Assembly (NCBI GenBank): GCA_017525245.1
Contig: JAFXTE010000024.1
Span: 1 to 42,359, forward strand
Reading direction: 5' to 3'
Length of the DNA stretch: 42,359 nt
Origin: Bacteroidales bacterium
GTDB lineage: Bacteria > Bacteroidota > Bacteroidia > Bacteroidales > WCHB1-69
Below the pieces are notes generated by a model that worked only from the letters and a program-made list of their open reading frames with translations, was not told the DNA's origin and did not search any database. A program made the position numbers and the translations under genes. Below are positions 1 through 42,359 of this stretch, piece after piece. How positions within the stretch are numbered: the first letter of the stretch is position 1; the number at the start of each line of letters is the position of its first letter.

Positions 1-309
1 AACCCGCTTCGACTGCATGGCTCCCACTGCCACGGAATGCCCTGTGGTAGTTGACCTTGACCGGGACGGACAGACAGAAATTATCGTCTCCTACAACCAC
101 TATGTCATTGATCACGATCCAAGCACACAACTTATAGTCTTTCATGCTCCTGCCAACACCACGTGGGCACCCGCCCGTTATGTCTGGAATCAGCACGCCT
201 ACAATACCGTCAACGTCAACAACGACCTCACCATACCGACCACCAATTTCAATCCCGCCACCTCCTTCACCGGTCCAGACAATATCGTGCGGAGGCCTTT
301 CAACAACTT
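1..309 (+). repeat. Near-identical repeat, copy 1 (copy 2 at 3490-3798)
   Basis: Aligning by eye with an offset of 3489, I count five differences in 309 positions (142, 169, 263, 293, 298). Beyond about 310 the two genes diverge quickly, although the encoded DQYGRP is still shared. The block encodes the last FG-GAP repeat and a linker of both secreted proteins. It begins at the first base of the window, so the repeat probably extends further left. Confidence 0.9.
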
Positions 310-988
310 TTTGCAACAGGCCACCACACTCGACCAGTACGGGCGTCCGTTTGCGCAGCTGATGAACCTCGCCATCATTGGAGAACCGTCGGTGGAGTTC
401 CAGAATGATGTGGTTGTCGTGGAAATGGAGGTGTGCAACACGGGCGGTGCACCGTTCGCACCACCGATGCACATAACAGTCTATACAGATTCGGGACAAG
501 TTGTGCAAACGGTGGAATTTCCTACTGCACTGCAACCAGGTGATTGTGAGAATATCACACTGTTTATTAATCAGTCTGAATTGAAGCCATTTGGCAATCC
601 CTACCCATTTCGTATCGCCATCAACGACCGAGGGGAGGGAACGGCACAATATGGAGGCTTGCAGGTGGAGTGCGACACGTCCGATAACTACTGGTCAATT
701 GAAGGAACTCCGTGCAACTTGGTGATACCCAATATTATCACACCTAATAATGATGGATTTAATGATGTTTTGGTTCCGAAAATCATGGAAGGTGAGTACT
801 CCTATTTGAGAATGGACATTTATGACAGATGGGGAAAGCGTGTATGGTATCAGGAGAATCCGGAAGAATTGTGGTGGGACGCATCAAAACTGTCGGATGG
901 CGTATATTACTGTGCGATAGAGTATTTTTGCAAGATTACGGGTAGAAAAAAGTATCTCATTCACACGAGCGTGACGGTGATAAGGTGA
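2..988 (+). CDS. T9SS-secreted FG-GAP surface protein, 5' end outside window
   Basis: The C-terminal 328 residues of a secreted surface protein. The reading frame is open from base 2, so the ATG at 17 is internal: the same residues lie in the middle of the 798-residue paralogue at 2291-4687. It begins with a calcium-loop FG-GAP/VCBS repeat (DLDRDGQTEII). A region with the look of a CARDB/Ig-like domain (around VCNTGGAPF) follows, and the end is a gliding-motility-associated C-terminal domain (starting near IPNIITPNNDGFND, with YDRWGKRVW and a GVYYC strand). That last domain is the type B signal for export and surface attachment by the type IX secretion system. The protein is probably an adhesin or cell-surface scaffold; its ligand is unknown. 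It converges with the ATPase gene downstream, with 8 bases between them. Confidence 0.85.
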   Translation, partial: TRFDCMAPTATECPVVVDLDRDGQTEIIVSYNHYVIDHDPSTQLIVFHAPANTTWAPARYVWNQHAYNTVNVNNDLTIPTTNFNPATSFTGPDNIVRRPFNNFLQQATTLDQYGRPFAQLMNLAIIGEPSVEFQNDVVVVEMEVCNTGGAPFAPPMHITVYTDSGQVVQTVEFPTALQPGDCENITLFINQSELKPFGNPYPFRIAINDRGEGTAQYGGLQVECDTSDNYWSIEGTPCNLVIPNIITPNNDGFNDVLVPKIMEGEYSYLRMDIYDRWGKRVWYQENPEELWWDASKLSDGVYYCAIEYFCKITGRKKYLIHTSVTVIR

Positions 989-996
989 AAGATTGT

Positions 997-2142
997 TTAC
1001 AAATTCTGAATCAGCCAAAGGTTGAAGAACATATCGTACATTTGATAGGTGCCTTTGTCAAATGTGAGCAACCCTTTGTCTATTAGAGCGGGTATGGCAG
1101 CCTTTACAGAATTGGGTGATAATAGGCCATGCTTTTTCACGAACTTGCCAGATGTGACGTTTTTGGCCTTGCCCTCCCGCCCTATGGCGATAAGTACACG
1201 ACTCTGCTTCTCTGGAAGCTGGTAGAGTAAATCTTCATATAAATTTGCAGACGTGTCGATGATGTGTTGAATGGCAGTTGGGATGTCCTGAACTCCGCAG
1301 ATTCCACCTTTCGATGTATGAGAAAACAATTCATTCATTACCTTTTGTAGATAGAATGTCACTCCGTCAAATCGGGCATAAAGTTCCTCTACAACCTCCG
1401 ATTCTAATTGGCGTCCTCGAGTTTCGAAATGATGTTGGCAAAATGCTGAGTATTTGTCGAGAGGCAGAGTTTTCAAACTATAGAGAGTTACACTTTGGTA
1501 AAAGGGGCGGGCAGGAGATGTGAACATTGTGGACATCAGATGCTGTCGTGAGCCAGAAAAGACGAATTTCGCATTGCTACAATATTGGATATGGGTGCGA
1601 AGAGCGGCCTCCACATTGGTATCGGCGTATTTCGTAATCTGTTGGAATTCATCAATAGCTACGATGCACGGCTTGTCAGCTTGCTGTAAATACGAAAAAA
1701 TCTCTCCTAAAGTGGTGTTAGGTGTCTCAATATCTCCAACGCAGATTGACCATAAGGGAAGGCCATTTATATCATAACGGATTTCAGATCTTACAGATGC
1801 AAGTACAGAAAGGAACTTTTCCCATACTTTTTTCCCTTTAGGTTTGAGAGTCTCCAGAATCACACTGCCCAGCTTGCTCACCATCTCCTCCACGGATTTG
1901 GTGGAATAGATGTCAACAATGAAAGTATAGTAGTGCTCACTGATTTCCTTTTGTGCAAAGCAATGTCTCAACAAATCTGTTTTTCCATACCTGCGCGGAG
2001 AAATCAACGCCACATTGTTGCCGTTGGTAAGCAATCTGACAATATCTTCGGTCTCTTTCTCTCTATCACAAAAATATTCTTTCCCAACGTATCCCGTTGT
2101 GACAAAGGGATTGTCGAAATTCAAACTAGAACCATTCATCAT
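997..2142 (-). CDS. AAA/STAND-like ATP-binding protein
   Basis: A 381-residue cytosolic protein of the ATPase family common in Bacteroidota and archaea (archaeal-ATPase/AAA-type domain). The N-terminus carries a family-typical segment (FVTTGYVGKEYFCDRE) that leads into a Walker A variant, SPRRYGKT (residues 48-55). The Walker B is CIVAIDEFQ (159-167), and a sensor-like FVFSGS follows. The C-terminal part (from about residue 300) looks like a winged helix (SGKFVKKHGLLSPNSVKAAIPALIDKGLL). Members of this family are ATP-dependent switches of mostly unknown role. The gene stands alone, opposed to both secreted-protein genes, with its own promoter box at 2164-2171. The specific function is unknown. 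Confidence 0.85.
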   Translation of the reverse strand: MMNGSSLNFDNPFVTTGYVGKEYFCDREKETEDIVRLLTNGNNVALISPRRYGKTDLLRHCFAQKEISEHYYTFIVDIYSTKSVEEMVSKLGSVILETLKPKGKKVWEKFLSVLASVRSEIRYDINGLPLWSICVGDIETPNTTLGEIFSYLQQADKPCIVAIDEFQQITKYADTNVEAALRTHIQYCSNAKFVFSGSRQHLMSTMFTSPARPFYQSVTLYSLKTLPLDKYSAFCQHHFETRGRQLESEVVEELYARFDGVTFYLQKVMNELFSHTSKGGICGVQDIPTAIQHIIDTSANLYEDLLYQLPEKQSRVLIAIGREGKAKNVTSGKFVKKHGLLSPNSVKAAIPALIDKGLLTFDKGTYQMYDMFFNLWLIQNL

Positions 2143-2163
2143 ATTTCATTTAAGAATACGCTG

Positions 2164-2171
2164 CAAAAATA
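2164..2171 (-). promoter_or_regulatory. Bacteroidota -7 promoter box for the ATPase gene
   Basis: On the minus strand the sequence reads TATTTTTG, matching the Bacteroidota sigma-ABfr -7 consensus TAnnTTTG. It lies 21 bases upstream of the ATPase start codon. Confidence 0.6.
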
Positions 2172-2255
2172 CAAAATTTCCATAAAATGGAAATTATAAA
2201 ATGGAAATTTATAAAATAACAATTTTTCATGGTGCTTTTAGTGCCAAAAATTTCC

Positions 2256-2263
2256 TACTTTTG
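2256..2263 (+). promoter_or_regulatory. Bacteroidota -7 promoter box for the FG-GAP protein
   Basis: TACTTTTG matches TAnnTTTG and lies 27 bases upstream of the GTG start at 2291. Together with the minus-strand box at 2164-2171 it makes a divergent promoter region. Confidence 0.6.
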
Positions 2264-2290
2264 CAGTGTCAAATATCTATTTAACGCAGA

Positions 2291-4687
2291 GTGAAAGCCT
2301 TAACTCGTCATTGGCTGGCTGTTGTCCTATTGTTGACTTTTGGGGTAGTTCACGCCCAGACCGACTACCTGCCCGACAACATGGACTCGGTGGGGTGCAG
2401 CATCGCGCCAGAGCCGCAGCCGTGGGCAATCGTGCAGGGCCGCACCAGCGAGTTCCTTTCGCACATGTACGCCCTGCCTTTCGTCGGGGACATCGACCAT
2501 GACGGAAGGTCTGAGGTCGTCACCGCTGGTGTCCAAACACCTTACAACTCCTCATCCATCGTCATTTATGACGACCAGCTTCAGCATCTTGCCACTATCA
2601 GTACCCCGGAAATGTATTCGTACGTTGGTTATCCGTTGGCCCTCGCGGATGTGGACAGGGACGGTTTTGGTGAGATTTTCGTCCATACGCGTAGCGGCTA
2701 CCTCTATTGTTACCGGTATGATGGCAATACTGTCACTACCGTTTGGATTTCCAACACTCCAACATCCTTGGATGCTACTGCCGCAATTCTCATTATCGCC
2801 GACATCAATGGGGACGGACACCCTGTAATATGGGCGCTCAACAAAATTTACAATGCTGTCACAGGTGTTGAACTGCTCACCCTTCCAGAGGTCATTGGGA
2901 CGTTCTACTGTAGCACCCCATCCATGGCTGCCATGCCCGTCTTTGCTGATTTTGACAATGATGGTGTTCTTGAATTTGCAGGTGGAAACAAGGTCTTTAA
3001 GCTGAACATCAACAATTATAATGGTACCAACGGCAACTCATCCGAACTCTGGAAGACCATTTCCGGAAATGGCATTGGTGATGGTGTCACCTCTGTCGCC
3101 GACATTGACTTGGACGGCTATCTGGATATGGTGGTGGTATGGGACGACTATATGTATGCATGGAAACCATTTACGGGAATCGGAAGCGAGCCCACCCTCA
3201 TTTCAATTTGTCCGTACACGGCTATCTATCCAGCATCACGTGCGCTCATTGCCGATGTGGACAATGACGGCTATCCCGAAATCCTTTTTTCATACGCTTA
3301 TGGGATGACGGCATACCGGTATAACCCTGCCACTCGATCGCTGCAGCAGATGTGGCAGCAGCCTACCAGCGATGACTCCGGCTGCACCTCCATGACCGCT
3401 TTCGACTTTAATCTGGATGGCAATGTGGAGGTTGTGTATCGTGATATGACGCATCTTCGTATCCTCAACGGTGCTACAGGTGAAGACCAAACCCGCTTCG
3501 ACTGCATGGCTCCCACTGCCACGGAATGCCCTGTGGTAGTTGACCTTGACCGGGACGGACAGACAGAAATTATCGTCTCCTACAACCACTATGTCATTGA
3601 TCACGATCCAAGCACACAACTTATAGTCTTCCATGCTCCTGCCAACACCACGTGGGCCCCCGCCCGTTATGTCTGGAATCAGCACGCCTACAATACCGTC
3701 AACGTCAACAACGACCTCACCATACCGACCACCAATTTCAATCCCGCCACCGCCTTCACCGGTCCAGACAATATCGTGCGGCGGCCGTTCAACAACTTCC
3801 TGCAACAAAGCACACAATTGGATCAGTACGGGAGGCCCTATTTCCCTGGCACGCCTACCGAACTCGACCTCACTGCCAGCCTCTGCATGGGCGAATCCTA
3901 CATCGATGATTTTTTCAGCATCTCGTCCGACACGCTATCAGTAGGGGAGTACGAGTTTCAACGTTTCATCGAACACGAAGATGAGTGCGACAGTATCATC
4001 ACGCTGCATCTTACGCTTTCTGAACCAAGTTCATCGGAAATCTCCGACACCATCTGCCGCGGACAAGGCTACCACCAGCACGGATTCCACATCCCTGAAA
4101 GCAGCACCCTGAACGGCGGCGAACTGACCGAGTCGCTTGTGCTTCACAACCAAGCTGGCTGCGACAGCATCGTCACGTTGCGCCTTACACTGCTGGACGG
4201 CGAGGTGCACATCCTTCCTCCCACGGAGGACTTCTGCAAGAGCTACTCGGCACAACTGGCGGTGGCGACGTCGCTCGACCGCATCCGCTGGAGCACGGGC
4301 GAGGAGACGCAGGAGATTGTGGTCACCCGTCCGGGAACTTATTCTGTAGAAGCCATTTCTGGGCATTGCACCGCCGAGGATGCCATCACCATCGCGGCCT
4401 GCGACTTCGACCTCTTCCTGCCCAACGCCATCACCCCATCGAAAGACGAGGGTACCAACGACTATTTCTGCCTCCCCGAGCAAACAGCCCAACAGTTGGA
4501 GGAGTTCGAAATTCATATCTACAACCGCTGGGGCGGACTGGTCTATCACGCCACCACGCCCTATTTCCGCTGGGACGGTACCGAGAACGGGAAACTATTT
4601 CCCGAAAACATATATAGTTATGTCATCCTATGCAAGCCTGTGGGACATACACGCTTCCTCCGCACAGGGACGATAGTGGTGCTGTGA
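2291..4687 (+). CDS. T9SS-secreted FG-GAP/VCBS surface protein with type B sorting domain
   Basis: A 798-residue secreted protein. The GTG start is chosen because an in-frame stop lies three codons upstream and the GTG opens a good signal peptide (MKALTRHWLAVVLLLTFGVVHAQ, cleavage near HA-Q). Residues 60-430 hold about eight FG-GAP/VCBS calcium loops of the form DxDxDG (67 DIDHDG, 120 DVDRDG, 171 DINGDG, 220 DFDNDG, 271 DIDLDG, 322 DVDNDG, 372 DFNLDG, 418 DLDRDG), typical of a beta-propeller. Residues 525-635 contain two CxG...CDSIxTLxLTL modules. Residues 708-798 form the gliding-motility-associated C-terminal domain (FLPNAITPSKDEGTNDYF, YNRWGGLVY), the type IX secretion signal. Probably a surface adhesin; ligand unknown. 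Confidence 0.9.
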   Translation: MKALTRHWLAVVLLLTFGVVHAQTDYLPDNMDSVGCSIAPEPQPWAIVQGRTSEFLSHMYALPFVGDIDHDGRSEVVTAGVQTPYNSSSIVIYDDQLQHLATISTPEMYSYVGYPLALADVDRDGFGEIFVHTRSGYLYCYRYDGNTVTTVWISNTPTSLDATAAILIIADINGDGHPVIWALNKIYNAVTGVELLTLPEVIGTFYCSTPSMAAMPVFADFDNDGVLEFAGGNKVFKLNINNYNGTNGNSSELWKTISGNGIGDGVTSVADIDLDGYLDMVVVWDDYMYAWKPFTGIGSEPTLISICPYTAIYPASRALIADVDNDGYPEILFSYAYGMTAYRYNPATRSLQQMWQQPTSDDSGCTSMTAFDFNLDGNVEVVYRDMTHLRILNGATGEDQTRFDCMAPTATECPVVVDLDRDGQTEIIVSYNHYVIDHDPSTQLIVFHAPANTTWAPARYVWNQHAYNTVNVNNDLTIPTTNFNPATAFTGPDNIVRRPFNNFLQQSTQLDQYGRPYFPGTPTELDLTASLCMGESYIDDFFSISSDTLSVGEYEFQRFIEHEDECDSIITLHLTLSEPSSSEISDTICRGQGYHQHGFHIPESSTLNGGELTESLVLHNQAGCDSIVTLRLTLLDGEVHILPPTEDFCKSYSAQLAVATSLDRIRWSTGEETQEIVVTRPGTYSVEAISGHCTAEDAITIAACDFDLFLPNAITPSKDEGTNDYFCLPEQTAQQLEEFEIHIYNRWGGLVYHATTPYFRWDGTENGKLFPENIYSYVILCKPVGHTRFLRTGTIVVL
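3490..3798 (+). repeat. Near-identical repeat, copy 2 (copy 1 at 1-309)
   Basis: The second copy of the repeat at the start of the window, here inside the complete FG-GAP gene (residues about 401-502). The five differences I count include at least one amino-acid change (Ser in copy 1, Ala in copy 2, at base 263 of copy 1). Confidence 0.9.
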
Positions 4688-4703
4688 GAATGAGAGGGGA
4701 GTT

Positions 4704-4737
4704 GAAATTTGAAAACTGAGAATTGAAAGCGGAAAAA
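4704..4737. repeat. Interspersed A-rich intergenic repeat, copy 1
   Basis: An A-rich segment with the core GAGAATTGAAA followed by GCGGAAAA. Related copies lie at 4935-4970 and 28689-28730. All three are intergenic. Confidence 0.55.
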
Positions 4738-4934
4738 GTACACCCTTTTCATTACGAAAAAAGTCGTAACGAAAAAATGCGTAATAGGGGACAAGTGCTA
4801 TATGATGGGAGTATTGCCGACTGCCACATCAAAATTTGTTGGAGAGATTGATTTTTAAGAAATTATTCGTATTTTTTTTCTTTGTGTAATTATAAATTGG
4901 AACGGAGAATTAAGTGGGAGGTGGAGGAAACGAG

Positions 4935-4970
4935 GAAATGGAAAATTGAGAATTGAAAACGGAAAAAAAG
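4935..4970. repeat. Interspersed A-rich intergenic repeat, copy 2
   Basis: Shares GAGAATTGAAAACGGAAAA with the copy at 28689-28730. It ends three bases before the pseB promoter box, so it could supply the upstream promoter sequence. Nothing else is recognisable in the 4688-5022 gap. Confidence 0.55.
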
Positions 4971-4973
4971 TTG

Positions 4974-4981
4974 TAATTTTG
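4974..4981 (+). promoter_or_regulatory. Bacteroidota -7 promoter box for the pse operon
   Basis: TAATTTTG matches TAnnTTTG, 41 bases upstream of pseB. A TTG at 4953-4955 is suitably placed for the -33 element. It is the only such box I see ahead of the eight-gene operon. Confidence 0.6.
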
Positions 4982-5022
4982 CAAGTTGATTTTTTGTGTT
5001 TGAAAGTTAAATAGTTTGAACG

Positions 5023-6045
5023 ATGTTAAATAATAAAACTGTTCTCATTACCGGTGGTACCGGCTCATTTGGAAAGAAATTTGTTGAGGTGATTCTGCGG
5101 GATTATCCCAATGTGAAGAAGATCATCATCTATTCTCGTGATGAACTGAAACAGTACGAGTTAAAGCTCAAATATCCAGAAAGCAAATATCCTATGATGC
5201 GCTTTTTCATCGGGGATGTGCGCGATTTGGAGCGACTTACCCGCGCTTGCGAAGGAGTGGATGTGATTATCCATGCTGCTGCCATTAAGCAGGTGGATAC
5301 TGCGGAATACAATCCCGAAGAATGCATTAAAACCAATGTCCACGGGGCTCAAAATGTCATTAAAGCGGCATTGGCTTGCGGCGTGCACGATGTAGTGGCG
5401 CTCTCCACCGACAAGGCCTGTGCTCCCATTAACTTGTATGGTGCTACAAAGCTTACCTCTGACAAATTGTTCACCGCAGCCAATAACATTAAAGGTTCCA
5501 AGGATATCCGTTTTTCTGTCGTTCGTTATGGGAATGTGATGGGCTCTCGCGGCTCTGTGATCCCATTCTTTATTCGTAAACGGGATGAAGGCGCAACAGC
5601 TATTCCTATTACCGATATGCGTATGACTCGCTTCAATATCTCTCTGGAAGCAGGTGTTGCCATGGTGATGTATGCAATCGGACATCATCTGGGTGGGGAA
5701 ATTTTTGTTCCCAAAATCCCTTCCTACCACATTAAGGATGTGGCCACGGCCATCGCACCGAATATTCCCCAAGTGGAAATAGGCATCCGTCCCGGTGAGA
5801 AACTCCACGAGGAAATGATTACGGTTACTGATGCTTTGGATACCATTGATTTGGGTAAATACTATGTGATAATGCCCTCTGTATCGTTTAACCATACGAG
5901 AGAGGATTACATCAAGCACCACAATGCCGTTCTGGTTCCTGATGGTTTCCATTATAGTTCCGACAGCAACACCGAGTGGGAGACAGTGGAGACCATGCGG
6001 GAGAAAATAAGGTTGTTCGTGGATCCGAACTTTGTCGTTAAGTAA
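5023..6045 (+). CDS. pseB: UDP-GlcNAc 4,6-dehydratase (inverting), PseB
   Basis: A 340-residue short-chain dehydrogenase/reductase that starts pseudaminic acid synthesis by converting UDP-GlcNAc to UDP-2-acetamido-2,6-dideoxy-beta-L-arabino-hexos-4-ulose with bound NADP. The Rossmann motif is GGTGSFG (residues 11-17). The PseB/FlaA1-type active site is STDKA (128-132, Asp130 and Lys131) with Tyr139-x3-Lys143 (YGATK). The length and the MGSRGSVIPFF and RPGEKLHEEM segments are typical of PseB and distinguish it from the larger membrane-bound dehydratases. It is the first gene of the nonulosonate operon. A decayed element separates it from pseC. Confidence 0.93.
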   Translation: MLNNKTVLITGGTGSFGKKFVEVILRDYPNVKKIIIYSRDELKQYELKLKYPESKYPMMRFFIGDVRDLERLTRACEGVDVIIHAAAIKQVDTAEYNPEECIKTNVHGAQNVIKAALACGVHDVVALSTDKACAPINLYGATKLTSDKLFTAANNIKGSKDIRFSVVRYGNVMGSRGSVIPFFIRKRDEGATAIPITDMRMTRFNISLEAGVAMVMYAIGHHLGGEIFVPKIPSYHIKDVATAIAPNIPQVEIGIRPGEKLHEEMITVTDALDTIDLGKYYVIMPSVSFNHTREDYIKHHNAVLVPDGFHYSSDSNTEWETVETMREKIRLFVDPNFVVK

Positions 6046-6076
6046 TTGACAATGGATAATTGACAATTGACAATTA
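6044..6076 (+). repeat. Left inverted-repeat flank of the S23 element
   Basis: Made of tandem AATTGACAATT-like units and starting on the pseB stop codon. Its reverse complement resembles the array at 6445-6482 on the other side of the S23 pseudogene. Confidence 0.65.
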
Positions 6077-6435
6077 TGGCTAATGCTATACAAATAAAGA
6101 GTAGGAATTTTGCTATAAGAATTGTAGGATGTTATAAGTTTCTCACGGAAAAGAAGCATGAAACCATAATGTCTAAACAACTATTACGGTGTGGAACAAG
6201 TATCGGTGCCAATACTCGAGAAAGCAAGAATGCCCAATAGCGTCAAGATTTTCTCAGTAAACTGAATATAGCTTTAAAGGAAGCTGACGAAACAGAATAT
6301 TGACTTGACTTGCTCCACGAAACTAAGTATCTTGACGATGATATTTTCAAATCAATCCAAGATGATTGTGCCGAACTTATAAAACTACTCACAGTCATTA
6401 TAAAAAAACTAAAATCAACTCCTTCAACCAAGTAG
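6076..6435 (+). pseudogene. Four-helix-bundle S23 (23S rRNA IVS-type) protein, broken by two stops
   Basis: Read through, this 119-codon frame gives a clear four-helix-bundle S23/IVS protein: RNFAIRIVGCYKFL near the N-terminus, LLRCGTSIGANTRES in the middle, then LSKLNIALKEADETEY and HETKYL. Two in-frame stops interrupt it: TAG at 6238-6240, just after KNAQ, and TGA at 6301-6303, just after DETEY, where the family usually has Trp. The frame is otherwise intact, with no indels, so inactivation looks recent. S23 proteins are found in intervening sequences of 23S rRNA and as free-standing genes in Bacteroidota; their role is unclear. Inverted AATTGACAATT arrays flank it on both sides, and it sits inside the pse operon between pseB and pseC. 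Confidence 0.8.
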
Positions 6436-6444
6436 AAAATTTAA

Positions 6445-6482
6445 ATTGAATTGTCAATTTTCAATTGTCAATTCTCAATTAT
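6445..6482 (-). repeat. Right inverted-repeat flank of the S23 element
   Basis: Units of AATTGTCAATT, the reverse complement of the left array at 6044-6076. The pseC frame is open through this array from 6451, but the repeat-derived residues are unlike any PseC N-terminus. Confidence 0.65.
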
Positions 6483-6489
6483 AAAGCAA

Positions 6490-7656
6490 ATGATTGATCA
6501 CAACATTTCCTATGGTCATCAGTACATCTCCGACGAAGATATCCAAGCCGTTGTTGAAACGCTGAAATCCGACTACCTGACTCAGGGCCCAAAAATCGGT
6601 GAGTTTGAAAAGAACTTTTCCGAATATTTGGGTTGCCAATATGCCTGTATGGTGAGCAACGGCACTGCCGCACTCCATCTGTGTGCTATGGCATTGGGAA
6701 TCAAGCCTGGTGATAAGGTTATTACAACCCCCATCACTTTTGTGGCTTCCGCCAACGGCTTCCGCTACCAAGGAGCTGAGATCGTTTTCTGTGATATTGA
6801 TGCCAAAACCTATTGCTTGGATTTAGACAAACTGGAAGTTATCCTCAAAGCTTCACCAAAGGGCACATACAAAGCTGTTGTACCCGTTGACTTCGCCGGT
6901 TATCCTATTGATGAGGAGCGTTTGCGCAAGTTGGCGGATGAATACGGTTTTGCCATTGTGGTTGATGCTTGCCATGCTCCAGGAGGGAGTTACATTGACA
7001 GTAAAGGCACAAAGCAAATGGTGGGAAATTGCCATTATGCCGATTTGACCTGTTTCTCATTCCATCCTGTAAAGCACATCGCGACGGGCGAAGGTGGTGC
7101 TGTGACCACTAACCGAAAAGACTTGTATGAAAAAGTGGCCTTGTACCGTACACACGGCATCACCAAGAATCCTGATTTGCTCACTCAGAATGACGGAGGA
7201 TGGTATTATGAAATGCAGGATTTAGGATACAATTACCGCATCACTGATTTTCAAGCTGCTTTGGGCATCTCACAACTCAAACGTCTGGATTGGAGCATTC
7301 AAAGAAGAAATGAGATTGCCCACAAGTATGATGAAGCATTCAAAGACACTCCCATAAAGTCTCCGTTTAGGGCAGACAATATCACCCATGCATTCCACCT
7401 ATATATCATACAAGTGGCTACTGACAAACGCAAAGGGTTGTACGATCACCTGCGCGCCAATAAAATTTTTGCCCAGGTGCTTTATATTCCTGCCCACACG
7501 ATGCCTTATTACCGCCAGTTTGGTTGGAAGAACGGCGATCTGCCTGTGGCAGAAGACTACTATCAGCACTGTCTGGCTTTGCCGATGTACCCGACATTGA
7601 CGGAGGAAGAGCAGGAATGGGTGATTGAGAAAGTGAAAGAATACATTGGTTTATAG
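6490..7656 (+). CDS. pseC: UDP-4-amino-4,6-dideoxy-AltNAc transaminase, PseC
   Basis: A 388-residue DegT/DnrJ/EryC1-type PLP aminotransferase that carries out the second pseudaminic acid step, amination at C4 of the PseB product using glutamate. The ATG at 6490 is chosen because MIDHNISYGHQYISDEDI is the usual PseC N-terminus, while an upstream in-frame start at 6451 would only add repeat-derived residues. The PLP lysine is Lys195 in CFSFHPVKHIATGEGG, and Asp159 in VVDACHA would contact the pyridine nitrogen. SNGTAALH (56-63) binds the phosphate. The stop overlaps a possible GTG of the next gene by one base, as expected in an operon. Confidence 0.92.
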   Translation: MIDHNISYGHQYISDEDIQAVVETLKSDYLTQGPKIGEFEKNFSEYLGCQYACMVSNGTAALHLCAMALGIKPGDKVITTPITFVASANGFRYQGAEIVFCDIDAKTYCLDLDKLEVILKASPKGTYKAVVPVDFAGYPIDEERLRKLADEYGFAIVVDACHAPGGSYIDSKGTKQMVGNCHYADLTCFSFHPVKHIATGEGGAVTTNRKDLYEKVALYRTHGITKNPDLLTQNDGGWYYEMQDLGYNYRITDFQAALGISQLKRLDWSIQRRNEIAHKYDEAFKDTPIKSPFRADNITHAFHLYIIQVATDKRKGLYDHLRANKIFAQVLYIPAHTMPYYRQFGWKNGDLPVAEDYYQHCLALPMYPTLTEEEQEWVIEKVKEYIGL

Positions 7657-7664
7657 TGAAGATT

Positions 7665-8198
7665 ATGGAAGTACAGGTGTTATATGGTGAAAGAATTTAT
7701 CTTCGCCGTTTAACGGAGGAAGATGTAACCGATGATTATGTTCGTTGGATGAACGATCCAATGATTAATCAATATCTTGAAAGTCGCTTTTATGAACAAA
7801 CGATAGAAAGTACAAAAGCTTTTATTCGTTCTGTCACAAATGACAATAATTATCAGTTTGGCATTTTCTTAAAAGAAACTGATAAACATATCGGTAACAT
7901 CAAGATTGGTAGCATTAATCATTATCATAGGTACGCTGATATAGGCTTTTTGATTGGAGAAAAATCATATTGGGGAAAAGGAATAGCGACCGAAGCCATC
8001 AAACTTGCTACAGATTTTGCTTTCAATACTCTGAAACTCCATAAATTATGGGGAGGTGCATATTCTCCCAACATGGGTTCTATAAAGGCATTTATCAAAA
8101 ATGGATATCAGGAAGAAGGTATAAAGCATAGCCAATATTTATGCCATGGAGAATATGTGGATGATATTATGTTGGGAAAGGTGAATCCAAATGAGTAA
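7665..8198 (+). CDS. pseH: GNAT N-acetyltransferase, PseH-like
   Basis: A 177-residue RimJ/RimL-type GNAT protein. By position between pseC and the rest of the operon it is the likely PseH, which acetylates the C4 amino group of the PseC product with acetyl-CoA. It has the RLTEEDV entry, WMNDPMINQYLESR, the acetyl-CoA loop YWGKGIATEAI (102-112), and a C-terminal NMGSIKAFIKNGYQEEG typical of GNATs. I prefer the ATG at 7665; a GTG at 7656, overlapping the pseC stop, would add three residues. It overlaps the next gene by 8 bases. The family assignment is firm; substrate and gene symbol come from context, since a second GNAT protein lies further down the operon. Confidence 0.75.
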   Translation: MEVQVLYGERIYLRRLTEEDVTDDYVRWMNDPMINQYLESRFYEQTIESTKAFIRSVTNDNNYQFGIFLKETDKHIGNIKIGSINHYHRYADIGFLIGEKSYWGKGIATEAIKLATDFAFNTLKLHKLWGGAYSPNMGSIKAFIKNGYQEEGIKHSQYLCHGEYVDDIMLGKVNPNE

Positions 8199-9021
8199 GC
8201 TTGTTCTCGGAACCGTTCAGTTCGGCCTTCAATATGGGGTGAACTCAGCAGGACGTCCCAGCGAGGATGTTGTGAGGAGTATTCTTGCCGAGGCCTCAAA
8301 AGGTGGAATTACCACTTTGGACACTTCGAGCGCCTATGGCAACTCAGAAGAAATTCTTGGCAAGTGTTCAACTCCCGAAGAGGGATTCAAGATTGTTTCA
8401 AAATACCCCAAGGGTAAAACACCCGTTGGTGAGATGTTTAATGGCTCATTGAACCGACTGAAGGTGAAAAACCTCTATGGTTATCTCCTACATCATTTTG
8501 AGGTGTATAAGAACAACCCAAAAGTTTGGGATGAGTTCCATGCCTTGAAAGAGGCTGGCAAAGTCCAAAAGATAGGTTTCTCTTTGTACACACCTGAGGA
8601 ACTTCAGTTTATCCTTGATAACAAGTCGCCTTTTGACCTGATTCAAGTGCCATTTAACATTTTTGACAAGAAGTTCCTGCCTTTGATGATGGAAGTTCAT
8701 AAAAAAGGTGTTGAGGTGCATGTTCGTAGTACTTTCCTTCAGGGATTATTCTTCAAAGACAGAAACGCTTTGCCCGAGCGACTCCTGCCTATGAAAAAGT
8801 ATCTGCTTCAATTGGATGAGTTTTCAAAAAAAACAGGATTGAGTATTTCTGAAATAGCGTTGAATTACAATCTTCAAAATCCATACATCGACGGGGTTCT
8901 CATTGGTGTGGACAATGTTGTGCAATTGAAATCAAATCTCGCCTCAGTGAAGAATGTGCCTATAGATATTGAAATTGAAGTAAAAGAACAAGAATTATTG
9001 AACCCTGTAAATTGGAATTAA
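8191..9021 (+). CDS. Aldo/keto reductase in nonulosonate operon
   Basis: A 276-residue aldo/keto reductase, a single TIM barrel that reduces carbonyls with NADPH. The opening LVLGTVQFGLQYG and the tetrad candidates Asp44 and Tyr49 (LDTSSAYGNSEE), Lys71 (VSKYPKG) and His101/His102 (LLHHFEVY) fit the family. Near the C-terminus, LSISEIALNYNLQNPYIDGVLIGVDN is the cofactor-binding part. It overlaps the preceding GNAT gene by 8 bases and is followed after 1 base by the SpsF-like gene. An aldo/keto reductase is not part of the standard six-enzyme pseudaminic acid route, so it may modify the sugar. Its substrate cannot be read from the sequence. Confidence 0.88.
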   Translation: MSKLVLGTVQFGLQYGVNSAGRPSEDVVRSILAEASKGGITTLDTSSAYGNSEEILGKCSTPEEGFKIVSKYPKGKTPVGEMFNGSLNRLKVKNLYGYLLHHFEVYKNNPKVWDEFHALKEAGKVQKIGFSLYTPEELQFILDNKSPFDLIQVPFNIFDKKFLPLMMEVHKKGVEVHVRSTFLQGLFFKDRNALPERLLPMKKYLLQLDEFSKKTGLSISEIALNYNLQNPYIDGVLIGVDNVVQLKSNLASVKNVPIDIEIEVKEQELLNPVNWN

Positions 9022-9022
9022 T

Positions 9023-9802
9023 ATGAAAATCCTTGCTATAACACAAGCCCGGTATGGTTCAACAAGATTGCCAGCCAAAATCTTAAAGGAAGTCAAAGGA
9101 AAGACCTTGCTTGAGATACATCTTTATAGGATTTTGCTCTCAAAAACGATTTCCAAACTTAAAATTGCTACAACAGATGAAGAAGGTTCTAAATTTATTG
9201 TTGAAATAGCTGACAAAGTAAGAGTGGGTTATCATAAGGGCTCAGTAGATGATGTGCTCTCTCGTTTCTATGAAACTGCAGCACCCGAGAAACCTGATTA
9301 TGTTATTCGCTTTACATCAGACTGCCCTTTGATAGATCCGAATGTGATAGATGCCATAGTGGCTTTTGCTATTGAGCATCCTGAATATGATTATGTTCGT
9401 ACTCAGGCTGCGAGTTTCCCAGATGGACTTGACACCGAGGTGATGAAGTTTTCTGCTCTTGAAAGGGCTTTCAACGAAGCAACACTCAAATCAGAACGTG
9501 AGCATGTAACTGCTTACATTTGGAAAAATGGTTCGGCAGATGGAGGAGCCATCTTCAATACCTATAATTTCCCGAATCCTGTAGGCAAATACAATGCCAA
9601 CGATTACCGTATCACCATTGATGAGCCCGAGGATTTTGAAGTTATAAAGCGACTTATCGAAGCTCTTGGGTTTGATAAAGGTTGGAAGGAATACATCGAC
9701 TACTTGCTCGCCCACAAGGATATATATGAAATAAACAGCAAATTTAGCTATAACGAAGGTTACACTAAATCAATTAACAACGATAGTCAAATCAATAAAT
9801 AA
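9023..9802 (+). CDS. SpsF-like cytidylyltransferase (probable PseF role)
   Basis: A 259-residue nucleotidyltransferase of the SpsF / CMP-KDO synthetase-like family. The N-terminus ITQARYGSTRLPAKILKEVKGKTLLEIHL is the nucleotide-binding loop with its Arg and Lys. RFTSDCPLIDPNVID (about 97-111) carries the metal-binding Asp, and NDYRITIDEPEDFEVI is typical of SpsF proteins. It probably activates the finished nine-carbon sugar as its CMP derivative, the PseF role, but SpsF proteins are distinct from classical PseF/NeuA, so no symbol is given. The last 25 residues or so (after YEINSKF) look like a poorly conserved tail. It is one base from the preceding stop and 8 bases from the aminotransferase start. 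Confidence 0.82.
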   Translation: MKILAITQARYGSTRLPAKILKEVKGKTLLEIHLYRILLSKTISKLKIATTDEEGSKFIVEIADKVRVGYHKGSVDDVLSRFYETAAPEKPDYVIRFTSDCPLIDPNVIDAIVAFAIEHPEYDYVRTQAASFPDGLDTEVMKFSALERAFNEATLKSEREHVTAYIWKNGSADGGAIFNTYNFPNPVGKYNANDYRITIDEPEDFEVIKRLIEALGFDKGWKEYIDYLLAHKDIYEINSKFSYNEGYTKSINNDSQINK

Positions 9803-9810
9803 TCATTATC

Positions 9811-11118
9811 ATGGGTAAAGGACAAGATCTTTATAAAAAAGCAAAAACAATGATTCCTGGAGGCACCTCCCTCCTTTCAAAGCGTCCAGAACAATTATTG
9901 CCCGAGAATTGGCCAGCATATTATAGCAAGTCTAAGGGCTGTCATGTTTGGGATCTTGATGGTCGTGAATACATAGACTGTGGATTGATGGGCGTCGGCA
10001 CAAATACTCTGGGCTATGCGCGAGAAGAAGTTGATGACGCAGTTATGAAAGTTATCCGTGATGGGAATTTGACCACTTTGAATTGTCCGGAAGAGGTGTA
10101 TCTGGCAGAACGCCTGATTAAGATGAACCCATGGGCAGGTGGGGTGCGCTACACCCGTGGGGGAGGAGAAGCCAACTCTATGTGTGTGCGTATTGCTCGC
10201 GCATATACAGGCAAGGACAAAGTTGCTATCTGTGGCTATCATGGTTGGCATGACTGGTATGTGTCTGTGAATCTTGGTGAAAATGATGCTTTAGCTGGCC
10301 ATCTTCTGCCAGGTATTCCAACCGCTGGTGTGCCCAAGGGGCTTCGTGGAACATCGATTCCATTTCACTATAATGACTTTGAAGAGATTGAAAACATAAT
10401 TCGGAATACGAAAGATCTGGCAGCTGTTAAAATGGAAGTGTGCCGCAACTTTGGTCCTGAAAAGGGGTATCTTGAACATATCCGCAACTTATGCAATGAG
10501 TATGGTGTAGTTCTTATTTTTGATGAATGTACATCAGGTTTCCGCGAAACTTTTGGTGGCCTGCATAAGAAATACGGGGTGTATCCTGATATGACTATTT
10601 ATAGTAAGACAATGGGCAATGGCTATGTTATTGCGGCAGTTTTGGGTAGGAAGGAAATCATGGATGCTGCGCAGGGTTCATGGATCAGTTCCACTTTCTG
10701 GACAGATCGTATTGGACCTGCCGCTGCTCTGGCTGCTCTAGATGTGATGGAGAAAGAGAAATCTTGGGAATATATCACACAAAAAGGTCTTCAGAACAAA
10801 ACTCGCTGGCAGGCGTTAGCCGATAAATATGGTTTGAAGATCAACCAATGGGGTATTCCCGCTCTTGCAGGATACACATTTGACTCTCCCAATGCACTTG
10901 CATACAAGACCTATCTAACTCAAGAAATGCTTAAAAAGGGCTACATTGCCGGAACTCTGATGTACACCTGTATTGCTCATACCGATGATGTCCTCAATGC
11001 CTACTATGAGGCACTCGATCCCATCTTTGCCGACATTCGCGATTTTGAGGACGGTAAGGATGTGATGAAAGCTCTTGAAGGCCCTATTTGTCAGTCGGGT
11101 TTCAAACGTCTCAATTAA
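9811..11118 (+). CDS. Class III PLP aminotransferase (glutamate-1-semialdehyde aminomutase-like)
   Basis: A 435-residue fold-type I class III aminotransferase related to HemL. The PLP lysine is Lys266 in TIYSKTMGNG, and Asp238 in LIFDECTSGFRETFGG binds the pyridine nitrogen. YTRGGGEANSMCVRIARAYTGK and GYHGWHDWY are hallmark segments of the HemL-like group. It is not HemL itself: it is embedded in a sugar operon and lacks haem neighbours. In this setting such enzymes often sit next to SpsF and aldo/keto reductase genes, as here. I infer that it aminates a keto intermediate of the nonulosonate; the substrate is unknown. The spacing (8 bases before, 4 after) implies co-translation. Confidence 0.85.
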   Translation: MGKGQDLYKKAKTMIPGGTSLLSKRPEQLLPENWPAYYSKSKGCHVWDLDGREYIDCGLMGVGTNTLGYAREEVDDAVMKVIRDGNLTTLNCPEEVYLAERLIKMNPWAGGVRYTRGGGEANSMCVRIARAYTGKDKVAICGYHGWHDWYVSVNLGENDALAGHLLPGIPTAGVPKGLRGTSIPFHYNDFEEIENIIRNTKDLAAVKMEVCRNFGPEKGYLEHIRNLCNEYGVVLIFDECTSGFRETFGGLHKKYGVYPDMTIYSKTMGNGYVIAAVLGRKEIMDAAQGSWISSTFWTDRIGPAAALAALDVMEKEKSWEYITQKGLQNKTRWQALADKYGLKINQWGIPALAGYTFDSPNALAYKTYLTQEMLKKGYIAGTLMYTCIAHTDDVLNAYYEALDPIFADIRDFEDGKDVMKALEGPICQSGFKRLN

Positions 11119-11122
11119 TTAT

Positions 11123-12130
11123 ATGCCCTCATATATCTGCCTACACCAACAAGAACACCATCTTGGCAATTACTCCATTGTCCCGCTCCGGTATGAGGAC
11201 AGATTCCTCATTATGAAGTGGCGCAATGAGCAGATTTACCATTTACGTCAGGCGCATCCCTTAACCGAAGATGACCAGCAGCGCTATTTCGACAACGTTG
11301 TCTCTAAGCTGTACGATAACCCTAAACCCGACCAAATTCTGTTTTCTTATCTGGAAAACGGCACCTGCATTGGTTATGGCGGTTTGGTGCACATCAACTG
11401 GATTGACAATAATGCGGAAATCTCCTTCATTATGGACACGAGTTTGGAGGTAGAGCACTTTTCAGAGCATTGGAGCAACTATTTAACTATGTTGAAATCC
11501 GTGGCCTTTGATGACTTGGGTCTGCACAAGATTTACACGTATGCCTTTGACTTACGGCCGCATCTTTATACTATGTTAGAGACTAATGGTTTTACTCGTG
11601 AAGCCACGCTCAAAGAACATTGCTTTTTCAATGGAGTATATAAAGACGTGTTGATCCATTCATTATGGAATGATCTCTACGATGTGATTGACTATGTGGA
11701 TTGCACCCCTGAACAACATCGTGAGATTCTCGCTCTGCGAAATCGTGATGATGTGCGTGTGTGGATGGTGAATCCGGAAGTGATTCCTGAGGAGAACCAC
11801 TTCAAATTTGTTGAGAGTCTGCGGGGTAATGCAAATCGGCTCTATTTTGCTGTATATAAAAATGGCAGTTTGTTGGGTACTTATAACCTTACCAATGAAG
11901 GAGACGGAATTTGGGAACGAGGCATCATTGCCAACCCCTCCACTCAGGGCTCTGGACAAACAGAGAAATGGGAACGGCAGATATTAGGAGGTTTGTCCCA
12001 ATATAATATAAAAGCTGTTTCAGCCAAGGTCAAACAGGATAATTTGCGGTCTATCAAGTATCACGAAAAACTGGGCTACAAGGTGCGGGAGCGGGATAAT
12101 GAGTACATTTATTATAAACTGGAATTATAA
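11123..12130 (+). CDS. Double-domain GNAT acetyltransferase
   Basis: A 335-residue protein that appears to contain two GNAT folds in tandem. Residues about 15-190 hold the first (IVPLRYEDRFLIMKWRNEQ, then SFIMDTS, LGLHKIYTYAFD and LETNGFTREATLKEHCFFNGVYKD). Residues about 195-335 hold the second (EILALRNRDDVRVWM, YFAVYKNGSLLGTYNL, IIANPSTQGSGQTEKWERQIL, NLRSIKYHEKLGYKVRE), whose opening resembles PseH-type proteins. The ATG at 11123 is used; the frame is open further upstream, but that part lies inside the aminotransferase gene. Its TAA overlaps the pseI ATG (TAATG). The likely role is N-acetylation of amino groups on the nonulosonate. It could be the true PseH, with the gene at 7665 acting elsewhere. 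Confidence 0.75.
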   Translation: MPSYICLHQQEHHLGNYSIVPLRYEDRFLIMKWRNEQIYHLRQAHPLTEDDQQRYFDNVVSKLYDNPKPDQILFSYLENGTCIGYGGLVHINWIDNNAEISFIMDTSLEVEHFSEHWSNYLTMLKSVAFDDLGLHKIYTYAFDLRPHLYTMLETNGFTREATLKEHCFFNGVYKDVLIHSLWNDLYDVIDYVDCTPEQHREILALRNRDDVRVWMVNPEVIPEENHFKFVESLRGNANRLYFAVYKNGSLLGTYNLTNEGDGIWERGIIANPSTQGSGQTEKWERQILGGLSQYNIKAVSAKVKQDNLRSIKYHEKLGYKVRERDNEYIYYKLEL

Positions 12131-13137
12131 TGAGCAAAACCTTTATCATAGCCGAACTTTCTGCCAATCATAACGGCAGTAAACAAGTTGCTCTTGACAG
12201 CATTCGGGCGGCCAAAGCAGCTGGTGCGGATGCCATTAAAATACAAACCTACACGGCGGATACTTTGACGTTGAACTGCGATAAGCCTGATTTTCGTCTG
12301 GGTAAAGGACTTTGGGAAGGTGAGACTTTTTATACACTTTACCAAAAAGCCTACACCCCTTGGGAATGGCATGAGGAGGTTTTTCATGTAGCTAAAGAAG
12401 AAGGTTTAATCTGTTTCTCCACGCCTTTCGACAAAACAGCAGTGGACTTTTTGGAGACTTTGGATAATCCCATTTACAAGATCGCCTCGTTTGAGATCAC
12501 AGACATTCCTTTGATTCAATATATTGCCTCCAAGCATAAGCCAGTAATTCTCAGTACAGGCATTGCTATGGAAGAGGATATACAACTGGCGTTGGATACT
12601 TTGCATGCAGGTGGTTGTACGGATATTACCCTGCTGAAATGCACCTCGGCCTACCCTGCACCGATTGAAGATGCCAATCTCTTGACCATTCCAGATATGA
12701 AGCAGCGTTTTGGGTGCAAAGTGGGTTTGAGCGACCATACTGAAGGCTACACTGTTCCGATGGCTGCCGTGGCTTTGGGCGCGGAGGTGGTGGAGAAACA
12801 CTTTATCATCGACCGTAGTATTGGTGGTCCCGATAGCGCTTTTTCCATGGAAGCGGATGAATTCAAGCTCATGGTGGAGAATATCCGTAAAGTGGAGGCG
12901 GCTTTAGGTAGTGTGAGTTATCCCACCGACCCATCAAAGATTAAAGGACGCGAGTTCTGCCGTTCGTTGTATGTGGCCGAAGACATCAAAGCAGGTGAGG
13001 TGATCACAGAGGAAAATGTCAGGAGCGTAAGACCAGGATATGGGCTGCATCCGAAATATCTCTCTGACCTTATCGGACGTAAAGTAAAGTGCGATTTGAA
13101 GGTAGGGGATAGAATGAGTTGGGAAGTGGTGGAGTAA
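12130..13137 (+). CDS. pseI: Pseudaminic acid synthase, PseI
   Basis: A 335-residue NeuB-family enzyme that condenses the six-carbon sugar with phosphoenolpyruvate to give the nine-carbon acid. It has an N-terminal TIM barrel (FIIAELSANHNGSKQVA, AGADAIKIQTYTADT, CFSTPFDKTAVDFLE, KIASFEITDIPLI, KCTSAYPAP, GLSDHTEGYTVP, EKHFIIDRSIGGPDSAFSME). A C-terminal antifreeze-like SAF domain follows (about 275-335, ending with KCDLKVGDRMSWEVV). The TYTADTLTLNCD segment and FYTLYQKAYTPWEWH are as expected for PseI rather than sialic acid synthase. It is the last gene of the operon and overlaps the double-GNAT gene by one base. Confidence 0.93.
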   Translation: MSKTFIIAELSANHNGSKQVALDSIRAAKAAGADAIKIQTYTADTLTLNCDKPDFRLGKGLWEGETFYTLYQKAYTPWEWHEEVFHVAKEEGLICFSTPFDKTAVDFLETLDNPIYKIASFEITDIPLIQYIASKHKPVILSTGIAMEEDIQLALDTLHAGGCTDITLLKCTSAYPAPIEDANLLTIPDMKQRFGCKVGLSDHTEGYTVPMAAVALGAEVVEKHFIIDRSIGGPDSAFSMEADEFKLMVENIRKVEAALGSVSYPTDPSKIKGREFCRSLYVAEDIKAGEVITEENVRSVRPGYGLHPKYLSDLIGRKVKCDLKVGDRMSWEVVE

Positions 13138-13168
13138 AAGAGACATTGATGATGTAATAAGTATAATT

Positions 13169-13189
13169 TTGAGATTTTTTCTCAATTTT
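13169..13189 (+). terminator. Possible weak terminator after pseI
   Basis: TTGAGA and TCTCAA form a six-base stem around a five-T loop, followed by TTTT. The stem is AT-rich, so this is only a candidate. Its place between pseI and the next promoter box supports it. Confidence 0.3.
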
Positions 13190-13214
13190 ACACATAATAT
13201 AAATTTTTTTTCTG

Positions 13215-13222
13215 TATATTTG
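13215..13222 (+). promoter_or_regulatory. Bacteroidota -7 promoter box for the AbiL/RloAB pair
   Basis: TATATTTG matches TAnnTTTG, 39 bases upstream of the ATPase start at 13262. Confidence 0.6.
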
Positions 13223-13261
13223 CACTCACAAAAATAATTATATATTTAAACGTAAATAGTT

Positions 13262-14539
13262 ATGCTTCTTGAATTTACGGTTGGAAACTATCGTTCTTTT
13301 TACGATAATAGGACATTTTCCATGCTTTCGCAAAAAATTAGAGAGGAGGCAAAAGAAAATGTAATTCAGGTGATGTCATACGATATCCTTAAAACGTTGG
13401 CGGTCTATGGGGCTAATTCGAGCGGGAAATCCAATCTGATCAATGCCATGCAGACAATGGATTCATGTGTGCTCGCTTCTGTTAAGCTCAACCCTAATGA
13501 AGAGTTGATGTATGATCCCTTCCTGCTTCGTAAAGGCAATGACAAGCCCACTGTATTCGAAGTGTCGTTCTTGAAAAATGAATACTGCTATCGTTATGGG
13601 TTTTCATATAATCGGACAAAGATTGTTGATGAGTGGCTTTTTCGACGTACAACCAAACGTTCAAAAGAACAAACCATCTTTATTCGTAATGAAGAGGGGA
13701 TTGCTTACGACGATAAGAAGTTTCCCGATGGTCCTGACAATGTTGCTTTAAAGACGCGAGTGAATGGTAACCGGTTGCTTCTTTCTCTTTGCGCGCAATT
13801 GGGTGGCAATATTTCAAATCAGGTGATTTCATGGTTCGAAACGGATTTCAATGTGGTGTCGGGTCTCAATAACCAAGGATATCGTGGCTTTTCAAAACTT
13901 TTATTCCATAATAATAGGGGAGAAAGTAGAAAAGCAATGAGTTTTTTCAAGAAATTACAATTGGGATTCAATGAGATTTCAACACAAGAAGAGCAATTGG
14001 CAATTCCAAGCGGTACGCCGAAAGATCTTATCCCATTGTTAAGTAGAGAAATTTTAGGTAAGAAAAACATCAAGATAGAGTCGGTACACAGTTTGTATGA
14101 CTCCAAAGGAAAGGGTTGTGGCTCAATTAATTTTCCATTTGAGGATAGGGAGTCGTCGGGTACAAGAAAACTTTTTGATATGTCGGGCCCGATCTTCGAC
14201 ACCTTGGAAAACGGAACCATACTGGTAATTGATGAGTTGGATGCGAAAATGCACCCGCTGATTTCACAAGAAATCATACGGTTGTTTCATAATAGTGAAA
14301 CGAACCCCAAAAATGCGCAATTGATTTTCACTACGCACGATACTAATTTATTGTCAACCAAAATGATGCGGCGTGACCAGATTTGGTTTACAGAAAAAAA
14401 TGAGACAGAACAAACAGACTTGTATTGTCTCACAGACATCGTATTTCCCGACGGCACAAAGCCACGCAATGATGCCAATTACGAAAAGAATTATATTGCC
14501 GGTCGATATGGTGCTATTCCATACATTGTCAATGAGTAA
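13262..14539 (+). CDS. AbiLi/RloA-type AAA ATPase (phage defence)
   Basis: A 425-residue ABC/SMC-like ATPase of the AAA_15/AAA_21 type found in abortive-infection pairs. MLLEFTVGNYRSFYDNRTFSM is the usual opening. The Walker A is GANSSGKS (residues 50-57). The signature-like RESSGTRK is at 296-303, the Walker B ILVIDELDAKMHP at 320-331, and a switch His at FTTHDTN (356-362). It is followed 11 bases later by a RloB gene, giving the two-gene arrangement of AbiL/RloAB. In the family model the ATPase senses infection and licenses a nuclease-like RloB partner; that role is inferred here. It has its own promoter and lower GC than the sugar genes. Confidence 0.85.
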   Translation: MLLEFTVGNYRSFYDNRTFSMLSQKIREEAKENVIQVMSYDILKTLAVYGANSSGKSNLINAMQTMDSCVLASVKLNPNEELMYDPFLLRKGNDKPTVFEVSFLKNEYCYRYGFSYNRTKIVDEWLFRRTTKRSKEQTIFIRNEEGIAYDDKKFPDGPDNVALKTRVNGNRLLLSLCAQLGGNISNQVISWFETDFNVVSGLNNQGYRGFSKLLFHNNRGESRKAMSFFKKLQLGFNEISTQEEQLAIPSGTPKDLIPLLSREILGKKNIKIESVHSLYDSKGKGCGSINFPFEDRESSGTRKLFDMSGPIFDTLENGTILVIDELDAKMHPLISQEIIRLFHNSETNPKNAQLIFTTHDTNLLSTKMMRRDQIWFTEKNETEQTDLYCLTDIVFPDGTKPRNDANYEKNYIAGRYGAIPYIVNE

Positions 14540-14550
14540 AGCAGAGAGAG

Positions 14551-15261
14551 ATGCCCGCAAATAAGATAAAATTGGATCCCGCACTTGAGCGGCGATACGC
14601 GAAAAAGGCGCAAAAGCATAAAGCCCGGAAGGTGGTGTGCAAAATTCTTATTGTTTGTGAGGGTACAAAAACAGAACCTAACTATTTTGAGGCATTTTCT
14701 TCTTTCAACAGAGGTACTACGGTTTACGATATTGAGGTAAAAGGATTGGGCAGGAACACTACGGATGTGGTGGATAAGGCTATTGACCTCAAGAACAAAG
14801 GCGATTATGACCGCGTATGGGCTGTGTTCGACAAAGACTCTTTTTCGGATGACAAATTCAACGGAGCCATTATCAAAGCTGGCAGCAACGGTATTTGCTG
14901 TGCGTGGAGTAATGAGGCTTTCGAGCTGTGGTATCTATACCATTTTGTTAATCGTACAACAGGAATGAGCAGGTCGGAATACCAGAAGGCCATTTCTAAG
15001 GCGGTTAACAGCTCCCCGAAATATAAGTTGAGGAATGCATACCAATATGCCAAAAACGATATTGACAATTATCGAATTATGACGCAATATGGCTCTATGG
15101 ATAAAGCCATACTCTATGCAGAAGCGATGAGCAACCAATATACCGATCAACGTTATGCTACGCATAATCCATGCACGATGGTATTCCGGTTAGTCCGTCA
15201 GCTGATAGGGAAAGACAACGAATTGAACGAGGAACTGAAAAGGAAAATTGAAGGGTTTTAA
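14551..15261 (+). CDS. RloB/AbiLii-like protein, Toprim-type partner
   Basis: A 236-residue RloB-family protein, the second component of the AbiL/RloAB pair. Diagnostic segments are ILIVCEGTKTEPNYFEAF (32-49, the catalytic Glu of a Toprim-like fold), VWAVFDKDSF (89-98, acidic cluster) and AWSNEAFELWYLYHF (118-132). The N-terminus is rich in Lys and Arg, which suggests nucleic-acid contact. It starts 11 bases after the ATPase gene and no promoter lies between. By analogy with OLD-family nucleases it may cleave nucleic acid when the ATPase is triggered; the target is unknown. Confidence 0.85.
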   Translation: MPANKIKLDPALERRYAKKAQKHKARKVVCKILIVCEGTKTEPNYFEAFSSFNRGTTVYDIEVKGLGRNTTDVVDKAIDLKNKGDYDRVWAVFDKDSFSDDKFNGAIIKAGSNGICCAWSNEAFELWYLYHFVNRTTGMSRSEYQKAISKAVNSSPKYKLRNAYQYAKNDIDNYRIMTQYGSMDKAILYAEAMSNQYTDQRYATHNPCTMVFRLVRQLIGKDNELNEELKRKIEGF

Positions 15262-15323
15262 GAGACAAGAAAAAAGAAATGGAACAATTCGTATGAATAA
15301 TTGGGGGTCACAGAAAAATAGCG

Positions 15324-15331
15324 TACATTTG
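15324..15331 (+). promoter_or_regulatory. Bacteroidota -7 promoter box for the caspase gene pair
   Basis: TACATTTG matches TAnnTTTG. It lies 103 bases upstream of the caspase start, which leaves an unusually long leader. Confidence 0.55.
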
Positions 15332-15340
15332 CGCTTCCAA

Positions 15341-15397
15341 CTTTTCTGACTTTGTTTAACGTCCTTCGGCAAAGGTTTAAGGCGTTGGCGAGAAAAG
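15341..15397 (+). promoter_or_regulatory. Possible structured 5' leader of the caspase gene
   Basis: CTTTTCT (15341-15347) pairs with AGAAAAG (15391-15397). Inside, CCTT (15363-15366) pairs with AAGG (15372-15375) around a CGGCA loop, giving nested hairpins in the leader. The pairing is short and has not been computed. Confidence 0.25.
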
Positions 15398-15434
15398 AGC
15401 AAAATAGCAGTCTCTTTAAATAATATAGTGGATT

Positions 15435-16166
15435 ATGAAAAGAAAAACGATACTGATAGGGAACACAAGAGGTCTGTTGTCCACCCCGATAGACCTATTT
15501 AACGTAGCACAATTTCTAATGTCTTACCAAGGTGGGGCGTGGGAGAAGAGCGAAATAGAGTTGTTGTTGGATAGGGGGTGCAATGAACTGCTGCTAGATG
15601 TGGATCGAATATCGGGAGAGAAAAATGATTATGTGATTGTCTATTTCTCAGGTCATGGCGGTTTGCAGGGTGATACTATCCTTGAGGTTAATCCTCAAGG
15701 AGAACTGATAAAAGAGAGTTCTTTGTTTGGACTGGCAGACAGGCAACTAAATATACTGGATTGCTGCCGGATTATTCATACAACACCTTTGCCAATTTAT
15801 GGTAGTTCAAGAGGTTTGAATGCCATAGACTGGGATTTGAGAGATGCTGTGCGAACAGAATATGAAGAACTCGTGACAAATGCGTCTCCCCAACTGGTAA
15901 GAATGTATTCGTGTTCAGAGGGGGAGTCATCATATCCTTCAAAGCAAGGTAGTTATTATACAAACAGCTTGCTTTCTTGTGCTAAAGACCTGTTGCAAAA
16001 TAACAATATAGTATGGGTTTGCCCGTGCCATGAGGCTGCTGCCATGAAAACTGCGGATGAGGTGCGAAGGGATTTGAAGGAAAACCAGCATCCTGAAATC
16101 ATACCTGCGAAATGTTTGTCAATGGCAGAACTGCCGTTCTGCTTTAATCCTAAATCATTAAAATAG
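15435..16166 (+). CDS. Caspase-like cysteine protease (peptidase C14 family)
   Basis: A 243-residue single-domain caspase fold. The opening ILIGNTRGLLSTPIDLFNVAQFL fits the first strand and helix. VIVYFSGHGG (68-77) supplies catalytic His74, and LNILDCCRI (106-114) the Cys, most likely Cys111 by alignment to the DxC of metacaspases. RMYSCSEGESSYPSKQGSYYTNSLL (157-180) is the usual specificity-loop region, and NQHPEIIPAK closes the fold. There is no extra recruitment domain, so activation must come from partners. Bacterial caspases act in cell-suicide defence systems. The next gene, 8 bases on, encodes a metallopeptidase, and an AbiL-like pair lies upstream, so a defence role is a reasonable inference. 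Confidence 0.85.
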   Translation: MKRKTILIGNTRGLLSTPIDLFNVAQFLMSYQGGAWEKSEIELLLDRGCNELLLDVDRISGEKNDYVIVYFSGHGGLQGDTILEVNPQGELIKESSLFGLADRQLNILDCCRIIHTTPLPIYGSSRGLNAIDWDLRDAVRTEYEELVTNASPQLVRMYSCSEGESSYPSKQGSYYTNSLLSCAKDLLQNNNIVWVCPCHEAAAMKTADEVRRDLKENQHPEIIPAKCLSMAELPFCFNPKSLK

Positions 16167-16174
16167 TAAGAACT

Positions 16175-17170
16175 ATGGCTGAAGAATTATACCCAGTTCT
16201 ATCGCTTAATATCAATATCACCGCTTTCTTGAAGAAAGTGATTAGTGCTGACATTTTTGGTAGTATAAAAACGGGACTTCAGAATAAGGTTGACTTGACT
16301 GATAAGGGAACTCATATTACTAGTATTGCTTCGATAGAGAAGAGTGCTGACGGAAAAACCTCGCAGGTTAGACTATCGTCAGCTTATTGTCAATACTTTT
16401 GGTTGTTGTGTGATGTGGTGCTTAAGATTCTGGATAGGAGAGTGATTACTACGGCTTGTATCTATTATGGCATCAGTATGGAAGTGTTTTTAAAGAGTGT
16501 TGAGGATACGAACAAAAAGACTAAGAAGCAGGTGCTGCCATTCATCCCAGACTTCTTTAAGCCCGATATAGAGCGTTATCTGGCATACTTGAAAATAGTA
16601 CCAGAGCTATTGGCAGATGTTTTTTGGGAACAGATTGGGTTTGAATACGCAATGTGCGAATCTCTTAAAGATAGGAAATATCCGATAGAAATGGAAGGGA
16701 TTAGGAGTATTGACATGAACAGCAAATACTCTGAGCGAACGAATTCCGTCTATAGTTATGGCATAGCATTCTGTATGCTTCATGAGCTGGAACACCATCG
16801 ACTTGGTCATCTTGAAAAGGAAGAAGAAATAAAGGACGAGGTGGCTGCTGATGCACAGGCATTTTGGAGCATTTACAAGGATATCAGGGGAGAAGAACGG
16901 TTTTCTGCCAATATCGGAATGCTGTGTGTGCTCTTCTCTTTTATGATGCTGAATCCTAAGTTGAAGGAAGATGGCGTTCATCCAAGAGAGGATAAGCGGA
17001 TGTTTGCTATCTATGATGAGGTAGTGAAGGAGAATCCGAAATATACAATGATGCTGGTTAACATTCTTGATTTCTGGGGAAAGGTTAATCATATTGCTGA
17101 TTATCCAAAAGATTTAGAGCCGGTAGATGAGTCAGTGAAGAAGATAAAAGCATATTTCAAGATAAGCTGA
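16175..17170 (+). CDS. HEXXH zinc metallopeptidase, Lit/U49- or M78-like, paired with caspase
   Basis: A 331-residue protein with a zincin active site: HELEHHRLGH (203-212; His203, Glu204 and His207) followed by DEVAADAQAF (221-230), which supplies the third ligand, probably Glu222. A later GVHPREDKRMFAIYDEV resembles the HPxxxxR segment of several such peptidases. No signal peptide is seen, so it is probably cytosolic. The N-terminal 190 residues have no motif I recognise. Phage-exclusion protein Lit and ImmA/IrrE peptidases share this type of signature; I cannot decide between them by eye. It is translated right after the caspase gene, so the two probably work together, one perhaps activating the other or both cutting host targets. 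Confidence 0.65.
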   Translation: MAEELYPVLSLNINITAFLKKVISADIFGSIKTGLQNKVDLTDKGTHITSIASIEKSADGKTSQVRLSSAYCQYFWLLCDVVLKILDRRVITTACIYYGISMEVFLKSVEDTNKKTKKQVLPFIPDFFKPDIERYLAYLKIVPELLADVFWEQIGFEYAMCESLKDRKYPIEMEGIRSIDMNSKYSERTNSVYSYGIAFCMLHELEHHRLGHLEKEEEIKDEVAADAQAFWSIYKDIRGEERFSANIGMLCVLFSFMMLNPKLKEDGVHPREDKRMFAIYDEVVKENPKYTMMLVNILDFWGKVNHIADYPKDLEPVDESVKKIKAYFKIS

Positions 17171-17596
17171 AAACGGAGACGTCCTGTAGGTCGCAAGGAT
17201 GGGGCATGTGAGCTTTTTGTAGTTATTAAAATATGGATAATTTATTGATTATAATGTTGTTAATGATAAACTAATGAAGAGCCTTGAAACTCTGAAACAA
17301 GAAAATGCCTTCGCTTATGTTTCGACGAGTGTCTGTTTTCCATCATACACTCATTCGGAGTGTATGCCAGTATCAGCGTAGAATGGTTTGCGTGGAAAGA
17401 GTTTGTTTTTGGACACATGAAGAGTGATTTTAATTGCAAGTAAGATCCGTTGTGCTAGATTAGGTGGAGGGGGGGTATAGAGTTGAGAATTTAATATCAG
17501 TGGAAAGTTAAGCGTTGTTAAGTTGAAAACCAAAAGACAATTGATTATATTAGATTCTTTCAGAAGAAAAAAGTACTGCCATTACAATAAAATGAT
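17171..17596. other. Intergenic region without a recognisable gene
   Basis: About 430 bases between the caspase unit and the next promoter. It contains the perfect inverted repeat at 17344-17366 and a run of seven G at about 17469. The only open frames are short, including one of 35 codons at 17274-17381 with no likeness to a known protein. It may be a boundary between two inserted cassettes or may hold a small RNA. Confidence 0.5.
17344..17366. repeat. Perfect 9-bp inverted repeat
   Basis: CATACACTC at 17344-17352 and GAGTGTATG at 17358-17366 are exact reverse complements around the five-base loop ATTCG. No T-run follows on the plus strand, so it is not a standard terminator. It could be a protein-binding site, an RNA hairpin or the end of an element. 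Confidence 0.6.
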
Positions 17597-17604
17597 TATT
17601 TTTG
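17597..17604 (+). promoter_or_regulatory. Bacteroidota -7 promoter box for the TIGR04255 cassette
   Basis: TATTTTTG matches TAnnTTTG, 102 bases upstream of the first gene, so the transcript would have a long leader like the caspase unit. Confidence 0.55.
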
Positions 17605-17706
17605 CGTTCCTGAAAAAGGATTAAAGGACAAATGAACAATTGACCTGTTGGCATATGACTTGCTGTAATATAATTGAATAATAAATAGTAACGATAAAAA
17701 AGACGT

Positions 17707-18465
17707 ATGAATAATTTGCCGTTTGGAGCAGCTTCTTACAGACAGTTCGAGACAACCTTTCTGGCTTCTGTAATTGTGGGAATGAAATATCTGCCTGTGT
17801 CCGATATTGATTCGTGCAAGAAAAAATGGGGCGAGTTTACGCAATCTTTGTTTTCGATTGCTCCACTTGAAGGCATATTCGAAAAACCAATAGTCATCAA
17901 CAGGAATGACCATAAGTTGTCGTTTATTTTTGAAAAAAACAGGGCACAGGTGCATATCGGTGGTGATGGTTACCAAAATTTTGCTGATACAGTAATTCCA
18001 CAAGCCTATAAATTGAAACGGTTTGTGACAGAAGTTGCGAATGTGGAAGCTCCCATCGGTCTTGGAATCAGAAAAATTGATGTGTTCCAAATAGAAACAA
18101 AAGAGGGAAACAATTTGGAAGAAGCCGCAGTGCGAAATCATTTTTTCTCAAGGGAATATTGTTCTCTGAAAGATGGCGAGGTTAAACCCGATGAGGAAGA
18201 GAAGAATTTCACAGGGTTGAAAAAACACCAGTGGACGGAAAACTCAAATCAGCTGACATTGAGATCTGCTTTTATAAAAGATCCTGGGGCAAGTAACAGG
18301 TATAGATTGGTGTTGGATACGGATGAGCAATATTCTCCTCATGAAGGTGTTAAGTTGGACAAATTGGATGAAGTGCTAATGGATATGAACAAAGACTTGT
18401 TTGATGCCTTTATGTGGTGCGTAAGCGATAGTGTGATTAAATTCATGACAAACGGAAAGGAGTAA
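17707..18465 (+). CDS. TIGR04255-like family protein
   Basis: A 252-residue protein that resembles the sporadic TIGR04255 family. The evidence is the overall length, the N-terminal segment ending in SVIVGMKYLPV, the central beta-rich part with VTEVANVEAPIGLGIRKIDVF, and a C-terminal LFDAFMWCVSDSVIKFM helix typical of that family (LxDAFxWCVSD). No catalytic motif, signal peptide or membrane helix is visible. It is the first of four tightly spaced genes, the next starting 5 bases after its stop. TIGR04255 proteins have no established function to my knowledge, but they occur patchily across genomes and often in variable regions, which fits the neighbouring defence genes. Confidence 0.65.
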   Translation: MNNLPFGAASYRQFETTFLASVIVGMKYLPVSDIDSCKKKWGEFTQSLFSIAPLEGIFEKPIVINRNDHKLSFIFEKNRAQVHIGGDGYQNFADTVIPQAYKLKRFVTEVANVEAPIGLGIRKIDVFQIETKEGNNLEEAAVRNHFFSREYCSLKDGEVKPDEEEKNFTGLKKHQWTENSNQLTLRSAFIKDPGASNRYRLVLDTDEQYSPHEGVKLDKLDEVLMDMNKDLFDAFMWCVSDSVIKFMTNGKE

Positions 18466-18470
18466 TTGGT

Positions 18471-19136
18471 ATGAATTTCACGGCAAAAACTGCGGATATA
18501 TCAATTGACAGTTTGGAACAGTTATACTCCGCACCGGTTAAATCATCGGGACATAAGGTACGGGTGGCGGCATTCTCTTTCTTTTTAATTGTCTCTTCAA
18601 TCAACGCAGAAGATTATGATTCTGACCATTTCGTGAGCAATGGCGGACATCAAACGACCGAATTGCTCGATCGGTCTAACAAATTTGTGCCCAATTCTCT
18701 AATTTATGATGTTCCTGTTAGTTTTGATCAACCACTTTATAGAGTATTTGCCAGACAGGTTTCTGCAAGATGGCAACGGCAGGAAAGTCTTGACAAACTT
18801 TGCGATTCCTTTTACGCAAACTTTATTAAGGGACAGATGGATGTTGAACGTTTTTTCCCATTATTCAAAAATATGGCCAAAGAATTGCGCAATTTGAAAA
18901 TCAACTATGTTTTCGTTGATGTGAGCCGCAAGAAAAACATGATTGATTTCAACTTGTCTTTGGATGAAGGACTGTTCTTGTCCGTGGCACAAGTGTTAAA
19001 TGAGCCAATGGAGAATGTGATGTTTACCATTGCAAGAAACAACAAGACCATTGTGATTGACGAGATGCCATTAAAAGAATTGGTTAGGAAGGTGGCTGAT
19101 GTCGAATCTCAACTCAAATCGGTTCCCCGCTCATGA
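18471..19136 (+). CDS. Uncharacterised protein of the TIGR04255 cassette
   Basis: A 221-residue protein I do not recognise. The segment VRVAAFSFFLIVSSINAEDYDSD (about 30-52) is hydrophobic and then acidic; it is probably a buried strand rather than a membrane helix, since AFSFFLIV is short and lies well inside the protein. Residues 120-150 are amphipathic helix-like, and the C-terminal 40 residues (MPLKELVRKVADVESQL) look helical. It starts 5 bases after the TIGR04255-like gene and its stop overlaps the next start (ATGA). This translational coupling suggests the products form a complex or are needed in fixed ratio. Confidence 0.75.
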   Translation: MNFTAKTADISIDSLEQLYSAPVKSSGHKVRVAAFSFFLIVSSINAEDYDSDHFVSNGGHQTTELLDRSNKFVPNSLIYDVPVSFDQPLYRVFARQVSARWQRQESLDKLCDSFYANFIKGQMDVERFFPLFKNMAKELRNLKINYVFVDVSRKKNMIDFNLSLDEGLFLSVAQVLNEPMENVMFTIARNNKTIVIDEMPLKELVRKVADVESQLKSVPRS

Positions 19137-19978
19137 AGATGCATCGCTATCCTTCATATATGGTTCCGTATGTGGGTTTGAATCCTGATGTGGATGTAGA
19201 TGCCTTGTTACAGTATGGCGATTTCGCCGTTGCCCGCAGAATTGATCAGCCTTTTAGCGAGGAGGATATTGCGATTTTCCCTGACAAGTCGGCTGTTGTA
19301 AAAGCTGATTCATCACTGAGGGAGGATGTTTTTAATCGCATACCACGTCTTTCGATGACCATGCTTCGATTGGAGTTTCCGTTAACTTGCGTAAAGTATG
19401 ACATAGATATGAAAGGCGAGGTAGATGATTGGAAGGGTCGAATGGTCAGGCCGTGGAAATACCGAGGCAAAGCCACATCGGCAAGCGACGGCTATCTGTT
19501 GGTTTATAATGCGGAAAATCTTCATAACAAACCTGCGGATTACCAGAGGAAATTTGAGAGTTTAGAAGAAGCCGAGAATGTTCAAGAGAATTATGAGGGC
19601 TTGAAAGATGGCATTGTTGCAAAAACTTTTTCAAGGAAAAAATATTATAAAGCAATAGGTTGTATCTCGCTACGGCATGCTCCAACCATGTTGAACTACT
19701 GGCACTTCGAACTGAGGTTGAGAAACGGGGAAGGAGAGGAAATCAAAAGTGTAAAGTATAAACCTAACGAAGCACCGTCCCAAATGAATATGAGGTCAAG
19801 TTTTGTTAATTATGTATTGGACAACTATCTTTTCAAGATGCTTTGGATTGACAAGAATCCATGCGAGAAAGATATTCCTATTTCTTGTTTTTACAGTTCC
19901 AGTACATCTTCTTTCAACAGACGTATAGCGAACAGAATAAATAAGTGCGTTTTTGCCTTGATTCCTATTGTAAAATAG
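19133..19978 (+). CDS. Uncharacterised protein of the TIGR04255 cassette
   Basis: A 281-residue protein without a motif I can name. It is rich in charged and aromatic residues (WKGRMVRPWKYRGK near 105-118, YWHFELRLRNGEGEEIKSVKY in the second half) and looks like a soluble alpha/beta protein with no signal peptide. The C-terminal FNRRIANRINKCVFALI is basic and amphipathic. It overlaps the preceding gene by four bases (ATGA) and is followed 19 bases later by the last gene of the cassette. Its function can only be guessed from the company it keeps. Confidence 0.75.
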   Translation: MKMHRYPSYMVPYVGLNPDVDVDALLQYGDFAVARRIDQPFSEEDIAIFPDKSAVVKADSSLREDVFNRIPRLSMTMLRLEFPLTCVKYDIDMKGEVDDWKGRMVRPWKYRGKATSASDGYLLVYNAENLHNKPADYQRKFESLEEAENVQENYEGLKDGIVAKTFSRKKYYKAIGCISLRHAPTMLNYWHFELRLRNGEGEEIKSVKYKPNEAPSQMNMRSSFVNYVLDNYLFKMLWIDKNPCEKDIPISCFYSSSTSSFNRRIANRINKCVFALIPIVK

Positions 19979-19997
19979 GATATCGTCGTTAGGGTTG

Positions 19998-20420
19998 ATG
20001 TTATTGGAAGAGTCGAGGCTTTTAAATGGCTTGTATGCCTCGTTGGATGCGACCGAAATACCAATGCGAAGCATGTTTGACAATATTGCATATAAAAATT
20101 TCAAGCATAATGATTGGTCTGCGATGATGAGAAACAAATTTTGTATTAGGTTTGAAGATAATGAAATGTTCAATGATTTAATTAAAATGCTGAATGCCGA
20201 AAAGCAAAAGATTGGCAAGGAATTTTTCAAATTTAGACGTTCGGATTTGTTTGTAGTATTGAAATCTTTACCAGGCAGAATGCCGAGAAAAATGGACAAT
20301 TTTGTTTTCTTGTTAAACAGGGCAACAGTGAAAAATCTATATATTCTTGATTTAGAACCAGCTCCTATCTCAGATTTGTTTGATAGAGTGAATTGTGCTG
20401 AATACCATAAAAATAATTAA
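19998..20420 (+). CDS. Uncharacterised small protein ending the TIGR04255 cassette
   Basis: A 140-residue protein, not recognised. The ATG at 19998 is preferred over a TTG one codon upstream. The sequence is probably mostly helical and rich in Lys, Arg, Phe and Met (SMFDNIAYKNFKHNDWSAMMRNKF, FKFRRSDLFVVLKSLPGRMPRKMDNFVFLLN), and it is basic in the middle, so nucleic-acid or membrane-surface contact is possible. It follows the previous gene by 19 bases without a promoter box. It could in principle be the displaced C-terminus of the preceding protein, but the separate start and intervening stop make an independent gene more likely. Confidence 0.65.
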   Translation: MLLEESRLLNGLYASLDATEIPMRSMFDNIAYKNFKHNDWSAMMRNKFCIRFEDNEMFNDLIKMLNAEKQKIGKEFFKFRRSDLFVVLKSLPGRMPRKMDNFVFLLNRATVKNLYILDLEPAPISDLFDRVNCAEYHKNN

Positions 20421-20607
20421 TCTTGCTACAAACAATCCCCCCACCCATTAAAAACACACACCACTATGAAATACACCATCTTTACACAATTCGTCCCATG
20501 CTTCTACTCGCCGTGGGATTATGCAAGAGTTGGGGTGCTTGTTGTATGAAAAATAAATTATCTTCATTCTATTATGCAAAAAGGAATGATCAAAGTAATT
20601 AATTGTG

Positions 20608-20615
20608 TATTTTTG
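20608..20615 (+). promoter_or_regulatory. Bacteroidota -7 promoter box for the glycan operon
   Basis: TATTTTTG matches TAnnTTTG, 63 bases upstream of the gene at 20679. The rest of the gap 20421-20678 holds no gene that I can support. Confidence 0.55.
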
Positions 20616-20678
20616 CATAATACAAATATATCGCATATGTTTACTTCATTGACCTAATAGTCAGTTATGTGGAGTTAA

Positions 20679-21875
20679 ATGATTTTTTTTCAGATGAAAG
20701 AAACAAGTAGTAAGATTATATTTATTCACGAAGGTGCAATCACTCCAACAATAGTGAGAATGTATTTAATTGATGAATTAGTATCTCAGGGATTTGATGT
20801 TGAATTGTGGAGTTTAAGATTTTTGCGAACACTTTGGAATAATCTTGCTGATGAGATTAGTAGGGATATTTATCGGAAAGTAGATACTTATGCTGATTTG
20901 AAAATATTGTTGTCTGGTAAAGATACTTCTAAAACAATCATTATAACTTCTGTCGCTGATAATTATTTGAATAGGCACATCTATTTGCATCTTCATAAGA
21001 AGCATTTCTTATATTTATTCGTTGACCCATATGGTAGTTTTATGGGGAAGAATACATTTACAATAAAGGACCGAATCAAGTTGGCTTTCTCGTCTAATAT
21101 TCTTAAAAAAATTGTTCCTGAATTAAAAAAAATATACCATAATAAGGTGTTCAAACCACTTCATCATATTGATTTTGACAAGCATGTATTGGCTAGTGTG
21201 AAACCAAGAGAAATTGCTATTAATAGCAATGACTATGAGGCATATTTATCACTAGAGAATGATCAGGAAAGACTTGTGGCGGGGCGCTACATATTGTTTA
21301 TAGATATTTTTTTCCCTTTGCATCCTGATATGCCATATTTTTATGGAATACAGGATGTTGATAGCAAACCATATTTGACCTCCTTGAATCAATTTTTTTC
21401 TATGATAGAAAAAAAATATCAGATGCCTGTTGTCATCGCTTTGCATCCAAAATCTTTATATACTGATGTGGATTTTGAAGGCAGACGCACATATAAGTAT
21501 AAAACACATTCTCTGATTAAAGATGCTGATATTGTATTGAGTCATGGAAGTACTAGTACTACTTTAGCAGTCGTTTATAATAAACCAACACTTTTTTTCT
21601 TTTTTCAAAATATGATTGATGTCGCTCCAAAAGTAATACAAAAGCTCATTTGGACTGCAGAATCATTCGGTAAGGAAGCAAGAAATATTGATATAGTTGG
21701 AGTGGACGCTGTTGATATAACTACATTTGATGATAAGTATAGAGATTTTTTCATTTATAATTTCATGACGACAAAGGAAAATGAACATAAGTCCAATAAA
21801 GATATAATTATTCCGTTATTGGATGATCTTTTTAATAAATTGCGAAACGGAGAGAAAACATCATTCCAAGCGTAA
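20679..21875 (+). CDS. Putative GT-B glycosyltransferase of a surface-glycan operon
   Basis: A 398-residue protein. The N-terminal half (IIFIHEGAITPTIVRMYLIDELVSQGFDVELW) looks like the first Rossmann domain of a GT-B fold, with IIITSVADNYLNRHIYLH after it. The second half has PVVIALHPKS and ADIVLSHGSTSTTLAVVYNKPTLFF, the pattern of a nucleotide-sugar site seen in polysialyltransferase-like and capsule glycosyltransferases. A GGAG four bases before the ATG at 20679 supports that start; an ATG at 20694 is the alternative. The gene is strikingly AT-rich against its neighbours, a sign of separate acquisition. It leads an operon with the aminotransferase, cytidylyltransferase and LicD. Donor and acceptor are unknown. 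Confidence 0.6.
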   Translation: MIFFQMKETSSKIIFIHEGAITPTIVRMYLIDELVSQGFDVELWSLRFLRTLWNNLADEISRDIYRKVDTYADLKILLSGKDTSKTIIITSVADNYLNRHIYLHLHKKHFLYLFVDPYGSFMGKNTFTIKDRIKLAFSSNILKKIVPELKKIYHNKVFKPLHHIDFDKHVLASVKPREIAINSNDYEAYLSLENDQERLVAGRYILFIDIFFPLHPDMPYFYGIQDVDSKPYLTSLNQFFSMIEKKYQMPVVIALHPKSLYTDVDFEGRRTYKYKTHSLIKDADIVLSHGSTSTTLAVVYNKPTLFFFFQNMIDVAPKVIQKLIWTAESFGKEARNIDIVGVDAVDITTFDDKYRDFFIYNFMTTKENEHKSNKDIIIPLLDDLFNKLRNGEKTSFQA

Positions 21876-21895
21876 TAAAAATTGACATAATTAAG

Positions 21896-22948
21896 ATGTA
21901 TCTCAACCCTAACATTCAGAATACTCCCCGCGTGTTCCCCAAACAGGGAAGGGCGGCATATCATTGTTATGATGCCAACGAGAATGCCGAAGGCCTTCCT
22001 TTGGACTTTGTGGAGGAGGTGAAAAAGGAAATCACCCCGGAATTTTTGGCCCGCTACCCAGAGCCCGACCATTTCTTGAAAAAGTATGCCAATTATATTG
22101 GTGTGGATTTTGAAAACGTGTATGGCACCAATGGTTCAGATCACGGCATCCGCGTTTTGCTGGAAACCTTCGGTGAACCCGGTAAAGAGGTAGTAACCGT
22201 TTCCCCCACTTTTGAAATCTATTGGGTTTGTTGCAGTCTGCTGGGGCTTGTTCACAAACCAGTGATGTACAATAGGGATTTTACCATATCTGTGCAACAA
22301 ATCTTAGATACCATTACATCCAATACCCGTATCGTGGTTTTGCTCAACCCCAACAGCCCTATCGGGAATCTGTATTCGGATGAGGAAGTGGGTAAGGTGG
22401 TTGCACGGGCGAAAGAGGTGGGCGCCATCGTAATCTTGGATGAGGCATACCACTATTTTTACGAAAAGACTTTCCTGAAATTTGCCCTCGAAAACGACAA
22501 CGTACTCCTCCTTCGCACCTTCTCCAAATTGATGTCCATAGCAGGATGCCGCTTGGGCGTGGTAGTTGGGAGCTCACAACTTGTTCATTATGTGAAAAAT
22601 TCAAGGCTGGCCTACGAGATGAATGTTGTGGGGCTGTTGTTTGCAGAACGGTTGCTGGAGCATCCTGAAATCATCCAACATCTTATTGAGAAAGAAAAAG
22701 CAGGAAAAAACTTTCTGATGAAGCAGTTGGCCGAACAGGGGTATTGGTTTATGGATTGTCACGGCAATTATGTGTTGCTGCGTCCGAAACACGATGCTCA
22801 TCAGATTGCCAAGCGCTTGGAAGAGGAAAAGCGTGTTCTGGTTCACGCATACGGCAATGAATTGATGAAGGATTTGCTTCGGGTGACCGTCGGTTCGGAA
22901 GAGTCTATGAACTTCTTTATCAATGCGTTGCTTGATGTGGACAAATAA
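21896..22948 (+). CDS. HisC/CobD-like PLP aminotransferase (class I/II)
   Basis: A 350-residue fold-type I PLP enzyme resembling histidinol-phosphate aminotransferase and CobD. ANENAEGLP binds substrate near the N-terminus, NPNSPIGN (151-158) and LDEAYHYF (181-188, Asp182) contact the cofactor, and Lys211 in RTFSKLMSIAGCRLG is the PLP lysine. RVTVGSEESMNFF closes the protein as in HisC. No histidine genes lie nearby; instead the next gene, 9 bases on, is a cytidylyltransferase fusion and then LicD. That context suggests it makes a phosphorylated amino-alcohol or amino-polyol that is then activated with CTP. Transamination and decarboxylation (CobD type) are both possible. Confidence 0.8.
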   Translation: MYLNPNIQNTPRVFPKQGRAAYHCYDANENAEGLPLDFVEEVKKEITPEFLARYPEPDHFLKKYANYIGVDFENVYGTNGSDHGIRVLLETFGEPGKEVVTVSPTFEIYWVCCSLLGLVHKPVMYNRDFTISVQQILDTITSNTRIVVLLNPNSPIGNLYSDEEVGKVVARAKEVGAIVILDEAYHYFYEKTFLKFALENDNVLLLRTFSKLMSIAGCRLGVVVGSSQLVHYVKNSRLAYEMNVVGLLFAERLLEHPEIIQHLIEKEKAGKNFLMKQLAEQGYWFMDCHGNYVLLRPKHDAHQIAKRLEEEKRVLVHAYGNELMKDLLRVTVGSEESMNFFINALLDVDK

Positions 22949-22957
22949 TTTGAGACT

Positions 22958-24235
22958 ATGAAAAAAGTAATCACATACGGAACTTACGATCTGCTGCATT
23001 ACGGACATATCCGCTTGCTGGAGCGGGCCAAGGAATTGGGCGACTATCTGATTGTGGGCGTCACCGCCGACGCTTTCGACCGCGCCCGTGGGAAAATTAA
23101 TGTCAAACAAACCCTGATGGAACGCATCGAGGCCGTGAAGGCACTCGGCATCGCTGATGAAATTATCGTGGAAGAGTATGAAGGTCAGAAAATTGATGAT
23201 ATCCAGCGGTTTGGAGTGGATATTTTCACGGTGGGCTCCGACTGGGTCGGGAAGTTCGACTACCTGAAGGAGTATTGCCAAGTGGTGTATCTCGATCGCA
23301 CCGAGGGCGTGTCCAGCACTGAGCTGCGGGCAAAAAACAGCCTTACCCGTCTGGGCTTCATCGGCAATGCCCCCTTCCGGGATAAAATCATCAACGAGTG
23401 CCGCTTCGTCAATGGGGTGGAGGTGGTGCCGCCGTCCGACCTTCCGATTGAGGATTTGATGGAGAAGGTGGATGCCCTCTTCATCTTGTCGCACCCTTCC
23501 GAGCACTACCAGCATGTGAAGTACGCGTTGGAGCACGGCAAACACGTAATGGTGGAGTCGCCAGTGGCCATCGGCGCACAGCAGGCCCAAGAGCTGTTCC
23601 AGCTGGCCAATGAGAAGGGCCTTGTGCTGATGGAGTCCATCAAAACTGCATACGCTTTGGCCTACTCGCGGCTGCTGTTGTTGGTGAAGGGAGGACGAAT
23701 CGGCAATGTGGTTTCGGTGGATGTGACCTGCACCAGCCTGCGCGAACAGACGGAGCCGGTGGCACGCCCGTGGAGCAGCTTGTGCGAGTGGGGTCCCACC
23801 GCCCTGCTCCCCATTTTCCAGATATTGGGCACCCACTATAAGGAGAAGCATATTGTGCAACGGCGTTCCGTGACGGATGCCTCGTTCGACCTGTTTACGA
23901 AAATCGATTTCCGTTACGACAAGGCCGTGGCCGCCCTGAAAGTGGGGAAGGGAGTGAAGTCTGAAGGTGAGCTAATTGTTTCAGGTACAAAAGGTTATAT
24001 TTATGTGCCGGCACCGTGGTGGAAAACCGACTATTTTGAAATCCGCTACGAGAATGCGGAAGAAAACCGCCGGTTTTTCTATCAGTTGGATGGCGAAGGA
24101 ATTCGCTATGAGCTGGTGGCTTTCGTGAAAAATATCGAAACACGGAGAATCATGCATTACCTTTCCGACGAGGTCTCCATTGCCATTGCCGGCATCATGG
24201 AAGATGGCCAGGGCGAGAATGTGCAGTTAATTTAA
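22958..24235 (+). CDS. Cytidylyltransferase (TagD-like) fused to Gfo/Idh/MocA oxidoreductase
   Basis: A 425-residue two-domain enzyme. Residues 1-127 are a glycerol-3-phosphate or ethanolamine-phosphate cytidylyltransferase-like domain with YGTYDLLHYGHIRLLERAK (HxGH at 14-17) and RTEGVSSTELR (114-124, the RTxGxSTT-type motif). Residues about 131-425 are a Gfo/Idh/MocA-type dehydrogenase: RLGFIGNAPFRD is a degenerate dinucleotide loop, then HPSEHYQHVKYALEHGKHVMVESPVA, the MEK-like VESP motif, and a beta-sheet C-terminal domain. The first domain would form a CDP-linked phospho-alcohol. The second may oxidise or reduce a sugar or polyol precursor, or may be structural given its altered glycine loop. 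It lies between the HisC-like gene and LicD. Confidence 0.82.
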   Translation: MKKVITYGTYDLLHYGHIRLLERAKELGDYLIVGVTADAFDRARGKINVKQTLMERIEAVKALGIADEIIVEEYEGQKIDDIQRFGVDIFTVGSDWVGKFDYLKEYCQVVYLDRTEGVSSTELRAKNSLTRLGFIGNAPFRDKIINECRFVNGVEVVPPSDLPIEDLMEKVDALFILSHPSEHYQHVKYALEHGKHVMVESPVAIGAQQAQELFQLANEKGLVLMESIKTAYALAYSRLLLLVKGGRIGNVVSVDVTCTSLREQTEPVARPWSSLCEWGPTALLPIFQILGTHYKEKHIVQRRSVTDASFDLFTKIDFRYDKAVAALKVGKGVKSEGELIVSGTKGYIYVPAPWWKTDYFEIRYENAEENRRFFYQLDGEGIRYELVAFVKNIETRRIMHYLSDEVSIAIAGIMEDGQGENVQLI

Positions 24236-24266
24236 GGAGTTTTTCTTTTAATGTAATCAACACGAA

Positions 24267-24965
24267 ATGAGAAAGTTAGTAGTCAAGATTTTAGAAAAGT
24301 TAGGGTTGTATTTGCCGCTTGTGAAATATTGGAATCGGTTAAAGCATCGTAAGATGGCAAGAGCGGTGCGGAAGCATGGTTTGGATACGCTGATTAGTAT
24401 GGACGAGGCTTTCACGGAAATGGGTGCGCAGATGTTTTTGGTATATGGCACCTTACTTGGCGCGTATCGCAATCATGACTTTATTCCCTACGATTTCGAT
24501 TTGGATGTGGGTGTATTGGCTGGTACATTACCCGATAATTATCATAGCGTTATTCTCAAGCATGGTTTCCGTTTTATCCGTCAAGACTATGTCAAGGAGA
24601 ATGGTTTTGTAATACTCGAAACCTATGAAAAAAATGGGGTGGGTATAGATATTTACTATACGCTAACCAATGATGACGGAACCTACGGTATATATTGTGC
24701 CAGAAAGCATGAGTATAAGGAGTGGCGTGCGGCCAATGCCACGGATGGATTCCCGGTGGAATGCCAGTACGTAGATCAGTGTGAGTTTGTCAGGAGTAAT
24801 TTTCTGGGACATGATTTTTATATGCCGGAGAAAGTCACCGATTGGTTGCGCGATATGTACACGGATACGTATATGACGCCCATCAAGAATTTTGATGAGA
24901 CGACCACCAAGCGTAGAATTGTATTTCCTGTTGAATTTCGTTCCTATAGGAATTACGAAATATGA
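24267..24965 (+). CDS. LicD-family phosphotransferase
   Basis: A 232-residue LicD-type nucleotidyltransferase-fold protein. LVYGTLLGAYRNHDFIPYDFDLDVGV (58-83) carries the family GTLLGxxR and the acidic D-x-D-x-D (76, 78, 80). GFVILETYEKNGVGIDIYY supplies the third acid. LicD enzymes transfer phosphocholine or related CDP-activated groups onto glycans. Here the donor would be the CDP product of the upstream fusion enzyme. It starts 31 bases after that gene and ends 2 bases from the stop of the opposing glycosyltransferase gene, so it closes the rightward operon. Confidence 0.85.
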   Translation: MRKLVVKILEKLGLYLPLVKYWNRLKHRKMARAVRKHGLDTLISMDEAFTEMGAQMFLVYGTLLGAYRNHDFIPYDFDLDVGVLAGTLPDNYHSVILKHGFRFIRQDYVKENGFVILETYEKNGVGIDIYYTLTNDDGTYGIYCARKHEYKEWRAANATDGFPVECQYVDQCEFVRSNFLGHDFYMPEKVTDWLRDMYTDTYMTPIKNFDETTTKRRIVFPVEFRSYRNYEI

Positions 24966-24967
24966 CG

Positions 24968-26056
24968 CTACCCCTCCAGCACCTGTCTGAATTTCTCCAC
25001 CACCGCCTCTTCGGAGTATTTTTCCAAGAACATCTGTCGTGAGTAGGCATTGAAGCGGGGGCGAGGGTGCTGCTCGAAATCTTGGATGCGAGAGATGAAC
25101 TCCTCTGCTGTGTTGCACTTGCCGCCCACCTTGTCGTAGTCCACTTCATATCCCATAAACGCCTCATCGGTGGCGATGATGTTCTTTCCGTACATCAGAC
25201 TTTCGCAGGTCTTCACCTTCATGCCGCTGCCTTTGAAGATGGGCAGAATCATAATGTCCGCCTCTTCGAAATGGGGGAGGAGGTCTGGCGCATCACTGAT
25301 GACCTCTATGTCCTTCAAGGCGGGCTCTTCGGCTTTCAGACGGGACATTCCCTTTCCCACCACTTTCATTTTTATGTTCACCTTCGGTAAAACATTTTTC
25401 ACAAACCACACGATGCCTTCGTTGTTGGGCGGGAAATAGGTCCCCAAGAAAAGACATAAGGGTTGTGGTGACGTGTATTCTGAGGTGTATTGCCCTTTGA
25501 TATAATTATCCTTGAAGGCTATGGGAATCATCACATCTGCCCGTTTGCCATATCGGGCATACAGTTCATCATCGTCACGGGAATTTAACGTGATGGTTTT
25601 GTCGGAATATTGACAAGCGTATCGGTCGTTGTGGTCGATGCAGCGCAGCACCACGCCTTTCCCTAATTTATTTCCCAACTTTGCTTCAAAATAAGGCACT
25701 TCTACATTGTGGAAGAAGGAAATGATCCTGCCCTTATAGTTAGCCGCTTTTAATTTTTTTGCAATGATGCCGAAAACGCTGCGGTCGATAAAGACGACAT
25801 CATACGACTGAGCCAGTCCGACAATCTCTTTCACGCGCTTGGGTGTCAGTCCGAAATAGTAGTTGAACGGAAAATATAATGCGCCTTTGAAGTAATCGAC
25901 TATGGTCTTTTTCCGATTTTCATCGTGTATATAGTAGGTGGTGACGTTTTCTTCACCCACCAGCTGCGACAGGACGTTGTAGTTCTTCTGGCTGCACTGT
26001 TCGCCGCCCTCCAGAATGTTTTTCGACTTTTTGTAGCGGATGAAAAGGATGGTCAT
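24968..26056 (-). CDS. Glycosyltransferase, GT4-like
   Basis: A 362-residue GT-B glycosyltransferase, probably cytosolic or loosely membrane-bound. The N-terminal domain starts TILFIRYKKSKNILEGGEQCSQKNYNVL and includes IISFFHNVEVPYFEAK. The C-terminal domain has CLFLGTYFPPNNEGIVWFVKNVLP, then ADIMILPIFKGSGMKVKTCESLMYGKNIIATDEAFMGYE, the donor-binding EX7E-like region of GT4 enzymes. It lies 19 bases downstream of the YfhO gene on the minus strand and probably shares its transcript. YfhO-type proteins are linked to glycosylation of surface polymers, so a joint role in glycan modification is likely. Confidence 0.85.
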   Translation of the reverse strand: MTILFIRYKKSKNILEGGEQCSQKNYNVLSQLVGEENVTTYYIHDENRKKTIVDYFKGALYFPFNYYFGLTPKRVKEIVGLAQSYDVVFIDRSVFGIIAKKLKAANYKGRIISFFHNVEVPYFEAKLGNKLGKGVVLRCIDHNDRYACQYSDKTITLNSRDDDELYARYGKRADVMIPIAFKDNYIKGQYTSEYTSPQPLCLFLGTYFPPNNEGIVWFVKNVLPKVNIKMKVVGKGMSRLKAEEPALKDIEVISDAPDLLPHFEEADIMILPIFKGSGMKVKTCESLMYGKNIIATDEAFMGYEVDYDKVGGKCNTAEEFISRIQDFEQHPRPRFNAYSRQMFLEKYSEEAVVEKFRQVLEG

Positions 26057-26075
26057 CGTGAATCGATTCAGGTGT

Positions 26076-28643
26076 TTACGCTTTCATTTCCTTTCTTCTC
26101 CGCACCATCTTGAAAATTCCATATCCGATAGCTCCCAATATGGTCAGGTAGATAACATATTTGCAAGTAACTGCAACCTTTCCCCATTTGGCTACCGTGT
26201 CGGGACGGAACTCGAAGCGGATATGGTGCTGGCCGGCCGGCACGTTCATGGCGCGCAACGTGTAGTTGGCGCGGAAATGGTCGGCGGGCTTGCCGTCAAT
26301 GTAGGCTTTCCATCCGTAGGGGTAATAGACCTCCGAAAAAACCACGGTGCCCTTCTCTTTCGCTGAATAGTCGTATTCCACATAGTCGGGCGCGTATTTC
26401 GTGAGTTTGATTCGGGCGGTGTTATCGTGTCTGGGTTGGAAGTCTTTCACAAAATCCTTGAACTGCACATCCGTCACCAGCGTATTGCGCAAGTTGATTT
26501 TGTTGAGTGCATCCGACTCTTCGTTGGGAGTGTTGGTCACCACCACGGAATCCACGAACCATGCGTTCCCGAAAGCGTTGGGGTTCTCCACTACCATGGG
26601 TTGTTCATTGCCTACTACGGCGTATTTCATGTTTAGCATGTTAAGCACCGGATAGTCGGTGGTATCGCTGAGCGGTAAGAAATACTTCTGCCCATCCATG
26701 GTGCGGATGGATTGAATCATGGGATTGGTCTCCTGGGTGATATGGGCATCAATGATATCTTGATAGCGGCGCAACTTGGCAGCACTGTATCCTCCGATGG
26801 ATTTGAAACGGTAGGAGGTGCGGGAATCGTTGAAGGGCCCCTGCGGGTTAGTGATATTGTAAATACGGTAGCTCTTGTTCGTAGGAAAGTGTGGATCTCC
26901 CTTTTCACCCTCGCGGTTAAGGATCTCCGTTTCCCAAGGCTGTTCAGCAAAATAACCTTTGTCTTGTTTGGCACTCACGAAGTTGTCATTGTTGAAGAAC
27001 TTGCGGTCGATAGACCACATATCTACCAATACGAATACACCCAAAATGGCTACGAAGTATCCGAATTTGAGCTTTTCGGAGGCGTAGAGCCAAACCAGTA
27101 GGGCACCGAGCAGCACGAATACTAAAGAGCGGAACGCGCTGGCACGGTAAATGGCGGCACGTTCGGCTACGACGGCCGAACTGAGCCACTCGGGCCAGTT
27201 GGCGAAGATGGCCTCATCGCGTCCCCATGAGAAGTTCATGAAGAAACTGGCGAACAGGGCTATTACACACAAGCCAGCCGTTACGCCTGCGGCAATGTAG
27301 ATGTTGCGAAGCATCTTCTTTTTGTTGTAGGTGTTGGCCGCTTTCTGATCCATAATCTCCTTGATGGCCAAGAACCCTAACAGCGGTATGGTGATTTCCG
27401 CCACTACCAAGATGGATTCAACCGCACGGAACTTGGTGTACATCGGGAAGTACTTGGCAAACAACTCGGTGAGCCACATAAAGTTATAGCCCCACGAAAG
27501 CAATATCGAGAAAAGGGTGGCGACCAGTAGTGCCCATTTATAAGGCCCTTTTACAATCAGCAATCCTAAAATGAAGAGGAAGCAGACGATGGCCCCCACA
27601 TACACGGGCCCTGAAGTGCCTTCATTGCCGCCCCAGTAGGTGGGCATTCCCTTACAGTATTCTGCAGCCTGCTTCTTGGACATTCCATTTCTCACCATGG
27701 CTTCATAAACCTTGGAGTGGGTACCCACATCGTAGGCGGAGGCATAACCGCGTGAACCTGGGATGAGCAAAGTGGAGGTCTCCCCAATGCCATAGCTATA
27801 CTGCGTCATATAATCCAAACTTAATCCACTTGTCTTATTGATGGGGTCAGCCTCTTTCGCTAATTCCGAATGCCCACCGCGCATGGTCTCTTTTGCGTAC
27901 TCGCGATTTGACATGAGAGAGGTGGATTGCACTCCGAGTCCGATGCCGAAGGCAAGCGCAAAAACGGCTATACCGACGAATAAATCTTTCCACCGCTTTT
28001 CAATAATGTGAATGGATAATTCTGCAAGCATGAGAATCCCAATCAGCATGAAAATATAATAGGTCATCTGAGGGTGGGGGGTGAGGGCAAAGGAACCGTA
28101 AATGATGGTTAGTAAAACGCCTGCAATATATTGTTTTCGAAATATCAGATGAAAACCTCCAATAAGCACAGGTAGTACCGCAAGAGCCATCGCTTTGGTA
28201 TTGTGCCCCGCTGGAATGATGAGGAAAAAATAGGAGGACATGGCGATGGCAATGGCTCCTACAATGGAGAGCCATTCATTTACTTTGAAAGCTCTGAGTA
28301 AAATGAAGTATCCAATAAAATAGGCCAAAATATACATCAGCGTGTCGGGGAAGTATAAGGTGCCAATCTTCCAGAAATTAACATTGACGGCAGGTGCTGG
28401 ATACGTGCCGCCACCTGTTTGATAGGCCGGCATTCCACTGAACATGGAGCCCGTCCACCAACTATATTGTCCTTCATCATTATATATCTTGGTTTCATGG
28501 CGCATCCCTTGCCACCCTTTCGTATCGCCCGCATTAATCACTTTGCCATCCAACACGGGAGAGGCATAGATGAGGGTGAGAATGATGAAAATAGCCAAAG
28601 CCGCCAAGTAGGGCAGTATTTTCTTGAAGAATTCTTTATTCAT
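26076..28643 (-). CDS. YfhO-family polytopic membrane protein
   Basis: An 855-residue integral membrane protein of the YfhO family (GT-C-like fold). It has an N-terminal membrane helix (YLAALAIFIILTLIYASPVL) followed by an extracytoplasmic loop with MFSGMPAYQTGGG. About a dozen hydrophobic helices continue to residue 530. A large soluble region follows (about 540-820, with SYRIYNITNPQGPFNDSRTSYRFKSIGGYSAAKLRRYQD), ending in VVFSEVYYPYGWKAYIDGKPAD, typical of this family in Bacteroidota. One helix and a basic tail (MVRRRKEMK) complete it. In Firmicutes YfhO glycosylates teichoic acids; here a role in decorating lipopolysaccharide or capsule is inferred. It has its own promoter and leads a two-gene operon. 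Confidence 0.9.
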   Translation of the reverse strand: MNKEFFKKILPYLAALAIFIILTLIYASPVLDGKVINAGDTKGWQGMRHETKIYNDEGQYSWWTGSMFSGMPAYQTGGGTYPAPAVNVNFWKIGTLYFPDTLMYILAYFIGYFILLRAFKVNEWLSIVGAIAIAMSSYFFLIIPAGHNTKAMALAVLPVLIGGFHLIFRKQYIAGVLLTIIYGSFALTPHPQMTYYIFMLIGILMLAELSIHIIEKRWKDLFVGIAVFALAFGIGLGVQSTSLMSNREYAKETMRGGHSELAKEADPINKTSGLSLDYMTQYSYGIGETSTLLIPGSRGYASAYDVGTHSKVYEAMVRNGMSKKQAAEYCKGMPTYWGGNEGTSGPVYVGAIVCFLFILGLLIVKGPYKWALLVATLFSILLSWGYNFMWLTELFAKYFPMYTKFRAVESILVVAEITIPLLGFLAIKEIMDQKAANTYNKKKMLRNIYIAAGVTAGLCVIALFASFFMNFSWGRDEAIFANWPEWLSSAVVAERAAIYRASAFRSLVFVLLGALLVWLYASEKLKFGYFVAILGVFVLVDMWSIDRKFFNNDNFVSAKQDKGYFAEQPWETEILNREGEKGDPHFPTNKSYRIYNITNPQGPFNDSRTSYRFKSIGGYSAAKLRRYQDIIDAHITQETNPMIQSIRTMDGQKYFLPLSDTTDYPVLNMLNMKYAVVGNEQPMVVENPNAFGNAWFVDSVVVTNTPNEESDALNKINLRNTLVTDVQFKDFVKDFQPRHDNTARIKLTKYAPDYVEYDYSAKEKGTVVFSEVYYPYGWKAYIDGKPADHFRANYTLRAMNVPAGQHHIRFEFRPDTVAKWGKVAVTCKYVIYLTILGAIGYGIFKMVRRRKEMKA

Positions 28644-28675
28644 AATCAGTTATTTACAATATGATTTTGGAATTG

Positions 28676-28683
28676 CAAAAATA
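28676..28683 (-). promoter_or_regulatory. Bacteroidota -7 promoter box for yfhO
   Basis: The minus strand reads TATTTTTG, 32 bases upstream of the yfhO start. It lies just beside the A-rich repeat and about 70 bases from the divergent hip promoter. Confidence 0.6.
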
Positions 28684-28688
28684 CAAAT

Positions 28689-28730
28689 AAATTGAGAATT
28701 GAAAACGGAAAATGGAAAACTGAAAACGGG
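28689..28730. repeat. Interspersed A-rich intergenic repeat, copy 3
   Basis: Contains GAGAATTGAAAACGGAAAA as at 4935-4970, followed by a second partial unit (TGGAAAACTGAAAACGG). It sits between the divergent yfhO and hip promoters. Confidence 0.55.
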
Positions 28731-28755
28731 CATTTCGTAATTTGAAAATTTATTG

Positions 28756-28763
28756 TATTTTTG
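28756..28763 (+). promoter_or_regulatory. Bacteroidota -7 promoter box for the hip operon
   Basis: TATTTTTG matches TAnnTTTG and overlaps the first bases of operator 1 at 28761. A repressor bound there would block the polymerase, as expected for an autoregulated toxin-antitoxin operon. Confidence 0.65.
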
Positions 28764-28860
28764 CACCCGAAAAGGTATAAATATTCAATTATTGTTATGA
28801 TTATACCTAATCAGGTATAAAATGTGATATTTTGAAGGGTTTATACCCGAAAGCATATAA
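28761..28860 (+). promoter_or_regulatory. Three HipB-type operators at exact 40-bp spacing
   Basis: Three 20-bp dyads at 28761-28780, 28801-28820 and 28841-28860. The middle one is perfect: TTATACCT, spacer AATC, AGGTATAA. The first keeps the right arm AGGTATAA with a degenerate left arm (TTGCACCC). The third has TTATACCC on the left and GCATATAA on the right. The distance from one to the next is exactly 40 bp, about four helical turns, so dimers would bind on one face of the DNA. The third ends two bases before the hipB start codon. HipB-type antitoxins are known to bind several operators cooperatively. Confidence 0.75.
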
Positions 28861-28862
28861 TA

Positions 28863-29075
28863 ATGAGTGAAACAAAGTTATCAAAGTTTGTAAAAGCAGA
28901 ACGCAAAAAGTATCACCTGACACAGGTGGAGCTTTCTTATCGATCGGGTGTGGGACTGCGATTTGTGCGCGATTTAGAACAAGGCAAAGCCACCCTGCGG
29001 ATGGATAAGGTGAACCAGGTGCTCAACTTGTTCGGTGCAGAGTTGGGTGCCGTAAAGATGGAAAGGGGTGAATGA
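28863..29075 (+). CDS. hipB: HipB-like antitoxin, Xre-type DNA-binding protein
   Basis: A 70-residue helix-turn-helix protein. KYHLTQVELSYRSGVGLRFVRDLEQGK (about 16-42) is a standard Xre/Cro HTH with the RxLEQGK ending seen in HipB proteins, and MDKVNQVLNLFGAELGAV forms the dimerisation part. It represses its own operon through the three operators directly upstream and, as part of the toxin complex, restrains the kinase. Its stop overlaps the next start (ATGA), so the two are translationally coupled. The first gene of a three-gene hip module. Confidence 0.88.
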   Translation: MSETKLSKFVKAERKKYHLTQVELSYRSGVGLRFVRDLEQGKATLRMDKVNQVLNLFGAELGAVKMERGE

Positions 29076-29404
29076 TGAAGCAAGCAGAAGTATATTTCCA
29101 AGATAAGCTGGCGGGAGTTCTGACCGAAGACGAGAACGGCTATACGTTTGTCTATGCCGAAAAGTATGTCGCCGAAAAGGGTATCCCCATCAGTCTGACA
29201 ATGCCAGTAACATCCTTACCCTACAAGAGCGATAATCTTTTCCCGTTTTTTGACGGCCTGATTCCCGAAGGCTGGCTGTTGGACATCGCCCAAGCCAATT
29301 GGAAAATCAATCCGCGCGACCGGATGTCGCTGCTGCTGGCCTGCTGCAAGGACTGCATCGGGGCTGTGAGTATCGTGGATATTACCAACCAACAAAATTC
29401 TTAG
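29072..29404 (+). CDS. hipS: HipS-like protein (HipA N-terminal subdomain)
   Basis: A 110-residue protein matching only the N-terminal subdomain of HipA (HipA_N / couple_hipA). VYFQDKLAGVLTEDENGYTFVYAEKYV and NLFPFFDGLIPEGWLLD (55-71) are characteristic, and DCIGAVSIVD (94-103) ends the domain. In full-length HipA this piece is fused to the kinase; here it is a separate gene between HipB and the kinase, as in HipBST systems, where HipS acts as the antitoxin that shields the kinase. The start overlaps the hipB stop by four bases. The symbol is by analogy with HipBST gene order. Confidence 0.8.
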   Translation: MMKQAEVYFQDKLAGVLTEDENGYTFVYAEKYVAEKGIPISLTMPVTSLPYKSDNLFPFFDGLIPEGWLLDIAQANWKINPRDRMSLLLACCKDCIGAVSIVDITNQQNS

Positions 29405-29406
29405 AG

Positions 29407-30351
29407 ATGGCCAAGTGTTTGTATTGTTATCAGGATTTAGAAGAGGGAATGGTGGATTTCCATCCCCAATGTGCAAAGCGCTTTTTTGGCACGACAGCAG
29501 TACCAGCATTCCCCTATAAGCATTCGGAAATCAAGGAGTTGGCGAAAGAGGTCGTGCGCAGCCAAACGGCTGTGACGGGTGTGCAGGCAAAGTTGTCTAT
29601 GGACATCGAAAAGATGCAACATGAAACGCGTTTTACCATTGTCGGATTGTGGGGGCGGTTCATTCTTAAGCCCCAGACGGAACTCTATCCCCATTTACCC
29701 GAATTAGAGGATTTGACTATGCATTTAGCAGAAACTGCTCATATCCAAGTTGTTCCACATACGCTTGTTCGGTTTGCGGATGGGGAGTTGTGCTATTTGA
29801 CCCGTCGGGTGGATAGAACCCAGAAAGGAGAGAAGATACCGATGGAGGATATGTGCCAGCTTTCACAAAAGTTGACAGAACATAAATATAGAGGCTCGCA
29901 CGAGCAAATTGCCAAAATCATTATGCTCTATTCATCTGCGCCCAAACTTGATCTAGTACGTTTTTGGGAGGTCGTCTTATTCTCTTGGATTACAGGGAAT
30001 AGCGATATGCATTTGAAAAATTTTTCCATATATAGTCCTTTTCCAGACAATTACCAGCTTGCTCCCGCCTACGATTTACTGAACACATTGTTGGTGATGC
30101 CCTCTGACAAAGAAGAGTTGGCATTGACATTAAATGCAAAGAAGAAAAAAATCAAGGCTCAAGATTTCGTTAGTGCCATGATTAATAGCGGTTTGGATGG
30201 AAAAGTGATTCAAAATATGTTCCAAAGATTTCATTTAGCAGAAGAAAAGTGGTATGATTGGATTGAAAACTCTTTTCTTCCCCAAGAAATGAAAACGGGC
30301 TATACAATGATGATAAAGGAGCGAATGAGCCGACTGAATATCGAACAATAG
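29407..30351 (+). CDS. hipT: HipT-like serine/threonine kinase toxin
   Basis: A 314-residue HipA-fold kinase lacking the N-terminal subdomain. The ATG at 29407 is two bases after the hipS-like stop; the frame is open further upstream but overlaps that gene. A zinc-ribbon-like start (CLYCYQDL...DFHPQCAKRFFG: Cys4, Cys7, His19, Cys22) leads to the Gly-rich loop TGVQAKLS (57-64), the ATP-lysine region FILKP (85-89), the catalytic loop TGNSDMHLKNFSI (196-208) and the metal-binding Asp in APAYDLL (219-225). Kinases of this family phosphorylate aminoacyl-tRNA synthetases (HipA: GltX; HipT: TrpS) and stop translation. The target here is unknown. Confidence 0.85.
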   Translation: MAKCLYCYQDLEEGMVDFHPQCAKRFFGTTAVPAFPYKHSEIKELAKEVVRSQTAVTGVQAKLSMDIEKMQHETRFTIVGLWGRFILKPQTELYPHLPELEDLTMHLAETAHIQVVPHTLVRFADGELCYLTRRVDRTQKGEKIPMEDMCQLSQKLTEHKYRGSHEQIAKIIMLYSSAPKLDLVRFWEVVLFSWITGNSDMHLKNFSIYSPFPDNYQLAPAYDLLNTLLVMPSDKEELALTLNAKKKKIKAQDFVSAMINSGLDGKVIQNMFQRFHLAEEKWYDWIENSFLPQEMKTGYTMMIKERMSRLNIEQ

Positions 30352-30377
30352 ACTGTAATGTTACCAATATTTTTCCC

Positions 30378-30385
30378 TATCTTTG
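30378..30385 (+). promoter_or_regulatory. Bacteroidota -7 promoter box for the GT4 gene
   Basis: TATCTTTG matches TAnnTTTG, 19 bases upstream of the start at 30405, so the leader would be very short. Confidence 0.55.
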
Positions 30386-30404
30386 CACTTTCAAAATCCA
30401 GTCT

Positions 30405-31535
30405 ATGAAAATCGTCATTCTCGGAACAGCTTATCCTTATCGTGGCGGCCTTGCGGCTTTCAACGAGCGCCTTGCCCGTGAGTACCAAAACCAAGGGCAT
30501 GAGGTGGAGATGATTACCTTTACGCTTCAATATCCCAACTTTCTTTTCCCAGGAAAAACCCAATTTAGTCCAGATCCTGCCCCAAAAGATTTAACGATCT
30601 ATCGCAAAGTAAATTCGTGCAACCCGTTCAATTGGTGTAAGGTGGGACGCGAAATCGCCCGTAAACAACCCGATGTGGTGATTTTCGCCTACTGGATGTC
30701 CTTCATGGCTCCATGTATGGGCACTATCGCCCGAAAAATCCATCGCAATGGTCATACGAAGATTATTGCTTTGGTACACAACATGATACCCCATGAGCCC
30801 AATATTTTGGATAAGTTCCTGCCTACCTATTTTGTCAAGTCTATGGACGGATTTATGGCCCTTTCGGAATCTGTAGTGCATGATATTGAGCATTTTGACA
30901 AAAAAAATCGTCCGAAACGGTTCTCTCCGCACCCTATTTACGACCATTATGGAGAGCGTCTTTCCCGCGAAAACGCCCTCTCGTTGCTGAAGCTGTCTCC
31001 CGATTTTCGCTACGTGCTATTTTTCGGCTTTATCCGTGCCTATAAGGGACTAGACTTGCTGCTGGAGGCATTTGCAGATAACCGTTTGAAAGAGGAGAAG
31101 GTAAAACTGATTGTGGCTGGCGAGTTCTATGGAGATTCTTCTCCTTATCTTAACATAATCAAGGAGTTGGGAATGGAAGACCGTATTGTGCTTTGCACCG
31201 ATTTTATCCCCGACAGCGATGTGAACCGCTATTTCAGCGCCGCCGACATCGTGGCACAACCCTACAAAACCGCCACCCAGAGCGGCGTGACCCAAATCGC
31301 CTTCCATTTCGAGAAACCGATGTTAGTGACCAACGTGGGCGGCCTGCCCGAAATCGTTCCAGACGGCAAAATTGGTTACGTGGTGGAACCTGATGCTCAG
31401 CAGATTGCCGAGGCATTACACCGTTTTTTTGTCGAAAACAAACAGGAGGAATTTGAGCGGAATATTGTTGAAGAGAAGAAAAAGTACGCCTGGTCAAGAT
31501 TTGTGGAAAGAATGGCCGAATTGTGCCAGTCGTGA
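30405..31535 (+). CDS. Glycosyltransferase, GT4 family
   Basis: A 376-residue GT-B glycosyltransferase. The opening KIVILGTAYPYRGGLAAFNERLAREYQNQGHEV has the GG loop of GT4 acceptor domains. The second domain starts FRYVLFFGFIRAYKGLDLLLEAFA and contains ADIVAQPYKTATQSGVTQIAFHFEKPMLVTNVGGLPEIVPDGKIGYVVEP, the donor-binding motif with its two acidic anchors. No signal peptide. It has its own promoter and converges with the uxs gene. Together with ugd and uxs, whose product UDP-xylose could be a donor, it probably serves surface polysaccharide or lipid-linked glycan synthesis; the sugar it transfers cannot be told from sequence. Confidence 0.88.
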   Translation: MKIVILGTAYPYRGGLAAFNERLAREYQNQGHEVEMITFTLQYPNFLFPGKTQFSPDPAPKDLTIYRKVNSCNPFNWCKVGREIARKQPDVVIFAYWMSFMAPCMGTIARKIHRNGHTKIIALVHNMIPHEPNILDKFLPTYFVKSMDGFMALSESVVHDIEHFDKKNRPKRFSPHPIYDHYGERLSRENALSLLKLSPDFRYVLFFGFIRAYKGLDLLLEAFADNRLKEEKVKLIVAGEFYGDSSPYLNIIKELGMEDRIVLCTDFIPDSDVNRYFSAADIVAQPYKTATQSGVTQIAFHFEKPMLVTNVGGLPEIVPDGKIGYVVEPDAQQIAEALHRFFVENKQEEFERNIVEEKKKYAWSRFVERMAELCQS

Positions 31536-31580
31536 AGGCGCCTCAGCATTGAGGTTCCACTCCGACAGACAATTAGAGCA

Positions 31581-32513
31581 TTATAGTATCTCCCTGAAAT
31601 ACTCAATGGTCTTCTCCAACCCCTCCCGCAACTGTACGGTCGGCTGCCAGTCGAGAATGGCTTTCGCCTTGTCGATAATCGGCTGCCGCTGCTGCGGGTC
31701 GTCTTGCGCCGCCGGCTGGTACACAATCTGCGACTTCGAGCCGGTAAGCTCGATTACCAACTCTGCCAACTGCTTGATGGTAAACTCGTTGGGATTGCCC
31801 ATGTTGATGGGCCCCGTCACGCTGTTGTCGGTGGCCATCATGCGGATAAGCCCCTCGATGAGGTCGTCGCAGTAGCAGAAGCTGCGGGTCTGTTCGCCCG
31901 ATCCGTAGATGGTGATGTCCTGTCCCTGCAGCGCCTGCATGATGAAGTTCGACACCACGCGCCCGTCGTTGGGGTGCATGTGCGGACCGTAGGTGTTGAA
32001 GATGCGCACCACCTTGATTTTCACATGGTTCTGGCGATGGTAATCGAAGAATAAGGTCTCGGCACAACGCTTCCCTTCATCATAACAGGAGCGGAGACCA
32101 TTGGGATTGACATTGCCCCAGTACTCCTCCGGCTGCGGATGCACGGTCGGGTCGCCATACACCTCGCTGGTAGAAGCCTGCAAAATCTTGGCGTTGATGC
32201 GCTTCGCCAAACCTAACATGTTGATGGCCCCCATCACAGAGGTCTTCACCGTTTTGATGGGATTGTATTGATAATGAATGGGGGAAGCCGGACATGCCAA
32301 ATTATAAATTTCATCCACCTCAATAAAAAAAGGTGCGGTGATGTCGTGACGAATGACTTCAAAATAGGGATTGCCCATCAGGTGGACAATGTTGCGCTTG
32401 TTGCCAGTGAAATAGTTGTCGAGGCAGATGACCTCGTTGCCCTCGTTGAGCAGCCGCTCGCACAAATGCGACCCTAAAAATCCTGCGCCGCCAGTGACTA
32501 AGATTCTTTTCAT
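31581..32513 (-). CDS. uxs: UDP-glucuronate decarboxylase (UDP-xylose synthase)
   Basis: A 310-residue extended short-chain dehydrogenase that decarboxylates UDP-glucuronate to UDP-xylose with bound [13 protein letters not shown] (8-17) binds [11 protein letters not shown] (115-122, Glu117) and SCYDEGKR (142-149, Tyr144 and Lys148) are diagnostic of UXS and distinguish it from UDP-glucose 4-epimerases. [38 protein letters not shown] is the nucleotide-binding part. It lies 9 bases downstream of ugd, whose product is its substrate, so the two form a metabolic operon. Confidence 0.93.
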
Positions 32514-32522
32514 ACCTGATGA

Positions 32523-33842
32523 TTAAGCATTATACCCGATGGGGAAATAGTCGATGTGGTGTTTGGTGACCTCTTCAGCGTTGTAGATGTTGCGGCCGTC
32601 GAAGATGACGGGGTGGCGCATCAGAGCGCTGACCTGGTCGAAGTCGAGCACGCGGAACTCCGCCCACTCGGTGACGAGGAACAGCGCATCGGCATCGCGG
32701 AAGGTCTCTTCAACGTTGGTGCAGTAGGTGATGGCATCGCCGATGCGGCGTTGGCACTCTTCCATCGCCACAGGGTCGTAAGCCTTCACGTGGCATCCGG
32801 CTGCCTGCAACTTTTCAATCAGCACCAGTGAAGGCGCCTCTCGCATATCGTCGGTGTTGGGCTTGAAGGCCAGTCCTAACATAGCGACCGTCTTTCCCTT
32901 GATATCCCCCTTGAAATAGTTGTCAAACTTCTTGAAAAGCAGTGATTTCTGTCGTTCGTTGATATCCTCTACAGCCCGCAGGATGTCCAACGAGCAGCCA
33001 TTTTCTAAGCCCGTATGGATGAGGGCCTTGACATCTTTCGGGAAGCAGGAACCGCCGTAGCCGATGCCGGCGTACAGGAACTTGCCGCCGATACGGCTGT
33101 CGGCACCGATGCCCTTGCGCACCATGTTCACGTTGGCGCCCACAGCCTCGCACAAGTTGGCGATGTCGTTCATGAAGCTGATGCGGGTGGCCAGCATGGC
33201 GTTGGCCGTGTATTTGATCATCTCCGCCGAGCTGATGTCGGTGAAGATGATGGGATGCCCGTTCAAAACGAACGGTTTGTAGATTTTCTCCATAATAGCG
33301 CGGGCGCGTTCCGACTCCACGCCCACCACGATGCGGTCGGGTTTCATGAAGTCGCTGATGGCGTCGCCCTCTTTCAGGAATTCGGGGTTGGAAGCGATGT
33401 CGAATTCGACGTTCACGCCGCGCTTGTCCAGCTCCTCCTGCACGGCCGCCTTCACCTTTTGGGCGGTGCCCACCGGCACAGTGCTCTTGGTGGCGAAGAC
33501 GATGTGCTTGTTGATGTGCCGTCCGACGGTATGGGCGACTTCGAGCACGTAGCTGAGATCTGCGCTGCCGTCTTCATCGGGCGGGGTGCCCACAGCCGAA
33601 AAAATGACATCCACATCGTTGATGACCTCGGGTAGGGAAGTGGTGAAACTCAACCGTCCCTTCTGGATGTTGGCTTTCAACATCGCCTCAAGGCCGGGTT
33701 CGAAAATCGGGCATTCGCCTCTCTTGAGCGTCTCAATCTTTTTTTCGTTCACATCCACGCAGATAATCTGAAATCCGACTTCAGCGAGACAGGTGCCTGT
33801 TACAAGGCCAACATATCCGGAACCGACAATGGCAATTTTCAT
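32523..33842 (-). CDS. ugd: UDP-glucose 6-dehydrogenase
   Basis: A 439-residue NAD-dependent enzyme that oxidises UDP-glucose to UDP-glucuronate in two steps. MKIAIVGSGYVGLVTGTCLAEVG is the Rossmann start, FATKSTVPVGTA and ASNPEFLKEGDAI are conserved, Lys210 in EMIKYTANAMLATRISFMND is catalytic, and Cys266 in GYGGSCFPKD is the nucleophile, with Asp270 close by. The C-terminal domain has LGLAFKPNTDDMREAPS. It is the first gene of a leftward operon with uxs and has a promoter box about 50 bases upstream. Its GC content is higher than that of the defence genes, consistent with core metabolism. Confidence 0.95.
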   Translation of the reverse strand: MKIAIVGSGYVGLVTGTCLAEVGFQIICVDVNEKKIETLKRGECPIFEPGLEAMLKANIQKGRLSFTTSLPEVINDVDVIFSAVGTPPDEDGSADLSYVLEVAHTVGRHINKHIVFATKSTVPVGTAQKVKAAVQEELDKRGVNVEFDIASNPEFLKEGDAISDFMKPDRIVVGVESERARAIMEKIYKPFVLNGHPIIFTDISSAEMIKYTANAMLATRISFMNDIANLCEAVGANVNMVRKGIGADSRIGGKFLYAGIGYGGSCFPKDVKALIHTGLENGCSLDILRAVEDINERQKSLLFKKFDNYFKGDIKGKTVAMLGLAFKPNTDDMREAPSLVLIEKLQAAGCHVKAYDPVAMEECQRRIGDAITYCTNVEETFRDADALFLVTEWAEFRVLDFDQVSALMRHPVIFDGRNIYNAEEVTKHHIDYFPIGYNA

Positions 33843-33894
33843 ATTAGAAGAATCTTCTTGATTTTTACTGAGAATTGTGTAAAAAATTAGCGTG

Positions 33895-33902
33895 CAAAAG
33901 TA
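33895..33902 (-). promoter_or_regulatory. Bacteroidota -7 promoter box for ugd-uxs
   Basis: The minus strand reads TACTTTTG, 52 bases upstream of ugd. It is divergent from the mutA promoter about 80 bases away. Confidence 0.6.
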
Positions 33903-33981
33903 CGAAATTTTTGTAATTTTTTTAATGATAATGATGGATTAATTGGCAAATATTTTTTTTCATAAATTCAAAAAAAATCAG

Positions 33982-33989
33982 TAATTTTG
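33982..33989 (+). promoter_or_regulatory. Bacteroidota -7 promoter box for mutA
   Basis: TAATTTTG matches TAnnTTTG, 63 bases upstream of mutA. An AT-rich tract lies just upstream. Confidence 0.6.
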
Positions 33990-34052
33990 CCGCCGCATAA
34001 TATTATGCATTATTGTTTATTAAAATATTAATCGACAAAAATATAACAAAAC

Positions 34053-35897
34053 ATGGCGTCCGAAAAATTATTCAACGAATTTGCACCCATTCCGACCGAG
34101 AAATGGGAAGAGATCATCAACAAAGACTTAAAAGGAGCTGATTACGAGAAAAAGCTCGTATGGCGTACCAATGAGGGATTCAAAGTCCGCCCCTACTACC
34201 GTGCGGAAAACTTGGATGATCTCAACTACCTGGATGTGATGCCCGCCGAATTTCCTTATACCCGTGGCACGAAGGCCGACTCCAACGATTGGGAGATTGT
34301 GCAGAATGTAACGGAGACCGAACCCGCGAAAGCCAATGAAGTGGCGTTGGCTTCTATCAAGGGCGGAGCAACGATGATTTCTTTCACCATGCAAGGGGTG
34401 AAAACCGCACAAGACCTCGCCACCCTGCTCGCTGGTCTCGACCTGACGAAGGTGGGCGTGCAGTTTACCCGTCCCCAAGGTCGTGCCGTTCAACTCACGA
34501 AGGATTTCATCGCCTACCTCGAGGCGAACCATATCGACAAGGCAGCCGTGAAGGGCGGCATCGCCTACGACGGCATCTCCTGCTGCCTGCGTCACGGCAA
34601 GTTCCCCACCTCCGAGAAGGCTGCGATGGACACCGCCATCGAACTGGTGAACCTGACCGCCGATATGCCCAACTTCAAGGTGGTGAACGTGCGCGGCATC
34701 CAGATGCACAACGGCGGCGCTACCATCGTTCAGGAACTCGGCTACACCCTCGGCATCGCCAACGAATATCTGGCCTACGCCACTTCCAACGGTCTGACCG
34801 TGGAACAGATGGCCAAGAAGATGGAGGTCACCCTCTCCATCGCTTCCAACTACTTCATGGAGATCGCCAAGCTGCGTGCCTTCCGTCTGCTGTGGGCCAC
34901 CATGGTGAGCCAGTACCAGCCGAAGTGCGACTGCGCCTGCAAGGTGCGCATCAACTCGGTGGCCTCCTCGTGGAACAAAACCCTCTACGACCCCTACGTC
35001 AACATGCTGCGTACCACTACCGAAGGTATGGCCGCCTCGCTCGGCGGTGCCGACACTATCGCCCTGCAGCCCTTCGACGTGGCCTTCAAGCACGACGATG
35101 ACTTCTCGCGCCGTATCAGCCGCAACGTGCAGATCATCCTCAAAGAGGAGTCCTATTTCAACAAGGTAGTGGATCCCGCCGCCGGTTCCTACTACATCGA
35201 GAACCTTACCGACTCGCTGGCCGAGCATGCTTGGAAACAGTTCCAAGAGGTGGAAGCACAGGGAGGTATCATCAAGCTCATCCTTTCGGGCGAAGTGAAG
35301 AAAGCCATCGAAGAGAGTTGCAACAAACGCAACATGGACATCGCCACCCGCAAATACATCCTTCTTGGTACCAACCAGTACCCGAACATCAACGAGACGA
35401 TGCTCGACAAGGTGGAAGAGCAACCGGAAGAGAAGGTGGAAGGGTTGCAGCCCTACCGCGGAGCCATGGCTTTTGAACAGCTGCGTTTGGCGACCGAGCG
35501 TCACGCCAAGCAAAGTGGTCGTCCGAAGGTGTTCCTGTTGAAGATCGGTAACCTGGCCATGCGTCAGGCACGTGCCGGCTTCACCTCCAACTTCTTCGGT
35601 TGCGCTGGTTACGAAATTATCGAAAATGCTGGTTTTGCCACCGTAGAGGAGGGTATTGAGGCCGCCAAGGCCGTCAAGGCCGACATCGTGGTAGTATGCA
35701 GCTCCGACGAAGAGTACGCTACCTTCGGCGTCGAAGCCGCCAAGGCCGCTAAAGCTGCCGGCTTCATCTTCATCGTGGCCGGTAACCCCACCGAGAGTAT
35801 CGACGCTCTCAAGGAGGCCGGCGCCGACGACTTTATCCACGTGCGTACCAACGTGCTCGAATGTTTGAAGAAATACAACGACATCCTCTGCCGCTAA
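34053..35897 (+). CDS. mutA: Methylmalonyl-CoA mutase small (beta) subunit
   Basis: A 614-residue protein of the usual length for the small subunit of B12-dependent methylmalonyl-CoA mutase, which interconverts methylmalonyl-CoA and succinyl-CoA on the propionate pathway. The N-terminus (LFNEFAPIPTEKWEEIINKDLKGADYEKKLVWRTNEGFKVRPYYR) is the typical MutA/MutB opening. A TIM barrel follows (to about residue 440), and the C-terminal Rossmann region (about 495-614) has LKIGNLAMRQARAGFTSNFFGCAGYEIIENAGF where the catalytic subunit would have the cobalamin-binding DxHxxG; that motif is absent, as expected of MutA. Codon use is GC-rich. The gene for the large subunit, normally next to it, is not in this window. 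Confidence 0.92.
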   Translation: MASEKLFNEFAPIPTEKWEEIINKDLKGADYEKKLVWRTNEGFKVRPYYRAENLDDLNYLDVMPAEFPYTRGTKADSNDWEIVQNVTETEPAKANEVALASIKGGATMISFTMQGVKTAQDLATLLAGLDLTKVGVQFTRPQGRAVQLTKDFIAYLEANHIDKAAVKGGIAYDGISCCLRHGKFPTSEKAAMDTAIELVNLTADMPNFKVVNVRGIQMHNGGATIVQELGYTLGIANEYLAYATSNGLTVEQMAKKMEVTLSIASNYFMEIAKLRAFRLLWATMVSQYQPKCDCACKVRINSVASSWNKTLYDPYVNMLRTTTEGMAASLGGADTIALQPFDVAFKHDDDFSRRISRNVQIILKEESYFNKVVDPAAGSYYIENLTDSLAEHAWKQFQEVEAQGGIIKLILSGEVKKAIEESCNKRNMDIATRKYILLGTNQYPNINETMLDKVEEQPEEKVEGLQPYRGAMAFEQLRLATERHAKQSGRPKVFLLKIGNLAMRQARAGFTSNFFGCAGYEIIENAGFATVEEGIEAAKAVKADIVVVCSSDEEYATFGVEAAKAAKAAGFIFIVAGNPTESIDALKEAGADDFIHVRTNVLECLKKYNDILCR

Positions 35898-35924
35898 CTC
35901 CCCGATTCTAACCTGCCTTCTACA

Positions 35925-37997
35925 ATGAAAAAACTGACCTCTATCATCGTCATTCTTCTTTTGGTAATGACCGCCTTCTCACAAAACACCTACATATCGG
36001 AAAAAACCATCCAGAACACCTGTAGCGAGATTCTGAAGGAGACCAAAATCTCTTCGCAAATGGTGAACCGTGGCATCACACAGACCGCCAGCCTCTGGAC
36101 CGAAGCCGATGGCACTGAAGAAGAGTTTATGCAGTTTTGTTTAACTCATTTCTGCAAAACTCCTTCCGAAAAAGAGTTGCTGTTCAATCGTTTGTGCGAT
36201 AACTTCGAGACCATCATGGGACACAACCATGCTATGGTGGTGAACTTGTGTCTGCCTATCCATGTCACGGGCTACAAGCAATTGCCTATCGACGAGATGT
36301 TTGCGTCGTATGATGTTACCTCGCACTTCACCTCCGACATGTTCGACACCAAGATTGCCTTTGTGGTCACGATGAACTTCCCGCACTACACGCTGAAAGA
36401 GAAGGTCGAGCATGCCGACAAGTGGAGTAATCTCGAATGGGGCTATGCCCGCTTGGGCGACTGGTTCACCTCGCGGGTGCCCGCCGACAAGTTGCAGGCT
36501 ATCAGTGCCGCCACCACCGCCGCCGACAGTTACATCTCCAACTACAACATCTGCATGGGAGCGGTAAAAGCCAACGACGGAAGAATGTTCTGGCCTAAGA
36601 ATCTGAAACTTATCTCCCACTGGGGACTGCGCGACGAACTCAAGGCCGCCTACGCCGACAAGCGTGATGGCTTCGCCAAGCAGAAGGTCATCTATGCCAT
36701 TATGAAGCATATCATTGCGCAGACCATCCCAAGAGACGTCATCAACAAGGACCAATATTTCTGGTATCCGGTGGCCGGCAGAACCTATCAGGGCACCATA
36801 CAGTTTGAACTGCCCCGCGAGAAGGATGTGCGCTACCAGTATCTGCTGGACAACTTCCACGCGATACAGGCTGCCGATGCCTACTACAGCGACAGTTCCA
36901 CCTATCTCGACCGCCGCTTCAACGAAGAACTCGAGTTCTCGCAGCAGGACATTGAAAAACTCTTCTCGGCTTTCCTTTCTGCTCCCGAGGTAAAAACCGT
37001 GGCTGCATTGATTTCCAAAAAATTAGGAAGAAAACTACAGCCGTGGGACATCTGGTACAACGGGTTTAAGAACCGCTCTGATGTGGAAGAGAGTTCACTG
37101 GATCGGATTACCCGCTCGAAATATCCCACCAAGGAGGCTTTTGCCGCCGACCTGCCTAACATTCTGCAAACCTTAGGGTTTACGAAAGAGAAGGCCGATT
37201 TCATCTGCGCCCACGTCACGGTGGATGCGTCAGTGGGAGCTGGTCACGCCTGGGAGTCGTTGATGCGTAGCGACAACGCCCGTCTGCGTACCCGCATTGG
37301 CGAGAATGGTATGGACTACAAGGGCTTTAACATCGGCATCCATGAGTTTGGTCACAATGTGGAGCAGACCTTTTCACTGCACAATGTGCCCAACTACTTC
37401 CTTGCCGGCGTGCCCAACACCGCCTTCACTGAAGCCCTCGCCTTCACCTTCCAGCAACGCGACCTCGAACTGTTGGGCGCCAACACGTCCGACAACATCG
37501 GCGAGTATTACGAACTGCTCGATAATTTTTGGAGTTGCTACGAAATCATGGGCGTTTCGCTGCTCGACATTCAGGTGTGGAAATGGATGTACGCCCATCC
37601 CGATGCCACCGCCGCCGAACTGAAGGAAGCGGTCATCAGCATGGCAAAAGAGATCTGGAACAAGTACTATGCGCCGGTCTTCAAAATCAAAGACCAGACC
37701 ATTTTGGCCGTCTATTCCCACATGATTGACGCTCCTCTTTACCTTTGCGCCTATCCGTTAGGATACCTCATCAGTTTCCAATTGCAGAACTATTTCAAAG
37801 GCAAGAACTTGGGTGTGGAGGTGGAGCGTATCTTCTCGCAGGGCAGACTCATTCCGCAGTACTGGTTGCAGAAGGCTGTCGGCAGCAAACTTACCGCTAC
37901 GCCTTTTGTCAAGGCCGCCGCACGGGCTGCCGTCCTCATCGAAAATTATGAAAAACAGCAGGCTGAAGCAGAAAAAGCCGCTAAAAAATCCAAATAA
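35925..37997 (+). CDS. Secreted HEXXH metallopeptidase (gluzincin-like)
   Basis: A 690-residue exported protein. The signal peptide is MKKLTSIIVILLLVMTAFSQ, with cleavage near the S-Q. A zinc-peptidase motif HEFGH (473-477) is followed by Glu503 in NTAFTEALAFTFQQ, the spacing and EAxAF pattern of gluzincins such as the M3 group. Upstream, HVTVDASVGAGHAWESLMR and YKGFNIGIHEFGHNVEQ support a peptidase fold. I do not know a named family for the whole protein, and the substrate is unknown. The tail is rich in Lys, Ala and Glu. It starts 27 bases after mutA and ends 6 bases before gldF, so it may be co-expressed with both. Confidence 0.75.
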   Translation: MKKLTSIIVILLLVMTAFSQNTYISEKTIQNTCSEILKETKISSQMVNRGITQTASLWTEADGTEEEFMQFCLTHFCKTPSEKELLFNRLCDNFETIMGHNHAMVVNLCLPIHVTGYKQLPIDEMFASYDVTSHFTSDMFDTKIAFVVTMNFPHYTLKEKVEHADKWSNLEWGYARLGDWFTSRVPADKLQAISAATTAADSYISNYNICMGAVKANDGRMFWPKNLKLISHWGLRDELKAAYADKRDGFAKQKVIYAIMKHIIAQTIPRDVINKDQYFWYPVAGRTYQGTIQFELPREKDVRYQYLLDNFHAIQAADAYYSDSSTYLDRRFNEELEFSQQDIEKLFSAFLSAPEVKTVAALISKKLGRKLQPWDIWYNGFKNRSDVEESSLDRITRSKYPTKEAFAADLPNILQTLGFTKEKADFICAHVTVDASVGAGHAWESLMRSDNARLRTRIGENGMDYKGFNIGIHEFGHNVEQTFSLHNVPNYFLAGVPNTAFTEALAFTFQQRDLELLGANTSDNIGEYYELLDNFWSCYEIMGVSLLDIQVWKWMYAHPDATAAELKEAVISMAKEIWNKYYAPVFKIKDQTILAVYSHMIDAPLYLCAYPLGYLISFQLQNYFKGKNLGVEVERIFSQGRLIPQYWLQKAVGSKLTATPFVKAAARAAVLIENYEKQQAEAEKAAKKSK

Positions 37998-38003
37998 TAG
38001 AAA

Positions 38004-38729
38004 ATGTTCGCACTTTTTTCAAAAGAGATTAAATCCTTTTTCACCTCCATCTTGGGCTACATCATTGTCGGGGTGTTCTTTGTGCTGACGGGCCTTTTCG
38101 TATGGGTGTTCAGAGGGAATGTCATCGAAACCGGACGTTCCACCCTCCAGGGATTTTTTGACATCGCCCCGATGCTCTTCCTGATTCTGATTCCCGCCAT
38201 CACGATGCGAATGTTCGCCGAAGAGCGCAAGTCGGGCACCATCGAGCTGCTGTTCACACAGCCCATCTCCGATGGCAAACTCATCGCGGCCAAGTTCCTC
38301 GCCTGCGAGGTGCTGCTGCTGATTGCCCTGCTGCCTACCCTCATCTACTTCTGGTCGGTGTGGCATCTGGGAGCCGCTGACGGCAAAATCGATGTGGGCG
38401 CCACCTGGTGCTCCTACCTCGGACTGTTCCTGCTCGGCACGATCTTCGTCTCCATCGGACTTTTCGCCTCCAGCATCACCAAAAACCAAATCGTGGCCTT
38501 CTTGTTGGCAGCCCTGTTCTGCTTTCTCATGCACTACGGCTTCAACTTCATTTACGACCTCGACTTCCTGGGCTCGGCAGGCTATGTGGTGAAAAAAATC
38601 GGCATCGAACATCACTACTCCTATATCAGTATGGGTGTCATCGACAGCCGCGACATTATCTATTATATTACGGTATCTTTCCTGTTTCTGTTAGGCACCC
38701 GCATTTCTCTGCTGAGCAGAAAGTGGTAA
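38004..38729 (+). CDS. gldF: ABC transporter permease, GldF-like
   Basis: A 241-residue ABC-2 type permease with about six membrane helices (for example ILGYIIVGVFFVLTGLFVWVF near the start and IIYYITVSFLFLLGTRISLLS at the end). FFDIAPMLFLILIPAITMRMFAEERKSGTIELLFTQPISDGKLIAAKFLA is the conserved GldF region, with the EERKxGTxExLLT motif. In gliding Bacteroidota, GldA (ATPase), GldF and GldG form an ABC transporter; many non-gliding members keep homologues. The ATPase partner is not in this window. It starts 6 bases after the metallopeptidase gene and gldG follows after 18 bases. Confidence 0.9.
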   Translation: MFALFSKEIKSFFTSILGYIIVGVFFVLTGLFVWVFRGNVIETGRSTLQGFFDIAPMLFLILIPAITMRMFAEERKSGTIELLFTQPISDGKLIAAKFLACEVLLLIALLPTLIYFWSVWHLGAADGKIDVGATWCSYLGLFLLGTIFVSIGLFASSITKNQIVAFLLAALFCFLMHYGFNFIYDLDFLGSAGYVVKKIGIEHHYSYISMGVIDSRDIIYYITVSFLFLLGTRISLLSRKW

Positions 38730-38747
38730 TTTTCAATTGTTTTTGAG

Positions 38748-40583
38748 ATGAAAAAAAGAACCCAATTCAAACGCGCCTCCATCATCGCCCTCTGCGCCAC
38801 CCTGATCGCCGTCATCGTCATCAATGTGGTGTCAGCATACATCAGCGGCAAGGCCGACCTGACCGAATACAAACGCTTCACCCTGTCGCAATCCACCATC
38901 GACCTGCTCAAGTCCACCGATGATGATGTGTATGTCAAGTTCTACCTGCACGGCGACAACGTGCCGGAAGAGTATGTGCCGCTTATTGAGCGTGCGAAGG
39001 AGATGTTGGCAGAGTTCAAAGATGTTTCTTCCAATGTCCACTACGAGTTCATCGACCCGCTGGCGGGCAAGAAACCCGAAGAGATGCAGGCCATCTTGGG
39101 ACAGTTTTTGGATAAAGGATTGTATCCCACCCCCGTCAATAGCAAATACAACGCCGGACAGCAGGTTACGATGCAATACATCATTCCGGGAGCTACCATT
39201 TCTTATAAAAATAGAGAACACTCGGTGCTCTTGGTAGAGAATGATATGCGGGGTTATTATCCTACCATCGACTATTCGTATATGCGAATGGAGTACAACT
39301 TCGCACGAACCCTCAAGGCACTTATCCAGCCTAAGAAATCGCACGTGGCTGTCATTCAGGGACATGGCGAGCTCGCCACCCCCAACGTGATGTGGACCAT
39401 CGGACAGCTCGGCGAAGGGATGGAAGATTTCTACTCGGTAGATATCGCTACCATCGCTGGACGTATCAACAGTCTGCGCAACACCACCTATGCCGACAAC
39501 GACTCCACCCAGATCAAATACCTCGGCAACAAGTACGACCTCCTTATCGTGCCCCAGCCTACCCAGTGGGTGAGCGACACCGACCGCTATATCATCGACC
39601 AGCATATCATGCACGGCGGGCGTGTGCTGTGGCTTATCGATGCCACCAACGCCTCCATGGACAGCGTGGAGAACGTGCAGGCGATGTATGCCATCCAAAA
39701 CCCTGGCTACCAGTCGCTGCAAAAACTGTTCTTCAACTACGGCGTGCGCATCAACCCCGATATGTTGATGGATATGGAGAGTTTCCAGATGGTGAATGTG
39801 CATGGGAAAAACCAGTCATTCCCCTATCTTCTGAATCTGACTAATTTCAATGAACATCCTATCACACAGCATATTGAAAGCGTGCGTGCCAACTTTGCCA
39901 GCTCTATTGACTCGGTGAATAGTGGCGATGGTCTGAAGAAAACCGTGCTGGCCACCACTTCGAAGAAAACCAAAATCAAGACCGCCCCGGGATTTGTGGC
40001 TCTCAAAGAGGGTCGCGACCGTCCCAATGTGGCCGAATACAACCATAAGAACGTACCGGTAGCCATGCTGGTGGAAGGCAAGTTCAGATCCGCCTTCGCG
40101 GGCCGCCTGCCCATCGCCTTGACTACCGACCATCAGTTTGACCACAAGGACTATAGTCCTGACACCAAGCAGATTTTCATCTCCGATGGCGACATGATTC
40201 GCAACTTTGTGGATTCGGCTGCATGGTTCCCCGCCGTGATGATGTACCAGAACCCCAACGTGCAACGGCAGTTCAAGATGCACGAGTGGCTGCTGGTGCA
40301 GAAGGCCATCTTCCCCACCGGCTACGACCAGAATACCGGCAAGATGTACGACAACACCGAGTTCCTCGTCAACTGTGTGGACTACCTGTGCGATAATAGC
40401 GACATGATAGAACTTCGTTCTAAGATATTACAAATCGGACAGTTAGACAAATCGAAGACAGGTGTGGAAAAGGTGAAACTGCGTTACCAGTTGCTCAACC
40501 TTGGATTGCCGCTGTTGCTGCTGGTACTGACGGGAGCGATCGCCATTGTGGTGCGCCGCCTCCGTTACTCGCGTGCACGATAG
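38748..40583 (+). CDS. gldG: GldG-family ABC transporter auxiliary protein
   Basis: A 611-residue protein of the GldG / ABC_transp_aux family. An N-terminal membrane helix (IIALCATLIAVIVINVVSAYIS) is followed by a large extracytoplasmic part (FTLSQSTIDLLKSTDDDVYVKFYLHGDNVPEEYVPLIERAKEMLAEF, then VHYEFIDPLAG and HVAVIQGHGELATPN). A C-terminal helix (LGLPLLLLVLTGAIAIVVRRLRYSR) completes the typical topology. It works with GldF as a transporter of unknown cargo. The gene lies 18 bases after gldF, and a DUF4340 gene follows after 39 bases. Confidence 0.9.
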   Translation: MKKRTQFKRASIIALCATLIAVIVINVVSAYISGKADLTEYKRFTLSQSTIDLLKSTDDDVYVKFYLHGDNVPEEYVPLIERAKEMLAEFKDVSSNVHYEFIDPLAGKKPEEMQAILGQFLDKGLYPTPVNSKYNAGQQVTMQYIIPGATISYKNREHSVLLVENDMRGYYPTIDYSYMRMEYNFARTLKALIQPKKSHVAVIQGHGELATPNVMWTIGQLGEGMEDFYSVDIATIAGRINSLRNTTYADNDSTQIKYLGNKYDLLIVPQPTQWVSDTDRYIIDQHIMHGGRVLWLIDATNASMDSVENVQAMYAIQNPGYQSLQKLFFNYGVRINPDMLMDMESFQMVNVHGKNQSFPYLLNLTNFNEHPITQHIESVRANFASSIDSVNSGDGLKKTVLATTSKKTKIKTAPGFVALKEGRDRPNVAEYNHKNVPVAMLVEGKFRSAFAGRLPIALTTDHQFDHKDYSPDTKQIFISDGDMIRNFVDSAAWFPAVMMYQNPNVQRQFKMHEWLLVQKAIFPTGYDQNTGKMYDNTEFLVNCVDYLCDNSDMIELRSKILQIGQLDKSKTGVEKVKLRYQLLNLGLPLLLLVLTGAIAIVVRRLRYSRAR

Positions 40584-40622
40584 GGGAGAGATTTTGTATT
40601 TTTTGATGGATAGAAATTTATA

Positions 40623-41711
40623 ATGATGAAAAAGAAGACACTTATCATATTGATTGCCAGCATTGTTGCGGTTGTCGCACTTTTGGCGTTCGTTATCTAC
40701 GAAAATCTTTCTTTAGGGAAGAGTGGAAAGGTGGAATATTCGGAAAAGATGTTTGCCAGCGATGACTCCTCCACGGTGAAGAGGATTTTCATTGCCGACA
40801 TGGCGGGAAATACCGTTTTGTTGCAGCGCGGCGAGAAGGGATGGCAGCTGGAGGACAGCACCCCTGCCACTCCCGAGATGGTGAACTCGTTGCTGGCCAC
40901 GCTGATGAACCTCCGCGTGGATCGTCCCGTGCCGGCCAAGCAGGTGCAGAACATGAACCGCGTGATGGCCGCCAGCGCTATCAAGGTGGAGGTGTATGAG
41001 GATGCCCCCGCCTTCACACTGTTCGGACATCCTTTCTTTGTGAAAGAACAGAAGGTGAAAACCATCTATATCGGTCCGGCCACGCAGGAGAATACGGGCA
41101 ACTACGCCATGCTGGAAGGTATGGAGGAAAAGCCTTGCATCATCTATCTGCCTGGGTTCCGCGGCATCGTATCGCCCCGCTTCTCCGCGTTGAAGCAGGA
41201 CTGGGTGAGCCACCAGCTGCTCTCCACCAAGCCCACCCGTATCCAGACCCTCGAAGTGTTCGACTGCCGCAACAACGATCAGTCGTTCACCATCCAAAAG
41301 GTAGATGACCGCCATTACGACCTTTACAACCATGACGGTGCGAAGGTCGCGCAGTACGACACCGCCCGTGTCTTCAACCTGCTGGCGGAGTTCCGCGACA
41401 AAAAATACCAGTCCATCGCCATCGGTCTCGACCGCGACCAGATGCAGAACATTCTGCAAAACAACCTCTTCAAGGTCATCACGCTGACCGACACGCAGGG
41501 CCAAACCATCAAGCTGAACTGCTATTTCATGGACGACGAGTACGACTACTACGACAACGAGACGGGCGACAAGCTCACCGACATTGAGCACCTATACAAC
41601 CAGGATCGCTTCTATGCCACGCTCAACGACGACAAGGAGAAACTGTACATTTTACAGTACTTTGTGTTTGGCAGGATGGTGCAGACCGAGTTGTCGCACC
41701 TGGCACGGTAG
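40623..41711 (+). CDS. DUF4340 domain protein
   Basis: A 362-residue protein with an N-terminal membrane anchor (TLIILIASIVAVVALLAFVIYENLSLG) and a long extracytoplasmic part made mostly of beta strands. RIFIADMAGNTVLLQRGEKGWQLEDSTPATPEMVNSLLATLMNLRVDRPV is the DUF4340 hallmark (short strand, QxGxxGWxL, then a helix of about 15 residues). A repeat of the same fold appears in the second half (QSFTIQKVDDRHYDLYNHDGAKVAQYDTARVFNLLAEFRDKKYQSIA). DUF4340 genes often follow GldG-type genes, which supports a shared role at the cell envelope. The start could equally be the adjacent ATG at 40626. Confidence 0.85.
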   Translation: MMKKKTLIILIASIVAVVALLAFVIYENLSLGKSGKVEYSEKMFASDDSSTVKRIFIADMAGNTVLLQRGEKGWQLEDSTPATPEMVNSLLATLMNLRVDRPVPAKQVQNMNRVMAASAIKVEVYEDAPAFTLFGHPFFVKEQKVKTIYIGPATQENTGNYAMLEGMEEKPCIIYLPGFRGIVSPRFSALKQDWVSHQLLSTKPTRIQTLEVFDCRNNDQSFTIQKVDDRHYDLYNHDGAKVAQYDTARVFNLLAEFRDKKYQSIAIGLDRDQMQNILQNNLFKVITLTDTQGQTIKLNCYFMDDEYDYYDNETGDKLTDIEHLYNQDRFYATLNDDKEKLYILQYFVFGRMVQTELSHLAR

Positions 41712-42052
41712 CGGTGAGCCCGGATGTAGACTGTCAGAAAACAATTGGGTTCATATATATTCATCACTAACATGTACGTTAGAGATATGGTATAGTGTAT
41801 CGAAGTACTGAATGTCGGATATGTTGACGTTATCATCAGAGTATTGGTAGCTCACGGAATATATTCTGTCAGAGGTGATTTGAACTACAGCCATGTCATC
41901 TTCACGTGGCTGTTCTACAACATGTTGAGGTATGAGCAGATCAGGAGATTGGGTATGAATTGATATTTATAACACATTGATCATCAATACATTGTCAACC
42001 AATTTAAAGCAAAAATTTTATACTAAACATTTGGAAATCAAAAAATAACATG
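41712..42052. other. Intergenic region without a supported gene
   Basis: About 340 bases after the DUF4340 gene. An open stretch at 41796-41963 reads without stops for 55 codons but has no good start and no likeness I can name, so it is not called. No RNA gene or terminator hairpin is evident. The 3' part is AT-rich and leads into the promoter at 42053. Confidence 0.5.
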
Positions 42053-42060
42053 TAAATTTG
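42053..42060 (+). promoter_or_regulatory. Bacteroidota -7 promoter box for the truncated secreted gene
   Basis: TAAATTTG matches TAnnTTTG. It lies 134 bases upstream of the first candidate ATG at 42195. Confidence 0.5.
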
Positions 42061-42194
42061 CAACGTCATACAGTCAGATTTTGTTGAAAGGACTTCGCAG
42101 GGCCTGGAGGTATGGCGAAAGAAGAGTAAAAATAGAAGTCCCCTTGATATAGGACATACAACCACATCCCAATGTCTTCAAAAGTACAATTTGC

Positions 42195-42359
42195 ATGGAA
42201 AAATTGAACAGAAACCCTAATGAATCAACCCTTTTTAAAATCATGCTGAGATTATTTGCCAATCAAAGAAATCGAGGGGCACTCGTCTTCACTATGATGG
42301 TCATATCCCTCTATTCGCCATCTCTGCCCGCACAGATTGACACACTTCTTCCGAATACT
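42195..42359 (+). CDS. Secreted protein, only the N-terminus in window
   Basis: An open frame running off the window end, 55 codons from the ATG at 42195 or 39 from the ATG at 42243. The residues NQRNRGALVFTMMVISLYSPSLPAQ look like a signal peptide with a basic start, a hydrophobic core and cleavage near PA-Q, followed by IDTLLPNT. With the start at 42243 the signal peptide has the more usual length. No mature domain is visible, so the function is unknown; a secreted or outer-membrane protein is likely. Confidence 0.55.
   Translation, partial: MEKLNRNPNESTLFKIMLRLFANQRNRGALVFTMMVISLYSPSLPAQIDTLLPNT

Follow-up and report, generated by a model that had tools for sequence, protein, structure and literature searches.

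Organization of the locus

The window, which is the whole stretch of 42,359 nucleotides analysed here, encodes a caspase-like protease followed by a metallopeptidase, both belonging to families tied to defence. The features of the locus are the following.

13262..14539, + strand: AbiLi/RloA-like AAA ATPase, neighbouring defence gene (profile, 5.9e-96)
14551..15261, + strand: AbiLii/RloB-like protein, neighbouring defence gene (profile, 4.5e-28; Pfam RloB, 5.5e-44)
15301..15331, + strand: promoter-like site TTG-N20-TACATTTG, Bacteroidetes-type consensus (loose pattern match)
15331..15385, + strand: possible stem-loop in the putative caspase 5' leader (MFE -18.6 kcal/mol for 15331-15434, without shuffled control)
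15435..16166, + strand: caspase-like (C14) protease, 243 aa, single domain (ORF, Pfam, alignment, structure model)
15654..15656, 15759..15761 and 15765..15767, + strand: caspase residues His74, Asp109 and Cys111 (alignment)
16175..17170, + strand: Lit-like metallopeptidase, 331 aa (ORF, PADLOC, NCBIfam, alignment)
16439..16669, + strand: residues 89-165, holding most of about 40 extra residues, candidate gating insertion (two alignments)
16781..16795, + strand: HEXXH zinc-binding motif, HELEH, residues 203-207 (alignment)
16838..16852, + strand: Glu222...Asp226, invariant in Lit alignments (alignment)
16982..16999, + strand: Pro270...Arg275, invariant in Lit alignments (alignment)

Both protease ORFs are intact and lie where the preliminary description had placed them, with 8 bases between the caspase stop and the metallopeptidase start. 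That description had read the locus as two proteases of different classes, 8 bases apart and adjoining an AbiL-like defence pair; coordinates and spacing agree with it, and the AbiLi and AbiLii matches listed above identify the adjoining pair (RloAB). RloAB ends 173 bases before the caspase start, on the same strand, and a NeuB gene lies on its other side, away from the caspase. On the 3' side of the metallopeptidase, after a gap of 536 bases, comes a group of four same-strand ORFs (17707-20420), the first of which encodes a TIGR04255 protein; for the remaining three, no family scores above cut-off. GC content is 0.395-0.428 for RloAB, the caspase, the Lit-like gene and three genes of the TIGR04255 group, against 0.456 for the whole window, and it is 0.311 in the gene that follows these three. 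The Pfam scan of this neighbourhood covered ten genes between 12130 and 21875.

The two protease genes had also been described as standing behind one promoter. A loose match to what we take to be the Bacteroidetes-type consensus is indeed present at 15301-15331, in keeping with this claim, but the stricter pattern does not match there, and the site is weak on its own because the loose pattern occurs three times on the + strand of the window (and never on the - strand) against 1.54 expected per strand. A single promoter for both genes is plausible. The Rfam scan of the window, including the putative leader stem-loop, gave no match.

The caspase-like protease

The upstream protein matches Pfam PF00656 (C14) over residues 5-222 (2.1e-10, 41.1 bits, cut-off 21.4). 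An alignment of 36 caspase rows shows no variation at Asp65, His74, Asp109 and Gly172, and at least 90% of the rows keep Cys111 and Arg112. The structure is predicted to form a single compact domain, with a mean pLDDT of 92.0. These results uphold its earlier description as a caspase with His74 and Cys111 and without a recruitment domain. The sole low-confidence loop of the model, residues 117-129, follows the catalytic Cys, in the region that we take to be the caspase activation linker. Asp109 occupies what is presumably the position of the Arg/Lys-selecting Asp of MALT1-type paracaspases, and the window caspase may accordingly cut after a basic residue. Such a preference is a guess, both because it leans on that presumption and because a bacterial caspase-like protease cleaving after leucine is known (PMC9612521).

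A divergent relative of Lit

The motifs HELEHHRLGH and DEVAAD that had been noted in the metallopeptidase are both present in its translation. The PADLOC Lit model matches the protein with 3.9e-8, and the NCBIfam model NF007238 (phage exclusion protein Lit) with 7.9e-9 and 35.1 bits, below its cut-off of 274. Pfam gives no family at E up to 1, and so no match to PF10463, which the Agrobacterium Lit L093 does match (7.9e-14). The residues invariant in Lit (Trp, HExxH, Glu, Asp, Pro and Arg; eight invariant columns in eight aligned sequences) are all kept. When compared with a profile of seven Lit proteins, residues 178-280 match with a probability of 80.6% (E 1.3e-5), and BLASTP aligns residues 139-229 with E. 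coli Lit (E 0.008); upstream of residue 139 the relationship is seen in the multiple alignment and in one conserved Trp. Identity to other Lit proteins is 11-26%, depending on the alignment, and the single-sequence structure model has a mean pLDDT of 40.4. Judged from its sequence, the metallopeptidase is a Lit-like protein, a divergent relative that falls short of a certified Lit, since its NF007238 score is far below the NCBI cut-off and its N-terminal half is weakly related.

The profile matches thus point to Lit, and not to a known housekeeping family, which had been considered as a possibility. The N-terminal 190 residues had been called novel-looking and suspected of being a sensor; an alignment to the N-terminal half of Lit is possible for all of them except about 40 extra residues, and the unusual feature of the protein is this insertion before the catalytic helix. 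A new sensor domain fused to the peptidase was rejected on this ground.

A search with the single protein returned no relative from plasmids, phages or viral contigs, and among 295 genomes of the order and 395 of the phylum only the window and L007, an interrupted relative without HEXXH. The 86-aa catalytic fragment gave 71 pattern matches in genome contigs and no relative, in a search sensitive to close relatives only. Within the family, the PADLOC Lit model matches in 3 of 104 genomes including the window's own; the other two matches (L009 and L010) are weak and cover 36-37 positions within frames of more than 700 aa. In viral contigs, the DNA pattern for HExEHHxxGH occurs in seven stretches, none of them Lit-like, the search with A5 yielded none of 79, and the search with E. 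coli Lit found one copy, 99% identical. The Lit relatives used here come from alignment searches and from plasmids: one alignment search matched 22 genomes, of which 19, all weaker than 8e-6, were left out, another left out G1180 as a broken gene, and two plasmid searches contributed 8 of 13 and 2 of 4 records.

Extra residues before the catalytic helix

In the window protein, 127 residues separate Trp76 from HEXXH, the Trp being placed by alignment. All 20 of the other Lit proteins measured have a spacing of 76-94 residues (mean 86.3, SD 3.7), among them E. coli Lit with 88, and so had 13 of 13 in a smaller set; the window protein does not share the spacing of its family. The count leaves out L088, L094 and L145, in each of which Lit is in two pieces, and the distant L123; L090 was counted without its N-terminal extension and L146 despite a Val at the Trp column. 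Two alignment methods put the extra residues in different places, mostly within residues 89-165, so that their borders are tentative. The extra length could be drift, since the window protein is so divergent from other Lit proteins.

Recurrence of the pair

The scan of genome contigs gave 66 caspase loci, and the plasmid loci L011 and L012 bring the number of distinct loci to 68 (L003 and L004 lie on the same contigs as L042 and L036). The caspase matched five Leptospira plasmids, of which two were examined, and none of its relatives turned up in viral contigs and phages. Among the 295 genomes of the order there were five matches, namely the window and L003 to L006; L005 and L006 were left out as other caspase types, by reading of their sequences.

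The idea of a recurring two-gene unit was not supported, as no Lit relative was found beside the caspase at the 68 caspase loci, nor any caspase at the 24 loci of Lit genes; homologues were not found adjacent in other genomes, and this adjacency comparison, proposed at the outset, lends no support to a two-gene system. Neither the window peptidase nor E. coli Lit, used as tblastn queries, matched the caspase loci at E up to 1; at E up to 10 there were nine short matches, none better than 1.1, whereas the caspase control was recovered in 70 of 70. At three of the 68 loci (L021, L069 and L084) the contig breaks off at the caspase or shortly beyond it, and the downstream gene lies outside the data. 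The caspase profile had no match at E<1 at the 24 Lit loci, whose flanks extend for about 3-7 kb (only 0.7 kb downstream for L122). The Lit profile matched weakly at two caspase loci, L034 (6.6e-5) and L053 (0.0015), the latter more than 4 kb from the caspase. L034 was rejected as a second pair: its protein starts with an HTH, has a layout that we take to be that of the HTH-ImmA/IrrE families, and has no useful pairwise similarity to Lit.

Partner genes of related caspases

In a tree of 65 rows (L003, L004, L082, L083, L084 and L086 being left out), the window caspase falls in a 17-row clade (support 100/98), on a long branch along which the catalytic residues are kept; its nearest neighbour is L034, with the weak support of 86/68. 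In 13 of the 17 rows the caspase is adjoined by a protein of about 145 aa with an N-terminal hydrophobic stretch. A profile built from 13 such neighbours, which it finds by construction, matches beside the caspase at 18 of the 68 loci (L012, L021, L022, L024-L028, L031-L034, L038, L042, L043, L070 and L076, and L011, where the protein is split in two), distributed over Bacteroidota, Spirochaetota, Pseudomonadota and one candidate phylum. It has no match in the window. Two members compared with Pfam gave nothing above cut-off (best 0.038), and the protein with its caspase looks like an unnamed two-gene unit. We call such proteins membrane-type from a reading of their hydrophobic stretches, without a predictor.

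The four clade rows without this neighbour are the window, L030, L023 and L029. The L030 caspase has opposite-strand genes on both sides. At L023 an opposite-strand gene lies upstream and a different membrane-type protein, without Pfam match, 12 bases downstream (6712-7545); at L029 a relative of this protein (850-1779) overlaps the caspase gene, and the contig starts at the caspase, so that the upstream side is outside the data. We infer from the tree that the window caspase lost its neighbour of about 145 aa. Partner exchange is likely within the clade, since a dedicated neighbour is present in 13 of 17 rows and L023 and L029 carry a different membrane-type protein.

Directly 3' of the caspase, a second caspase-like gene (by reading) is seen at L024 (6716-7441) and L031 (5215-5970). 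Among 85 neighbour proteins of 17 caspase loci (160-1400 aa, within 4.5 kb, uncut), four match type I methyltransferase models of PADLOC.

Comparison with known systems

Several described systems resemble the pair in part. In Canu (CanABC; PMC12799240), a caspase gene is followed by a downstream effector gene, as in the window, and the effector has insertions which presumably gate its activity and which the partner protease would recognise. The Canu caspase, however, has an Ig-like domain, forms a complex with CanB and has an MBL-type nuclease as effector, whereas the window has a bare caspase domain and a Lit-like peptidase: a C-terminal Ig-like domain is absent from the 243-aa caspase, of which C14 takes up residues 5-222 in a single compact model, and Pfam finds no MBL-type nuclease gene among the ten genes scanned. 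Membership in Canu was therefore rejected. The extra residues of the Lit-like protein are reminiscent of the insertions that gate pro-nucleases activated by a caspase or a trypsin (Canu, Hachiman and AVAST).

System 4, with the EACC1-associated caspases (PMC7159879), consists of two-gene units in which the product of the 5' gene is membrane-anchored and the 3' gene encodes the caspase. The window caspase matches the corresponding profile NF047832 with 6.1e-7 but with 29.1 bits against a cut-off of 140, and its 5' neighbour is RloB, with no membrane-anchored partner on that side; EACC1 membership was rejected on both counts. Type IV Thoeris (PMC12847820) likewise uses a bacterial caspase-like protease in defence, but works with a TIR gene and N7-cADPR. 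None of the ten genes matches a TIR family of Pfam at E up to 1, and membership in Thoeris was rejected accordingly.

E. coli Lit (Peptidase U49, from prophage e14) shares with the window protein the conserved Trp, HEXXH, Glu, Asp, Pro and Arg and a distant profile match, but it is standalone and has the shorter spacing of 88 residues instead of 127. This latent protease cleaves EF-Tu at the bond of Gly59 with Ile60, and it is woken by Gol, a phage capsid peptide, bound to EF-Tu and not by a partner protease (PMC3014915). No named caspase-Lit system was found in open-licence papers, within the portions of them accessible. The association of caspases with Peptidase U49 may have been drawn before, because a legend in PMC9612521 lists both among the genes of four bacterial gasdermin operons. 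The Pfam scan detected no gasdermin family among the ten genes.

A possible proteolytic cascade

Our best reading, to which we assign a probability of roughly 0.4, is that the caspase cuts the insertion and so activates a pro-Lit, which then cleaves a host target and aborts infection. In an uninfected cell the metallopeptidase would be a zymogen, held inactive by the extra residues that precede its catalytic helix, until an infection cue switches on the caspase; RloAB next door is a candidate sensor only. The caspase would then cut the insertion, perhaps after a basic residue, given Asp109, and the freed metallopeptidase would cleave a host protein, by family most simply EF-Tu, so that translation would stop. 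A protease cascade appears to be the best mechanism for the pair because its only caspase-linked Lit copy is also the only long-spaced one (127 residues versus 76-94 in 20 of 20 others), and because the logic of Canu is similar; against it stands the fact that the pair is a singleton, with none at the 68 caspase loci and none at the 24 Lit loci. The strong divergence of the Lit-like protein, and the waking of E. coli Lit by Gol on EF-Tu instead of by a protease, also speak against it. The fuller version, in which the gating insertion was acquired and the caspase unlocks the zymogen downstream of RloAB as the sensor, is doubtful.

The main rival, itself tentative, holds that two independent defence genes share an operon, the caspase having lost its membrane-type partner and Lit acting alone as in E. 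coli. The same failure of the pair to recur speaks for it, as do the several Lit relatives without an evident defence partner (L116, L124, L125 and L122, the last with its 0.7 kb of downstream sequence), the presence of RloAB and of the TIGR04255 group in the same island, and the L030 caspase, flanked by opposite-strand genes; yet the 8-base spacing of two intact genes, the long Trp-HEXXH spacing confined to the caspase-linked copy, and the retention of the catalytic residues on a long branch all argue against it. The two proteases might instead be an accessory effector layer of RloAB, in a single four-gene system. The 173 bases on the same strand between the pairs would suit this arrangement, and AbiLi-like genes occur near related caspases: at L034 an AbiLi homologue (7852-9123, 31% identity, 3.6e-50) lies about 1.1 kb downstream of the weakly placed tree neighbour, and at L021 a PtuA/AbiLi-like ATPase lies directly upstream of the membrane-type protein and the caspase. 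We regard it as improbable, considering that a promoter-like site, if a weak one, separates the two pairs and that blastp (E up to 1e-2) finds AbiLi at only one other caspase locus and RloB at none.

The order of events could also be reversed, the Lit-like peptidase being a latent sensor that a phage product wakes and that activates the caspase, which in turn degrades cell proteins. The predicted low-confidence loop after the catalytic Cys, where we presume an activation linker to lie, would fit such an event. The waking of latent Lit by a phage capsid peptide on EF-Tu (PMC3014915) and the caspase-like effector of type IV Thoeris that degrades cellular proteins (PMC12847820) provide precedents. 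The feature that distinguishes the pair from its relatives sits in Lit and not in the caspase, however, which leaves this order with little probability, if slightly more than the four-gene system. Least probable of all is that the caspase is a restraint, antitoxin-like, keeping the Lit relative degraded until a phage inhibits it and frees Lit: gene order and tight spacing would be compatible with this, but the caspase pairs described with a nuclease (PMC12799240) and with gasdermin (PMC9612521) are activating.

If caspase activation of a pro-Lit is correct, the locus would encode a bacterial two-step proteolytic cascade whose second enzyme is again a protease, with a target that is plausibly essential. 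The principle of an insertion recognised by a partner protease, seen in pro-nucleases, would then look general and would reach a translation-killing peptidase, and it would be explained why one Lit relative differs from 20 others in one measurable trait.

Neighbours of other Lit genes

The neighbours of other Lit genes are varied and several are defence genes; the labels NACHT, SIR2, SEFIR and TIR used here come from sequence reading and not from profile results. PP2C is the neighbour at L093, a SEC-C motif protein is another type, a SIR2-like protein is found at L121, and SEFIR/TIR-like proteins at L123 and L143. A large NACHT-like ATPase gene adjoins Lit at L117 (1462-6707) and at L139 (4619-8268), where its frame looks split. 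On two Agrobacterium plasmids a predicted pPIWI-associating nuclease gene (L088, 2105-2968, where Lit is the gene in two pieces; L089, 2168-2965) overlaps Lit by 4 bases.
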